Positions 1 to 64,000 are shown, counted from the first letter of the stretch. The stretch: 64,000 nt of DNA from Myxococcus dinghuensis (GCF_024198235.1 NZ_JAKCFB010000006.1:248001-312000); one strand, 5' to 3'. Translations and numbers: made by a program. Notes: generated from the sequence alone by a model not told the origin.

Positions 1-2
1 TG

Positions 3-488
3 CTCGGCTGGTCGGCGCAACGTCAGGACGAGGCCGTGGCCCAGGCGCTCGAGCAGCGCAACACCCCTCGCGCGGACCTGCGCTTCGACTGGAGCGAGGT
101 GACGCCCGCGACCTGCACGCTGCGAATCCCCGTCGACTACATCCCGCTCCACCTCCAACTGCGAGGCGAGGACCTCCAGGTCCCCGGCCTGCCGGGGCTG
201 ATCCAGGAGCTCACCGCGGCGATGGAGTACGGCCGCGCCGCGGGTGTGACGGCACGCATCGAGCTCACGCTGCCCATGCCCCCGGAGGCCCTCATCGCGC
301 GGGAGGGCCCGCTGAACATGGACATCACCACGCGTTTCACGATGGAGGAGTTCACCGTGAAGGACGCCCTCGCCTCCTTCGGCTCCACCATCGACCTGCA
401 TGACACGTTCGACCCGCCCCGGGAGGAGCTCTCCTGGGACGGCGTCTTCGACGCGACCCGCTTCGACACATCGAGGTTCAAGCCATGA
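3..488 (+). CDS. Hypothetical protein, 5' end outside window (tail-like cluster)
   Basis: The reading frame is open back to the window edge, so this is probably the C-terminal part of a longer gene; a GTG at 36 is the only start-like codon near the edge and need not be used. The visible roughly 160 residues are rich in predicted beta structure and contain no motif I recognise. The stop overlaps the ATG of the next gene (ATGA at 485-488), so the two are translationally coupled and belong to the same operon as the S74 tail-fibre-like gene. By position it may be a structural or assembly protein of that cluster, but this is inference from context only. Confidence 0.7.
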   Translation, partial: LGWSAQRQDEAVAQALEQRNTPRADLRFDWSEVTPATCTLRIPVDYIPLHLQLRGEDLQVPGLPGLIQELTAAMEYGRAAGVTARIELTLPMPPEALIAREGPLNMDITTRFTMEEFTVKDALASFGSTIDLHDTFDPPREELSWDGVFDATRFDTSRFKP

Positions 489-2299
489 GCGTTCCCTTCT
501 ACCCAGCGAAGTCCGGTGATCCCATCCTCGCGGACACCTGGAACAACATGCAGATCAAGACGCGTGACGAGATCCGCTCGCACACGCACCGCGGGGGGGA
601 CGACGGCAAGAAGCTGGAGGGCGACAGCATCTCCAACACCGCCACCCTGAGCGTCGCCCGGGTGGTGACCACCGCGGGGATCTCCCTGAATGGAACGGAG
701 CTCACCGACCGGCTGACCGGGCTGGACAGCTCGAAGCTCAGCGTGACCGGTGGAACCCTCTCCGGGAGCCTGTCGGTCGGCGGCAACATCGGCATCGGGG
801 CCGCGCCGGGCACGGGGCGCCTCCTGGCGGTCAGCAGCAACGGGAGCGCCGCCGCGGAGTTCCGCATGTCGGGTAGCGCCGGGTTCGGCGTCGCGCTGCT
901 CCTGAAGACCACGGCGGGCGTCGATGGTGCCGCGCTCCAACTGCGCAGCCGGACCAAGAGCTGGCTGGTGCGTGGTGAGACGGGCAACACCGCGACGGGG
1001 TTCCAGATCGCCGAGAACGGCGGCGACAACGAGAACGGCAGCGGGGCCGGCGACGTCCGGCTCCACCTGAAGGCGGGCGGCAACCTCGGCCTGAACACCG
1101 CGGATCCCCAAGGGCCGTTGGACGTCCGGGTGCCCGGCGCCGCCGTGGGCTTCGACCGCCTGGTCGTCGGCGCCACGCAGTTGTGGGGAGACCCCACGTC
1201 CCATGTCACCATCGGGGCGAACAGCGGCAACGGGTTCATGATGAACAACCCGCACGTCGTCTGGCTCGCGGCGGACGCCCGTGCGTCCATCCGCTACGGC
1301 CGCAGCGGCGGCACCGCGTCGGGTCTGTTCTGGGATGTGGGCGTCCGCGCCAACAACGCCTTCTCCTTCGTGGTGAACAACACCCACCCGCTCTGGCTGG
1401 GCGCGGACGGCAACGTCGGCATCGGAACGACGACCCCGGGGACGAAGGTGGACATCCAGGGGGGCGACCTCCGCGTGTCAGGCAGCGTCAACTGCACCAA
1501 GCTCACGACGACCGGCAACATCACCGCGGCGGCCTTCGTCCCTTCCGTGGGGGATACCACCAGCAATGGCATCCAGTTCCCGCTGGATCCCTTCGGAGGC
1601 TCCGGCGATCTGGCGTACATCCGCTACTTCCGCCATACGCCCGCCTACGTCGCAGACACCGAGAGCACCAAGCTGGTCATCTGCAACGACAACGACAACT
1701 ACGACATCATCGTCCTCCGCCAGTTGGGCGCGGACCGCCTCACCATCTCCAACGGCAACGTCGGCATCAACGTCCCGTCGGCGACCCAGGCTCCGAAGTC
1801 CCCCCTGCACATCATCCAGACGGCCCCGGACGTCGGCATCCGCTTGCAGGAGGTGAACCCCACGCGCGCCAACTTCGTGAGCATGGCCATGGAGAGCGGC
1901 GGCATCTTCCACATCCGGTACAGCAACGGCATCGGCGCCTGGCTGACGCAGGACGGCCAGGGCTTCTTCGGTTCGTCGGACGTGTCCTTGAAGACGAACG
2001 TGGAGTCGTTGGACGGCATCCTCCCGCGCGTGATGGCGCTCGCCCCCAGGACGTTCGAGTGGAAGGCGACCGGGACGCGCAACCTGGGGTTCGTGGCCCA
2101 GGAGGTGGAGCCGCTGTTCCCCGAACTCGTGGGTGAGAGCAAGCAGGGCGTGAGCGAGGACAGCCCTGGAATCAAGGGCCTGAACTACTCTCTCTTCGGG
2201 GTACTGGCCATCGCGGCCATCCAGGAAATGAAGCAGCAGTACGACCAACGCATCGAGAAGCTGGAGCAGCGCCTCCGGCAGCAGGAGAAGAAGTCATGA
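485..2299 (+). CDS. Tail-fibre-like protein with C-terminal S74 chaperone domain
   Basis: A 604-residue protein built of repetitive, glycine- and asparagine-rich beta segments (recurring patterns such as GNVGIGTTTPGTKVDI), typical of trimeric phage tail fibres and similar surface shafts. Residues from about 497 to the end match the peptidase S74 intramolecular chaperone: SDVSLK gives the Ser-Asp-x-x-x-Lys site used for self-cleavage, followed by FEWKATGTRNLGFVAQEVEPLFPE, here split by TGTRNLGFVAQEVE as the family hallmark. In known S74 proteins the domain drives trimer folding and then cuts itself off. It overlaps its neighbours by 4 bp on both sides (485-488 and 2296-2299). Likely a receptor-binding or surface fibre; the particle it belongs to is not visible here. 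Confidence 0.85.
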   Translation: MSVPFYPAKSGDPILADTWNNMQIKTRDEIRSHTHRGGDDGKKLEGDSISNTATLSVARVVTTAGISLNGTELTDRLTGLDSSKLSVTGGTLSGSLSVGGNIGIGAAPGTGRLLAVSSNGSAAAEFRMSGSAGFGVALLLKTTAGVDGAALQLRSRTKSWLVRGETGNTATGFQIAENGGDNENGSGAGDVRLHLKAGGNLGLNTADPQGPLDVRVPGAAVGFDRLVVGATQLWGDPTSHVTIGANSGNGFMMNNPHVVWLAADARASIRYGRSGGTASGLFWDVGVRANNAFSFVVNNTHPLWLGADGNVGIGTTTPGTKVDIQGGDLRVSGSVNCTKLTTTGNITAAAFVPSVGDTTSNGIQFPLDPFGGSGDLAYIRYFRHTPAYVADTESTKLVICNDNDNYDIIVLRQLGADRLTISNGNVGINVPSATQAPKSPLHIIQTAPDVGIRLQEVNPTRANFVSMAMESGGIFHIRYSNGIGAWLTQDGQGFFGSSDVSLKTNVESLDGILPRVMALAPRTFEWKATGTRNLGFVAQEVEPLFPELVGESKQGVSEDSPGIKGLNYSLFGVLAIAAIQEMKQQYDQRIEKLEQRLRQQEKKS

Positions 2300-2505
2300 A
2301 GGACGCAATGGAGCAGCGCCTGGCCGACCTGAAGGCGGAGCACGAGGCGGGTCAGAAGATGATGGCGGAGCTGGACGCCAAGCGCTCCCAGCTCGTCCAG
2401 ACGATGCTGCGCATCGAGGGCGCCATCCAGGTGCTCCAGGAGATCATCGCCTCGGACACCAGCCGCGCCCCCAACGTGACGGACATCAAGGAAGCCGCCC
2501 GCTGA
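2296..2505 (+). CDS. Small coiled-coil protein after the tail-fibre gene
   Basis: A 69-residue protein, predicted almost entirely helical with a heptad-like pattern (ADLKAEHEAGQKMMAEL, then IEGAIQVLQEII). The ATG overlaps the stop of the fibre gene in ATGA and is preceded by AGGAG about 10 bases upstream, supporting this start and coupled translation. I do not recognise a family. Its size and position just behind an S74 fibre fit a small chaperone or linker for the fibre, but that is inference. Confidence 0.75.
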   Translation: MKDAMEQRLADLKAEHEAGQKMMAELDAKRSQLVQTMLRIEGAIQVLQEIIASDTSRAPNVTDIKEAAR

Positions 2506-2532
2506 GCTCCAGCGCGGCGTCGGGACCACCCC

Positions 2533-4233
2533 ATGAGTGATACGCGCGTCGGCGCCACGCTGACCTATACCGGAACGGCGCAGTCGCCCTCCCCGACCAC
2601 CCTGGTCCCCGTGGACGCCGCCGGGCTCGTGCTCGCCCTGGACGTCCCCGCGGGGGTGGCGCTGTCGCGCGCCGCGCTCGTCGTGCGGGCGCCCTCGGAC
2701 GACGTGGTCGTGGACCTGGCGCCGACCGCGACGCTGGCCACGAGCCTGGGCCAATCGGTCCTCGCGCCGGCCACGGAGATCACCTGGCTCAGCCTGGACT
2801 GGGGCGCCCGTCGCCCGCTCACCTCCGTCCAGGTGCAGCTCACGGCGCCCGTTCCGACGGGTGCGGCCTGGAAGGGCCGGCTGAGCGTCGCCGAGGGTGG
2901 CGCCTGGTATCCGCCCACGCCATCCGACACGGTGGCGGTGGGCCCCGCGGAGCCGCTCCCCGGCATCTTCGCCACCCGTCTCATGGTGGAGCTGGTGGAT
3001 GCCACGGCCGCGTTGCCTCCGGTGGGCACGCCCAAGACGCTGACCAAGGCCAAGGTCACCAGCATCAAGCTCAACGCGCCGGCACGACCGCCGGACCTCT
3101 CCGCCTCCGTGGGCGTGGGCGCGGGCGCCCTGTTCTTCCAGCAGGCCACTCCGCTGATGCCCCGGCAGGAGCTCACCATCGAGGACACGCTGACCGACGC
3201 GCTCCAGCGCGCGTGGCCCGCGGAGCTGAAGACCGGCAAGGTGGCGGTGACGTTGCGCGCCACCGGGCTCGGACTGTTCGACCGTGTCCGGCTCGTGCTC
3301 GACACGCTCGACGTGCTCCGGCAGTGGAGCCATGGCGGAGACGAGTCGAGGCTCACGCTCGCCACCGACGGCAGCGCGACGGCGACCGTGCCGCTGTCGG
3401 GGAACCGGCCCCTCGCGGAGGTGCGCTTCCGCGTCCGTCATCAGCTTCGGGAAGAGACCATCCCCCTCGCCCCCCAGCCGCCGGAGCGCCCGCCGCTGTC
3501 GCAGCCCTGTGGCTCCGGCCAGGCCACGGCGCAGGCGTTCGTCATCGCGAAGCCCGGCGGCAAGCTCTCGTCACTCGACCTCCACCTGCGCCCGTTGACG
3601 CCGCGCGTGGTGGGGAGCCTGAATCTCTACCCGGATGCCCACGGTCGCCCCGGCGAGGTTCCGCTGACGAAGGCCCCCATCCCCCTGGTGCTGGAGAGCG
3701 AAGGCCCCGCGCCCTGGAGCACGCGCTGGGTCGCCTTCACACCCGAGGCCCTGGTGGAGCTCGCCGCCGGCACCTGGTGGGCCGTCCTCACGGTGACGGA
3801 GGGGGACGTGCTCTGGAGCCTCACGGACCATCGCGAGGCGGTGGCGGGCTCCCTGACCCAGGGGGCCACGCTGTATCGCACCGAGGTCACGGGGCCCTGG
3901 CTCGGGATCGCCCAGGCCATCCCGGATGGGAAGGGCGCCACGCTGTCGCTCTGGGCGTGCGCGCGGCCCCACCTCCTGCTCGGGCGCGCCGAAGCGCTTC
4001 CTCCGCCCGCCGTGAAGGTCGGTTGGGGGATGACGGTGCTGCCCGTGACGCCCGACAAGGAGGGCCTCGTGGTGCTCGATGCCCAGGCCCTCAAGAAGCT
4101 CCCGCCTCCGGTGGCCGCGGACACCCCGCTGGAGGTCATCGTCGAGTCCCGCGCGGCCGGCGAGGTCATCCTCTCCGCGCCCCAGGTCGTCATCCCACGC
4201 CAAGAGACCTACGCGCTCTTCCCCCGGTCGTGA
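2533..4233 (+). CDS. Hypothetical beta-rich protein of the tail-like cluster
   Basis: A 566-residue protein with no signal peptide, membrane segment or catalytic motif that I can identify. It is rich in valine, leucine, proline and alternating hydrophobic residues, as expected for multiple beta-sandwich domains. A segment around residues 320-460 (from SQPCGSGQATAQAFVIAKPGG) reads like a jelly-roll or carbohydrate-binding-type fold, but no motif confirms this. It starts 27 bp after the coiled-coil gene and ends 7 bp before the next, so it is part of the same transcription unit. A structural component of a tail-like particle is the simplest reading. Confidence 0.7.
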   Translation: MSDTRVGATLTYTGTAQSPSPTTLVPVDAAGLVLALDVPAGVALSRAALVVRAPSDDVVVDLAPTATLATSLGQSVLAPATEITWLSLDWGARRPLTSVQVQLTAPVPTGAAWKGRLSVAEGGAWYPPTPSDTVAVGPAEPLPGIFATRLMVELVDATAALPPVGTPKTLTKAKVTSIKLNAPARPPDLSASVGVGAGALFFQQATPLMPRQELTIEDTLTDALQRAWPAELKTGKVAVTLRATGLGLFDRVRLVLDTLDVLRQWSHGGDESRLTLATDGSATATVPLSGNRPLAEVRFRVRHQLREETIPLAPQPPERPPLSQPCGSGQATAQAFVIAKPGGKLSSLDLHLRPLTPRVVGSLNLYPDAHGRPGEVPLTKAPIPLVLESEGPAPWSTRWVAFTPEALVELAAGTWWAVLTVTEGDVLWSLTDHREAVAGSLTQGATLYRTEVTGPWLGIAQAIPDGKGATLSLWACARPHLLLGRAEALPPPAVKVGWGMTVLPVTPDKEGLVVLDAQALKKLPPPVAADTPLEVIVESRAAGEVILSAPQVVIPRQETYALFPRS

Positions 4234-4240
4234 GGCCGTC

Positions 4241-5008
4241 ATGCTCGTCACCCTCGAGTCCTACTTCCACGACGTCGTCCGGCCCGCCATCCCCGAAACG
4301 GTGGACGTGGCGACCGGCCCCTCCCGAGGCCCCACCACCGACGTGGAGGCGCTCGTGGAGGTCTGTGCCTCCAGCATGAAGCTGGAGTTGCCCCCGGGCG
4401 ACGACCTCGAGGTGCTGCGGCAACCCTCGTACTTCGCCCAGGTCCTCCGCTGGTCCGCGGATGGACGGACCCTCAACTTCGCGATCCCGGAGACGGCCCA
4501 GGGACAGGTGGTGGAGGTGGAGTCCCCTCCAGGACATCCGCTGCGGCGCGGTGACGACTACGCGGTGGACGACCTCACGCTGCGGCTCTACCGCCCCCCC
4601 GCGACCGCCGACGAGGCGGTGGTCGCGTTCCTCAAGGGAGAGAGGGCCGCGGGATACCTCGAGCGACGACGCTGCGAGCTGTCGCTCGCCATCCGCGCGT
4701 GGGTGAAGACCCCGGGCAACGCGGCGCCGCTGCTGTCGAGCGCGCTCGCGGCGGCGCTGGCCGCGTCCGTCGACCTGGGCAACCTCGAGGACGACGACGC
4801 CCTCACGGAAGACTCGGGGGTCCGGCTGCGCCTGCTGCAGACCTCCTCCACGCTGATGGGCATCCACCGGAGCGTCGAGTCCGTCGGCGACACGCTCTAC
4901 AGCCGCGCCCAGGCCACGTTCCTCGTGCGCGGGGAGCTCGAACAGCTCGTGACGCTCGGGACGCCCGAGCCGCGCGGGACCATCCGCGAGGTGCGTCGAG
5001 AGGAGTGA
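4241..5008 (+). CDS. Hypothetical protein ending the tail-like cluster
   Basis: A 255-residue protein. I chose the ATG at 4241 because it lies 7 bp after the previous stop; the frame is open further upstream but that part overlaps the preceding gene. The N-terminal segment (MLVTLESYFHDVVRP) and the late segment around residues 200-240 recall small tail-terminator or DUF4255-type proteins of contractile particles, but I see no diagnostic motif and treat this as weak. It is the last gene of the co-directional group; the next gene is convergent and unrelated. Confidence 0.7.
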   Translation: MLVTLESYFHDVVRPAIPETVDVATGPSRGPTTDVEALVEVCASSMKLELPPGDDLEVLRQPSYFAQVLRWSADGRTLNFAIPETAQGQVVEVESPPGHPLRRGDDYAVDDLTLRLYRPPATADEAVVAFLKGERAAGYLERRRCELSLAIRAWVKTPGNAAPLLSSALAAALAASVDLGNLEDDDALTEDSGVRLRLLQTSSTLMGIHRSVESVGDTLYSRAQATFLVRGELEQLVTLGTPEPRGTIREVRREE

Positions 5009-5042
5009 GCCCGAGGGCCCACGACAGCGGCCCTCCCCCCGC

Positions 5043-6527
5043 TCACGCCGCCGCGCGCCCACCGATGCGGGAGCCCGCGCTGGCCGGCAGCCGTCGGAAC
5101 ATCGGCCCCGCGAGCGACGACACGATGGCGATGGCGACGAACGGCAGCACGAAGCGGTCGGGCGTCAGGGGCAGGTCGCCCTTGCCTCGCGCGACGTGGA
5201 GCATGAGGGCGCCGAAGCTGATGCCCATCGCGAGGCCCACCTGCTGCGTCACCACCGCCATGGTGGAGGCCGTGCTCATGCGGTCCGTGGAGATGTCCGC
5301 GTAGGCCACCGCGTTGGTGGCGGTGAACTGCAGCGAGCGCACGAAGCCGCTGATGAACAGCGCGGCGAAGATGACGGGGATGGGGGTCGAGGAGCGGAAC
5401 AGGGCCGGCACGGCCGTCAGCACGGCGGACGCCATGTTGGAGCCGATGAGTGTGCTGCGGAAGCCCACCCTCCGGATGATCCACGGCGCCACGGGCTTGC
5501 ACGAAAGCGCGCCCAGGCTCGTCCCGATGGTCACCACGCCCGCCTCGAAGGGTCCCCACCCGAGGCCCACCTGGAACAGCAGCGGGAGCAGGAAGGGCGT
5601 GGCGCCCAGCCCCATCCGGACGAGCCCTCCGCCCACGGTGCTGGCGCGGAAGGTGGCCACCTTGAAGAGGCCCAGGTCCAGCACCGGCCGCGACTCGCGG
5701 CGCGCGTGGCGGACGTAGAGGACCGTGGCCATCACCGCCACGGCGACGACGCCCGCCTGGAGCAGCGGAGGCACCAGCCCGATGCCCAGCGTCTCCGCCG
5801 CGCCTATCAACAGGGTGATGGCCACCACCGCGAGGGCGAAGCCCTTCCAGTCGAACGGCCCCGGGTCGGGCTGCTCCAGCCTCGGCACGAAGCGGGCGAC
5901 CGCGGCCATGCCCAGCAGGCCCACGGGGACGTTGATGAAGAAGATCCACGGCCAGCTCGCGACGCCGAGGATGATGCCCGCGAGCGGAGGCCCCAGCAGC
6001 GGCCCCACCAGCGCGGGCATCGTGAACCAGCTCAGCGCGGACACCAGCCGCTCCCGCGGCGCCGAGCTCACCACGATGAGGCGCCCCACCGGCGTCATCA
6101 GGGCGCCGCCCAATCCCTGGAGCGTCCGGAACACCACCAGCTGCGGCAGCGTGCGCGAGAAGCCACACAGCACCGAGCCGGTCAGGAAGACGACCATCGC
6201 CAGCATGAAGACGCGCTTGGGGCCGAAGCGGTCCGCCACCCAGCCACTGGCCGGGGCGAGCACCGCGAGCGCCAGGATGTACGACGTCAGCGCCAGCTTC
6301 AGGTGGATGGGGTCCGTGCCGAACGCCACGGACAGCGTCGGCAGCGCGGTGGACAGCACGGTGGAGTCGACGAACTCCATGAACAGCGCGCTCGCCACGG
6401 CGATGGACGCCAGCCGCGAGCCCGAGCGAGAGGGCTCCGAAGCGGCTCGGGGTGGAGAGGAACCAGGGGAGTCGGACACCTCTCTTCTATGCGCACGCGC
6501 GGACGAAGCTGTCACGCCTGACGACAT
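5043..6527 (-). CDS. MFS drug efflux transporter, DHA2 (EmrB/QacA) type
   Basis: A 494-residue integral membrane protein with the hydrophobicity pattern of a 14-helix DHA2 transporter. Visible family marks are the motif D1-like FMEFVDSTVLSTALP in helix 1, the motif A-like GWVADRFGPKRVFM between helices 2 and 3, and motif C-like MPALVGPLLGPPLAG in helix 5. Such pumps export hydrophobic drugs, dyes or metabolites using the proton gradient. I placed the start at 6527 (MSSGVTASS): the frame is open to 6716 but the additional 63 residues are low-complexity and overlap no conserved region. No regulator gene lies next to it, so substrate and control cannot be inferred. Confidence 0.9.
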   Translation of the reverse strand: MSSGVTASSARAHRREVSDSPGSSPPRAASEPSRSGSRLASIAVASALFMEFVDSTVLSTALPTLSVAFGTDPIHLKLALTSYILALAVLAPASGWVADRFGPKRVFMLAMVVFLTGSVLCGFSRTLPQLVVFRTLQGLGGALMTPVGRLIVVSSAPRERLVSALSWFTMPALVGPLLGPPLAGIILGVASWPWIFFINVPVGLLGMAAVARFVPRLEQPDPGPFDWKGFALAVVAITLLIGAAETLGIGLVPPLLQAGVVAVAVMATVLYVRHARRESRPVLDLGLFKVATFRASTVGGGLVRMGLGATPFLLPLLFQVGLGWGPFEAGVVTIGTSLGALSCKPVAPWIIRRVGFRSTLIGSNMASAVLTAVPALFRSSTPIPVIFAALFISGFVRSLQFTATNAVAYADISTDRMSTASTMAVVTQQVGLAMGISFGALMLHVARGKGDLPLTPDRFVLPFVAIAIVSSLAGPMFRRLPASAGSRIGGRAAA

Positions 6528-6621
6528 GCCACCCAGGTGACTTCCCGGCCACACGGAGTGAGCGAGGCCGACCCGGAGCCGAGCCCCCCGCACGGAGGGG
6601 CACCGGCGCCAGGACGGCTCG

Positions 6622-7767
6622 TCAGGCCGGTCGCTCCAGCCGTCCATCCGCGTGGCGGGCGAACCGCCCCTCGTCGCGCGGGTGGACCGGGTCGTCCCGC
6701 TTCCACGGCCAGCCACCGAAGCCCGTGCGCTGGTAGTCCTGGAACGCCTGGATGATCTCCTGGCGGGAGTTCATCACGAAGGGGCCGTGCTGGACGACGG
6801 GCTCGTTGATGGGCTGTCCCTGGAGCATCAGGAACTCGCTCTCCTCGGAGCCGTTCTCCAGCGCCGCGGCCACCTCCGCGCGAAGCTCGATGAGCTGCCC
6901 CGCGGGGACGTCGCGCGCCCCCACCCGCACGGACGCGCCCTTGAAGAAGTACAGGAACCGGTTGCTCCCCTTCTTCGCGGCGGGAATCGTCCACCGGGCG
7001 CCCGCCTCCAGTCGCAAGGTCCAGATGGCCACGTCCGAGTCGGCCCGCGCGGCCCACGACCTGGGCGGCGGCGCGGGCGGCTTCTCCCCGCCGAGGCTCC
7101 CCGCGATGACGGTGACCTCCGTGACGCGCCCCGCGTCGTCCCGCGCGACGTGGCGCGGGATGGCGTGGCTCCAGAGCATGGAGAAGTGGGGCTCCACCAT
7201 CTTGTCCGCGCGCGGCAGGTTGAGCCAGATCTGGAACAGCTCCACCGGGTTCGGCGTGTCGGAGCGAAGCAACGGGAACATCTCCGAGTGCAGCAGCCCG
7301 CTGCCCGCGGTGATCCACTGCACGTCGCCGCCGCCGAACCGCGCCGCCGCGCCCAGCGAGTCCGAGTGGTCCAGCAGGCCGTTGCGGACGACGGTCACCG
7401 TCTCGAATCCCCGGTGCGGGTGCTGCGGGAAACCCGGCACCACGGTGCCGTGATACATGTTCCAGCCATCCCGCCCGCCGAAATCCTGGCCGAGGTCCCG
7501 GCCCGCCAACGAGGCCGCGGGGCCGAACTGGTCGTTGCCCCGGGGATAGCGGTCGTCATGGTGGACGCAGAACAGGAAGGGGTCCGGGGTCCGCCACGGC
7601 ATCCCTCCCAGCGGGCCGGCCCGGAGGACGGCGGGTTGCTCACTCTCCTGCTGACTCATTTGCTGCTCCTCCGATTTTCCGGAACTCCGCGTGCAGGCGG
7701 TGGCCGTCGAGGCTCCCGCGACCGCGATCCACTTCAGCGCTTCTCTCCGGTCGACCTCATCACCCAC
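6622..7767 (-). CDS. Pirin family protein with a Tat-type N-terminus
   Basis: A 381-residue pirin (bicupin). The metal-site residues are visible: HPHRGFET gives two histidines and LLHSEM gives the third histidine and the glutamate. Pirins include quercetin dioxygenases and redox-sensing regulators; the substrate here is unknown. The N-terminus from the GTG at 7767 reads VDRREALKWIAVAGAS, a twin-arginine signal followed by a cysteine, and GAGG stands 6-7 bases upstream. A second start at 7659 (MSQQESEQ) has an even better GGAGG eight bases upstream and would give a cytosolic 345-residue protein, the usual pirin form. Both products may be made. Confidence 0.9.
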   Translation of the reverse strand: MGDEVDRREALKWIAVAGASTATACTRSSGKSEEQQMSQQESEQPAVLRAGPLGGMPWRTPDPFLFCVHHDDRYPRGNDQFGPAASLAGRDLGQDFGGRDGWNMYHGTVVPGFPQHPHRGFETVTVVRNGLLDHSDSLGAAARFGGGDVQWITAGSGLLHSEMFPLLRSDTPNPVELFQIWLNLPRADKMVEPHFSMLWSHAIPRHVARDDAGRVTEVTVIAGSLGGEKPPAPPPRSWAARADSDVAIWTLRLEAGARWTIPAAKKGSNRFLYFFKGASVRVGARDVPAGQLIELRAEVAAALENGSEESEFLMLQGQPINEPVVQHGPFVMNSRQEIIQAFQDYQRTGFGGWPWKRDDPVHPRDEGRFARHADGRLERPA

Positions 7768-7896
7768 CGGTCACCTCGCCTCGGCTGACGCCCGACTCCG
7801 ACAGCACCCCATAATCCTGTCACAGCCCGGGCGCACGGGAGGCGCGGACGTGGGCCGTCCCACCGCCGGTGCACACCCACCCCGACTTGCCGTAGG

Positions 7897-9011
7897 GTGC
7901 GCCCGCCCGTGACCTCCACCGCCCTCCCCGCCCCTGTGTCCCAGGACCGCGTGCGCGCCATCGACTGGCTGCGCGGCATCGCCGTGCTGTTCATGGTGCA
8001 GACGCACTCGCTCGCCCTGCTCACCCCCGAGCTGCGCCGCAGCGCCTGGACCGGGAGGCTGCTCAAGGTCGATGGCCTGGTGGCGCCGGCGTTCATCTTC
8101 TCCGCCGGCTTCGCGCTCGCGCTGCTCATGATTCGCAGCGCCGCGGGCGGCGTGCTGGGCGAGCGCGTGCGCCGCAACCTCCGCCGCGCGGGCGAGGTCC
8201 TGCTGGTGGCCACGCTCGTCAACTGGGCCTGGTTCCCGCTGCTGCGGGAACCGAAGTGGATCCTCCGCATGGACATCCTCCAGTGCGTGGGGGTCTGCCT
8301 GCTGCTCGTGCTGCCCGTGGCCGCCGCGCTCGCGACCCGACCGCGGGTCCTCGCCGGGCTGAGCTTCACGCTCGCGATGGGCGTCTTCGTGGTGGCGCCG
8401 TTCGGAGAGCAGGTCTCGGGGCCCTGGGCGACGCTGACGAACAAGTCCTCCTTCGCGCCCTTCCCGCTGCTGCCCTGGGTGGGCTTCGCGTGGCTCGGCA
8501 CCTTCGCGGGCGCGCTCGCGGGCGCGTGGGGCCGAGCCGTGCTGGCGCGGGGCCTCCTCGCGCTGGTCGCGCTGGGGATCGCGGGGACACTGGCCGCGGA
8601 CGTCCTCTTCGCGCTGTACCCCGCCCACCGCTTCTTCGTCTCCAACCCGTCCAACTCCGCCACCCGCTTCGCGTGGGTCTGCGCGGTGTTGCTCGCGCTG
8701 ATGTGGGTGGAGGGGCGGCTGCCCGCGGGACAGGCTCCGTCGCGGGCGCGGCGCTTCCTCGAGGTCTTCGGCACCTCGTCGCTGTCCGCGTACTTCTTCC
8801 ACGAGATGCTGCTGTTCTACCGCGTCGGCGGCGTCCTCTCGTTCGATCGCTTCTGGAGGGACCGCGCCGGGTGGGGCCTGTACTGGGTCCTCACCGCGGC
8901 GCTCATCGTCGCCACGTGGCTGTTGTGCCTCGGGTGGGACCGCCTGGAGCGCGGCGTGAAGTCGGCGCTCCAGGGGCTGGGGCAGCGGCTCAAGGCCCGC
9001 CCCGCACTGCC

Positions 9012-9018
<7 letters not shown>
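7897..9018 (+). CDS. Membrane acyltransferase of the heparan-glucosaminide N-acetyltransferase (DUF1624-like) type
   Basis: A 373-residue polytopic membrane protein with about ten hydrophobic segments. The opening [17 protein letters not shown] followed by a histidine (QTHS) is the signature of the DUF1624/HGSNAT-like and related acyltransferase-3 families, where this histidine region binds the acyl donor and the enzyme transfers acyl groups across the membrane onto sugars or other acceptors. Starts at GTG 7897 or GTG 7909 are both possible; neither has a clear ribosome site. The end overlaps the convergent VOC gene by 7 bp. The acceptor cannot be told from the sequence. Confidence 0.75.
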
Positions 9019-9500
<482 letters not shown>

Positions 9501-9652
9501 GGGCGGCAACCCTGTCAGACGCCCTGGCCTCGCACAAGGACGCGCCCTGGGACTGCCCCCCGGCGGACGCGAATCATCCGGGGGCTTAGACCCATTTCCC
9601 CGGGTCATGCGTATCGACGCGGCGACCGAACCTTCCGTCCCCCGGAGACCGC

Positions 9653-11470
9653 ATGTCCCAGACCTTCCTGAAGCGCCGCATGACCGTGTGGGGAAGTACA
9701 CTCCTGTTCATCGGCTCCGCCTGCACGAGCCAGGCCCCCATGGCGGTCGGCGAGAACCGGACCCGCGCCGCTCCCGTCTCCGTCGCCACCGCCCCTTCTG
9801 GTGCCCAGGGAGAGGCCGCGCTCGATGACGTCGACACCGAGACCCAGCCCGACCCCTCTGTGGAGGAGAAGGCGGCGGCCAAGGCGGAAGGAGAGCGCGC
9901 CGTCGGCCGTGTGGCGCCCCCGGCCTCCCCCGCCCCGATGAAGGCAGCGCCCATGACCCGGGCGGCGGCACCGTCCGCCGCTGGGACTCCCATGATGCAA
10001 CTGCAGCCGATGCAGGAGCTCGCGTCGCCCAAGGACCTGTCGCGGAAGAAGGCGATGGACGGCGCGTTCGCGGACACGTCGGACGTCGGCGGCGCGGAGG
10101 GTGGGGGCAACACGTTCGAGGCCTGGAAGCCGAACACCTTCACCGAGACGGCGAAGGATCCGCTGTCCACCTTCGCCGCGGACGTGGACACCGCGTCGTA
10201 CACGGTGGCCCGGCGCTACCTGGTCCAGGGCAACCTGCCCCCCGGGTCCTCCGTGCGCGTGGAGGAGTTCGTCAACTACTTCAAGTACCGCTACGCCCCG
10301 CCGGAGAAGGGGGCCTTCACCGTGCACCTGGAGGCCGCACCCTCGCCCTTCAACACGAAGCGCCACTTCATGCGGGTGGGTGTGCAGGGCAAGGTCGTCT
10401 CGCGCTCGCAGCGCAAGGTCGCGCACCTGGTGTTCCTCGTGGACACCAGCGGCTCCATGGCCTCCAGCGACAAGCTGCCCCTGGCGAAGGAGGCCATCAA
10501 GATCGCGGTGAAGAACCTGAACGAGAACGACACGGTGGCCATCGTCACCTATGCGGGCTCGACGCGGGACGTGCTGCCGCCCACGCCCGCCACGGACATC
10601 AAGCGCATCCACGCCGCGCTCGACATGCTCGAGGCCGGCGGTGGCACCTCCATGGGCACGGGGATGGAGCTGGCGTACCGCCACGCCGTGAAGAAGGCCG
10701 CGGGCGGCGTGGTGTCCCGCGTGGTGGTGCTCACGGACGGCGACACCAACATCGGCCCCAACCTCTCTCCGCAGTCCATGCTGGAGAGCATCCACAAGTA
10801 CGTGGCGGAGGGCGTCACCCTCACCACGGTGGGCTTCGGCATGGGGAACTACCGCGATGACCTGATGGAGAAGCTCGCCGACAAGGGCAACGGCAACTGC
10901 TTCTACGTCGACAGCTACAAGGAGGCGCGCAAGGTCTTCGAGACGCAACTGACCGGCACGCTGGAGGTCATCGCCAAGGACGTGAAGCTCCAGGTGGAGT
11001 TCAACCCCGTCGCGGTGAAGCGCTACCGCCTGCTGGGCTACGAGAACCGCGACGTGGCGGACCGCGACTTCCGCAACGACAAGGTGGACGCGGGTGAGAT
11101 CGGCGCGGGCCACAACGTGACCGCCCTGTACGAGGTGGAGCTGGAGCGGGAGACGAACGCCCCGCTGGCCACCGTGCGCGTGCGCGCCAAGGCGCCCAAC
11201 GGCACCGAGGCGTCCGAACAGGCCTTCGCCTTCGAGCGCGCGAAGCTGCGCGAGTCGCTGGAGGCCGCGTCGCCCGACTTCCGCTTCGCCGTGGCCGTCG
11301 CGTCCACCGCGGACATCCTCCGCGGCAACCCGGCCACCGAGGGCTGGAGCCTGATGACCGCGCAGAAGCTGGCGGAGGGCGCCGCCGCCGGGGACGCGGA
11401 TCGACTGGAGTTCGTGAAGCTGGTGGCCCAGGCACGTGCGATCTCGGGAGCCTCGGCGCGGGGGCGCTGA
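9653..11470 (+). CDS. VWA-domain lipoprotein, YfbK-like
   Basis: A 605-residue protein. The N-terminus has a positively charged start, a hydrophobic stretch and the lipobox IGSAC with Cys24, so it is probably a lipoprotein. A proline/alanine-rich linker follows, then a conserved segment ([20 protein letters not shown]) typical of the YfbK group, the von Willebrand A domain with the MIDAS motif DTSGS at about residue 263, and a C-terminal domain usual in this group. VWA domains bind a divalent metal and mediate protein-protein contact; the partner here is unknown. GGAG stands 6 bases before the ATG. It is monocistronic and followed by a hairpin shared with the convergent gene. Confidence 0.9.
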
Positions 11471-11496
11471 GACTCCTGGCACGACTGGGGGGACAC

Positions 11497-11533
11497 GGGG
11501 TGGGAGGCCTTCGGGGGAGGCGCCTCCCACCCC
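11497..11533. terminator. Hairpin between convergent genes, likely bidirectional terminator
   Basis: A perfect 12-bp stem (GGGGTGGGAGGC at 11497-11508 with its complement at 11522-11533) and 13-nt loop lies in the 75-bp gap between the convergent VWA and lipoprotein genes. No long T-run follows on either side, so its strength is uncertain. Confidence 0.6.
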
Positions 11534-11545
11534 TTGGACTTCACC

Positions 11546-12157
11546 TCACGGGAACGCCGCGACGGTGGGCGGCGTGGTGCTGGTGAAGAAGTCCGGGTAC
11601 GTCACGGTGTAGTGGCTCCCGCTGCCCGTCTCGCCGTAGATGACGCCCGTCTTGGAGCCAGAGACCGTCACGGTGGTGCCGTCCGCTTCCACCGCCACGG
11701 TCGCCGACTCCACGTTCCCCGCCCCCAGGTAGACGGCGATCGTGGCCGTCCGCAGGATGGCCAGCGTGGCCGGGTCCACGTGCTGCACGGTGACCGTGGT
11801 GGGCGAACTGCCACTGACGCTCGACTTCTTGGTGAAGGCCGTGGCGACGCCCAGGCTGTTCCCCGCCACGGTCCGCGACGGCTCCAGGATGACCGACGTG
11901 CCCAGCGTCACCAGCCCACCGCCATATGGACACGAGGGGATCGGCTGGCGGATGAGCTTGGCGTCATAGGCCGGCGGCGTTACCCCCGACTGGGGATAGG
12001 CCGTGATGCTGAAGATGCAGCCACCGAACGACACGGATGTCACCGCTGACTCATGCTGCGCCAGCGAATCCTCCTGCCCAATGGCTCCATCCGCTCCGCC
12101 ACAGGCGGGGAGCAGGACGGCGGCGCAAAGATAGACAGCCCGTTTGAAGAATTGCAT
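11546..12157 (-). CDS. Hypothetical lipoprotein
   Basis: A 203-residue protein with a clear lipoprotein signal (MQFFKRAVYLCAAVLLPAC; the lipobox cysteine is residue 19). The mature part is rich in threonine, serine and valine and seems to be mostly beta strands (for example VAVEADGTTVTVSGSKTGV). I recognise no family. The start at 12157 is supported by AAGGAG nine bases upstream, while the longer open frame lacks a signal sequence. It is probably an outer-membrane-attached periplasmic or surface protein. It diverges from the expansin-like gene, leaving a shared upstream region of about 130 bp. Confidence 0.75.
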   Translation of the reverse strand: MQFFKRAVYLCAAVLLPACGGADGAIGQEDSLAQHESAVTSVSFGGCIFSITAYPQSGVTPPAYDAKLIRQPIPSCPYGGGLVTLGTSVILEPSRTVAGNSLGVATAFTKKSSVSGSSPTTVTVQHVDPATLAILRTATIAVYLGAGNVESATVAVEADGTTVTVSGSKTGVIYGETGSGSHYTVTYPDFFTSTTPPTVAAFP

Positions 12158-12284
12158 TGCGTGACAACTCCTTTGCTCGCGGGGGAAGCGCGCGCAAGCT
12201 AGCAGGCATGCAAGTCTTTGCGTGAACAATCCCCGAGCGTTCACGCGACGAAACATGGACGCAATGCGCTATCATCGGCCGCGT

Positions 12285-12983
12285 ATGCGCTCATTCCCTC
12301 TTCCGTCCCGCGTCCTGCTGTTCCCCGTCGCCACCGCGCTCCTCGCCTGTGCGGGGTGTAGCGATGACCCCACCGGCGGAGGTGTGCCGTTGGGGGAGGA
12401 GCAGAAGGGCATCGCGACCTATTACGACGCCACGGGCGCCGGCAATTGCAGCTACGACCCCAGCCCGGGCGACCTGATGGTGGCGGCCATGAACACGCCC
12501 CAGTACGCCAACAGCGCGGCCTGCGGCCAGTGCGTGGACATCCAGGGCCCCAGCGGCTCGGTGCGCGTGCGCATCGTCGACCGCTGCCCCGAGTGCGAGG
12601 CGGGCCATCTCGACCTGAGCCGCGAGGCCTTCGCGAAGATCGCCGAGATGCGCCTGGGCCGCGTGGACATCACCTGGAAGGTGGTCTCCTGCGACGTGGC
12701 CGGCGGCCTCGAGTACCACTTCAAGAACGGCAGCAACCCGTGGTGGACGGCCATCCAGGTGCGGAACCACCGGCTGCCCATCTCCAAGCTGGAGTGGCGG
12801 CGCGGGAACGGCGCCTGGCAGAACGTGCCGCGACAGGACTACAACTACTTCGTCAACGAGAGCGGCATGGGGGAAGGCGCCTTCAACGTCCGGGTGACGT
12901 CGTCCACGGGGGAGCAGGTGGAGGACACCCTGCCCGGCGTCCTGGACAACGGCACGTACGAGGGTGACAGCCAGTTCCGCTGA
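12285..12983 (+). CDS. Bacterial expansin-like lipoprotein (DPBB + CBM63 domains)
   Basis: A 232-residue protein. A signal sequence ends in LLACAGC, with Cys22 or Cys25 as the lipid-attached residue. Residues about 40-130 form a double-psi beta-barrel like expansin domain 1 (GIATYYDATGAGNC, AACGQCVDIQGP, VRIVDRCPECEAGHLDLS; the Asp in HLDLS matches the essential acid). Residues about 140-230 match the cellulose-binding expansin domain 2: NPWWTAIQVRNHRLPI carries the aromatic pair, and DYNYF the further aromatic. Expansins loosen plant or fungal wall polymers without hydrolysis. Starts at 12222, 12255 and 12264 are also in frame; 12285 gives the cleanest signal peptide. Confidence 0.85.
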   Translation: MRSFPLPSRVLLFPVATALLACAGCSDDPTGGGVPLGEEQKGIATYYDATGAGNCSYDPSPGDLMVAAMNTPQYANSAACGQCVDIQGPSGSVRVRIVDRCPECEAGHLDLSREAFAKIAEMRLGRVDITWKVVSCDVAGGLEYHFKNGSNPWWTAIQVRNHRLPISKLEWRRGNGAWQNVPRQDYNYFVNESGMGEGAFNVRVTSSTGEQVEDTLPGVLDNGTYEGDSQFR

Positions 12984-13035
12984 AGCCCCCTCCCCGCCCG
13001 CGACACCCGGGGCCATGGCCCCGGGCGCCTCGACG

Positions 13036-16000
13036 TCACCGCCGCAGCATGGAGCGCAGCAGCTCCAGCGCCTCGGTGACGCCCTGCCAGACCTGGAGCG
13101 ACTTGACGCCCTCGCCCTCGCCCTGGATGGCGCGGCGGGAGGCGCGCTCCAGCGGCAGCAGCGCGCCCTCCACCAGCTCGATCTGCCGGCTGAGCTCCGC
13201 GGGGGACGGCCCCACGGCGTTGGCGGTGCGCTGGAGGGCCTCCACCGGCACCTGGGCGGACACGTTCACCGGCCGCTCCGCCAGCGAGGAGAGCGCCCGG
13301 GAGAGCTGCTCCATGTACGGGCCGAAGTCCGTCTGGGGCGCGGCCACCGCCGCCGGCTGCGCCACGGGCGTCGCCACCCGTTCGGTGAGGGCCTTGAGCA
13401 GTTGGGCCAGGTGCTTCAGGTACGGCGTCATGTCCGTGGCGGCGGCGGGCGCGGGAGCCGGCTGCACGTCCTTCACCTCCCGACCCACCCTGGCGACCTC
13501 CAGCACCGCGTCGCGCAGCGCCTCCAGGTACGGCAGCGCCTCCGCCGCGGGGCTCTCGTCCTGGGACGTGCCCTGCTGGACCTGGGTGGCGGCCTGGACC
13601 ACCGCGTCGCGCACCGCGCCCAGTTGCTCCTCGATGCCGCTGAGCTGGCCGGTGACGCGGGCGACGGGGTCGTCCTCCTTGCCCCCCATGCGCTTGACGC
13701 GCGCGAAGCCCTGCTTGATCTCCTCCCACCGCTTCGCCTTCTCCGGCGTCAGGCGGCCCCGCAGCTCCGCCAGCTTGAGGAGGTTCTGCTCGGCCGCCGT
13801 GGTGAGCGTCTGGGATTCGCCCTGGTAGTGGTCGTCGACGAGCCGCTCCAGCTCCGCGTCCGTCATGGCCGCGACGAGCTTCTCCGCCAGCTTGCCCATG
13901 TTGCGGTAGCTGCCCTGGAGCTTGAACGCCGGCTCCGTGCGGAAGCGCTCGTCCTGCGCCGCCGAGGCGATGTACTGCATGTTCACCTTCAGCAGCACCG
14001 ACTGGACGCGGAACATCCGCTGGAAGATGGCGATGATCTCCTGGAGCTCCGCCGCCGCGTAGCCGTGCTTCAGCTCACCCGCGGGCACCTCCTCGCCCTG
14101 CGCCATGCGGATGATGCGGTGCGTGTCCGCCGCGTCGCGCGTCGCCAGCGGCGCCGTCACCACGTTCGACGTCAGCGCGTTCTCCAGGTAGCTGAGCGCG
14201 AACAGGTGCTCCTTCCCGTCGAGGATGTCACCCAGGTTGTAGGTGTCCGCGCGGTTGGCGAGCATGTCCGGGATGCGGAAGCGCTCGCCCGTCTCCGTGT
14301 ACGGGTTGCCCGCCATGACGACGCAGAACTTCTTGCCGCGCAGGTCGTAGGTGCGCGTGCGGCCGTTCCAGACGCCCTCGACGCGGCGCTGGCCGTCGCA
14401 CAGCGAGATGAACTTCTGGAGCAGCTCCGGGTCGGTGTGCTGGATGTCGTCGAGGTAGAGCATCACGTTGTTGCCCATCTCGAAGGACAGGTTGATGCGC
14501 TCCACCTCCTGGCGGGCCGTGGCGTTGGGGGCTTCCGCCGGGTCCAACGACTTCACCGCGTGACCCAGCGCCGGACCGTTCACCTTCACGAAGGCGAGCC
14601 CCAGCCGGCTGGCCACGTACTCCATCAACGTCGTCTTGCCGTAGCCCGGCGGCGACATGAGCAGCAGCATGCCCATGCGGTCGGTGCGCTTGCCCTCGCC
14701 CGCGGCGCCGAGCTGCTTGGCGAAGTTCGCGCCGATGAGCGGCAGGTACACCTCGTCGATGAGCCGGTTGCGCACGAAGGACGACAGCACCTTGGGCGAC
14801 AGCTCGTCCAGGCGCAGCTTGCGGCGCTCGCGCTCCAACAGGTCCCGCAGGAGCGCCCGGTACGCCTGGTACTGGGGCACGCGAAGCTGTCGGAACTCCC
14901 CCAGCCGCGCCAGGAACTCGTCCAGGCGCACCGCCAGCTTGCGGTCCTGGATGCGCGGATGGCTGCCGAGCAGGCCCGTCACCTCCGTCGCCATCAGGGC
15001 GCCCGCGGGCTCGCGATCCAGCTTGCGGTCCGTGAGCAGCAGCACGGCCGCCTCCAGGGCCACGTGGACCGCGTCACCGGGCCCCCCCTCTCTCTGCGAG
15101 AGATAGGCGTCCACCCACGCGCGGGCGACCTCCAGCCGGGAGGCCAGGTCCTTCTCCAGGCCACGCAGGTCCTCCTCGAACGCGGAGCGCGTCCCCTGCC
15201 GGTCGAGCTGCGCCAGCAGCGCGTCCCGCAGCGCCAGCGCCTCGCCGCTCGTGGTGAAGCGGGGGCGCTCCACCGCCAGCTCCTCCACGAGGTACCGGCC
15301 GGCCAGCCGCGCCTCCGCGGGCGAGTGCTTCACGCCATGCTTCTGGAGGAAGGCGGCCACGGCCTCGCCCAGCGCGATGCCCAGCTCCCCCATCCCGCCC
15401 GCGGAGATGAACGTCCTGCGGAGCCGCGCCAGGCTCCGCGCGCGCCGGTGCAGGAGCGTCCGGACCCCCTCGTCCGCGTCGAAGGCCCAGTACAACGCGG
15501 CCCACGCCCGGGGCAGCGGCGCGAAGCGCAACAGCCCCGCGCCCTGGTGCAGGTGGAGCAGCTTCTCCAGCAGCGCCGTCGCGTCGACGTCGTGGACGCC
15601 GCGCTCGTAGCCCTCGTCGAAGCGGTCCGCGGCGACCGCGCGCACGCGCTCCAGCAGGCTGCCGGCCATGAGGGCCTCGTGGAGCACCGTCAGCGTCAGG
15701 CCGCCCCGCCCCTCCTCCGCGTCCGTCAGCACGCAGGAGGCCAGGTACTCGGCGCGGTACACGTCACGCGTCTCGGAGACGAGGTGCTGCTCCCAGAGGT
15801 CCTGGTACTCGAGCAGCTTGGGGTCCTCGAGCTTCTGCGCGTAGTCCGTGCCGGAGAGCTGGAGGAAGAGCGCGCCGTCGCGAGGCACGAGCGTCAGGTC
15901 CAGCGGCTGGGTGTTGACGTTGAAGCGGTACGTCCCCAGCTTGATGAGCGCGTCGCCCTCCGCGAACAGGTCCTGCTTGTCGCGCAGCGCCCGCAGCGCG

Positions 16001-18540
16001 TCCTGCTTCGCGGACTTCAGGCGCGACAGGACCTCGTCGGAGCGGACGCTGTCCTGGAGCGCCAGGAGCTGCTCGGCGAGCTGCCGCAGCTTCAGGATCA
16101 TCGCGTCGGTGGCGAAGTAGCCGTTGAGTTCGTCGTCGGACTTGAAGGACTTCGCGCGGCGCTGCACGCCCTGGAGGATGCGCTCGGCCGCGCCGAACAG
16201 GCTCTGCGCGCGGCGCTGGCGCTCGTCCACGAGCGTCTGCTTGCGCGCGCCGAACGCCTCCAGCAGCTCCTCGCGCTTCTGGGTGATCTGCCCCAGGAAC
16301 TCGTCGAACTCGCCGAAGCGCCCCTCCAGCTCCTCCAACTGGACGGTGAGCCGGGACAGGCCCTCGTCGCACTTCTCCGGCAGGTCCGCCTGGGCCAGGG
16401 CGTTCTCGATGGCCTGCCCGAGCAGCCGGAACTGCGCGCCGAACTCCGCGCGCTTCTCCCGGCCCGACAACTCCTTGCGCTTGGCCGCGAGGCTGGCGCG
16501 CACCCGGTTGAGGCGGCCGAACAGCTCGGAGATGCCCTCCAGGATGCGGGCGCGGGCCAGCGGGTCACCCACCTGGAGCCCGCCGACGACCTCGCCCAGC
16601 ACCGTCAGGCCCTGGGCCGTCTTCTCCACGTCCTCACCCAGCGGCGCCAGCTCCACCGTGGTCTGCACGGGCTCCAGCTTCGCGAGCAGCTCGTCCAGGC
16701 GCGCGGCCAGCGGCTGGAGCGCCTCGCCCTTCTGGAGGAACTCCACGCACCCGGTGCTGGTGCGGTCGGACGCCTCCACCACCGCGGCCTCCAGGGCATC
16801 CACGCGCCCCAGGTCCATGTAGCGGATGTCCTTCAGGGTGATGAGGTGACCGCGCTGCTGGCGCAGCTCCGCCAGCACGAGCATGAATTCCTCGGCCGTG
16901 GTGAGCAGCTCCGGCCGCACGCGCCCGAGCAGCTTCTCCTGCGTCTTCTCCGCCGCGGCCAGGGACTCCGTGGCGCGCTTCTGGAGCGCGAGCACCTTCT
17001 CGAACTCGTCGATGATGAGCTCGGAGGTGCGGCGCAGCGACTCGATGGGCTCCTGGAGCTGCGTCTCCGCGTGCCCCAGCCAGTAGTACGCGTCGAGGGC
17101 GCGCGTCGACGACCCCACCAGGTCCTCGTAGGTGCGCCGGCTGGGCTTCTCCGTCTTCGCGATGCGCTGGAGCGTCAGCGCGTCGGAGATGCCGCGCACC
17201 AGCTCCGCGTTGCCCACCTTGCCCAGGTAGCCGGGCGCGGGCGGCGTGGCCGCGGCGTGCTCGTCCGACACGAACGGCGTCTGCCACACCTGCATGGGGT
17301 GCACGCGCGTGGGCTCCTGCGACGTCTCGCGGAAGACCACCAGCCCGCCGTCCGAGAAGAGGCTGAAGCCGTTGCACACCAGCGGGTTCTGCACCTCCTT
17401 GCGCACCAGGTTGTACGGGAAGAGCAGGTAGCGGCCGTCCTCGCGCTGGTGGAAGACGTAGAGCACGTCCTCCCCGTTGGGCGAGCGGATGACCTGCTTG
17501 AACTCCATGCCCACGCCGGTGGCGTCGCCCTCGAAGACCTTGTAGTCGCCCGTCTGGAGGTAGTACCCGCCGGGGAAGATGACGCCCTGGTCCTCCGGCA
17601 GGCGGATGCAGGCCTGTCCCAGCGCGTCGATGCGCGCCACGTGCTGCGTGCGCGAGTTGAACACGAGGAAGCGCGGCGCCGCCTCGCGGAACGGCTGCAC
17701 GCGCAGGAGGATGAGCGAGCCCACCTGGGCCCAGGCGAACTTCGCGTCGTCCAGCGACTGGTTCGCGTCGTCCACGGGCTCGCTGTAGATGCCCAGCCCG
17801 GTGGACGTGTTGTTCTCCACCTTGACGGTGAGGTCCCCCTTCACCGTCTCCACGAACACCTGGTCCAGCACGTTGACGTGCGGGTGCGCGCCCAGGACGT
17901 AGTTCTCGCGCGTGGCCACCGTCCACTCGAAGTCATGCGACGGCGGGAAGACGTGGTCGCGCTCGCCCTGGTTGTCCACGTACGTCGCGCGGCCGTCCGT
18001 CTCCAGGGTGAAGCGGAAGACCTTGATGTCGCGCGAGGAGCGGCCCGTCTGGAACACCGCCAGCAGCCGCGTGTCCTTGCGCCGCAGTTGCAGGAGCTTG
18101 GCGTCCTTGTAGTAGCGATACAGCTCCCCGAAGTCGCGCACGAAGCGCGGGTCCGCGAGGAAGCCGCCCGCTTCGGTGTGCGGCACGGCGGACAGGTCGA
18201 ACCCCTCCGCCGTCTTCTCGAAGCGATGCAGCGAGAAGACGTCCGCGACGGAGGTCTCCTTCTTCAGGCCGATGAAGACGTTGTACCCGAAGAGCAGGTA
18301 TCGCCCGACGCTGACGATGTCGCGCGCGACGCAGTTGTGCTCGGTGCGCACGCGCTCGTTGCCGGTGATGGAGAGCTCCGTGCCCCCGAAGAACGCCTTG
18401 CGACGCGCGTTGAGGTCGTTCGCCTTCCCGCCCAGCGCGTCCGCCTGCGCGAGCAGGCGCGTCCGGATGACCTCGTAGCTGCCGCCCTCCAGCGCCACCT
18501 CGCCCGCGGGCGCCGCGCCCTTGCCGCCGTCAGTTGCCAT
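13036..18540 (-). CDS. Giant AAA+ ATPase of the DUF3686 type, partner of the flotillin gene
   Basis: An 1834-residue cytosolic protein. Residues 1 to about 520 are a beta-rich region that I assign from memory to the DUF3686 family (often labelled DNA repair ATPase without direct evidence). About 520-1240 is long alpha-helical, coiled-coil-rich. The AAA+ domain follows: Walker A GYGKTT with Lys1302, Walker B MLYLDDIQH with Asp1364-Asp1365, sensor 1 VVMAGN, and a conserved RFRIPDMLANRAD that may hold the arginine finger. The C-terminus (about 1500-1834) is helical and alanine-rich. It lies 164 bp downstream of the flotillin gene in the same direction. It probably acts as a remodelling ATPase at the flotillin-bound membrane; the client is unknown. 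Confidence 0.85.
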   Translation of the reverse strand: MATDGGKGAAPAGEVALEGGSYEVIRTRLLAQADALGGKANDLNARRKAFFGGTELSITGNERVRTEHNCVARDIVSVGRYLLFGYNVFIGLKKETSVADVFSLHRFEKTAEGFDLSAVPHTEAGGFLADPRFVRDFGELYRYYKDAKLLQLRRKDTRLLAVFQTGRSSRDIKVFRFTLETDGRATYVDNQGERDHVFPPSHDFEWTVATRENYVLGAHPHVNVLDQVFVETVKGDLTVKVENNTSTGLGIYSEPVDDANQSLDDAKFAWAQVGSLILLRVQPFREAAPRFLVFNSRTQHVARIDALGQACIRLPEDQGVIFPGGYYLQTGDYKVFEGDATGVGMEFKQVIRSPNGEDVLYVFHQREDGRYLLFPYNLVRKEVQNPLVCNGFSLFSDGGLVVFRETSQEPTRVHPMQVWQTPFVSDEHAAATPPAPGYLGKVGNAELVRGISDALTLQRIAKTEKPSRRTYEDLVGSSTRALDAYYWLGHAETQLQEPIESLRRTSELIIDEFEKVLALQKRATESLAAAEKTQEKLLGRVRPELLTTAEEFMLVLAELRQQRGHLITLKDIRYMDLGRVDALEAAVVEASDRTSTGCVEFLQKGEALQPLAARLDELLAKLEPVQTTVELAPLGEDVEKTAQGLTVLGEVVGGLQVGDPLARARILEGISELFGRLNRVRASLAAKRKELSGREKRAEFGAQFRLLGQAIENALAQADLPEKCDEGLSRLTVQLEELEGRFGEFDEFLGQITQKREELLEAFGARKQTLVDERQRRAQSLFGAAERILQGVQRRAKSFKSDDELNGYFATDAMILKLRQLAEQLLALQDSVRSDEVLSRLKSAKQDALRALRDKQDLFAEGDALIKLGTYRFNVNTQPLDLTLVPRDGALFLQLSGTDYAQKLEDPKLLEYQDLWEQHLVSETRDVYRAEYLASCVLTDAEEGRGGLTLTVLHEALMAGSLLERVRAVAADRFDEGYERGVHDVDATALLEKLLHLHQGAGLLRFAPLPRAWAALYWAFDADEGVRTLLHRRARSLARLRRTFISAGGMGELGIALGEAVAAFLQKHGVKHSPAEARLAGRYLVEELAVERPRFTTSGEALALRDALLAQLDRQGTRSAFEEDLRGLEKDLASRLEVARAWVDAYLSQREGGPGDAVHVALEAAVLLLTDRKLDREPAGALMATEVTGLLGSHPRIQDRKLAVRLDEFLARLGEFRQLRVPQYQAYRALLRDLLERERRKLRLDELSPKVLSSFVRNRLIDEVYLPLIGANFAKQLGAAGEGKRTDRMGMLLLMSPPGYGKTTLMEYVASRLGLAFVKVNGPALGHAVKSLDPAEAPNATARQEVERINLSFEMGNNVMLYLDDIQHTDPELLQKFISLCDGQRRVEGVWNGRTRTYDLRGKKFCVVMAGNPYTETGERFRIPDMLANRADTYNLGDILDGKEHLFALSYLENALTSNVVTAPLATRDAADTHRIIRMAQGEEVPAGELKHGYAAAELQEIIAIFQRMFRVQSVLLKVNMQYIASAAQDERFRTEPAFKLQGSYRNMGKLAEKLVAAMTDAELERLVDDHYQGESQTLTTAAEQNLLKLAELRGRLTPEKAKRWEEIKQGFARVKRMGGKEDDPVARVTGQLSGIEEQLGAVRDAVVQAATQVQQGTSQDESPAAEALPYLEALRDAVLEVARVGREVKDVQPAPAPAAATDMTPYLKHLAQLLKALTERVATPVAQPAAVAAPQTDFGPYMEQLSRALSSLAERPVNVSAQVPVEALQRTANAVGPSPAELSRQIELVEGALLPLERASRRAIQGEGEGVKSLQVWQGVTEALELLRSMLRR

Positions 18541-18704
18541 GCGTGCTCACCGGAAAACCGCGTGGACCCCACCCCCGCTCCCTCACGACGTGGAGGGAGC
18601 GCCAAACCCCAGGCGGTCCCCGGGGCGAGGTCGTCGTTACGTCACGTCTGGACATCCCGGCCGCCACCGCTCCGGGCGATGGCGGCCCCACTCGCTGACC
18701 GGTG

Positions 18705-20867
18705 TCAGCCCTTCTTGTCGGCGGCCGGACGGCCGTCGCTGCCCGCCAGCGCCTTGAGGGCGGAGGCCGCGTCCACCGAGCCCGGCGTCATGCGGTGCAG
18801 GAGCGCCGCCACGGCCAGGTTCTGCGCGTCGTTGCTCAGGCCCGGCTTGGAGAGGATCTCCTTCAGGTCCGCCGGCAGGTCCTTCTCGCCGTTGAGGTAC
18901 CCCCCGAGCGCCTGCTTCAGGGCCTCGCCGTGCTCCAGCGCGCCGTCCACCGCGGTGCCGAAGGACACCGCCTTCACGAAGCGCTCGAAGAACTGGCCGT
19001 CGCCGCCCACGATGTTGAACTTCGCGTTGGCGAAGGCCTTGGCGAGCACCTCGGCCTGCGAGTGGGCGATGTCCTTGCGGACGCGGATGGTCTCCAGCTC
19101 CACGTCGCGCTCCTTGTTCAGGCGCAGGCGGAACTCCTCGTGCTCGCGGCCCACCCCGTCCATCAGCTTCATGGACGCGGCCTTCTCCGCCAGGCCTCGG
19201 GCCTCGGCGAGCAGCTTCTCCTGGATGGCCGCGGCCTCGGCGAGCTGCTTCTCCTTCGTGGCGAACGCCTCCGCCTCGCCGCGCTTCTGGATGGCCACCG
19301 CCTCGGCCTCCTGGACGCGCGCGTGGGCCAGGCCCTTCTCCTGCTCACCCGCGGCCTCCGCCAGCAGCCGCTCGCGGACGACCTGCGCCTGGGCGTGGCC
19401 CTGCTTCTCGATGGCGCCGGCCTCCGCCTCCTTCACGCGAACCTGCGCCATGCCCAGCTTCTCCGTGGCCACGGCGTCCGCCTCCTTCACGCGGATGCCC
19501 GCCAGGCCCTCGGCGGCGGCCTCGGCCTGGACACCCTCGGCCAGGCGCGCCTTTGCCTTGGCCGTCTTGTCCGCGGCCTCCAGGTCCGCCTCGGCGAGGG
19601 TGAGCTTCTCCTTCGCCAGGAACACCGCCATCTCGCTGTTGGCCTTGGCCGCGTTCACGTCCTTGACCGTCTTCTCCTGGGCCTGGGCCTCGGCGGTGAT
19701 GATGAGCGCGTTCTTCTTGCGCAGGGCGTCCGACTCCACGCGCAGGTCCTTGATGCGCTCCTCCTCCTGCGCCACCGTCTTCTCCACGGCGATGCGGGCA
19801 CGCACCACGTCGGCGATGTCCTTCTTCTGCTCCTCGAGCGCGCGCTCCTTGGCGATGCGCTCGAGCTCCGTGTCGCGCTCACGGCCGATGGCCGCCAGCG
19901 AGCGGGCGCGCTCGACGTTCTCCGCCTCGACGCTCACCTCGCGCTCGCGGTGCTTCTGGGCCACCTCGATGTCGCGCGTCTTGTGCTGCTCCTGGACGAG
20001 GATCTCCTGCTCGGCCTTGATGCGGGCCAGCTGGGCGCGCGAGTACTCGCCCTGCTTGACCAGCTCCGCCTCGGCCGTCTCGCGGGCCTGCACGCTCTCG
20101 ATGGCGCGCTTCTGCTTCGCGGAGGCCTCCTCGCGCTGGCGCTCCAGCTCGAAGATGCTCTCGTCCGCCTCGACGTTGCGCTTGGTCACCGCCTGGCGCT
20201 CGCTCTGGCGCAGCTCGTTGGTGACGACGTTGTGCTCGGTGGTGAGCTTGGTGATCTTCCGGATGCCCTCCGCGTCGAGGATGTTGTCCTTGTCGAGCAT
20301 CTCCACCGGGGTCTGCTCCAGGAAGTCGATGGCGCAGTCCTCCAGCATGTACCCGTTGAGGTCCTTGCCGATGACGTCGACGACCTGGTCCTTGATCTTC
20401 GCGCGCTGGGTGTAGAGGTCGACGAAGTCGAAGCTCTTGCCCACCGTCTTGAGCGCCTCGGAGAACTTGGCCTCGAAGAGCTTCTCGAGCGTCTCCTGGT
20501 CGCTGGCGCGCGCGCAGCCGATGGACTGCGCCACCTTCAGCACGTCCTCGCGCGTCTTGTTCACCCGCACGAAGAAGGTGACCTTGATGTCCGCCCGGAT
20601 GTTGTCCTGGCAGATGAGCCCTTCCTTGCCGCGCCGGTCGATCTCCACCGTCTTCAGGGAGATGTCCATGACCTCGGCCCGGTTGATGATGGGAAACACC
20701 ACCGCGCCGGTGAACGTGACGAGCGGCTCGCTCTTCAGCGTGTTGACGATGAGCACCTTGCCCTGGTCCACCTGCCGGTACAGCCGGACGATGGTGAGCA
20801 GGATGCCGCTGAGAAGGATGATGCCGCCGACGCCGGCGGCGATCGCGGTAACTGGATCCATGGCCAT
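18705..20867 (-). CDS. Flotillin family (SPFH/band 7) protein, YqiK-like
   Basis: A 720-residue protein. One membrane helix (about residues 9-30, GVGGIILLSGILLTIVRLY) is followed by an SPFH domain (about 35-200) and a long coiled coil full of AEA/KEAEA repeats (about 215-600), the flotillin hallmark; the last 100 residues are a conserved tail. Flotillins assemble into large rings or microdomains in the membrane. Length and the motif VEIDRRGKEGLICQDNIRAD fit the YqiK branch. The first ATG has AGGA only two bases upstream; the second ATG at 20861 is spaced better and may be the real start. It sits between the YqiJ-like gene (110-bp gap) and the giant ATPase gene. Confidence 0.93.
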   Translation of the reverse strand: MAMDPVTAIAAGVGGIILLSGILLTIVRLYRQVDQGKVLIVNTLKSEPLVTFTGAVVFPIINRAEVMDISLKTVEIDRRGKEGLICQDNIRADIKVTFFVRVNKTREDVLKVAQSIGCARASDQETLEKLFEAKFSEALKTVGKSFDFVDLYTQRAKIKDQVVDVIGKDLNGYMLEDCAIDFLEQTPVEMLDKDNILDAEGIRKITKLTTEHNVVTNELRQSERQAVTKRNVEADESIFELERQREEASAKQKRAIESVQARETAEAELVKQGEYSRAQLARIKAEQEILVQEQHKTRDIEVAQKHREREVSVEAENVERARSLAAIGRERDTELERIAKERALEEQKKDIADVVRARIAVEKTVAQEEERIKDLRVESDALRKKNALIITAEAQAQEKTVKDVNAAKANSEMAVFLAKEKLTLAEADLEAADKTAKAKARLAEGVQAEAAAEGLAGIRVKEADAVATEKLGMAQVRVKEAEAGAIEKQGHAQAQVVRERLLAEAAGEQEKGLAHARVQEAEAVAIQKRGEAEAFATKEKQLAEAAAIQEKLLAEARGLAEKAASMKLMDGVGREHEEFRLRLNKERDVELETIRVRKDIAHSQAEVLAKAFANAKFNIVGGDGQFFERFVKAVSFGTAVDGALEHGEALKQALGGYLNGEKDLPADLKEILSKPGLSNDAQNLAVAALLHRMTPGSVDAASALKALAGSDGRPAADKKG

Positions 20868-20977
20868 TTCCTGACGTGTGATGACAGCGGGCCTTGTATC
20901 AGGCGCTGGAGATCCCCCGCATAAGCCCTCCAGCGTCGAACGGGTCGGTCGCTCCCCCTGAGCGGACCCTGGTGTCT

Positions 20978-21769
20978 TCAGCCGTGTGATTTGACCCGGG
21001 CGAGCGCCGCGGCCCGTGCGGGGTCACGCAGCTGCTCGAGTTCCTCCGGAACGAGCCAGTCGACTGGCTCCACTTCATAAGCGTCGCGCGCGGCGTCGTA
21101 AGCGAGAATGAGCGCCGGGTCTCCACGCTTGAGCTCGTTCGCCTTCGCGCAGACGACGTGGAGGAGCATCCCCGCGCCGCCGTCCTCGAGCGAGGCGTGG
21201 CCGCTGGTGCCCGTCACGCCGCCGCTGGCGATGGTGCACACACGGCCCATCAGCGAGTCACGGCCCGGTGCCTTCTTCGCGACGAAGACCGGGCGCAGCG
21301 GCCGGACGGCGAGCCCCGAGGCGACCGTGGCCACCATGAAGCACACCAGGCCCAGCACGGTGCTGATGAGCCACGAAGGCAGGAAGGGTCCCAGGGCCGC
21401 GTGCGCGGGCTGCGCGCTGGAGACGGACAGGAACCAGGAGATGAAGGACACGAGGCTCACGGAGACCGTGAGCGGGATGCCGGCGAAGCCCAGCGCGGAG
21501 AGGATGCCCCCGTCGACGTGCGCGTCGTGGTCGTGGGCGCCCAGCGCCTTGCCACCCGCCTCCACCGCCCCGCCCAGCGCCTTGCCACCCGCCTCCACCG
21601 CCCCGCCCAGCGCCTTGCCGCCGGCCTCCAGGTGCAGGTCGCCGCCGTCCAGGATGTCGATGCCCACCGCGCCAATGATGACGAACAGCCAGTAGGTCAT
21701 CACCACGCCCAGGACGATGGTGAAGATGGCCGTGGGAAACGCGAGGATGGCGTCGAGAAAAGGCGTCAT
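20978..21769 (-). CDS. YqiJ/DUF1449-like membrane protein with OB-fold tail
   Basis: A 263-residue protein with an N-terminal membrane helix (about 10-38), a glycine/alanine linker made of three copies of an 11-residue unit (KALGGAVEAGG), a histidine/aspartate cluster (AHDHDAHVDGG), two further membrane segments (about 95-120 and 130-155) and a C-terminal beta domain of OB type (about 170-235). This matches the YqiJ/DUF1449 family, related to NfeD proteins that pair with flotillins. It lies just upstream of the YqiK-like flotillin gene, the same order as yqiJ-yqiK in Escherichia coli. Probable role: membrane partner of the flotillin scaffold. Confidence 0.8.
   Translation of the reverse strand: MTPFLDAILAFPTAIFTIVLGVVMTYWLFVIIGAVGIDILDGGDLHLEAGGKALGGAVEAGGKALGGAVEAGGKALGAHDHDAHVDGGILSALGFAGIPLTVSVSLVSFISWFLSVSSAQPAHAALGPFLPSWLISTVLGLVCFMVATVASGLAVRPLRPVFVAKKAPGRDSLMGRVCTIASGGVTGTSGHASLEDGGAGMLLHVVCAKANELKRGDPALILAYDAARDAYEVEPVDWLVPEELEQLRDPARAAALARVKSHG
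21540..21638. repeat. Three 33-bp tandem repeats inside the YqiJ-like gene
   Basis: Units begin at 21540, 21573 and 21606. The first two are identical and the third diverges in its second half. Each adds 11 codons, so copy-number change would keep the frame and only alter the length of the linker between the first membrane helix and the rest. Confidence 0.85.
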
Positions 21770-21939
21770 CGGGCGACCCGGACTCTAATCGACGCCCACT
21801 CCCGGCGAAAACCCCGCCGGGCGATTTCCTGCTCGGGCAGCGGGCGTCCCGGCGGGCCCCGGCGCCCCCCACGTGCCGCATTTTGCAACGGCGTGGCCCC
21901 GGACACCGGACGGGTCCAGGGCCACGGCTCGGGCCCGAC

Positions 21940-22995
21940 TCAGATGGGGACGATCTCCACCACGCTCGGGGGCATGTGCGTGGGGAGCACGCGCTGGACG
22001 CGCAGGCCGGCCTTCTCCGCCAGCGCGGTGTACTCGGGCCCGGTGCGCTCGCGGCCACCGACGACGACGAGCATCGCCATGTCGTAGAGGTTTCCGAAGT
22101 GCGGGATGTTGTCGCCCGGCAACACCGTCTCCACGATGAGCAGCTTCGAGTCCGGCTTCATCGCGGCGCGGATGTTGGAGAGGATGCGCAGGCTGCGCTC
22201 GTCGTCCCAGTCGTGGATGATCTGCGACAGGATGTAGATGTCATAGCCGGGGGGGACGCTCTGGAAGAAGTCGCCCTCCAGCACCTCCGTGCGGCTCCCG
22301 AGCCCCAGCTCCTTGAGCATCGCGGTCGCCTCGTGCTTCACGTGAGGCAGCTCGTAGATGGCGCCCTTGATGGAGGGGTACGCCTGGAGGATGCGCGCCA
22401 GGAGCGTCCCCGTGCCGCCGCCCACGTCGACCACCGACTTCGCGCCGGAGAAGTCGTACGCGCCCACCACCGCGGGCGCGTTGAGGCTCTGGTACGCGGC
22501 CATGCTGGTGTTGAAGATCTCCGCGACCTCGCGATCCTTGGCGAGGTAGTCGAAGAACGGCATCCCCATGAACTTGTCGATGGTCGGCTGCCCCGTCTTC
22601 AGCGCGGTGGACAGGTCGCCCCACGCCTGCCACGAGATGAGCAGCCCGTGCGCGCGCAGCGAGCCGTAGACGGAGTCGGGGTTCTCCTTGCGCAGCAGCT
22701 GCCCCATCTCCGTGAGCCGGAAGCGCTCCGTCTTGTCGTCCCGGTGCAGGATGCCCAGGCCGCTGACCAGCCGCAGCAGCCGCCGGAGCGACGGCGCGTG
22801 CGTCTTGCTGGCCTGCGCGAGTTCTTCCACCGTCTTCGGGTCGTCACCGATGATGTCCGCGATGTCCAGCTCGGCCATGATCTGCAGGCAGCGAGACACC
22901 CAGAAGCCGTAGACCATCTGGGTCAGCACAGCGGTCGGTGGCGCGGCTTCGGGAGCAGGAGACGGGGCGCTGCTGGTGCGAGGCTGCTGGCTCAT
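21940..22995 (-). CDS. SAM-dependent O-methyltransferase (plant OMT/hydroxyneurosporene type)
   Basis: A 351-residue enzyme with an N-terminal winged-helix dimerisation domain (about 25-110) and a C-terminal Rossmann methyltransferase domain. The SAM-binding loop is VVDVGGGTGTLLARIL, and QIIHDWDDE contains the conserved histidine that serves as general base in this family. Members methylate hydroxyl groups of small secondary metabolites. It is the first of four co-directional genes, 170 bp upstream of the YqiJ-like gene; that gap and its different function suggest that it is not a core part of the flotillin module. The substrate is unknown. Confidence 0.88.
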   Translation of the reverse strand: MSQQPRTSSAPSPAPEAAPPTAVLTQMVYGFWVSRCLQIMAELDIADIIGDDPKTVEELAQASKTHAPSLRRLLRLVSGLGILHRDDKTERFRLTEMGQLLRKENPDSVYGSLRAHGLLISWQAWGDLSTALKTGQPTIDKFMGMPFFDYLAKDREVAEIFNTSMAAYQSLNAPAVVGAYDFSGAKSVVDVGGGTGTLLARILQAYPSIKGAIYELPHVKHEATAMLKELGLGSRTEVLEGDFFQSVPPGYDIYILSQIIHDWDDERSLRILSNIRAAMKPDSKLLIVETVLPGDNIPHFGNLYDMAMLVVVGGRERTGPEYTALAEKAGLRVQRVLPTHMPPSVVEIVPI

Positions 22996-23103
22996 TCAGG
23001 GACCTTGCGCGAGAGAGGAGTCACGACAATTCTGGAACCCGAAAGGTAGGCTGTAAAAGCACTATCCGTCACTTCCCACGAAATATCTGCGATCCCAGTC
23101 CCT

Positions 23104-23874
23104 GTGCGCGCCTTCATCACCCGCCCCAACGCCCTGCCCGCAACGGAGCTCGACGACCTGCGAGACGCACTGCTGGGCTCTCGTTTCGTCGCGCGCAGCC
23201 CGCTCATGGGGACGTTTCGCGCGAGTCGGGGCTTCGCCTTCATCTTCACACACGAAGGGCGCGCGCTCCTGGAGGAGCGGTTTCCCTTCCTACGGGCCTA
23301 TCTGGCCCGGGTCCTCGCGCCCGAGAGCGCGCGGGGCCTGACGCCCTGGTGGGAGCGGCTGGCGAGGCGCCCCCCTCCGCCCGTACCCAATGCCTTCTAC
23401 CTGAACCTGCTGCTGCTCGACGCCGGCACGGGCGTGGGGCGACACATCGATGCGACGCTCCAGGAGCCCAGCGGCGTCCCCGGGGCCACCCCTCATCACG
23501 TGAGCGTCCTGTATCTCCAGATGCCGCGCGGCGCCCGGGGTGGCGCGCTGCGGCTGTTCGACGAGGGCCGCCCCGTGGGCGAGGTGCGTCCACACCCAGG
23601 GGGCCTCGTGCACTTCCGTGGGGACCTGCAGCACGAGGTCCAGCCCTTCCTCGGAGGAGACCCCGAGGAGCTCCGGGCCAGCCTCGTCTGCGAGCAATAC
23701 GTCTTCCCTCCCGAGGCCCTGGCACGCCTGCCGGCGTTCCGAATCCAGTCCAAGGCGGGGTTCGCCGCGTATCTCGACGACCACCGCGCCCGCCCCGGGG
23801 CGGCCTCTGGCTCGGTTGATACACCTGAAGCACCGGTGCGGAATGACTCTGGGTTCACCACACGTGGGGACTGA
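23104..23874 (+). CDS. 2-oxoglutarate/Fe(II)-dependent oxygenase family protein
   Basis: A 256-residue protein with the double-stranded beta-helix metal site: RHIDATL supplies His and Asp, and DLQHEVQPF supplies the distal His about 60 residues later; the arginine in EELRASLVCEQY is placed to bind 2-oxoglutarate. These enzymes hydroxylate proteins or small molecules. The GTG start at 23104 has no clear ribosome site, and the region is divergent from the methyltransferase gene with 108 bp between them, so the two may share a control region. The substrate cannot be named. Confidence 0.8.
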   Translation: MRAFITRPNALPATELDDLRDALLGSRFVARSPLMGTFRASRGFAFIFTHEGRALLEERFPFLRAYLARVLAPESARGLTPWWERLARRPPPPVPNAFYLNLLLLDAGTGVGRHIDATLQEPSGVPGATPHHVSVLYLQMPRGARGGALRLFDEGRPVGEVRPHPGGLVHFRGDLQHEVQPFLGGDPEELRASLVCEQYVFPPEALARLPAFRIQSKAGFAAYLDDHRARPGAASGSVDTPEAPVRNDSGFTTRGD

Positions 23875-23926
23875 GGGACAATGACGCTCCGTCCGATTGG
23901 GGGCGGACCGAGTCAGGAGATGCAAC

Positions 23927-24298
23927 GTGGCTGTCGATCCGCAGGGCGCCGATATCCAGAAATTCATCCAGGAAGACACCGGGGGCCCGATGGTGATGAT
24001 GAACCTGGTGCGGTTCAAGGAGGGGGGCCGGGCTGCTTTCGCCGAGTACGTGGAGGCCGTGCTGCCCTTCATCCTGAAGGCCGGAGCCCAACCGCTCTAC
24101 GCGGGTGATTGCTCCACGCCGTTGGTGGCGGAGCCCGGCCAGACATGGGACGCGGTGTTGCTGGTCCGCTATCCGAACCGGGCGACGTTCATGAAGATGG
24201 TGACGGACCCGGAGTACCAGCGCTTCAACCACCTGCGGACGGCCTCGCTTCGCGAGGCGGTGATGCAGGCGACGACCCCCTGGGCCAACTCCCCGTAG
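23927..24298 (+). CDS. DUF1330-type small protein
   Basis: A 123-residue protein with a dimeric alpha/beta-barrel (ferredoxin-like) pattern: GGPMVMMNLVRFKEGGRAAFAEY, here read as MVMMNLVRFKEGG then AFAEYVEAVLP, and AVLLVRYPNRATFMKMVTDPEY further on. This matches the DUF1330 group of uncharacterised small proteins. The GTG at 23927 is chosen because AGGAG lies seven bases upstream; the frame extends to 23897 without a better signal. It is 52 bp after the oxygenase gene and may be co-transcribed with it. Confidence 0.8.
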   Translation: MAVDPQGADIQKFIQEDTGGPMVMMNLVRFKEGGRAAFAEYVEAVLPFILKAGAQPLYAGDCSTPLVAEPGQTWDAVLLVRYPNRATFMKMVTDPEYQRFNHLRTASLREAVMQATTPWANSP

Positions 24299-24310
24299 CC
24301 CTCGGAGGCG

Positions 24311-25981
24311 TCAGCGGCCGGCCACGAATCGCAGGTCGGCCGTGGACGCGAACGCGGGGGGCCGGCGTACCCCGCTGGCCCGTTCGAAGGCGTGGGCGAG
24401 CTTGAGCAGCACGGGCTCGCTCCACGCCCGTCCGATGAAGGACAGCCCCACCGGCAGCCCGCGCACGTAGCCCGCGGGCACGGTGAGGCTCGGATAGCCG
24501 GCGACCGCGGCGGGCGTCGTGCTGCTGCCGAGCCAGTGGTCGCCGTTGATGAGGTCGATGAGCCCCGGCGGAGCCATGGTCGGCGCGACGAGCGCGTCCA
24601 GTCGGTGTCGGGCCATGACCGCGTCGATGCCCTGGTCGCGAGACAGCTTCCGGCTCGCGGCCTTCGCCTGGAGGTACTTGCGGTCCGTGAGCGGACCGCG
24701 CTCCTGGGCCATCATGAACAGCTCCTGTCCGAAGAAGGGCTGCTCGGTGGCGCGGTGCTCCTCGTTGAACCGGATGAGGTCCGCGAGCGTGCGCGGCGCC
24801 GCCTGCTCGCCCAGCCCCGCGAGCCAGGCCTCGAGGCCCGCCTTGAACTCGTAGAGCAGGATCTCGAACTCGGGCTCGTCGAGCTGCTTCGCCGTGGCGA
24901 TGGACGCGGGGTCGACGAGCGTGGCGCCTCGCGCCTTCATGAGCGCCAGGGCCTCCGTGATGCACGCGTCGGTGGCGGTGTGGTAGCCGGAGAAGGGTTC
25001 ACGAAGCACCCCGATGCGCGCGCCGCGCAGCCCCTCGGGGTCGAGGAACCTCGTGTAATCGGTGCTCGCGTGCCCCTTTCGCGCGGCAGTCGCCGCGTCC
25101 GAGGGGTCCACGCCCGCGAGCACGGAGAGCAGCGCCGCGGCATCCGCGACCGTTCGAGCCATGGGGCCCGCGGTGTCCTGGCTGTGGGAGATGGGGATGA
25201 TGCCGGAGCGGCTGATGAGTCCGACGGTCGGCTTGAGCCCGACCAAGGAACACGCCGCGGACGGAGACAGGATGGAGCCATCCGTCTCCGTGCCCACGGA
25301 CACGGCGCAGAAGTTCGCGGCGGTGGCCGCGCCCGAGCCCGAGCTGGAGCCCGACGGCGTGCGGTCCAGCGCGTAGGGGTTGCGGCACTGGCCCCCTCGC
25401 CCGCTCCATCCGCTGGTGGAGCGCGTGGAGCGGAAGTTGGCCCACTCGCTCAGGTTCGTCTTGCCGAGGATGACCGCGCCCGCCGCGCGCAGACGCTCGA
25501 CGAGGAAGGCGTCACGCCTGGGCACCCGTCCCACGAGCGCCAGCGAGCCCGCGGTGGTCTGCATCCGGTCCGCCGTCGCGATGTTGTCCTTGATGAGGAC
25601 GGGGATGCCGTGGAGCGGCCCCCGCGCGCCCTTCTCCTTGCGCTCCGCATCGAGCGCGGCGGCGATGGCGAGCGCGTCCGGATTCAGCTCGATGACGGAG
25701 CACAGCGGCAGTGGGCCCGCCCGGTCCATGGCGCCGATGCGCTCCATGTATCGCTCGGTGAGTCCGTGCGCGGTGTACTGGCCGGCGGCCATCCCGGCCT
25801 GGAGCTCGACGATGGAGACCTCGGCCAGTTCGAAGGGCTTGGCGGACGCGGCCTCCGGCTGCGCCTCCGCGGAGGCCCGGGCGTCCGTCGCGGCGAGCGC
25901 CGTGGCCGCGGCGGCCGTCCCCAGGAAGGTGCGACGACTCAACTCCACGGGCGGACGTCCGGGCACGATGCGCTGGCTCAT
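24311..25981 (-). CDS. Amidase signature family hydrolase with Tat signal
   Basis: A 556-residue protein. The N-terminus has a twin-arginine signal (LSRRTFLGTAAAATALA) with likely cleavage near ARASA, so it is exported folded. The amidase signature Ser-Ser-Lys triad is visible: the lysine in GIPVLIKDNIAT (about residue 130) and the serines in TPSGSSSGSGAATAANF (about 208-215). Such enzymes hydrolyse amide bonds of small molecules or peptides; exported members are common in soil bacteria. It is convergent with the DUF1330 gene (12-bp gap) and divergent from the patatin gene. Not a GatA subunit, given the Tat signal and lack of gatB/gatC nearby. Confidence 0.9.
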   Translation of the reverse strand: MSQRIVPGRPPVELSRRTFLGTAAAATALAATDARASAEAQPEAASAKPFELAEVSIVELQAGMAAGQYTAHGLTERYMERIGAMDRAGPLPLCSVIELNPDALAIAAALDAERKEKGARGPLHGIPVLIKDNIATADRMQTTAGSLALVGRVPRRDAFLVERLRAAGAVILGKTNLSEWANFRSTRSTSGWSGRGGQCRNPYALDRTPSGSSSGSGAATAANFCAVSVGTETDGSILSPSAACSLVGLKPTVGLISRSGIIPISHSQDTAGPMARTVADAAALLSVLAGVDPSDAATAARKGHASTDYTRFLDPEGLRGARIGVLREPFSGYHTATDACITEALALMKARGATLVDPASIATAKQLDEPEFEILLYEFKAGLEAWLAGLGEQAAPRTLADLIRFNEEHRATEQPFFGQELFMMAQERGPLTDRKYLQAKAASRKLSRDQGIDAVMARHRLDALVAPTMAPPGLIDLINGDHWLGSSTTPAAVAGYPSLTVPAGYVRGLPVGLSFIGRAWSEPVLLKLAHAFERASGVRRPPAFASTADLRFVAGR

Positions 25982-26085
25982 GTCGGCGCGCAGTAGAGCA
26001 GCGGGCCCTGGAAGGCCGCAAGCCAGGGGCTCTCGCGCACGAAATGCCCACGGCCGGGAGGCGCCTGCTACGGTGACGGTCCGCG

Positions 26086-27144
26086 ATGACCTCCCATCTG
26101 ACCTTGCTGGCGGGCCCTGACGCCCTGCGCCTCGTTCGCGAGCGCGGGCTTCGGGGTGAAGACGTCGATGTCGTGCCGGGTGCCTCCGGAGGGCCGAAAT
26201 GGCTGGTCCTCGCCGGGCTGGACCGCGCGCTGTTCGGAGACCTGTTCCGAGAGCGATCGCGACCGCTCCACCTCATCGGCAGCTCGATTGGGAGCTGGCG
26301 GCTGGCCTGCCTGGCGCAGAAGGACCCCGTTGCCGCGCTGCGGCGCTTCGAGGCGGCGTACATCGATCAGCGCTACCCGCCCAAGCCCCCTCCGTCGCTG
26401 GTGAGCGAGACGAGCGGGCGGATCCTCGACGCGTTGCTGGGCGACGAGGGCGTGGAGGAGATCCTCCATCACCCCTGGGCACGCCTCCACGTCATCACCG
26501 CGCTGTGTCGGGGCACCGTCGGCGCGGAGCAGTCCCAGGTCCAGATGCTGGGGCTCGCGCTGTGCGCCATGGGGAACCTGGTGAGCCGCGGCACGTTGGG
26601 CCTGCACATGCGGCGCGTCATCTTCCACACCGCGGGCGACACGAGTCCGTTCGCGGGGATGAAGGACTTCCCCTCCACCGACCTGCCGTTGACCCGGGAG
26701 AACCTGCGCCATGCGCTGATTGCCTCCGGGTCCATCCCCATGGTGCTCAGCGGCGTGCGCATCCCAGGGGCGCCCACGGGCATCTACCGCGATGGCGGCA
26801 TCATCGACTACCACCTGGACCTGGACTTCGGCCCGGGCGAGGGGCTGGTGCTGTACCCGCACTTCTATCCGCACGTGGTGCCCGGGTGGTTCGACAAGGC
26901 CCTGCCCTGGCGGCGCGCCCGGCCCGCGAACTTCCGCCGGGCGCTGTTGATCGCCCCCTCTCCGGAGCTGGTCGCGCGCCTCCCCGGAGGACGCATCCCG
27001 GACCGCAAGGACTTCGAGAACATGCGCGACACCGAGCGGGTACGGGCCTGGAACCAGGTCGTCTCCGAGAGCGAGCGCATGGGCGACGAGTTCCAGGAGC
27101 TGATGGCCACCGGCAAGCTCGCCGAGCACGTGCGTCCGCTCTGA
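26086..27144 (+). CDS. Patatin-like phospholipase family protein
   Basis: A 352-residue protein with the patatin layout: an oxyanion-hole segment VPGASGGPKWLVL, a nucleophile elbow HLIGSSIGSWR (GxSxG, Ser near residue 67), and a catalytic aspartate in YRDGGIIDYHLD (about residue 240). Patatins are Ser-Asp dyad lipid acyl hydrolases. No signal peptide is seen, so it is probably cytosolic or peripherally membrane-bound. ATG 26086 opens the conserved part directly. It ends 13 bp from the convergent antiporter gene. Confidence 0.85.
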   Translation: MTSHLTLLAGPDALRLVRERGLRGEDVDVVPGASGGPKWLVLAGLDRALFGDLFRERSRPLHLIGSSIGSWRLACLAQKDPVAALRRFEAAYIDQRYPPKPPPSLVSETSGRILDALLGDEGVEEILHHPWARLHVITALCRGTVGAEQSQVQMLGLALCAMGNLVSRGTLGLHMRRVIFHTAGDTSPFAGMKDFPSTDLPLTRENLRHALIASGSIPMVLSGVRIPGAPTGIYRDGGIIDYHLDLDFGPGEGLVLYPHFYPHVVPGWFDKALPWRRARPANFRRALLIAPSPELVARLPGGRIPDRKDFENMRDTERVRAWNQVVSESERMGDEFQELMATGKLAEHVRPL

Positions 27145-27157
27145 TGGAGCCCGTCCG

Positions 27158-29569
27158 TCACCGGCCGGAGGAGGACGGCTCGGACTCGAGCTGCACCTGG
27201 TCCACGTAGCACCAGCCCCAGTCCTCGCCCGGTTCCAAGGAGCGGATGATGGGGTGGGACGTCTCGTGGAAGTGCCGGGTCGCGTGCTTGTTCTTCGAGT
27301 CGTCACAGCAGCCGACGTGTCCGCACGTCATGCACAGCCGCAAGTGGACCCAGGTGTCGTGCAGCTTGAGGCACTCCTCGCATCCCTTCGTGCGAGGGCG
27401 CACCGGTCGAAGCTGGTCCAGGTGACCGCAGGGTCCCGTTCCGGATTTCGGTCGGAACTCGATGGTGGCCTCGGTGTCGATGCGCTCCGCCGCGGTGCGG
27501 GGTGTGGGGGGAGGCTCCAGTTCGGCCTCGGTCGCCACGACCTGCGGAGTGGGCGTCCTGAACAAACGCGCGCAGAGCGAGAACGCCTCGGCGGTCCCCT
27601 TCACGACGAGTTCGTCCCCCTCCTCCAGACGCAGATGCGGGGACACGTCGTCCAGGCGCTCTCCGCCCCGCTGGACCGCCTGCACCATGAGCCCACCATT
27701 GGACTCGCGGGTCAGGGATTCGAGGGTGCGGCCCACGACGAGGGCCCCGGGACGCACCATCACGCTGCGCGAGTCGAGGCAGTCCGCGCCGAGCGCGCAC
27801 AGCAGCACGGGTTTGGCGGGTGTCCCCGACAGTCGGAGCGCCGCGTATCCCGAGCGGCGAACCGCGGCTTCGTGCTCCTCGACCTCCTCGGGGGAAAGAC
27901 GGTAGTCCTCGAGGACCGAGGACAGCAGGGCCACGAGGCTCTCGAGTTCCTCGCACACGACGATGTCCGCGCCCACCTCTCGCAGCGGCTCCATGTCCGC
28001 CACGATGCGGACCCTCGCGACGATGCGCAGCGTGGGGTTCTCCAGGCGCGCCACCGCGACCACGCGACGGGCCATGGCCAGCTCGTCGTCCACCACCAGC
28101 AGGAGCTTGGCGCGAGGGAGGCCCGCGACGCGCAGGGTGCGCTGGCGCGAGTAGTCCCCGCGCAGCACCGGCATCTGGTCCGCCTCCGCCTCGCTCGCGC
28201 CCTGGGGGCTCAACGTGGTGATGAGGAACGGAATCCCCGACCCGCGCAGCACCCGCACCAGTCGGCGCGCGCCGTCGCCGTAGCCCGCGACCACGACATG
28301 GTTCGAGAAGCGCGCGAAGGCCTCGGCGGCGATGGCCTCCGACTCGTCGGTCTTCGGCCCCTGGTCCGCGACGGCCTTGCGTCGCTCTCGCACCAGTCGC
28401 CCCGCCGCCCAACGGCCAGTCCGGGACAGCAAGGGCGTCAACACCATCAACATCACGGTCGCCGCGATGAACGCCTGTGAGCCCTCCTCGATGCCCGCGG
28501 GAAACAACCCCAAGGTCCGTCCGCTGCGCTCCAACACGAAGGAGAACTCCCCCACCTGGGCGAGCAGCAGCGAGGCCTCCATCGCGACGGGGAGGCGATA
28601 GCCCAGGGCCAGCACGCTCGCCGCCGTGGTGACGACCTTCACCACGAGCACCACGGCGATGGCCAGCACCACCTCGGGCAGGTGCTGCACCAGGAACCCC
28701 ACGTCGAGCAACATCCCCACCGAGACGAAGAAGGTCGCGCTGAAGAGGATCTGCAGCGGGAGGATTTCGCCGAAGGCGTGCTCGCTGAAGCGGCTCTCGC
28801 TGACCAACAACCCCGCGAGGAACGCCCCCAGCGAGACGCTCACCCCAGCGAGGCTGGTGAGGTATGCCGTGCCGAAGCACACCGCGATGACGGTGAGCAG
28901 GAACAACTCCGGGGAGCACGTGCGCGCCACCACCTCCAGGAGTCGCGGCATCAGCCGCCGCGCGACCACGAGCACCGCGACGACGATGCCCACCGCCTTG
29001 CCCAGCGCGCCCAGGAGGTGCGCCGCGGTATCGCCCTTCCCCGCCAACATGGGCACGAGCAGCACCATCATTACCACGGCGAGGTCCTGGAAGATGAGCA
29101 GGCCCAGGGACACCTGCCCCACCGGTGACGAGGTCTCGCCCCGGTCACCCAGCAGCTTGAGGACGATGGCCGTGGACGAGAGCGCCACGAGGAAGCCCGT
29201 GAAGAGCGCGGGTCGCCAGGCAACGCCGAACGCCATCAGCAATGCCGTCATCCCCGCGCTGGACAACCCCACCTGGAGGCCACCGCCTCCGAAGAGGAGC
29301 TTCTGGAGTTTCACCAGCTTCTCGAGGCTGAACTCGATGCCGATGCTGAACAACAGGAGGATGACGCCCAGCTCCGCCGCCGAGTTCACCAACTCCAGGT
29401 CCCGCACGAGCCCCAGGGAGTTCGGGCCGATCAACGCGCCCGCGAGCAGGAAGCCGACGATGGGGACCAGACGGAACCGGTGCCCCACGTACGCCACCAG
29501 CGCGCCGGCGGCGATGAGCACGGCGACTTCCTGGAGGAACGGCGGAGTGGTGGTCGCGAGCGGGAACAT
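27158..29569 (-). CDS. CPA2 (Kef-type) cation:proton antiporter with RCK domains and C-terminal UBP zinc finger
   Basis: An 803-residue protein. Residues 1 to about 390 are a 12- to 13-helix CPA2 exchanger (ALIGPNSLGLV, SIGIEFSLEKL, LSSTAIVLKLL). About 430-560 is a TrkA-N/RCK Rossmann domain (VVAGYGDGARRLV), and about 615-700 a TrkA-C domain. The last 90 residues form a UBP-type zinc finger: CGHLD, CEEC, CMTCGHVGC and the histidines in HATRHFHETSH (about 714-773). UBP fingers bind the C-terminal end of ubiquitin in eukaryotes; its bacterial role is unclear. The start at 29569 (MFPLATTT) directly precedes the first helix; the open frame to 29722 is rejected as non-conserved. Confidence 0.92.
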   Translation of the reverse strand: MFPLATTTPPFLQEVAVLIAAGALVAYVGHRFRLVPIVGFLLAGALIGPNSLGLVRDLELVNSAAELGVILLLFSIGIEFSLEKLVKLQKLLFGGGGLQVGLSSAGMTALLMAFGVAWRPALFTGFLVALSSTAIVLKLLGDRGETSSPVGQVSLGLLIFQDLAVVMMVLLVPMLAGKGDTAAHLLGALGKAVGIVVAVLVVARRLMPRLLEVVARTCSPELFLLTVIAVCFGTAYLTSLAGVSVSLGAFLAGLLVSESRFSEHAFGEILPLQILFSATFFVSVGMLLDVGFLVQHLPEVVLAIAVVLVVKVVTTAASVLALGYRLPVAMEASLLLAQVGEFSFVLERSGRTLGLFPAGIEEGSQAFIAATVMLMVLTPLLSRTGRWAAGRLVRERRKAVADQGPKTDESEAIAAEAFARFSNHVVVAGYGDGARRLVRVLRGSGIPFLITTLSPQGASEAEADQMPVLRGDYSRQRTLRVAGLPRAKLLLVVDDELAMARRVVAVARLENPTLRIVARVRIVADMEPLREVGADIVVCEELESLVALLSSVLEDYRLSPEEVEEHEAAVRRSGYAALRLSGTPAKPVLLCALGADCLDSRSVMVRPGALVVGRTLESLTRESNGGLMVQAVQRGGERLDDVSPHLRLEEGDELVVKGTAEAFSLCARLFRTPTPQVVATEAELEPPPTPRTAAERIDTEATIEFRPKSGTGPCGHLDQLRPVRPRTKGCEECLKLHDTWVHLRLCMTCGHVGCCDDSKNKHATRHFHETSHPIIRSLEPGEDWGWCYVDQVQLESEPSSSGR

Positions 29570-29846
29570 GGGACGGGCCGCGCAGCGTGCCGCATCCCTC
29601 CCCGCATCCCAGTCGGCTTGTCCGTGGTCTGTGCACCAGTCAGCGCCGTGAGACGGCGGAGGCCCTTCTCGCTCCAGGGAGCGTCCGGCTGACAACGCCG
29701 CCGAATGAACGACGGCCGACACCCTCGCGAGAGGACGCCGGCCGTCGGGACTACCGTGATTCGAAAGCGAGAGCAGCCGAGCGGGCCGCCTTCACACCTC
29801 CGGGACCGGGCCTGTCAGGCACCCGGCCCCGAAGGTCCGCCGCGTC
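29570..29846. other. Intergenic region between antiporter and protease genes
   Basis: No convincing gene. It holds the antiporter leader next to 29569 and the probable protease terminator at 29711-29746. Confidence 0.6.
29711..29746 (-). terminator. Probable terminator of the M36 protease gene
   Basis: Two nested stems: an outer 8-bp stem (GACGGCCG at 29711-29718 with 29739-29746) and an inner CCTC/GAGG stem. On the - strand it is followed by GTTCATTC, only weakly T-rich. It lies about 100 bp past the stop. Confidence 0.5.
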
Positions 29847-32800
29847 TCAGGCCTGACGACGACGACGGCGCAGCAGGGTGATGAGCGCCAGGCCGAGCAT
29901 GCCGACCGGAGCACCACCGCCCGTCGCGGAGCAGCCACCCTCGTCCTTCGGCTTGGCCGTGGCCTCGACCGTGACGCTGTGGCTCTCGCCCTTGCTGTCC
30001 TTGACGGTGAGCTTGAAGCTGAACGTGGCGCTGTCACCATCCAGCTCCGGCACGTCCACGCTCAGCACCGCCTTGGTCGACTCGTTCAGCGTGACACCCG
30101 GGCCGCCGACCTGCTCCCAACGGTAGGTCAGGGCATCACCATCCGGATCGCTGGACGCCGAGCCGTCGAGGGTCATCGACGTCTGGGGACCATTGAGGAT
30201 GATGCGGGCCTTGGCCACCGGGGCGCGGTTGGGCACCGGCTGGGCGGACACGGTGACGACGACCAGCGAGGCCGCGCTCGTGGCCGAGCCATCGCTCACG
30301 ACCAGGCTGAACACCAGGTCGCGCTCGCCCGTCACGGACGGAGCCGTGAAGGTCGGCTGCGCCGCCGTCGCGTTGGACAGCGTCACCGCCGGGCCTGACA
30401 CCTGCGCCCACTGATAGGTGACCGCCGTGCCATCCGGGTCGCTGCTGGCGCTGCCGTTGAGCGTCACGGAGGCACCCGACTCGGTGGTGATGGCCTCGCC
30501 CGCGTTGGCGACGGGCGCGCGGTTGACGTTGCGCAGCGTCACGGTGACGTCCTTGGTCGTGGAGACCTTGCCGTCGGACACCGTCACGCGGAACGTCAGC
30601 TCCTTGTCCGCGTCCACCTCGCCGGCCGCGAAGCTGGCCGTCGCCGTGTTCGCGTTGGACAGCGCCACCGTGTCACCGGAGAGCTGCGTCCAGGCATAGG
30701 TGAGCGTGTCGCCATCCGCGTCGGTGGCGTGCGCCACGAGGGACACGGTGGTCCGCTCGTCCGCCGTCACCGCCGAGGCCGTGACCACCGGAGCGCGGTT
30801 GGGCACCGCCGGCGGGGTGATGGTGATGACCACCAGCGAAGCCGCGCTCGTGGCCGAGCCATCGCTCACGACCAGGCTGAACACCAGGTCGCGCTCGCCC
30901 GTCACGGACGGAGCCGTGAAGGTCGGCTGCGCCGCCGTCGCGTTGGACAGCGTCACCGCCGGACCCGCCACCTGCGTCCACGCGTACGTCAGCGTGGTGC
31001 CGTCCGGATCGCTGCTCGCGCTGCCGTCCAGGGTGACCGTCGTCCCCGACTGGGCGGAGGCCGCGGAGCCCGCGTTCGCCGTCGGAGCGCGGTTGACGTT
31101 GCGGATGGTGACCGTGACGTCCGCGGAGGTCGAGGCCTCGCCGTCGGACACCGTCACCCGGAACGTGAGGACCGCGTCATCGTCCACATCGCCGGCCGCG
31201 AAGCTCGCCGTCGCTTCGTTCGCGTTCTCGAGGGTCACCGTGGAAGCGGGGATCTGCGTCCAGGCGTAGGTCAGCGTGTCACCGTCCGCGTCGGTGGCGT
31301 GCGCCACGAGGGACACGGTGGTCCGCTCGTCCGCCGTCACCGCCGAGGCCGTCACCACCGGGGCGCGGTTGGGCACCGGCGCCGGGGTGATGGTGATGAC
31401 CACCAGCGAGGCCGTGCTCGAGGCCACGCCATCGCTGACGACCAGGCTGAACACCAGGTCGCGCTCGCCCGTCACGGACGGAGCCGTGAAGGTCGGCTGC
31501 GCCGCCGTCGCGTTGGACAGCGTCACCGCCGGACCCGCCACCTGCGTCCACGCGTACGTCAGCGTGGTGCCGTCCGGATCGCTGCTCGCGCTGCCGTCCA
31601 GGGTGACCGTCGTCCCCGACTGGGCGGAGGCCGCGGAGCCCGCGTTCGCCGTCGGAGCGCGGTTCACGTTGCGGATGGTGACGACCACCTCCTCGCTGGT
31701 CGTGGCCGTGCCGTCCGACACGTCCACGCGGAAGATGAGGATGTCATCGTCGTCCACGTCGGCGGCCAGGAAGCTGGCCGACGCCGTGTTCCCATTCGCC
31801 AGGATGACCGACGTACCGGACACCTGCGTCCAGGCGTACGTCAGCGAGTCGCCGTCCGCATCCGTGGCATGCGCCACGAGGGACACGGTGGTGCGCTCGT
31901 CCGCCGTGACAGCGGCGGCCGTCACCACCGGAGCGCGGTTGGGCACCGGCGCCGGGGTGATGGTGATGACCACCAGCGACGCCGCGCTGGAGGCCACGCC
32001 ATCGCTCACCACCAGGCTGAACACCAGCTCACGCACACCCGTCACGGACGGAGCCGTGAAGGTCGGCTGCACCGCGGAGGTGCTGGACAGCGTCACCGCC
32101 GGACCGGACACCTGCGTCCACGCGTACGTCAGCGTGGTGCCATCCGGATCGCTGCTGGCGCTGCCGTTCAGGGTGACCGTCGTCCCCGACTGGGCGGAGG
32201 CCGCGGAGCCCGCGTTCGCCGTCGGGGCACGGTTCACGTTGCGGATGGTGACCGTGACGACCGTGGAGGCCGTGGCCTGCCCGTCGGACACCGTCACCCG
32301 GAACGTGAGGACCGCGTCGTCGTCCACGTCGCCGGCCGCGAAGCTCGCCGTCTCCGTGTTCGCGCCAGAGAGCGTCACCGTCGGGCCGGTCAACTGGGTC
32401 CACGCGTAGGTCAGCGTGTCGCCATCCGGATCCGTGCCCTGCGCGACGAGCGACACGGTGGTGCGCTCATCCGCGGACACCGCCGCCGCCGTGACCGCCG
32501 GAGCGCGGTTGGGCACCGGCGCCGGGGTGACGGTGATGACGACGATCGAAGCCGTGCTCGTGGCCTCGCCATCGCTCACCACCAGGCTGAACACGAGGTC
32601 CGTGTTCGTGTTCACCGACGGGGCGGTGAACGTCGGCTGCGCCGCCGTGGCGCTGGACAGCGCCGCCGCCGGGCCCGCCACCTGGGTCCACTGGTAGGAG
32701 ACCGCCGTGCCATCCGGATCGCTGCTGGCGCTGCCGTTCAGGGTGACCGTCGTCCCCGACTGGGCGGAGGCCGCGGAGCCCGCGTTGGCCACGGGAGCGC

Positions 32801-35800
32801 GGTTGACGTTGTTCACCGTCACGGTCACCGTCTGGTTCGCGGTGGCCGTGCCATCCGACACCGTCACGCGGAACGTGAGGACCGTGCTGGTGGTCACGTC
32901 CGGAGCGGTGAACGAGGCCGAAGACGTGCTGGCGCCCGCAAGGGTCACCGCCGGCCCGGACAACTGCGTCCAGGTGTAGGTCAGCGCGTCGCCGTCCGGA
33001 TCCGAGCCCTGGGCCACGAGGGAGACGGAGCTCCGCTCGTTGACGGACAGGGTGGCCGGAGCCGACACGGAGGGGGCACGGTTGACGGAGTTGATGACCA
33101 CGTTCACGGTGTCGCTCACCGTGGCGCTGCCATCGCTCACCGTCAGGCGGAACGTCAGCGTCTCGCTCGTGGCGACCTCGGGAGCCGTGAACGTCGCGGT
33201 CAGCGCGCTGGCGCCCGACAGGGCCACCGGCGTGCCAGCCGTCTGCACCCAGGCATAGGTCAGCGTGTCACCGTCCGCGTCGCTGGCCGAGCCGGACAGC
33301 GTCACGACGGTGCGCTCGTTCGCCACGCCGTCCACGCCCGCGTTCACGGTGGGGGCGCGGTTGACGTTGCGGATGTTGACCGTCACGGTCTGGCTGGCCG
33401 TGGCCGTGCCGTCGGACACCGTCACCTGGAAGGTGAGGACGGCGTCGGCGGCGACCTCGCCCGTGTTGAACGTGGCCGTGGCCGTGTTCGCACCGGAGAG
33501 GGTGACCGGCGTGCCGGCGGTCTGCGTCCAGCTATAGGTCAGCGAGTCACCGTCCGGGTCGGAGCCCGTGGCCTGCAGGGTCGCGGTGCTGCGCTCGTTC
33601 ACCGTCACCGACGCGGCGGTGACCGCGGGGGCGCGGTTGACGTTGTGGATGACGACGTCCACCGTGTCGGAGGCGGTGGCGACACCGTCGCTCACCGTCA
33701 GGCGGAAGCTCACGGTCTGGTCGAACGAGACCTCGGGCGCCACGAAGGTGGCGGTCGCGGTGTTGTACTGGCTCAGCGCCACCGTGGGACCGGAGATCTG
33801 GGTCCACAGGTAGGTCAGCGCGTCACCATCCGGATCGCTCGCGGAGCCACTGAGGGTGGCCGCCTGACGCTCGTCCACGACGCCATCCAGGCCGGCGTTG
33901 ACGGTGGGCGCGCGGTTCACGTTCTTGATGCGGATCGTGACCGTGTCGGTGGAGGTGGCGGCACCGTCGCTGACGGACAGCCGCAGCACCAGGTCGGTGT
34001 CGGCGGTGACGTCGGGAGCGGTGAAGCTCACGTTGGCGGTGTTCGCGTTGGTGAGCGTGACGGCGGGGCCGGACACGCGCGTCCAGGTGTACGTCAGCGG
34101 GTTGTTGTCGGCGTCCGTCGCGCTGCCGTTGACCGTCACGGAGGAGCGCTCGTTCACCGTCAGGTCCGGCCCGGCGTTGGCGACCGGGGGACGGTTCACG
34201 CAGACGTTGTTGTCGGGGACGAACGACGTGAACGGCAGGTTGTCGATGCCGCTGAAGGAGAGGTCGTCCAGCAACCAGCCCGTGGCGCCTGAGAAGTTGT
34301 CGGTGCCGATGCGGAAGCGGATCATCACCTGCTTGCCCGCGTAGGTCGTGCCCAGGTTCAGGGTCGCCGGGACCAGATCCGGGAAGTCCGGCGTCTCGTC
34401 GACGATGGCGGGGCGGCCGTCCAGGGGGTTCAGGTTGCCCGAGTACGACTCGAGCGTCCCTCCGTACAGCGGCGTGCCGATGTCCACCCAGGTCTCACCG
34501 TCCTCGGTGAGCTCGATGACGGCGCCGTCGTAGAACTCCCGCAGGCCCGTGGCGGGGTTGTCGTAGTACTCGAAGCTGTAGGCCTGCTTGAAGTTGAGGA
34601 CGAGCGGCTCGGTGGCGCTCACCTGGAGCACAGGGGTGATGAGCGAACCATCGGACGGACCGTCGACATCCTCGCCGTAGAACGTACGGTTACCGTCTTC
34701 GAACGCCACAATGCCGAAGTAGTTCTCCACGAGATCGGGATTGGTATCCAGACCCCAGGGCAAGTTCGCGGGGGACGTCTGGACAGTCTCCGTCTTCGAT
34801 GTGTTGGCCCCTTCGTCGACTTGAGTCTGGACGCTCAACGTCGAGATCAGGTCACCCGCCTGGGCCTGGCGATCATCGCGGATGGCGATTTGGAAGGTCG
34901 CCGTGGCCATGGGCGCGCCATTGGTCAGGGTGACCGGGATCGCGACCGTCGCCTCGTCACCGTAGTTGGGCAGAACCGGGAAGCGGGCCGAGCCACCATT
35001 GCCGAGCCGAATCCCCGGAGTGGTCGACAGCACCGTCACGCTGGCGTTCGAGGCCGCGGTCGAGCCGTTGTTGCGAATGGTGATGAGGATGCGGCCCGTC
35101 TCGCCGTTGTCGAGGAAGCCGTCACGATCACACGTCGACGCCACGAGGTCGTCGCGAACGGACGCGGCCACCAACTCCACGGAGGTCCCCGTGAGGAAGC
35201 TCTCCACCACGCCCTCGTGGTTGATGGAGTTGTAGGGCGGCGCGATCGCGCCAACACCCGCACCACGCTTGGCGAACGCGCCCCACAGGAGAAGGGCGTC
35301 GTCGGGATCCGAGGCGAGCGCTGCCGCGATCACGGCGTCACGGGCCTCGATGTACGTCGGCGCCCACGGCGTCAGCTTGTAGCCGTTGACCAGGTACTCC
35401 TTCATCCGGAGCTGCGCGTCCGCGAAGGGGTGCGCCCGCAGGAGGGCCGTGTAGCACTCCCACAGCATCGTGGCCCACACCTCACCGGAGTTGTGAACCT
35501 CCGAGTTGACGCCACCCGGGGCGATGGGCGCCGTGGTGGGCAGCACCGCGGAGTCCGCGATGTGACGGAACGTCAGGGCGTTCTTCGCCATGTCCGACGA
35601 GTATGTCACGCGGCGGATGCCGAAGAAGGAGCTGTCCGGGGAGATGCCTCGCGTCGCGTACTCACCCGCGCCGTAGGCCCCCATCCAGTTCTCGTTGCCC
35701 GGGACGTTGACGTCCTCCTGCCGGGCCATCATCAGGAGGGCGTGGAAGTCACCCCAGCCCTCGCCCATGGAACCACCCTGGTTGTTGACGAGACCCGACG

Positions 35801-37784
35801 AGTCCCAGATGAGGCGGTTGCTGATGTAGTGACCCCACTCGTGGGCCACGATGGCGTTGTCCACGGTGCCGTCCACATTCGTGGTCGGGCCACGGAACAA
35901 CCGCACGTTGAGCCCCGAGGCCACGCGGAGGATGTTGCCGTCCGCCAGCGTGACCCGGAGGGACGGGATCGTGATGCCAGCAGCGGCGCCACCGATGTCG
36001 GTGACATAGCCCGGCGCGTTGTCCGCGATGAGGACGCCGATGGCACCCGCCGTCTGGGCGTTCTGGACCTTCACGGTGAAGTTGCAGCTACCGCGATCGA
36101 TGAACGCGATCTTGCCGGCGATGGCCGCTGCGTTGGTGAAGGGAGAGCAACCATCGGTGGTCGACGGACCCGCGGCATCCGCGGCATCCAGCGCGATGAT
36201 CATGTCCCCCGTCGTGTCGAACAACTGGGGACCGAAGCCGGTGGCGACGCCGGTGCGGTACACGCCAGCCACGGGGGCGGGAGCGTTCACCGTCAAGGAG
36301 GCGTTGCGCGGACCGCTGAACAGGTACATCTGCATGCGCGGCGAGGCACCATCCGCCGGAGTCTGCATGTTGGCGTTGTTGGTGCCACCGTAGTCCTGCG
36401 CCTGCGCGCGGATGGCGTCGTTGCCCAGACCGCCACGACCGAAGTTGTTGGTCTGACCGTTGCCGGAGACCTCGTCGAAGCCGGAGTCGTAGAACCAGTC
36501 GTGCAGCCAGTTGTTCATGAAGAACAGGCTGGTCGTCGCCGCGGCGATCTGCTCGGCGTTGGCGTTCGGCTGGATGTTGAAGACCATCGTCCGGTCGAAC
36601 ACGCCAGGAGCGGTCACGGTCGGACGCAGGTCGCCCGCGTTGTAGTTGTCCGGGGCAACGAGATCCGCGTACGCGTCCACGTTGTTACCGGTGGTCACCG
36701 TGGCGCCAGCTGGGAGCCAGGGGTCGTTCCGGCTGAACGGCGCGTTCTGCAGGGTGATCAGGGACGGGGGGACGAACGCAGGAACGAAGCCGTTCGGAGC
36801 ACCGGTGGGATGCGGCGTGCCATTGCTGCCGGCAGGGCCGTCGTGAGGCGTGTACGGGGGCGTGGTGTCGGCGAAGACGCGGTAGCTGAACGCTGCCTCG
36901 GCCGTCAGGTTCTTGCGCATCAGCAGCCGACCATCGACCGCAGACACGACGTAGGAGTAGTAGTCGGACTCCGTGCTGTCCGCCCGCCCGGTGTTGAGCT
37001 CCAGGTAGTACGCAGGGACGACGGACTTGCCCAGCGGGTAGAACACCTGCTTGGCACGAGCGGGGATGAGCAGCCCCTCATCGAGCGGGCGCGCGAGCGT
37101 GGCCAGCGTGAAGTGCGTGTAGCGGCCAGAGTCCTTCGCCACCTTCACGGACGACAGCAGGGAGCCGTCCAGCGCCACCCCGGTGAGGTCGTGGTAGGCA
37201 GCGGCAATGGCGGACGTGGCGGGCATCCTGAACGCGAGCCGATCCGCCCCACCCATCTTCGCCGACGCGGTCGCGTCCGGAGAGAGCCCGGACGAGAGCG
37301 AGCCCGAGATGGCCACGACCTCGTTGTTCCCGTTGAGCAGGACGCGGACGCCCCGGCGGAAGACCTCGATGCCCGAGGACTCCTGCGACATCATGACGAC
37401 CTTCACGCCACGCGAGCTCTCGCTGATGGACGTGACCTTCGCGCCGGCGGCCTCGAAGGACGACAGGCCATACAGCGCCGCGTGTGCGTTGAGCTGAGCG
37501 AGGGCGGCCTTCTCCGGCGCCATGCTCGCGTACTCGGCGCGCAGCTTCGACTGCGCGCCACCGCTCTTGGGGTTGGCCCAGACGAAACGAGGGGCACCAG
37601 TGAGCTCGTCGCGATGTGCAACGCGGACACTGGTGTCACCGTTCACGGGCTTGAAGTCAGCGGTCCGACGCGCCGCGGGCTTCGCATCCAGGATTGCATC
37701 GTAATTCGGCAGTGTCCGGGCCGAAGCGCCGGTACCCGAAAGTACCAGTGCCACGCCGGACAGCTTGGCAACCAACCTTCTCAC
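29847..37784 (-). CDS. Giant secreted M36 (fungalysin-type) metalloprotease with 15 Ig-like domains and MYXO-CTERM-like tail
   Basis: A 2645-residue protein. A signal peptide (MRRLVAKLSGVALVLSG) is followed by an FTP-type propeptide (about 30-220), an M36 catalytic region with zinc site HEWGH (His648, Glu649, His652) and the downstream GEGWGDF glutamate, and an inserted PA domain (about 520-600). A jelly-roll segment (about 1030-1190) comes next, then 15 Ig/PKD-like domains of 92-98 residues, each beginning NRAP (or NRPP). The C-terminus has CSATGGGAP, a hydrophobic helix and RRRRR, as in MYXO-CTERM sorting signals that anchor proteins at the cell surface. GTG start with GGGAG nine bases upstream. 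Likely role: degrading prey or environmental protein at the surface. Confidence 0.92.
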   Translation of the reverse strand: MRRLVAKLSGVALVLSGTGASARTLPNYDAILDAKPAARRTADFKPVNGDTSVRVAHRDELTGAPRFVWANPKSGGAQSKLRAEYASMAPEKAALAQLNAHAALYGLSSFEAAGAKVTSISESSRGVKVVMMSQESSGIEVFRRGVRVLLNGNNEVVAISGSLSSGLSPDATASAKMGGADRLAFRMPATSAIAAAYHDLTGVALDGSLLSSVKVAKDSGRYTHFTLATLARPLDEGLLIPARAKQVFYPLGKSVVPAYYLELNTGRADSTESDYYSYVVSAVDGRLLMRKNLTAEAAFSYRVFADTTPPYTPHDGPAGSNGTPHPTGAPNGFVPAFVPPSLITLQNAPFSRNDPWLPAGATVTTGNNVDAYADLVAPDNYNAGDLRPTVTAPGVFDRTMVFNIQPNANAEQIAAATTSLFFMNNWLHDWFYDSGFDEVSGNGQTNNFGRGGLGNDAIRAQAQDYGGTNNANMQTPADGASPRMQMYLFSGPRNASLTVNAPAPVAGVYRTGVATGFGPQLFDTTGDMIIALDAADAAGPSTTDGCSPFTNAAAIAGKIAFIDRGSCNFTVKVQNAQTAGAIGVLIADNAPGYVTDIGGAAAGITIPSLRVTLADGNILRVASGLNVRLFRGPTTNVDGTVDNAIVAHEWGHYISNRLIWDSSGLVNNQGGSMGEGWGDFHALLMMARQEDVNVPGNENWMGAYGAGEYATRGISPDSSFFGIRRVTYSSDMAKNALTFRHIADSAVLPTTAPIAPGGVNSEVHNSGEVWATMLWECYTALLRAHPFADAQLRMKEYLVNGYKLTPWAPTYIEARDAVIAAALASDPDDALLLWGAFAKRGAGVGAIAPPYNSINHEGVVESFLTGTSVELVAASVRDDLVASTCDRDGFLDNGETGRILITIRNNGSTAASNASVTVLSTTPGIRLGNGGSARFPVLPNYGDEATVAIPVTLTNGAPMATATFQIAIRDDRQAQAGDLISTLSVQTQVDEGANTSKTETVQTSPANLPWGLDTNPDLVENYFGIVAFEDGNRTFYGEDVDGPSDGSLITPVLQVSATEPLVLNFKQAYSFEYYDNPATGLREFYDGAVIELTEDGETWVDIGTPLYGGTLESYSGNLNPLDGRPAIVDETPDFPDLVPATLNLGTTYAGKQVMIRFRIGTDNFSGATGWLLDDLSFSGIDNLPFTSFVPDNNVCVNRPPVANAGPDLTVNERSSVTVNGSATDADNNPLTYTWTRVSGPAVTLTNANTANVSFTAPDVTADTDLVLRLSVSDGAATSTDTVTIRIKNVNRAPTVNAGLDGVVDERQAATLSGSASDPDGDALTYLWTQISGPTVALSQYNTATATFVAPEVSFDQTVSFRLTVSDGVATASDTVDVVIHNVNRAPAVTAASVTVNERSTATLQATGSDPDGDSLTYSWTQTAGTPVTLSGANTATATFNTGEVAADAVLTFQVTVSDGTATASQTVTVNIRNVNRAPTVNAGVDGVANERTVVTLSGSASDADGDTLTYAWVQTAGTPVALSGASALTATFTAPEVATSETLTFRLTVSDGSATVSDTVNVVINSVNRAPSVSAPATLSVNERSSVSLVAQGSDPDGDALTYTWTQLSGPAVTLAGASTSSASFTAPDVTTSTVLTFRVTVSDGTATANQTVTVTVNNVNRAPVANAGSAASAQSGTTVTLNGSASSDPDGTAVSYQWTQVAGPAAALSSATAAQPTFTAPSVNTNTDLVFSLVVSDGEATSTASIVVITVTPAPVPNRAPAVTAAAVSADERTTVSLVAQGTDPDGDTLTYAWTQLTGPTVTLSGANTETASFAAGDVDDDAVLTFRVTVSDGQATASTVVTVTIRNVNRAPTANAGSAASAQSGTTVTLNGSASSDPDGTTLTYAWTQVSGPAVTLSSTSAVQPTFTAPSVTGVRELVFSLVVSDGVASSAASLVVITITPAPVPNRAPVVTAAAVTADERTTVSLVAHATDADGDSLTYAWTQVSGTSVILANGNTASASFLAADVDDDDILIFRVDVSDGTATTSEEVVVTIRNVNRAPTANAGSAASAQSGTTVTLDGSASSDPDGTTLTYAWTQVAGPAVTLSNATAAQPTFTAPSVTGERDLVFSLVVSDGVASSTASLVVITITPAPVPNRAPVVTASAVTADERTTVSLVAHATDADGDTLTYAWTQIPASTVTLENANEATASFAAGDVDDDAVLTFRVTVSDGEASTSADVTVTIRNVNRAPTANAGSAASAQSGTTVTLDGSASSDPDGTTLTYAWTQVAGPAVTLSNATAAQPTFTAPSVTGERDLVFSLVVSDGSATSAASLVVITITPPAVPNRAPVVTASAVTADERTTVSLVAHATDADGDTLTYAWTQLSGDTVALSNANTATASFAAGEVDADKELTFRVTVSDGKVSTTKDVTVTLRNVNRAPVANAGEAITTESGASVTLNGSASSDPDGTAVTYQWAQVSGPAVTLSNATAAQPTFTAPSVTGERDLVFSLVVSDGSATSAASLVVVTVSAQPVPNRAPVAKARIILNGPQTSMTLDGSASSDPDGDALTYRWEQVGGPGVTLNESTKAVLSVDVPELDGDSATFSFKLTVKDSKGESHSVTVEATAKPKDEGGCSATGGGAPVGMLGLALITLLRRRRRQA
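30221..32500. repeat. Four exact 570-bp tandem periods in the protease gene
   Basis: The marker GCGCGGTTGGGCACC recurs with spacing of exactly 570 bp (blocks beginning at 30221, 30791, 31361, 31931 and 32501). Each period encodes two alternating Ig-like domain types (98 + 92 residues), with stretches over 100 bp almost identical between periods. The older domains between 32800 and 34200 are more divergent single units. Confidence 0.9.
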
Positions 37785-38248
37785 GTGGGGGGACTCCCTT
37801 GGCTTGCGCGGGGTGGGAGCTTCCAGAAGCGACAGCGACGCAAGTGCCGGCGGGTCCGCCGGAACTTTTGGTCAATTCTGGGCAACTCCCGGGCGACAAA
37901 CTGTCACCTGTTGGAGAGATTAGTGCCCATACTGATGTAGGTTGAAAGGCGACTTGTCCTGATTTTCTATGAAGGCCGGAGATTTCCGCAGCCAGCGAAG
38001 GATTGGCGCTGGAAATTCTCTTGCCGAATCAATGACTTAGGCGGGCATCCAACCTGGTTTCTGGCTTCACACAGGTGACGCGAAATACCCGGGTCAATCA
38101 AAACCCACAATTCCAACCATGGCGCCACGAAAGCCTGACGACCCGTCAGGTTGGACCGAGTGCTGCCAGACGACGGGCAAAAGCAATCGGCCCGGCCATC
38201 ACGCGGACGACCGGGCCAAAGGCAAAACCTCACGTGCTGGACGCAGCC
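37785..38248. other. Non-coding region upstream of the protease gene
   Basis: About 460 bp with lower GC than the rest of the window, particularly 37860-38130. It must hold the protease promoter, but I find no convincing -35/-10 pair. Several short open frames are present, without ribosome sites or recognisable products. No repeats or RNA gene seen. Confidence 0.5.
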
Positions 38249-38684
38249 CTACTTCTTCCTCTTCGCGGGGCCTGCATTGAGCAACGCCATGGACGACGCG
38301 ATCGACTGCGCATCCACGAAGACCTTCGTGAACCCCGCCTGGGACGCCTTCGCGATCCTCCATCCCGTGACCGAGGAACACCTCGGTGCCCCCTTCCCCC
38401 AGACGCAACGCCCATCCGCCCCTCCTCGCCCAGGCGGACCTTCTCCCCCCCGAGGCCTTCGTCGCGGCTCCCGGCTTCACCAGGATGTTCTCCGCGCCAT
38501 CCGGCTCGATGTGGGCCACGGTGAAGGAATCGGGCGCGCCCTTCGGCCCTGGCGGAGCCCGGCCGAGCCGAAACGGCGCCTTCGGCTCGAACTGGAGCTG
38601 AAAACCCACGATCCGGAACGACGGTGGGACCTGTGTCGCCGCAGTGCCGCGCCTTCCGACGCGAACGCGGGACGCGACGGACAA
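38249..38684 (-). pseudogene. Frameshifted remnant of an unknown gene
   Basis: Plausible protein text appears in different - strand frames one after another: FRIVGFQLQFEPKAPF and DSFTVAHIEPDGAENILVKP in one frame (about 38640-38470), then GGEKVRLGEEGR in a second, and finally RIAKASQAGFTKVFVDAQS to a TAG at 38249-38251 in the third. The first switch lies at a run of seven G/C (near 38445), where indels are common. I do not recognise the family. It may be a decayed gene or a real gene broken by sequencing errors at homopolymers. Confidence 0.45.
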
Positions 38685-38720
38685 ATGCTTGCGGAACGTC
38701 GCCGCGTGCCCAGAAAAGAC

Positions 38721-38754
38721 AAAACCCCATCCTCCGAGCAGTGGGAGGATGGGG
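38721..38754 (-). terminator. Rho-independent terminator after the tRNA pair
   Basis: An 11-bp perfect stem (38725-38735 with 38744-38754) and an 8-nt loop, followed on the - strand by TTTTGTCTTTT. It lies 15 bp after the 3' end of the first-listed tRNA gene. Confidence 0.9.
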
Positions 38755-38767
38755 CCTCGACATCAGA

Positions 38768-38842
<75 letters not shown>

Positions 38843-38867
38843 TCATGTGTACTGCTTGATTGAAACA

Positions 38868-38905
38868 CCAGAGACCCGGTTCAGTATTCTCAACCGGGTC
38901 TCTGG
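38868..38905 (-). terminator. Perfect hairpin between the two tRNA genes
   Basis: A 14-bp perfect stem (38868-38881 with 38892-38905) with a 10-nt loop, 9 bp after the 3' end of copy 2. It is followed on the - strand by TGTTTC, only weakly T-rich. It may end some transcripts of copy 2 or act as a processing site between the two tRNAs. Confidence 0.65.
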
Positions 38906-38912
38906 CTGTCGA

Positions 38913-38987
<75 letters not shown>

Positions 38988-39002
38988 TCAGCGGCGAGAG
39001 GG

Positions 39003-39031
39003 TTAGTACCGCCCCCGCCCCATAGCGTCAA
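39003..39031 (-). promoter_or_regulatory. Sigma-70-type promoter for the tRNA-fMet pair
   Basis: On the - strand TTGACG (39026-39031), 17-bp spacer, TACTAA (39003-39008). The tRNA 5' end follows 15 bases after the -10 box, as expected for a tRNA promoter. Confidence 0.85.
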
Positions 39032-39041
39032 CTTCTATTTC

Positions 39042-39082
39042 CCGTGCGCTTCGAAGCTTCATCCACGAGCCGAAGCGCACGG
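39042..39082 (-). terminator. Hairpin after the S1-domain gene
   Basis: A 12-bp perfect stem (CCGTGCGCTTCG at 39042-39053 and its complement at 39071-39082) with a 17-nt loop, 12 bp after the stop of the S1-domain gene and just before the tRNA promoter. T-run is weak (GAAATAG on the - strand). Confidence 0.65.
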
Positions 39083-39093
39083 AAAACGAACGG

Positions 39094-41094
39094 CTACTTC
39101 CCACCCTTGCTGAAGAGGTCCGCGAACGTGCCGAAGCCCTTCTTGCCCGCACCCTGCGGCTGCTGGGTCTTCTGCCACGCCTCGACCTCGGCGCGCTCCT
39201 CGGCGCGCTGGGCCGCGGTGACGGACAGGCGGACCTTCCCGGAGGCGTCGATGTCGATGATCGCCACCTTCACCTCCTGGCCGAGCGCGTAGTGCTTGCG
39301 CAGATCCGTGCCGCGCTCGGTGCCCGTCTCGCTGGCGGGGAGCAGGCCCTTGCCGCCCGCGAACACCAGGAAGACGCCGTACGGCTCGATGCGGTCCACC
39401 TTGCCGACGACGACCTGGCCCACCTTGGGGCGCGGCGCGGCCGGAGCCGCGGGAGCAGCGGCGGCCTGAGCCGCGGCAGGCGCGGGACGCTCCTCGGGAG
39501 GACGCTGCGCCTCCTCCTCGGAGATCCGGCGCAGGCCGATGCGCTTCTCGTTCGGGTCGATCTTCTCGACCACCACCCAGACCGTCTCGCCGACCTGCAC
39601 GACGTCGCGCGGGTGCGCGATGCGCCGGTCGCTCAGCGCGGAGATGTGCACCAGGCCGTCCACGCCCGGACGCAGCTCCACGAAGGCGCCGAACTGCTGG
39701 AGGCGCACGACCTTGCCCTGCAGCCGGTCGCCTTCCTTGATCTCGGAGATCGCCTTCTTGAAGGGATCCTCCTGCCGCGAGCGCATGGACAGCGTGATGC
39801 GCTCCTTCTGCTTGGACTTGTCCGGAGAGTTGGGCTGCGCGGCCTCCATGCGCAGGATCTCCACCTCCACGTCCTCGCCCTGCTTCACGACCTCGCTGGG
39901 GTGACCCACGCGCAGGTAGGACAGCTCGGAGACGGGGATCATGCCCTCCACGCCGCCCAGGTCCACGAAGACGCCGAAGTCACGAACGCCGGTGACCTTG
40001 CCCTTGACCACGCGCCCCACGTCCAGGGCCTTGCGCGTCTCGGCGGCCAACTGCTTCTGCTCGTCCTCGAGCAGCGAGCGGCGCGACAGCACCACGTTGC
40101 GGTCCCGGACCTCGGTGACGCGGAACTTGAGCTTCTCGCCGATGAACTGGTCCGGCTTCTCCACGTAGCGCAGGTCGAGCTGGCTGATGGGGCAGAACGC
40201 GCGCACGTCGCCGATGGCGACCTCCACGCCGCCCTTGTTCACGCTCAGCACCATGCCCTCGACGGGGATGCCGGAGGCGCGCGCCTCGGCCAGCATCGCC
40301 ATGGACGCGCTGCCCTTGGCCAGCGCGCGCGACAGGACGATGCCCTTGGCGCCGACCTCGATGACGTGCGCCTCCAGGCTGTCACCGACGCCGTAGCGCA
40401 GGATGCCCTCGTCGTCCTTGAGCTCGCGCAGCTCGATCATCGCCTCGCTCTTGGAGGCGCCATCCAGCGACACGAACGCGGTGTCCGCGCCGAGCTGGAA
40501 GATCGTGCCCTTGACCTTCTCGCCCAGGCGCACGCCCCGGCGACCCGGCGTGCCACCCTCCTTCGCCTGCGCCTCGAACATCTCGGCGAAGGACTCGGAC
40601 TCCGGCACCTCCTCGTAGAGGGCGCTGGAGGGCGCGGGCGTCGGCGTCACCGGGCGCGGCGCGGGAGCCGGCGCAGCGGAGGCCTCGGCGGCCGCGCTGG
40701 TCTGCTCCGCCGTGGCCGTCGCCTCCGCGGGCGCGTCGCCGACCGGGCCACGCGTCTCGATGGCACCCGAGGCGCGCTTGACGACGACCATGGGGCCGGA
40801 CGCGCGGCGCTCACCACCGCCGCCGCCACCGCCACGACGTTCGGCGCGGTCGCCACCGCCACGAGGACGACGGTCCTCGCGCGGAGCGCCACCCTCCGGC
40901 GGTCGCGAGTCCCGACCCTGACCGGGCGCACCCCCGCGCTCACCACCGCGACCGCCACGGCCTCCGCCCTCGCTACGGCCACTGCCACCCGAGGGGATGC
41001 CGAGCATCACGTCGCCAAAGGTCGCCTTCGGCTTCTTGGGGCCGCCCATTCCGCCCGGACCACCAGCATTGGAACCGTTCTTCTCGTCGCTCAC
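39094..41094 (-). CDS. S1 RNA-binding domain protein with five S1 domains and an RG-rich N-terminus
   Basis: A 666-residue protein. Residues 1 to about 160 are disordered, full of glycine and arginine (RGGRGGERGGAPGQGRDSR) and then alanine/proline-rich. Five S1 OB-fold domains follow (about 185-260, 270-350, 355-445, 455-530 and 565-645); the third (VVKGKVTGVRDFGVFVDLG) and fourth (QGKVVRLQQFGAFVELRPG) are the most canonical. It resembles ribosomal protein S1 in layout, but the RG-rich tail and size are unusual, so it could be a second S1-like protein for mRNA binding or stress response. GTG start with AAGG about nine bases upstream. Monocistronic, followed by a hairpin. Confidence 0.88.
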   Translation of the reverse strand: MSDEKNGSNAGGPGGMGGPKKPKATFGDVMLGIPSGGSGRSEGGGRGGRGGERGGAPGQGRDSRPPEGGAPREDRRPRGGGDRAERRGGGGGGGERRASGPMVVVKRASGAIETRGPVGDAPAEATATAEQTSAAAEASAAPAPAPRPVTPTPAPSSALYEEVPESESFAEMFEAQAKEGGTPGRRGVRLGEKVKGTIFQLGADTAFVSLDGASKSEAMIELRELKDDEGILRYGVGDSLEAHVIEVGAKGIVLSRALAKGSASMAMLAEARASGIPVEGMVLSVNKGGVEVAIGDVRAFCPISQLDLRYVEKPDQFIGEKLKFRVTEVRDRNVVLSRRSLLEDEQKQLAAETRKALDVGRVVKGKVTGVRDFGVFVDLGGVEGMIPVSELSYLRVGHPSEVVKQGEDVEVEILRMEAAQPNSPDKSKQKERITLSMRSRQEDPFKKAISEIKEGDRLQGKVVRLQQFGAFVELRPGVDGLVHISALSDRRIAHPRDVVQVGETVWVVVEKIDPNEKRIGLRRISEEEAQRPPEERPAPAAAQAAAAPAAPAAPRPKVGQVVVGKVDRIEPYGVFLVFAGGKGLLPASETGTERGTDLRKHYALGQEVKVAIIDIDASGKVRLSVTAAQRAEERAEVEAWQKTQQPQGAGKKGFGTFADLFSKGGK

Positions 41095-41331
41095 TGCGGA
41101 GACCTTCCTGAGACGAAGTCAGCCCGGACTTTCCGTGAAGCCGGGCTCATGAAAAAGGCGGCGCACTCTACACGTGCGCCCTGTCCGGCGGAAGCCCAGA
41201 TGACGCGCGCGTGGAACACACCACCGCCGGAGCCATAACCGACGCAGGGGGTCAATCCATCCCCCACCCCTGTCATTGCATCTCCAACGACACCCCGCCC
41301 GGTCCGCCGGGAACCGAGCACGGACGCGGGT
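41095..41331. other. Leader region of the S1-domain gene
   Basis: 237 bp without a convincing gene. A 7-bp hairpin (AGCCCGG at 41121-41127 with 41141-41147) lies about 30 bases upstream of the GTG start in the predicted 5' leader; it could be regulatory, though this is only a structural observation. Confidence 0.4.
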
Positions 41332-43080
41332 TTAGCGCACCAGGCCAAGCCGGCGTCCCACCCTCTTGAACACCGCTCCCGCCTCCGGAATCCCGAGCGC
41401 GGCGGCCAAGGAGAAGTACACCCCGCCCATGGGAAACCCCACCGCGAGCAACCCCAGGATGGGGTGAAGCCGGGGCGGAGCGAGCACCGCGCCCCCCCAC
41501 TCCGCCTCCACTCCCGGCATGGGGCCCAGCACCGCCGCCAGCCCCAGCTTCACGCCCAGGGCCACCGCCCCCGCCACCCCCGCCGCGAGCCACAGGCGCG
41601 GCAGGAGCCCGGGGGCCACCCCCACCCGCCCCAGGCGCTTCGTCAGCTTGCGGCGCAGCAGGCTGGACTCCAGCCAGGCCACCAGGCCGCTGGCGAGCGT
41701 GAGCCCGAGCGCGCCCATATAAGCCGGCAGGCCGAGCCACGCGGGCGCGTGCAGGCCGAGCGCCCATGCGCCGAGCGAGCCCGCCACCACGCGGACGATG
41801 GCGAAGCGCAGTGGCGTCTTCGGGTCCTTGAGTGCGTAGAACGCGGACGCATAGAGCCGCCCCACCGTGGAGGCCACGAGCCCCACGGCGGCGCCCATCA
41901 GCAGGTACCAGAGGTAGCGCGAGTCGGCGGCGTCGAAGCGGCCCGTCTGCAGCAAGGCCGCCGCCACCATGTCCCCCACGAAGAGGAACGCCGCCGCCGA
42001 GGGCACCACCCAGAAGGCGATGCGACGCGCGCCCCCGTCGATGCGCTGGCGCAGCTTCGCCGCCAGCTCCTCCTCCTTCGCGTCCCCCGTCACACGCGCC
42101 ATCTCCGGCAGCTCCGCCGCGGACACCGCCATGCCGAAGAGGCTCACGGGGATGAGGTAGATGGTCTGCGCGTACACCAGCGAGGACAATGCCCGGTCGG
42201 AGATGAGCGACGCGAAGGCGGTGTCCACCCATGCGCTGAACTGCACCACCCCGCGCCCCAGGACCACCGGACCGAAGTTGCGCAGCACCTGACGGACCGA
42301 CTCGCCCGCGACCGCCAGCGTGGGACGGAATCGCCCCAGGAGCCGGAGCACGCTCGGGACCTGCACCGCGAACTGGAGGAAGCTGCCGGCCACCACGCCA
42401 TAGCCCAGCAGCTCCACCAGCCGGTCCTCGCCATGGCGCCCGCCCACGGCGAGCAACGTGGTGATGATGGCGCCGTTCCAGACGACGGGCGCCAGGTACG
42501 ACAGCAGGAAGCGCCGGTGGCTGTTCAGGATGCCCAGGCACCACGCGCTCAGCACGAGGAAGCCGGTGCCCGGGAAGAGGATGCGCACCACGCGGATGGC
42601 CAGCTCCCGCGAGTGCCCCACGAAGCCGGGGGCGATGGCGTCCACGAAGAAGGGGGTGAAGAACATCCCCGCGGCCACCAGCAGCGCGGTGGCCAGCGAC
42701 AGCAGCCCGAACACGGCGCCCGCGACCCGGTCCGCCTCCTCGGTGTCCTTGCGGCCCAGCAACTGCGCGTAGACGGGGATGAAGGAGCCGGAGAGGACGC
42801 CCTCGCCGAACAGGTTCTGCAGGAAGTTGGGGATGCGCAGCGCGGCCTTGAAGACGGCGGCGGCCTCCGCGTTGCCCAGGTAGTGCGCGAAGACGCGCTC
42901 GCGCACCAGCCCCATCAAGCGCGAGGCGAGGATGCCGGTGGCGACCAGGACGGCGCCGCGACCTCCGGGGGCACTGGGGCCCTCGGGACGGGAGGGCTTG
43001 ACGGGTGCGGGCGGTGCGGCGGACTCGGACGTGGAGACAGTCACGGGGGACGGGACTCTATGCGTGACGTCAAGTGGCAT
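41332..43080 (-). CDS. murJ: Lipid II flippase MurJ (MviN)
   Basis: A 582-residue membrane protein with about 14 hydrophobic helices. MurJ marks include GILASRLMGLVRERVFAHYLG in the first helices, followed by IPNFLQNLFGEGVLSGSFIPVY, the strongly conserved early loop of this family. MurJ moves lipid-linked peptidoglycan precursor across the inner membrane. The first 40 residues are proline/alanine-rich and atypical; the ATG at 43080 and the GTG at 43044 are both possible starts, and neither has a strong ribosome site. It is divergent from the encapsulin cargo gene, 70 bp apart. Confidence 0.94.
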   Translation of the reverse strand: MPLDVTHRVPSPVTVSTSESAAPPAPVKPSRPEGPSAPGGRGAVLVATGILASRLMGLVRERVFAHYLGNAEAAAVFKAALRIPNFLQNLFGEGVLSGSFIPVYAQLLGRKDTEEADRVAGAVFGLLSLATALLVAAGMFFTPFFVDAIAPGFVGHSRELAIRVVRILFPGTGFLVLSAWCLGILNSHRRFLLSYLAPVVWNGAIITTLLAVGGRHGEDRLVELLGYGVVAGSFLQFAVQVPSVLRLLGRFRPTLAVAGESVRQVLRNFGPVVLGRGVVQFSAWVDTAFASLISDRALSSLVYAQTIYLIPVSLFGMAVSAAELPEMARVTGDAKEEELAAKLRQRIDGGARRIAFWVVPSAAAFLFVGDMVAAALLQTGRFDAADSRYLWYLLMGAAVGLVASTVGRLYASAFYALKDPKTPLRFAIVRVVAGSLGAWALGLHAPAWLGLPAYMGALGLTLASGLVAWLESSLLRRKLTKRLGRVGVAPGLLPRLWLAAGVAGAVALGVKLGLAAVLGPMPGVEAEWGGAVLAPPRLHPILGLLAVGFPMGGVYFSLAAALGIPEAGAVFKRVGRRLGLVR

Positions 43081-43150
43081 GAAGCAGGAAACCCGACGAC
43101 CCCTGTTTCACTTGACGGTGCCCCCGGCGGATTGCGAGGGTCCGATTCCA

Positions 43151-43630
43151 ATGGCCGAGACCCCGGACAGCGACCTGGACGACGTGGCACGTATCCGCCG
43201 CGTGCTGGCACGCGAGCTGGAGACCATCAACGAGTACGAGGCGTTCGCCAGGGCGTCCTCCCATCCGGAGGTCCGCGCCTTCTTCCTCCACCTGGCGTCG
43301 GAGGAGAAGGAGCATGTGTCCGAAGCCGTCCACATGCTGCGGATGCTCGACAGCGGACAGGACGGTCGCTTCACGACCCCCATCGCGCCGGGGCACTTCC
43401 AACAGGCCATCGCGGGGGGCCCGGTGCCGGTCCCCTCCCCTGCGCCCGCGCCGGCTCCGACGCCGGCCCCCGTGCCCCACCTCCTCAACGGTCGGTCTCC
43501 GGTCGAGCCCCTGACCGCGCTGCCCCCTCAGCGCCTGATGTACGGCCTGCCCGCCCCGCCGCCCGCCGTCGAGTCCCACCCGTTGACCGTCGGCTCGCTC
43601 CGCAAGGGCAGCGGCGGCAACGGTCGCTGA
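43151..43630 (+). CDS. encB: Encapsulated ferritin-like cargo protein (EncB type)
   Basis: A 159-residue protein. Residues about 5-70 form a two-helix ferritin-like unit with metal ligands in ELETINEYEAFARAS and EEKEHVSEAV (ExxH), as in encapsulated ferritins that dimerise to build the iron site. A proline/alanine linker leads to the C-terminal LTVGSLRK, residues about 145-152, the targeting peptide that docks cargo inside the myxobacterial encapsulin shell. The shell gene starts 52 bp downstream in the same direction. In Myxococcus xanthus encB lies next to encA, which makes EncB the best match; EncC is the alternative. Oxidises iron(II) for storage within the shell. Confidence 0.9.
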   Translation: MAETPDSDLDDVARIRRVLARELETINEYEAFARASSHPEVRAFFLHLASEEKEHVSEAVHMLRMLDSGQDGRFTTPIAPGHFQQAIAGGPVPVPSPAPAPAPTPAPVPHLLNGRSPVEPLTALPPQRLMYGLPAPPPAVESHPLTVGSLRKGSGGNGR

Positions 43631-43682
43631 CGTCTTTCGTAGTCCCCCTCTTCTCCTTGGTAGAGCTGCTGGAGACCGTTCG

Positions 43683-44546
43683 ATGCCTGACTTCCTTGGA
43701 CATGCCGAGAATCCGCTCCGTGAAGAGGAGTGGGCGCGCCTGAACGAAACCGTCATCCAGGTCGCGCGGCGCTCGCTGGTGGGCCGCCGCATCCTGGACA
43801 TCTACGGTCCGCTGGGCGCGGGCGTGCAGACGGTGCCCTACGACGAGTTCCAGGGCGTCTCCCCCGGCGCGGTGGACATCGTCGGCGAGCAGGAGACGGC
43901 GATGGTCTTCACCGACGCGCGCAAGTTCAAGACCATCCCCATCATCTACAAGGACTTCCTGCTGCACTGGCGCGACATCGAGGCGGCGCGCACGCACAAC
44001 ATGCCGCTCGACGTGTCCGCCGCCGCCGGCGCCGCCGCGCTGTGCGCCCAGCAGGAGGACGAGCTCATCTTCTACGGTGACACCAAGCTCGGCTACGAGG
44101 GCCTGATGACGGCCAACGGCCGGCTCACGGTGCCGCTGGGGGACTGGACCACGGCGGGTGGCGGCTTCCTGGCCATCGTCGAGGCCACGCGCAAGCTCAA
44201 CGAGCACGGCCACTTCGGCCCCTACGCCGTCGTGCTGTCGCCCCGGCTGTACTCGCAGCTGCACCGCATCTACGAGAAGACGGGCGTCCTGGAGATAGAG
44301 ACCATCCGCCAGCTCGCGTCGGACGGCGTCTACCAGTCCAACCGCCTGCGCGGTGAGTCCGGCGTGGTGGTGTCCACGGGCCGCGAGAACATGGACCTGG
44401 CGGTGGCCATGGACATGGTGGCCGCGTACCTGGGCGCCTCGCGCATGAACCACCCGTTCCGCGTGCTGGAGGCGCTGCTGCTGCGCATCAAGCACCCGGA
44501 CGCCATCTGCACGCTCGAGGGCGCCACCTCGTCCGCCCAGCGGTAA
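43683..44546 (+). CDS. encA: Encapsulin shell protein EncA
   Basis: A 287-residue HK97-fold shell protein, the same length as the M. xanthus EncA I know of. Diagnostic segments are ARRSLVGRRILDIYGPLG and GVQTVPYDEFQGVSP near the N-terminus, DFLLHWRDIEAA in the E-loop region, and a conserved C-terminal half ending in PDAICTLEGA. Shells of this family assemble into icosahedral compartments of about 180 or more subunits with pores, and take up cargo tagged with the LTVGSLR motif, which the upstream gene carries. GGAG lies nine bases before the ATG. Followed 21 bp later by a sigma-54 regulator gene. Confidence 0.97.
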   Translation: MPDFLGHAENPLREEEWARLNETVIQVARRSLVGRRILDIYGPLGAGVQTVPYDEFQGVSPGAVDIVGEQETAMVFTDARKFKTIPIIYKDFLLHWRDIEAARTHNMPLDVSAAAGAAALCAQQEDELIFYGDTKLGYEGLMTANGRLTVPLGDWTTAGGGFLAIVEATRKLNEHGHFGPYAVVLSPRLYSQLHRIYEKTGVLEIETIRQLASDGVYQSNRLRGESGVVVSTGRENMDLAVAMDMVAAYLGASRMNHPFRVLEALLLRIKHPDAICTLEGATSSAQR

Positions 44547-44567
44547 GTCCGGACGCGCCCTCACCCC

Positions 44568-45992
<1,425 letters not shown>

Positions 45993-46068
45993 ACCTCGGT
46001 TGGCGGAATTCCTTCTCGCGGGCGTCGGTTTTCGCGCCCGCCCACCCTTTCCAACGCCTGGGAGCTTT

Positions 46069-47118
46069 ATGCGGCCGAACCTTCCCACCCTCGGTGCACC
46101 ACCGAAGCGCAGCCCTATCGGGCCCGTGGTCGCCGTGTCACTCATCCTCGGAGGTGCCGCCGGGGGCGTGTGGTGGTGGAAGCAACGGCTGGCGAACGCC
46201 ACACAGGAGGCCACCGCCCAGGCCCCCGTGGCGGATGCCGCCTCGGACGCCGGCACCGTCGCCGCGGCGACGCCGGCCGCGCCCGTCGCCGCCCCGTCGT
46301 CCGACCCGGTGAAGGCCGCGGGGCTGGAGCGCGCCTCGGTGCGCATCGAGGGCCCCCTGGAGACCGCGCTCGTGGGCGCCGCGGGCGCGGACGTGGGCCC
46401 GGCGCTCGCCCAGGTGGTGACGCGCACCCTCGTCTGGTGGGTGGAGGTGCCAACGGGAATCCTGCGGGGTGACACGCTCGACGTGCTCTTCCAGCGCCGC
46501 CCCAACGAGGAGCCCCTGGTCCACGCGGTGCGCTTCACCAGCGCCAAGCTGGGCAAGACGCTCAGCGCCTACCGCTTCCAGCCCGCGAGCGAGGGCGCCG
46601 CCCGCTACTACCTGTCTTCTGGCGACGAGTTGGAGCTGCGGCTGGAGAACTCGCCCCTGGACGACTACGAGCAGGTGACGTCCCTGCTGCGCGACGGCCG
46701 GCGCCACAAGGGCGTGGACTTCCGCACCCCGGTGGGCACCCCCGTCAAGGCCCCCTTCGCGGGCGTCGTGAAGCGCAAGAACTGGAACTGGGGCAGCAAC
46801 GGCAACTGCCTGGAGCTGATCGAGTCCGGCGGCCGGGGTCGGCGCGCCCTCTTCCTGCACCTGGACGAGGTGTCCAAGGAGATCCACGCCGGCACCCGCT
46901 TCTCCACCGGCCAGGTCATCGCCCGGAGCGGGAACACGGGCCGCTCGTTCGCGCCCCACCTGCACTACCAGTTGATGACGCAGGACGACCGCGTCCTGGA
47001 CCCCTTCGACCAGCACAAGACCCACCGGCGCTCGCTGGCCAGCCGCTTCAAGACCGCCTTCGACGAGGAGGTCGGTCGCCTGGACGGGCTGCTCGGCACA
47101 CCGGTGGCGGGGAAGTAA
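46069..47118 (+). CDS. M23 family metallopeptidase
   Basis: A 349-residue protein with an N-terminal membrane anchor (about 15-38, IGPVVAVSLILGGAAGGVWWW) and an alanine-rich linker. A middle region (about 80-195) resembles the OapA/LysM-like domains that precede M23 domains. The C-terminal M23 domain (about 215-320) has HKGVDFRTP (zinc His and Asp) and HLHYQL (second His motif). Members hydrolyse peptide bonds in peptidoglycan cross-links or act as amidase activators. The start at 46069 is preceded by GGGAG. It follows the regulator gene by 76 bp. Confidence 0.9.
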   Translation: MRPNLPTLGAPPKRSPIGPVVAVSLILGGAAGGVWWWKQRLANATQEATAQAPVADAASDAGTVAAATPAAPVAAPSSDPVKAAGLERASVRIEGPLETALVGAAGADVGPALAQVVTRTLVWWVEVPTGILRGDTLDVLFQRRPNEEPLVHAVRFTSAKLGKTLSAYRFQPASEGAARYYLSSGDELELRLENSPLDDYEQVTSLLRDGRRHKGVDFRTPVGTPVKAPFAGVVKRKNWNWGSNGNCLELIESGGRGRRALFLHLDEVSKEIHAGTRFSTGQVIARSGNTGRSFAPHLHYQLMTQDDRVLDPFDQHKTHRRSLASRFKTAFDEEVGRLDGLLGTPVAGK

Positions 47119-47132
47119 ATACGACCCGATTC

Positions 47133-47162
47133 TTGACACTCCTTCGACGGCACGGCTAGCTG
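47133..47162 (+). promoter_or_regulatory. Putative sigma-70 promoter for the outer-membrane protein gene
   Basis: A perfect -35 box TTGACA (47133-47138) with an 18-bp spacer and TAGCTG (47157-47162), a weak -10. It lies 53-82 bases before the ATG. Confidence 0.5.
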
Positions 47163-47169
47163 GAAGCCC

Positions 47170-47192
47170 CCGGGCCTTGCCGGAAGGTCCGG
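47170..47192 (+). other. Hairpin in the leader of the outer-membrane protein gene
   Basis: A 9-bp stem with one G-U pair (47170-47178 with 47184-47192) and a 5-nt loop. It lies between the predicted promoter and the GGAGG ribosome site, so it may stabilise the leader, or it may instead end the upstream transcript. Confidence 0.45.
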
Positions 47193-47214
47193 ACGTTTCG
47201 CCGTCGGAGGTCGG

Positions 47215-48537
47215 ATGCACAGGCTTCGCGCCGTACTCGCCGCGCTGACACTGGGCGCGCCGTTCGCCGCCAGCGCGGCGGACATCACCCGGATCGCCTC
47301 GGCCTTCGAGGACGATGATCCGTTCGACCTGTTCATCGACGTCGGGTTCGAACGCACCCAGACTCGCGCGAAGATCATCCGCGAGCAGCTCGCCCCCATG
47401 GGCGCGCCGGGCAACCCGGACGGCACGCCCGCCACGCGGGCCGACGTCGCGGAGCTCTGGTACAAGGGCGTCGACGCCCGGCTCAACCTCGCGCTGGCCA
47501 TCGGCCTGTACCGGGACCTCGAGCTGTCCTTCAAGCTGCCGCTGGTGTTCTCCCAGAACGAGACCTGGAACTTCACGTCCCAGTCGTCTCGCGCGAACTC
47601 CACCATCACCAACAACTGCATCAACGCGGACGGCTCGCTCGTCAGCCCCGGCTGTCTCGCGGACCCGGGCAACCAGGGCATCCCCCTGTTCGGCGTGCCG
47701 CAGGAGAGCTTCCGCGGCGGCCTGGGCAACCTCCACTTCGGCCTCGCCTACGCCTTCTTCAACCAGACGAAGGACGACACGAAGCCCACGTGGATCGTCG
47801 GCATCGACTACGAGGCCCCCACGGCCAAGCAGCGTGACCCGAGCGTGGACACCACCAACTCGGACGACCGCGGCAACATCGGCGACCGCATCCACAAGTA
47901 CCAGCTCTACACGTCCTTCTCGCGGCGGATGGGCGCGGCCGAGCCGTACTTCAAGGCCAGCTACACCATCCCCGTCCGCGGCCCCGGCATCTACTCCAAC
48001 TGCGACCAGCGCAACGCGGAACCGCCGAACCTGGGCGCCCCGGGCAACTGCGGCGAGGGGCCGTGGAACCGCAAGGAGACCGGCATCAAGGCGCCGGAGC
48101 AGGTCGGCATGCTCGCAGGCGTGGAGTTGATCCCCTTCGACCGGCCGCAGAAGGGCCAGCAGTTCAAGCTCGACGTGCGCGCCATCGGCAACTACGTGGG
48201 CTCCGGCCGCTACTACAACGAGCTGAGCGCGGCGCTGCGCAAGCTGCTGTCCTCGGAGGACTACTTCCAGGTCGGCGGCATGATCGGCGCCACCGCCAGC
48301 GCGGGTGAGTCCTTCAAGATCCGCGCGTCCGGCACGTTCCTCTACAACACGGACCACACGCTGACGAACGAGGAGGTGGGCAAGGATCTCAACGGCGACG
48401 GCGAGGTCGACGTGAGCCCCGGCTCTCCGGAGCTCAACCCCACCTTCGACTGGCGCTACGACCTGGTGTCCCGCCGCTTCCGCGCCGTCGGCAGCACCAC
48501 GTTCCGCTTCGAGCTGGGCGCATCGTTCAACTTCTGA
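47215..48537 (+). CDS. Predicted outer-membrane beta-barrel protein
   Basis: A 440-residue protein. The signal peptide is MHRLRAVLAALTLGAPFAASA with a likely cut after ASA. The mature sequence shows alternating hydrophobic strands with aromatic ends (LNLALAIGLYRDLELSFKLPLVF; here LNLALAIGLYRDLEL) and ends in phenylalanine (GASFNF), as outer-membrane barrels do for BAM recognition. No transporter or receptor motif was recognised; the amphipathic strands number about 12-14. GGAGG four bases before the ATG makes a good start. The putative promoter lies just upstream. Confidence 0.75.
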   Translation: MHRLRAVLAALTLGAPFAASAADITRIASAFEDDDPFDLFIDVGFERTQTRAKIIREQLAPMGAPGNPDGTPATRADVAELWYKGVDARLNLALAIGLYRDLELSFKLPLVFSQNETWNFTSQSSRANSTITNNCINADGSLVSPGCLADPGNQGIPLFGVPQESFRGGLGNLHFGLAYAFFNQTKDDTKPTWIVGIDYEAPTAKQRDPSVDTTNSDDRGNIGDRIHKYQLYTSFSRRMGAAEPYFKASYTIPVRGPGIYSNCDQRNAEPPNLGAPGNCGEGPWNRKETGIKAPEQVGMLAGVELIPFDRPQKGQQFKLDVRAIGNYVGSGRYYNELSAALRKLLSSEDYFQVGGMIGATASAGESFKIRASGTFLYNTDHTLTNEEVGKDLNGDGEVDVSPGSPELNPTFDWRYDLVSRRFRAVGSTTFRFELGASFNF

Positions 48538-48547
48538 CGATGCGCCG

Positions 48548-48575
48548 CGGAGCGGGTCCGACACGGCCCGCTCCG
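48548..48575. terminator. Terminator-like hairpin after the outer-membrane protein gene
   Basis: A 9-bp perfect stem, CGGAGCGGG at 48548-48556 with 48567-48575, 10-nt loop, 10 bp after the stop. No T-run. Confidence 0.55.
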
Positions 48576-48610
48576 TCGCCCCACCCTCCGGCGTGGACCG
48601 CGCGAACGGT

Positions 48611-48629
48611 CCCCGGAAGGCCTCCGGGG
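48611..48629. terminator. Terminator-like hairpin after rsmI
   Basis: A 7-bp stem, CCCCGGA at 48611-48617 with 48623-48629, loop of 5 nt, directly after the rsmI stop. No T-run, so the role is uncertain. Confidence 0.45.
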
Positions 48630-48630
48630 C

Positions 48631-49461
48631 TCACCGCTTCAACGACAGCCCGAGCCGGTAGACGTCCTGCCCGGACCATCCCGCGCGACGGGCGAGTTCG
48701 GTGCTGAGCGGCTTGAGCTTCTCCCCGCGCGACAGCCCCTCCTCGAGCGCCCGGCGAAGCTCCTCCTCGGACCAGCGCCGCTCCCCGGTGCGTCCCTCGA
48801 CGAGCACCACCACCTCGCCCCGCGCCTCCTCGGCCGCGTAGCGCGCGGCGAGTTCGGAGAGCGTCCCGCGAGCGAACTCCTCGTGGAGCTTCGTCAACTC
48901 CCGGGCCACGCAGGCCCGGCGCTCTCCCCATGCCTCCAGGAGGTCCGGCAGCGTCTCGCCCAGGCGCCGGGGGGACTCGTAGAGGACCAGCGTCGCGGAG
49001 AGCAGGGCCACCTCCTCCAGCATGGCCCGGCGCTCAGGCCCCTTGCGGGGCAGGAAGCCGAGGAAATGGAACCGCCCCGTCGGCAGGCCGGAGGCGCTCA
49101 AGGCCGCCACGAGGGCCGTCGCACCCGGCACGGGCACCACGGACAGGCCGCGCTCCAGGGCCTCCGCCACCAGCTTCTCACCTGGATCGCTGATGGCGGG
49201 GCTGCCCGCGTCCGTGACGAGCGCGCAGTCCTCGCCCTCCGCGATGCGATCCAGGATGCGGCCCGCGCGCTGGCCCTCCGCGAACGCGGGAAGGCTCACC
49301 AGGTCCTTCCCGCCGATGCCGAAGTGGTCCAGCAGCACGCGCGAGTGCCGCGTGTCCTCGCAGGCGATGAAGCGCGCGGCCCGCAGCGTCTCCAGCGCGC
49401 GCGTGGTGATGTCTCCCAGGTTCCCGATGGGCGTGGCCACCAGGTACAGCGTTCCAGCCAT
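48631..49461 (-). CDS. rsmI: 16S rRNA (cytidine1402-2'-O)-methyltransferase RsmI
   Basis: A 276-residue enzyme with the tetrapyrrole-methylase fold. The N-terminal GTLYLVATPIGNLGDITTRA and the following IACEDTRHSRVLLDHFGI are RsmI signatures, and ALVTDAGSPAISDPGEKLV contributes to the SAM site. It 2'-O-methylates C1402 in the decoding centre of 16S rRNA. The start is 10 bp beyond the yraN stop, and both genes follow the degenerate SMC-like gene in the same direction; rsmI next to yraN is a common order in many bacteria. Confidence 0.96.
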   Translation of the reverse strand: MAGTLYLVATPIGNLGDITTRALETLRAARFIACEDTRHSRVLLDHFGIGGKDLVSLPAFAEGQRAGRILDRIAEGEDCALVTDAGSPAISDPGEKLVAEALERGLSVVPVPGATALVAALSASGLPTGRFHFLGFLPRKGPERRAMLEEVALLSATLVLYESPRRLGETLPDLLEAWGERRACVARELTKLHEEFARGTLSELAARYAAEEARGEVVVLVEGRTGERRWSEEELRRALEEGLSRGEKLKPLSTELARRAGWSGQDVYRLGLSLKR

Positions 49462-49470
49462 TGCCTGCCC

Positions 49471-49842
49471 TCACATGCCCGCGTCGAACGCGCCGGGGAT
49501 GTGCTCCACGGTGGCGCTCGCTCCGCGCCCCACCACCGAGATCACATCGAATCGAATCATCCGCCCACGGACCTCGTGGGCGAAGAGATAGTGCAGCGCC
49601 GCCTTCACCACCCGACGCTGTTTGGCGAAGGACACGGTGTGCGCCGGGTCACCCCACACCGCCGAGGAGCGCATCCGCACCTCGACGAAGCACACGATGT
49701 CCTCCCGCTCCGCCACCACGTCCAGCTCACCGTGGCGGCACGGCCAGTTGCGAGCCCGGACCCGCCACCCCTGGGCCTCCAGGAACCGCACCGCCGCCTC
49801 CTCCGCCTCCGCCCCGTACGCCCGCCGATCCACCCGCCCCAT
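49471..49842 (-). CDS. yraN: YraN family (UPF0102) nuclease-like protein
   Basis: A 123-residue protein with the family pattern: AEAEEAAVRFLEAQGWRVRARN, then GELDVVAERED and VCFVEVRMR, giving the Glu-Asp-Glu residues of a Holliday-resolvase-like nuclease fold. The function of the family is not settled. The ATG at 49842 has GGAGGG seven bases upstream. The gene lies between the SMC-like gene and rsmI. Confidence 0.92.
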   Translation of the reverse strand: MGRVDRRAYGAEAEEAAVRFLEAQGWRVRARNWPCRHGELDVVAEREDIVCFVEVRMRSSAVWGDPAHTVSFAKQRRVVKAALHYLFAHEVRGRMIRFDVISVVGRGASATVEHIPGAFDAGM

Positions 49843-49892
49843 CCACCCTCCCCCTTCAGTCCTCCCCCTTGGAGGACACCCGCCACGTCGGA

Positions 49893-51791
49893 CTACACGT
49901 TAACCGTGCCGTCCGACATCTGGGCGAAGCCGGGGTGCGCGGTGACGTGAATCACCTGCGTCAGGGTGCCCAGGTGCTTCAGCATGCGGGCGATGAGCGG
50001 CAGCTTCACCTCGTCCATGCCCGTGAAGACGTCCTCCAGGAGGAAGGGCCGCTTCATCCGGGCGCTGGCCTTCTCCACCACCGTCATGCGCAGCGCCAGG
50101 TAGTAGAGGTCCAGGTCCTTCGGGGGCAGCTCGCCCACCGGCACCTTCCGACCCGCGGCGAGCGCCACGGCCTTGCCCTCCTTGTCCCACTCGACGCCCT
50201 GGTAGCGGCGATCCGTGAGCGCAGTGAGGTACTGGACGCAGCGCTCCTTGAGCATCCCCTGCACGTTCAGCACGTCCGTGGTGAACACGTCCGCGGCCTG
50301 GGACAACAGCGCGGGCGACGGATCCTCCAGCGGCTCGGCCGGGGGCACGCTGCCATCCGGCCCGGGCGCGGCGGCCGGGGGTGGGGCCTTTGCCAGTGCG
50401 ATGGACTCCTTCACCCGGCCCATCTCCCGCTCCACCTCGCGCATGTCGCGCACGTACGAGCCCTTGCGGGCCAGCTCCACGTTGAGCGCGTCCAACTGCT
50501 CCTTCAACGCCTGGCGCTGTGAGGCCGCGGCCACGAACTCCGGATCCGACTCGACGCCCTGGAGCTGATCCTTCAGCTCCACGACGCGCGCGCCGATCAA
50601 CTCCTTGCGCTCCAGCGCGCCGGGAATCTCGTCCAGGCTCTCCACCCCGAGCGCCTTCTGGGCCATCCGCACGGGAGCGGCCTCCGCCTCGAACTCCTCC
50701 TGGATCTTCTTCGCGCGGGCGTCGAAGCGCCCCTCCTTGCTGCCCCGCCGGCTCGCCTTCTGGAGGTCGTCCACGTAGCGCAGGGCCATGAAGGCGGAGA
50801 CGCCGAAGGCCGGGATGTCCAACAAGGCCAGGTAGCGGAAGGAGGTGTGCACCCCGAAACCGAGCCCCAGGCCCAACCCCAGGAAGAGCACGCCCACGCC
50901 AATGCCCACCCAGAAGCCCTGGTTCTCCTTCAAGGGCTCCACGTCCGCGGGGACGGCGGCGACCTCGGCCTCGCGATCCGCCTCCAACCGGGCCAGGGCG
51001 TCATCGCGCTTGGCGATGGCCTTGGGGTAGCGCTGGACGCGCTGGAGGATGTCCTGGGGCAGCCCGAGCGTCTGGGGCGTGGGCGCCGCGCGCCACGCGG
51101 CCTCCGCCTCCGAGATGGCCGCCTTCAACCCCTCCGTCCCCTTGAGGCGCTGATCCACCTCGAAGACCTGCGAGGAGAGCCCATCCACCTGGAACTGGAG
51201 CCCATCCACCTCGCGCGCGTTCACCAGCTCCGTCTCGAGCGAGCGCAGCCGGGCCTCCGCGGCGGCGATGTCCTCGGCGGGCGCCACGGCCGAAGCGGAG
51301 GCGAGCGACGGGAACTTGCCGGACGTCTTCGGATCCGCCGCCTTCGCCCCGGCCTTGCGCGGCCTGCGGGACGGAAGCTGCCCGACCTGGAGGCAGTACA
51401 CCTGCTCGAAGGTGGTGCGCGGCGGCAGGCCCACCTGGCCCCGGAGGAACTGGTTCGTCTCGGACGCGTCCGAGGACACCAGCTCCGGCTGCTGCGTCGC
51501 CGGATTCACGCGGTGGAGCGTCCCGGAGCCGCCCAACTCACGCAGCACGCGGTACGTGTTTCCGTCCGCGCCCTGGAACGTGAGGGCCGCCTTGCCCCCC
51601 TTCGCCCCCGGCGCCACGAAGGCGACATCCCCTCCGCGACCATCCGCGTAGAAGAGCGAGAGCACGACTCCGGCCAGCGGACTGACCTCGGAGGTGGGCG
51701 GCTTGAGGACCAGATACCCGGCCTTCAGCGCGAAGCGGCCCGCGGGAGAGAACCCCCGAACATTCTGGACGGCGACCTCTGCGAATTGCAT
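49893..51791 (-). CDS. Degenerate SMC/Rad50-like protein with central membrane hairpin
   Basis: A 632-residue protein. The N-terminal part is laid out like the ABC head of SMC/Rad50/RecF proteins, but where the P-loop should be it reads VLKPPTSEVSPLAGVV, with no GxGKS. A helical, coiled-coil-prone region follows, interrupted by two membrane helices (about 293-314, FWVGIGVGVLFLGLGLGLGF, and 320-342). More coiled coil leads to a C-terminal head lobe: LPPKDLDLYYLALRMTVV at the signature position, RPFLLEDVFTGMDEVKL at Walker B, and IHVTAH. It is therefore probably a non-hydrolysing, membrane-inserted relative. It starts 25 bp after the rplS terminator T-run, so it may have its own promoter or rely on read-through. 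Confidence 0.8.
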   Translation of the reverse strand: MQFAEVAVQNVRGFSPAGRFALKAGYLVLKPPTSEVSPLAGVVLSLFYADGRGGDVAFVAPGAKGGKAALTFQGADGNTYRVLRELGGSGTLHRVNPATQQPELVSSDASETNQFLRGQVGLPPRTTFEQVYCLQVGQLPSRRPRKAGAKAADPKTSGKFPSLASASAVAPAEDIAAAEARLRSLETELVNAREVDGLQFQVDGLSSQVFEVDQRLKGTEGLKAAISEAEAAWRAAPTPQTLGLPQDILQRVQRYPKAIAKRDDALARLEADREAEVAAVPADVEPLKENQGFWVGIGVGVLFLGLGLGLGFGVHTSFRYLALLDIPAFGVSAFMALRYVDDLQKASRRGSKEGRFDARAKKIQEEFEAEAAPVRMAQKALGVESLDEIPGALERKELIGARVVELKDQLQGVESDPEFVAAASQRQALKEQLDALNVELARKGSYVRDMREVEREMGRVKESIALAKAPPPAAAPGPDGSVPPAEPLEDPSPALLSQAADVFTTDVLNVQGMLKERCVQYLTALTDRRYQGVEWDKEGKAVALAAGRKVPVGELPPKDLDLYYLALRMTVVEKASARMKRPFLLEDVFTGMDEVKLPLIARMLKHLGTLTQVIHVTAHPGFAQMSDGTVNV

Positions 51792-51815
51792 GGCCCCTGC
51801 ATGTTAGCGCGAATG

Positions 51816-51845
51816 AAAAAAGGAGCGCCCGGTATCGGACGCTCC
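51816..51845 (-). terminator. Rho-independent terminator of the rpsP-rplS operon
   Basis: On the - strand GGAGCG and CGCTCC (51840-51845 and 51822-51827) form a 6-bp core stem, extendable with mismatches to the loop, followed by a run of six T. It lies about 35 bp after the rplS stop. Confidence 0.9.
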
Positions 51846-51878
51846 TTCTCACGACGACCCCGAAGGTCGAAGCAGACC

Positions 51879-52253
51879 TCAGGCCTTCGCCGAAGCCTTC
51901 TCGACGTCTTCCTGCAAGTTCACGCGAGCGGCCTTGCCCTTGAGGTTGCGGAGGTAGAACAGGCGGCTGCGGTTCACGGCGCCACGCGAGAGGACCTCGA
52001 TCTTCTCGTAGCGGGGGCTGTGCAGCGGGAAGATGCGCTCCACGCCGACGCCGAAGGACATCTTGCGCACCGTGAAGGTGGCGCGGTGGCTGCCGGAGGT
52101 CTTCCGGATGACGACGCCCTCGAACGCCTGGACGCGCTCCTTCTCGCCCTCCTTCACCTTCCAGTGGACGCGCACGGAGTCACCAGGACGGAACGAGGTG
52201 ACGTCCTGGCGCAGGTACTTGGCCTCGACGTGCTGAATGGCGCTGTTACGCAT
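51879..52253 (-). CDS. rplS: 50S ribosomal protein L19
   Basis: A 124-residue ribosomal protein. Recognised by [55 protein letters not shown] and [13 protein letters not shown]19 sits at the 30S-50S interface. The ATG at 52253 has GGAG eight bases upstream; the upstream frame extension is not conserved. The last gene of the rpsP operon, closed by a strong terminator. Confidence 0.98.
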
Positions 52254-52373
52254 TGACGGACTCCAGAAAACGAAAAGCGGACGCGAAGGACGCGTGAAAG
52301 AGCGGGCCGTACTACCAGAGAGAGCGGTGTCGGACAAGCCCGCTGATGACCTGGCCGCTGAGAACGCCCAGGG

Positions 52374-53117
52374 TTACAGCTCTTCCTCCCGCCGCGCCAG
52401 CAGTTTCTGGTCAGCGGCGGACAGGATCAACCGAGCGAAGAGGTCCGGCCGGCGCTCCCGCGTGAGGACCAACGACTTCCACCGCCGCCACCGGGCGATG
52501 CGGGCATGATCCCCGGACTGGAGGACGGCCGGCACCTCGGCCTCCCGGAAGACGGGCGGGCGGGTGTACTGGGGATGTTCCAGCATCCCCTCCTCGAAGC
52601 TCTCCGACACGGAGGACGCCACGTTCCCCAGCACGCCAGGGACCAGGCGGGCCACCGCGTCCACCACGGCGAGCGCGGCGATCTCCCCGCCCGTGAGGAC
52701 GAAGTCGCCCAGGGACAGCTCCCCATCGAGGTGGGGCATCACCCGCTCGTCCACGCCCTCGTAGCGGCCACAGACGAGGATCAACCCCGCCTCGTGCCGG
52801 GCGAGCTCGCGCGCGGTGGCCTGGGTGAAGGTCGCGCCCCGGGGGCTCATCAGCAGGGCCTTCGCGCCCGGGTGCCGGACCCTCGCGGCCTCGATGGCGG
52901 CCACCAGCGGCTCCGGCTTCATCACCATGCCGGCCCCGCCGCCATAGGGCGCGTCGTCCGTCACCCGGTGCTTGCCCTCCGCGAACTCGCGGACGTCCGT
53001 CACCGTGGCCGACAAGAAGCCCTTCTCCTGGGCCTTCCCGAGGATGCTGGCGCCCAGATAGCCGGACACCATGCCGGGAAACAGCGTGAGCAGCTCGACC
53101 GGATACGGCGCTGTCAT
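52374..53117 (-). CDS. trmD: tRNA (guanine37-N1)-methyltransferase TrmD
   Basis: A 247-residue SPOUT methyltransferase. Visible family segments are [53 protein letters not shown] and [19 protein letters not shown]; the last two build the trefoil knot and the SAM pocket. It methylates G37 next to the anticodon and prevents frameshifting. Its ATG overlaps the rimM stop by 4 bp, so the two are coupled. Confidence 0.98.
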
Positions 53118-53674
53118 TCGCCGTCCCCGGAGCCCTCCGCCGCGGACTCGCGCCGCCCCACCTCGATGTACTCGGGCGGGCGGATGACGATGCGCTGGGC
53201 GGCGATGTCCACGGTGGGGACGAACTCGTCCGCGAACGGCACCACCAGTTCGGGCTTGCCGGGCGCGCGGATGACCAGGTTGGGCACCTCGCCGGTGGCC
53301 CAGATCTCCACCACGCTCCCCAGCGGCGCCCCAGCCTCGTCCACCGCGGACAGGCCGATCAGATCTCCCTGGAAGAACTCGCCCTCCGCGGGGGGCTCCA
53401 GGTCCTCCCGGTAGACGAACACCGTGGCGCCCACGAGCGCCTCGGCCTCCGTCCGGGAGTCCACGCCCACGAAGGCGACGATGTCCTCCTTGGGGGTGGG
53501 ACGCAGGGATTCCACTTCCAGATCCCGCTCCTCGCCCGAGCGCGTGCGCACGCGGACCCGGTCGACCGTGCCGAGCGTCTCCGAGGCGGGATCGAACGGA
53601 CGCACGGCCAGCTCACCGCGCAACCCATGCGCGCGGGAGACGAAGCCGAGCTCCAACAGGGGGCGCTGCGTCAC
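53114..53674 (-). CDS. rimM: Ribosome maturation factor RimM
   Basis: A 186-residue protein with the RimM N-terminal domain ([21 protein letters not shown]) and PRC-barrel C-terminal domain ([33 protein letters not shown]). It binds S19 and helps mature the 30S head. GTG start overlapping the khpA stop (GTGA), and ATGA overlap with trmD downstream. Confidence 0.96.
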
Positions 53675-53955
53675 CGGGAAGAATCCGGGGACGCGGCAGG
53701 CGACGGACTGGCTGGACCGCGCCGGTCGTCGAGGATCTCCAGCCGGACCTTCTGCCCCGCCTTCTGCGCAGCGGCGTTGAGCAGTGTCCGGAGGGCATTC
53801 ACCGTGCGCCCGTCACGGCCGATGACCTTGCCGACGTCCTCGGGGGCGACCTTCAGCTCGAAGAGCCGGGCACCGTCCACGTCGGACATGCGCAGGCCGA
53901 CCTGGTCCGGTTGGTCGACCAGGGCCCGCGCCAGATACGTGAGGAGTTGCTCCAC
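53671..53955 (-). CDS. khpA: KH-domain RNA-binding protein KhpA (YlqC)
   Basis: A 94-residue single-KH-domain protein: LLTYLARALVDQPDQVG, then APEDVGKVIGRDGRTVNALRTLL with the GxxG-type loop (GRDG). The C-terminal [16 protein letters not shown] is a variable tail. KhpA binds RNA, often with KhpB, and influences cell size and translation. GTG start. It sits at its standard place between rpsP and rimM. Confidence 0.95.
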   Translation of the reverse strand: MEQLLTYLARALVDQPDQVGLRMSDVDGARLFELKVAPEDVGKVIGRDGRTVNALRTLLNAAAQKAGQKVRLEILDDRRGPASPSPAASPDSSR

Positions 53956-53984
53956 GTCCGCTCAGTACAGGAGACGGGCGCGGA

Positions 53985-54248
53985 TCAGGCCGCGGGAGTG
54001 GTCTTCGGCTGCTTCGAGGCGACCTTGATGAGGTCCGCCACGGTCTCGGAAGGCGTCGCGCCCGTCTTCAGCCAGTAGTTCAGCCGGTCCTCGTTGAACT
54101 CCACCTTCGGCGGGGTCAGGTTCGGGTCGTACGCACCCACCGCCTCGATGAACTTGCCGTCCCGGGGGTTCCGGGAGTCGGTGGCAACCACGTGGTAGTA
54201 CGGCTTCTTCTTGGCGCCCGCGCGGGCAAGACGGAGGACAACGGCCAT
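53985..54248 (-). CDS. rpsP: 30S ribosomal protein S16
   Basis: An 87-residue ribosomal protein: MAVVLRLARAGAKKKPYYHV followed by VATDSRNPRDGKFIEAVGAYDP, both S16 hallmarks. The second in-frame methionine (54248) is the standard start and has GGAG about seven bases upstream. First gene of the rpsP-khpA-rimM-trmD-rplS operon; a promoter is predicted 47-75 bases upstream. Confidence 0.98.
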   Translation of the reverse strand: MAVVLRLARAGAKKKPYYHVVATDSRNPRDGKFIEAVGAYDPNLTPPKVEFNEDRLNYWLKTGATPSETVADLIKVASKQPKTTPAA

Positions 54249-54294
54249 GGAGTGCTCCAACGAACAAGTAACGACGATGGAAACGGGGTGGCGC

Positions 54295-54323
54295 TCTTAA
54301 CGCCGCTCCCGCTGGATTGTCAA
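54295..54323 (-). promoter_or_regulatory. Putative sigma-70 promoter of the rpsP operon
   Basis: On the - strand TTGACA (54318-54323), a 17-bp spacer and TTAAGA (54295-54300). The -35 box is perfect, the -10 box is weak. It lies between the rlmN stop and the rpsP start. Confidence 0.6.
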
Positions 54324-54337
54324 GGAAGCTCGGGACC

Positions 54338-55471
54338 TTATGTCGTGCTCTCCGCGACCTGCTCCCCGCGGTTGGCGAGCTGGCCACAAGCACCGGCGAT
54401 GTCCCGGCCCCGGTTCCGGCGGATGTAGGCGGCCACGTGGCCGTCGGAGAGGATGGCCCGGAACTGCTCCGCCCGCTCCTCCGCGGTGGTCTGGAACCCC
54501 AACCCGGGGTTCTCGTTGTAGGGAATCAGGTTGACCTTCACCGGAATTCCCTTCAGCAGCTGGATGAGGCGGTGGGCGTCCTCGTCGGTGTCGTTGAAGC
54601 CCTGGATGAGGACGTACTCGAAGGTGATGCGCCGGCCCTGGCGCAGGGGGAACTTGCGGCACGCGTCGAGCAACGCGGCGATGTTCCACTTGCGGTTGAC
54701 GGGCATCGTCTTGCTGCGCTGCTCGTCCGTGCTGGCGTTGAGGGAGATGGCCAGCTTCACGTCGGTCTCCTTGCCGAAGCGCTCGATCATGGGGACGAGG
54801 CCGACGGTGGAGACGGTGATGTGCCGGTGGCTGAAGTTGGGCCCGTCCTCGGACTGGAGGATGGCGAGGGCCGTCTTCAGGTTCTCGAAGTTGTGGAGCG
54901 GCTCGCCCATGCCCATGAACACGAGGTTCGACAGCGGGCGGAGCGTCTCGTGGCCCTCGTTCTTGCGGACCTCGCGGTTGACGGCGTGGACCTGGGCGAC
55001 GATCTCGCTGGGCGTCAGGTTGCGCTTGAGGCCCATGGTGCCCGTCATGCAGAAGCCGCAGGCCATGGCGCAGCCCACCTGGGTGGACACGCACAGCGTC
55101 CGGCGATCCTCGGAAGGCATGTAGACGGATTCGATGTAGCGGCCGTCGCGCGTCTTCCAACGGTACTTGATGGTGCCGTCGGTGCTGCGCAGCTCCACGT
55201 CCTTCACCAGCGGGATGATCTCCGCCGCCTGCTTGAGCTTCTCGCGCAGGACCTTGGACAGGTCCGTCATCTCGTCGAACGAGGTGGCGCCGCGCTGGTG
55301 CAGCCAGCGGTAGACCTGCGGGGCCCGGAACGCGCGCTCGCCGAGCTGCTCGGTGACGAAGCGGGTGAGCCCCTCCATGGACAGGCTGGCCACGTCCACG
55401 AGCTTCGCGGGCGCCGGCGCCGGCAGGGGCTCGGTGACGGGAAGGGAGGCGGTGGCGGGGGTCTCGGTCAT
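54338..55471 (-). CDS. rlmN: 23S rRNA (adenine2503-C2)-methyltransferase RlmN
   Basis: A 377-residue radical SAM enzyme. The iron-sulfur motif is CxxxCxxC in GCAMACGFCMTG (Cys134, Cys138, Cys141), and VFMGMGEPLHNFEN and ISLNASTDEQRS are further RlmN segments. It methylates A2503 in 23S rRNA and A37 of some tRNAs. The ATG at 55471 is chosen over upstream in-frame codons because the extra 46 residues are low-complexity. It precedes rpsP, with a predicted new promoter between them. Confidence 0.96.
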   Translation of the reverse strand: MTETPATASLPVTEPLPAPAPAKLVDVASLSMEGLTRFVTEQLGERAFRAPQVYRWLHQRGATSFDEMTDLSKVLREKLKQAAEIIPLVKDVELRSTDGTIKYRWKTRDGRYIESVYMPSEDRRTLCVSTQVGCAMACGFCMTGTMGLKRNLTPSEIVAQVHAVNREVRKNEGHETLRPLSNLVFMGMGEPLHNFENLKTALAILQSEDGPNFSHRHITVSTVGLVPMIERFGKETDVKLAISLNASTDEQRSKTMPVNRKWNIAALLDACRKFPLRQGRRITFEYVLIQGFNDTDEDAHRLIQLLKGIPVKVNLIPYNENPGLGFQTTAEERAEQFRAILSDGHVAAYIRRNRGRDIAGACGQLANRGEQVAESTT

Positions 55472-55647
55472 CGTCGTCGCGCTGTAAACGGTGGGCCTGG
55501 GGGCGTCCCTTCCCATACCTGGGGCCGAGGTGTCAAAGGCGTCCCCGGCCGGCAGGTCGACTCGAACGCCCCTCCCCTGCCTGGACCGCCCGCCCGCCCG
55601 GCGAGCCACGATCGCGCGACCGTCGGCTCACCCAGCACCTCCGCCAC

Positions 55648-56025
55648 TCATTGCGTCGGCTCCGACAGAATGCTCACGGGAGGACGGACACACATCCGCT
55701 TCTCGAAGCCCGCCGGGGGCCCGTAGGGCACCTCCCTCCTCGGGAGTTCCTTGTTGCTGATGTAGGAGAGTCTCAACTCGACGGTCCTGAAGGGGCCGTG
55801 GTTCCTGACCTGCAGCCGCGTACCCGCCATCAGACCTCCCGCCGGAGAGCCAGGACAGGAGTCGTCCTCCTTGGCGAACTCGAGCGCCACATCCTCCCCC
55901 AGGACGAGCGTCTCGGCGGGGCCCGACACAAGCGCCTCGGCCCATTCACGGACGAACAACCCAGCTCCGAACCCCACCACGAAGACGACCCCGAAGCCGA
56001 GCGACACCATCAGCCGACGACTCAC
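55648..56025 (-). CDS. Small membrane-anchored protein of unknown function
   Basis: A 125-residue protein with an N-terminal hydrophobic segment (MVSLGFGVVFVVGFGAGLF) that may be an uncleaved anchor or signal, followed by a mostly beta domain (VALEFAKEDDSCPG, RTVELRLSYISNKELP). No family recognised. The GTG start is supported by GGAGGAGG about four bases upstream. It is flanked by rlmN and ndk, with gaps of about 180-200 bp, so it is probably a single-gene unit. Confidence 0.7.
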   Translation of the reverse strand: MSRRLMVSLGFGVVFVVGFGAGLFVREWAEALVSGPAETLVLGEDVALEFAKEDDSCPGSPAGGLMAGTRLQVRNHGPFRTVELRLSYISNKELPRREVPYGPPAGFEKRMCVRPPVSILSEPTQ

Positions 56026-56154
56026 GACACCTCCTCCGCCGCGCGCGCGGCCGGGTGTTCGCCATCTCAGGGGAAGCACACCCCGACGCGGCACCAGAAT
56101 CGACGGCGACCCTAGCGCACCCCCCGTGCGACCAGGCCATCCGCCGAAACGACA

Positions 56155-56196
56155 ACGGCCCGGGCCAGCCCCTCGCGGGTGCCGACACCGGGCCGT
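56155..56196 (-). terminator. Probable ndk terminator
   Basis: A 9-bp perfect stem (ACGGCCCGG at 56155-56163 with 56188-56196), followed on the - strand by TGTCGTTTC. It lies 32 bp past the ndk stop. Confidence 0.6.
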
Positions 56197-56227
56197 CCGT
56201 CCAGGGCCGCGTGGGCGGCCCACCCGC

Positions 56228-56671
56228 CTACTTCTTGGCGGTGTACTCGTACGGCTGGATCTCCGTCTCGCGGAAGAAGTACGCGATCTCGATCTTCGCG
56301 TTCTCCAGGCTGTCGGAGCCGTGGACCGTGTTCTGGTCGATGCTGGTGGCGAAGTCCTTGCGGATGGTGCCCTCAGCGGCGTTCGCCGGGTTGGTCGCGC
56401 CCATGATGTCGCGGTTGGCGAGGACGGCGTTCTCACCCTCCAGCACCATCAGGACCACCGGGCCGGAGATCATGAACTGCACCAGGTCCTTGAAGAAGGG
56501 GCGGGCCTTGTGGACCGCGTAGAAGCCCTCGGCCTCCTTCTGGGACAGCTGCTGCAGCCGGATCGCGACCGGCTTCAGGCCCTTGTCCTCGAAGCGGGTG
56601 ATGATCTTCCCGATGACGCCCTTCTGCAGACCGTCCGGCTTGATGATGGACAGCGTACGCTCGATGGCCAT
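56228..56671 (-). CDS. ndk: Nucleoside diphosphate kinase
   Basis: A 147-residue enzyme. [21 protein letters not shown] opens the fold; [15 protein letters not shown] and the phospho-accepting histidine in NTVHGSDS are diagnostic. It balances nucleoside triphosphate pools. Co-directional with sucD upstream (30-bp gap); ndk following the TCA block fits the use of the NTP formed by succinyl-CoA synthetase. Confidence 0.98.
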
Positions 56672-56701
56672 GTGACTGGCTCCTTGTTCCCTTGAGGGGT
56701 G

Positions 56702-57598
<897 letters not shown>

Positions 57599-57639
57599 GG
57601 CGCTCCTTCAGGAAAGTGTTGGCGATGAAGCGCGCCGGA

Positions 57640-58800
<1,161 letters not shown>

Positions 58801-59145
58801 CGAGGCTCCATGTGGAGACGAGGGGGACGACCGCTTACAGGCGGCCAGCGCGTGCCCCTCATTGCGCAGAAAACAACGGATGGCAAGGCCGTTTGACCCG
58901 ACCCCCACCGCGGTGCGGCAGGCGGTGGACAGCGGATAACCCTGGATGTCCGGGGAGATGAGCGCGCCTTCACCCCATCGTCACGAGGAGGAAACAGCGC
59001 CCGGGACGTCCAGCGGTCGAGTCGTGCGCCGCTCCCCTCCCCTGGCGACGCCCGGAGGCCCCGGGAACGGCGACGGCCCCGCCCACGTCCGGAAGAGGAC
59101 GCGGAGACGGGGCCGCCTCGAAGCGAGCCGTGAGCGGGCGTGGGC
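58801..59145. other. Intergenic region between sdhB and sucC
   Basis: 345 bp without a plausible gene; in particular no membrane anchor subunit of succinate dehydrogenase. It holds the hairpin at 59074-59115 and presumably the sucCD promoter, for which I find no strong boxes. Confidence 0.6.
59074..59115 (-). terminator. Hairpin after sdhB
   Basis: An 8-bp outer stem (CGGCCCCG at 59074-59081 with 59108-59115) and an inner 5-bp stem (59086-59090 with 59097-59101), 31 bp after the sdhB stop. No T-run. Confidence 0.5.
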
Positions 59146-59952
59146 CTAGCCCGGACCGCCGTGGCTCTTCTTCTCCTCCTCCTGCGAGAAGAGGTCCTTG
59201 ATGACGACCTTGGTCACCTCGCGGTTCATCATCGCGATGGAGGTCGTGAGCGGGATCTCCTTCGGGCAGACCTTGACGCAGTTCTGCGCCTTGCCGCAGT
59301 CGGAGAGACCGCCGGGGCCCATGAGGGCGCGCACGCGCTCCTCGGCGTTCATCTTCCCCGTCGGGTTCATGTTGAACAGGCGGGCCTGGCTGATGGCCGC
59401 CGCGCCGACGAAGGAGTTGTCCATGGTCACCTGGGGGCAGGCCTCGAGGCAGCTTCCGCAGGTGATGCACGTGGAGAGCACGTACATCGTGGACTGGTCC
59501 ACGGGCGACTGACGCGGGCCGGGGCCCAGGTTGTGCGTGCCGTCGATGGGCACCCAGCCCTTGACGCGCTTGAGCGCCTCGAACATGCGGTTGCGGTCCA
59601 CCGCCAGGTCGCGGACGACGGGGAACTTCGTCATCGGCTCCAGGGTGATGGGCTGCTCCAGCTTGTCGATGAGCGCCGAGCAGGCCATGCGCACGCGCCC
59701 GTTGATGTTCATGGCGCAGCTGCCGCAGACCTCCTCGAGGCACGCGGCGTCCCACACCACCGGCGGCACCTTCTTGCCGTCCGCGGTGACCGGGTTGCGC
59801 TGGATCTCCATCAGGCACGAGATGACGTTGGCGCCCTTGCGATAGGGGACCTTGAACTCATCGTAGTGGCCCGGCTGGCTGGGATCGTCCTGCCGCCAGA
59901 TGCGGAAGGTGATGGTCTGGGTACTGACGGCAGATGCCTGTGCGGTGTCCAT
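59146..59952 (-). CDS. sdhB: Succinate dehydrogenase/fumarate reductase iron-sulfur subunit
   Basis: A 268-residue protein with the N-terminal plant-type ferredoxin domain (CLEEVCGSCAMNINGR for the 2Fe-2S site) and C-terminal bacterial-type ferredoxin motifs (CITCGSCLEACPQ and CVKVCPKEIPL) for the other two clusters. It carries electrons from SdhA to the quinone site in the membrane anchor. It starts 80 bp after sdhA. Confidence 0.97.
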   Translation of the reverse strand: MDTAQASAVSTQTITFRIWRQDDPSQPGHYDEFKVPYRKGANVISCLMEIQRNPVTADGKKVPPVVWDAACLEEVCGSCAMNINGRVRMACSALIDKLEQPITLEPMTKFPVVRDLAVDRNRMFEALKRVKGWVPIDGTHNLGPGPRQSPVDQSTMYVLSTCITCGSCLEACPQVTMDNSFVGAAAISQARLFNMNPTGKMNAEERVRALMGPGGLSDCGKAQNCVKVCPKEIPLTTSIAMMNREVTKVVIKDLFSQEEEKKSHGGPG

Positions 59953-60032
59953 GTGGCTCGACCCTTCACTTCCAAGTCAGTTTCGGCGGCCCGGACCTGC
60001 GCCCGGGCCCGCCCCAAGAACTCCCCGGCGAC

Positions 60033-61907
60033 TCACGCGTACCAGCGCGGCTCGGGCGACAACACGTCGGTCTTGACGTCCTCGTAGGAGATCTGCGGCC
60101 CCTGCTCCGCGTACTTCGCGATGGTCGTCTTCGCCCACTTGTCGTGGCGCTTCTGCCACTGCGCCATCCACTCCGGATCCTTGTTCGGGTCCTTCGTCTT
60201 GGGCTCGGGCAGCGAGAAGTCCGGCTTGTAGTGCGCGCCGCGGCTCTCGTCGCGCAGGAGCGCGCTGGTGGCGATGACCTCGCCCAGCTCCAGCATGTTC
60301 CACAGCTGGTTGGTGTACGAGAGCGAGCGGTTGGAGGAGTTGCCCGTGTCGAGCACGTTCACGTTCTTCCAGCGGCCCTTGAGCTCGCGGATCTTCTCCA
60401 CCGTCTTCTTCAACCGGTCGTTGTAGCGGACGACGGTGCAGTTCTCCGTCATCACGTCGCCCAGCTCCTTCGCCAGCCCGTACGGGTTCTCCGGGCCGTT
60501 CATCTTCTTGATGGTGGCGAAGCGGTCCTCCCAGTAGCGCTTGGCGTCCTGGAAGTACTTCTGCGGCATCGCCGCCGCGCTGGTCTCGTTGTTCTTGGCG
60601 AACGAGGTCATCGCCGGGCCGCCGATCATGCCCGAGTAGATGCACGACAGCAGGGAGTTGGCGCCCAGGCGGTTGGCGCCGTGGAACGCGTAGTCCGCCT
60701 CGCCCGCGGCGTACAGGCCCGGGATGTTGGTGGACTGGTTCTTCGGGCTGCCTTCCAGCGGGGTGTTGTCCTTGTTCGGCTCGAACGTCACGTACAGGCC
60801 GCCCATGGAGTAGTGCATGCCCGGGAAGATGACCATCGGCGTGACGCGCGGGTCGTCTCCCACGAACTTCTCGTAGATCTCCATGACGCCCTTGATCTTG
60901 GCGTCCAGCGTCTTGGCCGGGATGTGCGTGACGTCCAGGTACACGCCGTCGCGCCCGCCGATGCCCATGCCCAGGTCGCGGCAGACCATGAAGATCTCGC
61001 GCGTGGCGACGTCGCGGGGGACCAGGTTCTTGTACTTGGGGTACTTCTCCTCGAGGAAGTACCAGCGCTCGCTCTCCGGGATGTCCCGGGGCCCGCGCGT
61101 GTCACCCTTCTTCCGGGGCACCCAGACGCGGCCACCCTCGCCGCGGACCGACTCGCTCATCAGGCGCAGCTTGTCCTCGCCCGGGATGGAGGTCGGGTGC
61201 ACCTGGATGAACTCGCCGTTGGCGTAGATGGCGCCCTCCATGAAGGCGCGACCCGCGGCGGTGCCGGTGTTGATGATGGAGTTCGTCGAGCGGCCGAAGA
61301 CGATGCCCGGGCCACCCGTGGCGAGGCACACGGCCTCCGCCGGGAAGGTGCGGATCTCCATGGTCCGCAGGTCCACGGCCACGCTGCCGATGCAGCGGCC
61401 GCTCTCGTCCTTCACCGTGCCGAGCCACTCCCAGTACTCGTACTTGGTGACCTTGCCCTCCGCCTCGTAGCGGCGCACCTGCTCGTCCAGCGCGTAGAGC
61501 AACTGCTGGCCCGTGGTCGCGCCCGCGAACGCGGTGCGGTGGTGGAGCGTGCCACCGAACCGGCGGAAGTCGAGCAGCCCTTCCGGCGTGCGGTTGAACG
61601 TCACGCCCATGCGGTCCAGCAGGTAGATGATGCTGGGGGCCGCGTAGCACATGCCCTTGACGGACACCTGCTCCGCCAGGAAGTCGCCGCCGCGCAGCGT
61701 GTCCTTGACGTGGATCTCCGGGCTGTCGCCCTCGCCCTTGGTGTTCACCGCACCATTGATGCCGCCCTGAGCGCAAACCGAGTGGGAGCGCTTCACCGGA
61801 ACGAGCGAGAGCACATCCACCTGATGACCCGCCTCAGCGAGCTTGATCGTCGTCATCAGCCCCGCGAGACCGCCGCCCACCACCGTGAACCGCGCTGCTG
61901 CTGCCAT
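60033..61907 (-). CDS. sdhA: Succinate dehydrogenase flavoprotein subunit
   Basis: A 624-residue flavoprotein with the FAD-binding start FTVVGGGLAGLMTTIKLAE, the covalent-FAD histidine in RSHSVCAQGGINGA, and the late substrate-binding segment HGANRLGANSLLSCIYSG. It oxidises succinate to fumarate. ATGATG at 61905-61910 is preceded by AAGGAG; I chose the second ATG because of spacing (six bases). Its size is near 620-650, as in the SDH types that pair with a single di-haem anchor. No sdhC gene is found on either side. Confidence 0.97.
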   Translation of the reverse strand: MAAAARFTVVGGGLAGLMTTIKLAEAGHQVDVLSLVPVKRSHSVCAQGGINGAVNTKGEGDSPEIHVKDTLRGGDFLAEQVSVKGMCYAAPSIIYLLDRMGVTFNRTPEGLLDFRRFGGTLHHRTAFAGATTGQQLLYALDEQVRRYEAEGKVTKYEYWEWLGTVKDESGRCIGSVAVDLRTMEIRTFPAEAVCLATGGPGIVFGRSTNSIINTGTAAGRAFMEGAIYANGEFIQVHPTSIPGEDKLRLMSESVRGEGGRVWVPRKKGDTRGPRDIPESERWYFLEEKYPKYKNLVPRDVATREIFMVCRDLGMGIGGRDGVYLDVTHIPAKTLDAKIKGVMEIYEKFVGDDPRVTPMVIFPGMHYSMGGLYVTFEPNKDNTPLEGSPKNQSTNIPGLYAAGEADYAFHGANRLGANSLLSCIYSGMIGGPAMTSFAKNNETSAAAMPQKYFQDAKRYWEDRFATIKKMNGPENPYGLAKELGDVMTENCTVVRYNDRLKKTVEKIRELKGRWKNVNVLDTGNSSNRSLSYTNQLWNMLELGEVIATSALLRDESRGAHYKPDFSLPEPKTKDPNKDPEWMAQWQKRHDKWAKTTIAKYAEQGPQISYEDVKTDVLSPEPRWYA

Positions 61908-61910
61908 CAT

Positions 61911-62155
61911 CGTCTCCTTGACTGCCAGGATGCCGGACACACCTTCCATCGCCAGCGTGCCTCTCCGGACACGCCACGCTCCGGACATCCCTGTGCGAGT
62001 TCTACAGGCTAGTTAACTTGGCGAAACAGCGCCGCAACCACGGCGCCTGGGGCGATAAGGCCGCGTCATTCGCGGCATCAGACGCGGGGCCCGCCGGGCC
62101 ATGCCGGCGGGCCGCCTGCGTCTGGAAGGGAGTCCAGGACTCCCGGATCCACGGC
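61911..62155. other. Intergenic region between mdh and sdhA
   Basis: 245 bp without a supported gene. A 9-bp GC-rich hairpin lies at 62089-62112, 44 bp past the mdh stop; it has no T-run. Confidence 0.55.
62089..62112 (-). terminator. GC-rich hairpin after mdh
   Basis: GCCCGCCGG (62089-62097) pairs with 62104-62112, loop of 6 nt. Possible terminator or attenuator of mdh transcripts; no T-run. Confidence 0.4.

Positions 62156-64000
<1,845 letters not shown>

What the first reader, a model, noticed from the sequence alone, without database searches (positions are those of the whole stretch)
13036..21769. Flotillin + YqiJ/DUF1449 + giant DUF3686 AAA+ ATPase module
Three consecutive - strand genes encode a YqiJ-like OB-fold membrane protein, a YqiK-like flotillin and an 1834-residue AAA+ ATPase with intact Walker A (Lys1302) and Walker B (Asp1364/Asp1365). 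Flotillins usually lack an obvious energy-using partner; here a huge coiled-coil ATPase sits directly behind. The ATPase family is generally labelled DNA repair without evidence. Inference: a membrane-microdomain machine in which the ATPase remodels flotillin rings or proteins gathered by them, possibly a stress or conflict system.
Basis: partly seen in the sequence, partly recalled or inferred. Interest (0 to 1): 0.75.

Follow-up and report, generated by a model that had tools for sequence, protein, structure and literature searches.

The report
Flotillin operon with a giant ATPase
Three neighbouring genes encode a membrane-raft scaffold protein, its membrane partner and a very large ATP-burning motor; the same trio recurs together in distant bacteria, was already described from genome comparisons in 2024, and probably maintains the cell membrane under stress, although nobody has tested what the motor does.

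Summary
In detail: YqiJ-like protein (20978-21769), flotillin (18705-20867) and 1834-aa DUF3686 AAA+ ATPase (13036-18540) lie consecutively on the - strand. ATPase and this flotillin subfamily co-occur almost all-or-none: 91 of 95 Myxococcota genomes with either, 22 of 22 in the Pseudomonas family. The kind is not new: Ravi et al. 2024 (PMC11237479) described this operon, often with PspA and a CesT/Tir chaperone. By gene order the ATPase corresponds to BacF of the P. aeruginosa bac operon. New here: near-obligate pairing; an AAA fold nearest to MoxR-type NorQ/CbbQ; and Asp instead of the Walker B catalytic Glu in 105 of 105 sequences, so 'intact Walker B' is overstated. Best reading: a membrane-maintenance machine in which a MoxR-like ATPase remodels clients at a flotillin/YqiJ scaffold. 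DNA repair has little support; a conflict role has none beyond plasmid carriage and patchiness.

The parts
20978..21769 (-). YqiJ/DUF1449-like (NfeD2-type) membrane protein, 263 aa; about 3 TM stretches and a C-terminal soluble part
   Evidence: family alignment; profile matches E. coli YqiJ, E 4e-13; hydropathy. OB fold itself not tested here
18705..20867 (-). Flotillin (YqiK-like, giant SPFH2-type), 720 aa; N-terminal TM about residues 4-31, then SPFH domain, long charged helix-rich region, C-terminal part
   Evidence: Band_7 E 8e-11; family alignment; 29% identity to E. coli YqiK over 425 aa
20340..20774 (-). SPFH/Band_7 domain of the flotillin (residues 32-176)
13036..18540 (-). DUF3686 AAA+ ATPase, 1834 aa
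17275..18378 (-). Beta-rich propeller-like domain of the ATPase (residues about 55-422, within DUF3686)
   Evidence: AlphaFold2, mean pLDDT 87; WD40 propellers, Z up to 10.6, 214 aligned, rmsd 6.2
15967..17265 (-). Long helical/coiled-coil segment of the ATPase (residues about 426-858, includes DUF7902)
13753..14793 (-). AAA+ module (residues about 1250-1596): Walker A SPPGYGKTT, Walker B hhhhDD, sensor-1 N1412, candidate Arg finger R1430, candidate sensor-2 R1546
   Evidence: closest folds CbbQ/NorQ, Z 17.1 and 16.6; these motif residues invariant or nearly so in 105 sequences
13036..13590 (-). Poorly conserved C-terminal tail of the ATPase (residues 1651-1834)
   Evidence: conservation 0.09-0.16 against 0.77-0.81 in the AAA core

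Best explanation
A membrane-maintenance (envelope-stress) machine. SHOWN: the flotillin, the YqiJ/NfeD2-type protein and the DUF3686 ATPase form a conserved gene unit; this flotillin subfamily and the ATPase are nearly always present or absent together; the ATPase combines a propeller-like N-terminal domain, a long helical arm and an AAA+ module whose predicted fold is nearest to MoxR-type remodelling ATPases (NorQ, CbbQ). INFERRED: the flotillin, anchored with YqiJ, builds a ring or cage at the cytoplasmic face of the inner membrane. The ATPase assembles as a hexamer and docks on that scaffold through its propeller and helical arm, which take the adaptor role that a separate VWA protein plays for NorQ/CbbQ. 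ATP-driven movement then remodels a client held at the scaffold: the flotillin cage itself, a PspA polymer (encoded in the same operon in many Gammaproteobacteria and elsewhere in this genome), or a membrane protein.
For: Gene linkage 69 of 71 assessable loci (raw map). Co-occurrence on the same genome samples: Myxococcota, 93 with DUF3686 and 93 with the flotillin subfamily, 91 shared; Pseudomonas family, the same 22 genomes of 119. Where the ATPase is unlinked (5 genomes) the flotillin gene is still in the genome with YqiJ beside it. PspA plus YjfI-type CesT/Tir gene upstream in 24 of 71 loci; a Hymenobacter plasmid has Tir-PspA-DUF1449-flotillin-ATPase. MoxR-like fold: 6l1q CbbQ Z 17.1 over 252 residues, NorQ Z 16.6, with a strongly conserved sensor-1 / Arg-finger region around GNPYTE...FxIPDMLANRAD. 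Propeller. Literature: Ravi et al. 2024 describe the operon and propose chaperone-like membrane assembly; P. aeruginosa bacABCDEF is one transcript and BacB-BacF rise 6 to 13-fold together in a bacA mutant, PA3731/BacB accumulates on osmotic shock; HflKC cages enclose the AAA+ protease FtsH.
Against: No direct evidence that ATPase and flotillin touch. Deleting P. aeruginosa SPFH genes gave little phenotype. Walker B lacks the canonical catalytic Glu in all 105 sequences, so strong ATP turnover is not assured. In this genome the single clear PspA gene is on another contig with no CesT/Tir gene found beside it. No stress-type promoter stood out upstream of yqiJ. The identification of BacF with DUF3686 is by gene order, not by sequence in hand.
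Confidence: 0.55

Rival explanations
1. DNA-repair or DNA-remodelling ATPase, as Pfam ('ATPase involved in DNA repair') and plasmid annotations ('DNA repair ATPase') name it, that merely shares an operon with membrane genes.
For: Family name; weak matches of the Walker A region to RuvB profiles and RuvB among structural matches; knock-out of the flotillin relative SO1377 in Shewanella raised mutation rate, which its authors attribute to iron and oxidative stress.
Against: RuvB sequence similarity covers only about 45 residues around Walker A and is far below the curated cut-off (22 against 282 bits); best folds are NorQ/CbbQ; partners are membrane proteins in 69 of 71 loci; no paper found for DUF3686 in the open-access library.
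Confidence: 0.06
2. Conflict or anti-phage system: the ATPase and flotillin guard the membrane and act against phage or plasmids.
For: Patchy in the Pseudomonas family (22 of 119); carried by some plasmids (12 records), including pQBR103; PSP homologues are classically phage-shock induced.
Against: No PADLOC model beyond weak P-loop similarity of the ATPase to IetA, E 0.0009; none in 50,697 phage records; in the window's own taxonomic family it is one locus per genome, in 47 of 59 genomes, with flanking genes shared among nearest relatives, as a housekeeping gene would be.
Confidence: 0.08
3. The ATPase is mainly a scaffold or slow switch: with Asp in place of the Walker B Glu it binds ATP but hydrolyses it little, and works as a nucleotide-gated clamp on the flotillin/PspA assembly rather than as a motor.
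For: Asp1365 invariant in 105 of 105 sequences; some MoxR relatives have low basal ATPase activity; the long helical arm and propeller would suit a scaffold.
Against: Walker A Lys/Thr, sensor-1 Asn and the candidate Arg finger and sensor-2 Arg are all invariant, which speaks for conserved nucleotide cycling; Asp can in principle serve as general base.
Confidence: 0.2
4. Metal-cofactor or complex-assembly chaperone, as for NorQ and CbbQ: the ATPase matures a specific membrane enzyme gathered by flotillin.
For: Fold nearest to NorQ/CbbQ; SO1377 knock-out alters iron metabolism.
Against: No dedicated enzyme gene recurs among the gene families mapped beside the trio; no VWA partner was identified in the trio.
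Confidence: 0.11

Closest known systems
CesT/Tir-PspA + band-7/flotillin + YqiJ/YuaF + novel propeller AAA+ ATPase operon of Ravi et al. 2024 (PMC11237479)
   Same: Same trio and domain architecture; the authors also list the abbreviated operon without PspA, which is what the window has
   Different: They say the ATPase is present 'in some cases' and, in the main text, do not assign its AAA class; here the pairing is near-obligate for this flotillin subfamily and the fold is MoxR-like
P. aeruginosa bacABCDEF operon (PMC2587700, PMC10948618; BacD = PaFlo3, PMC13086221)
   Same: Same gene order in Pseudomonas relatives held here (YjfI-PspA-NfeD-SPFH-small ORF-ATPase, P. composti L093)
   Different: Has YjfI/PspA and a small extra gene; the window operon has neither. 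Identity of BacF as DUF3686 inferred from order only
E. coli yqiJ-yqiK and B. subtilis yuaF-yuaG (SPFH2 with NfeD2; PMC2636767)
   Same: Flotillin with its NfeD2-type membrane partner
   Different: E. coli yqiJK has no ATPase gene beside it and YqiK scores 162 bits against about 480-530 for most ATPase-linked flotillins
HflKC-FtsH
   Same: SPFH cage working with an AAA+ machine
   Different: FtsH is a membrane AAA+ protease; the DUF3686 protein has no TM stretch by hydropathy and no protease match in Pfam
MoxR AAA+ ATPases NorQ and CbbQ
   Same: Nearest predicted AAA fold (Z about 15-17); similar sensor-1 / Arg-finger region
   Different: Those are small with separate VWA partners, and NorQ has the Walker B catalytic Glu; this one is 1834 aa with propeller and helical arm in cis and Asp-Asp
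Vps4/ESCRT-III-type membrane remodelling
   Same: Conceptually an AAA+ ATPase tied to PspA-family polymers in part of the loci
   Different: AAA fold nearest to MoxR/dynein among the matches listed

Membership tests
Flotillin / SPFH2 (YqiK-like) | SPFH/Band_7 domain after an N-terminal membrane segment | tested here: met
   Band_7 E 8e-11 at residues 32-176; hydrophobic stretch 4-31
Flotillin / SPFH2 (YqiK-like) | Homology to a named flotillin-family protein | tested here: met
   29% identity over 425 aa to E. coli YqiK, E 7e-29
Flotillin / SPFH2 (YqiK-like) | Oligomeric ring or cage at membranes | not testable with these tools
   needs biochemistry or cryo-EM
YqiJ / NfeD2 | Homology to YqiJ and gene beside the flotillin | tested here: met
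   E. coli YqiJ matched by family profiles, E 1e-11 to 4e-13; adjacent gene
YqiJ / NfeD2 | C-terminal OB fold | not tested
   no structure predicted for this protein; profile search of the PDB gave nothing significant
DUF3686 family | PF12458 above gathering score | tested here: met
   674 bits against 25
AAA+ ATPase | Walker A, Walker B Asp, sensor 1, Arg finger | tested here: met
   PF00004 34.5 bits (cut-off 21.2) and PF07728 AAA_5 24 bits (cut-off 22); K1302, D1364, N1412, R1430 invariant. Arg-finger and sensor-2 assignments are by analogy
AAA+ ATPase | Canonical catalytic Glu of Walker B (DE) | tested here: not met
   Asp1365 in 105 of 105 sequences
MoxR class (AAA+ clade 7) | Overall AAA fold nearest to MoxR proteins | tested here: met
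   top ten VIA-align rows are CbbQ/NorQ, Z 15.2-17.1; dynein and midasin follow
MoxR class (AAA+ clade 7) | Beta-hairpin helix-2 insert | tested here: inconclusive
   the model has an about 14-residue loop at that place without assigned strands
MoxR class (AAA+ clade 7) | VWA-domain partner protein in the same operon (typical, not universal) | tested here: not met
   the recurrent unit is YqiJ-flotillin-ATPase with no VWA protein identified in it. The VWA protein at 9653-11470 is on the other strand, with two other genes between
PSP system (PspA-based) | PspA-family gene in the operon | tested here: not met
   none beside the trio in the window; one clear PspA elsewhere in the genome, C50. Met in 24 of 71 relatives
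Known anti-phage defence systems | Match to a PADLOC model | tested here: not met
   only weak P-loop matches to IetA for the ATPase; none for flotillin or YqiJ

The most novel reading that the evidence does not exclude
A second kind of SPFH-AAA+ partnership, independent of HflKC-FtsH: a dedicated flotillin subfamily that exists only together with a giant MoxR-like ATPase carrying its adaptor domains (propeller and helical arm) in cis, forming an ATP-powered remodeller of flotillin and PspA membrane assemblies across several bacterial phyla.
Probability: 0.4. Interest if true: 0.65.

Novelty: new member of a known kind. Interest (0 to 1): 0.42.

Why it matters
Bacterial flotillins are widespread but their function is poorly defined. 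A flotillin subfamily that is almost never found without one particular ATPase gives a concrete partner to test, and may help explain why single flotillin deletions are hard to read. It also corrects a misleading database name ('DNA repair ATPase') and places the motor with MoxR-type remodellers rather than with ESCRT's Vps4.

Tried and rejected
(1) A sigma-54 promoter like that proposed for the bac operon: the best site upstream of yqiJ is no better than shuffled sequence (p 0.20), and there is no consistent site in relatives. (2) Defence system: PADLOC and phages gave nothing of weight. (3) PspA beside the trio in this genome: absent. (4) Known structure of the flotillin N-terminal half or of YqiJ by sequence profile: none significant in the PDB copy. 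(5) Literature on DUF3686 by name: no paper in the open-access library. (6) Whether neighbours (DPBB protein, O-methyltransferase, 2OG-like protein) belong to the module: they are conserved only in the nearest relatives, so left out. (7) Vps4-type ATPase: no Vps4 row appeared among the listed structural matches, which is not proof of absence. (9) E. coli genomes hold no close DNA match of the ATPase gene (near mode only, a weak test).

Full report
WHAT IS THERE. The window lies in contig 81 of a 10.4-Mb genome; its nearest named relatives among the loci are myxobacteria (Myxococcus sp. RHSTA-1-4, ATPase 85% identical). Three - strand genes follow each other: yqiJ-like (20978-21769, 263 aa), flotillin (18705-20867, 720 aa) and ATPase (13036-18540, 1834 aa), with gaps of 110 and 164 bp. 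A 2483-aa ORF on the opposite strand (12964-20415) is most likely a by-product of high GC. The ATPase carries DUF3686 (37-486), DUF7902 (606-690) and an AAA domain. The flotillin has an SPFH domain and matches E. coli YqiK; the small protein's family matches E. coli YqiJ.

A profile scan of 84,980 species genomes gave at least 534 stretches encoding relatives; the best 80 were kept, so the sample leans towards closer relatives. Of the 71 with at least 3 kb upstream, 70 have the flotillin and 69 have both flotillin and YqiJ on the same strand upstream; 24 also have PspA plus a YjfI-type CesT/Tir gene. The kept loci include Myxococcota, Actinomycetota, Gamma- and Betaproteobacteria and a planctomycete; plasmid copies add Bacteroidota and Deinococcota. 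The median distance from flotillin stop to ATPase open frame is 73.5 bp.

CO-OCCURRENCE TEST. On one Myxococcota sample of 193 genomes, DUF3686 is in 93 and the flotillin subfamily (profile A2, E <= 1e-60) in 93, 91 shared. In all four discordant genomes (G005, G193, G082, G088) the gene that was found lies on a short contig or runs into a contig end, so assembly gaps can explain them. On 119 genomes of the Pseudomonas family, the same 22 genomes have both. Fisher p values are 3e-50 and 2e-24, but genomes are related, so these overstate independence. In five Myxococcota genomes the ATPase is not next to the flotillin, yet the flotillin with its YqiJ lies elsewhere in the genome. Pairwise distances of ATPase and flotillin correlate at r = 0.91 over 89 loci, as expected of genes inherited together. 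E. coli YqiK, which has no ATPase gene beside it, falls well outside the subfamily (162 bits, against about 480-530 for most linked flotillins).

ATPase ANATOMY. AlphaFold2 of residues 1-900 (66 sequences, mean pLDDT 87) gives a beta-rich domain at 55-422 and long helices to 858. WD40 propellers are the best matches (DCAF1, Z 10.6, 214 aligned, rmsd 6.2), agreeing with the published beta-propeller call. Residues 860-1660 (67 sequences, mean pLDDT 90.9) contain an AAA+ module nearest to CbbQ (Z 17.1, 252 aligned, rmsd 3.8) and NorQ (Z 16.6); dynein and midasin follow at Z 14-15. These belong to the MoxR/clade-7 group. The defining helix-2 beta-hairpin is not visible in the model and there is no VWA partner, so 'works like a MoxR remodeller' is better supported than 'is a MoxR protein'. 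Among 105 aligned sequences Walker A Lys1302, sensor-1 Asn1412, Arg1430 and Arg1546 are invariant, and Walker B is always Asp-Asp.

WHAT IS ALREADY KNOWN. Ravi et al. 2024 describe this operon and its short form without PspA, and propose a chaperone-like role in assembling membrane complexes. The P. aeruginosa bac operon (bacA YjfI-type/DUF2170, bacB PspA, bacC NfeD, bacD SPFH, bacE, bacF) is one transcript, and BacB-BacF proteins rise together in a bacA mutant; a pA3731 (bacB) mutant is defective in biofilm, swarming and rhamnolipids. In P. composti, named as carrying paFlo3, the held locus L093 has YjfI-PspA-YqiJ-flotillin-91-aa ORF-ATPase, so BacF is very probably the DUF3686 ATPase (inference; its sequence was not in hand). 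Deleting P. aeruginosa SPFH genes gave little phenotype. A Shewanella knock-out of a COG2268 flotillin next to a DUF1449 gene was peroxide-sensitive and mutated more.

JUDGEMENT. The module is real, widespread and published as a genomic association; the window holds a new member. Added here: near-obligate pairing, MoxR-like fold, and family-wide absence of the canonical Walker B Glu. Function is inferred: membrane maintenance under stress through ATP-driven remodelling at a flotillin scaffold (confidence 0.55 for the general reading; the exact client is open). DNA repair and conflict readings have little support.

Noticed in passing
L153 (own genome, C94:12000-23383): A bpMoxR AAA gene (PF20030, E 3e-21), then one gene, then a protein with a weak PspA_IM30 match (E 0.0024): a possible second MoxR plus PspA-like unit.
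   Followed up: partly
L089:9007-9267, L093:9473-9763, L112:9638-9862: Pseudomonas loci carry a 75-91-aa ORF between flotillin and ATPase (the bacE position), with sub-threshold TerB / EF-hand similarity.
   Followed up: partly
L125:8400-8999, L127:9302-9904: Betaproteobacterial loci have a 181-aa ORF between flotillin and ATPase; the L125 protein matches a Zn-ribbon family.
   Followed up: no
window 21530-21630 (-): The YqiJ-like protein has an in-frame repeat (EAGGKALGGAV..., about three copies) followed by a His/Asp-rich stretch, in the loop between TM stretches.
   Followed up: no
L146 (plasmid pQBR103, 6986-20190): On this Pseudomonas plasmid the module is merged with a YjfI-PspA-rhomboid-DUF2491-DUF350-DUF1190-glutathionylspermidine synthase operon, joining two PSP operon types that Ravi et al. 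list separately.
   Followed up: no
L148 (Streptomyces plasmid): The module lies among ion-transport genes, with a TerD family gene about 4 kb downstream.
   Followed up: no
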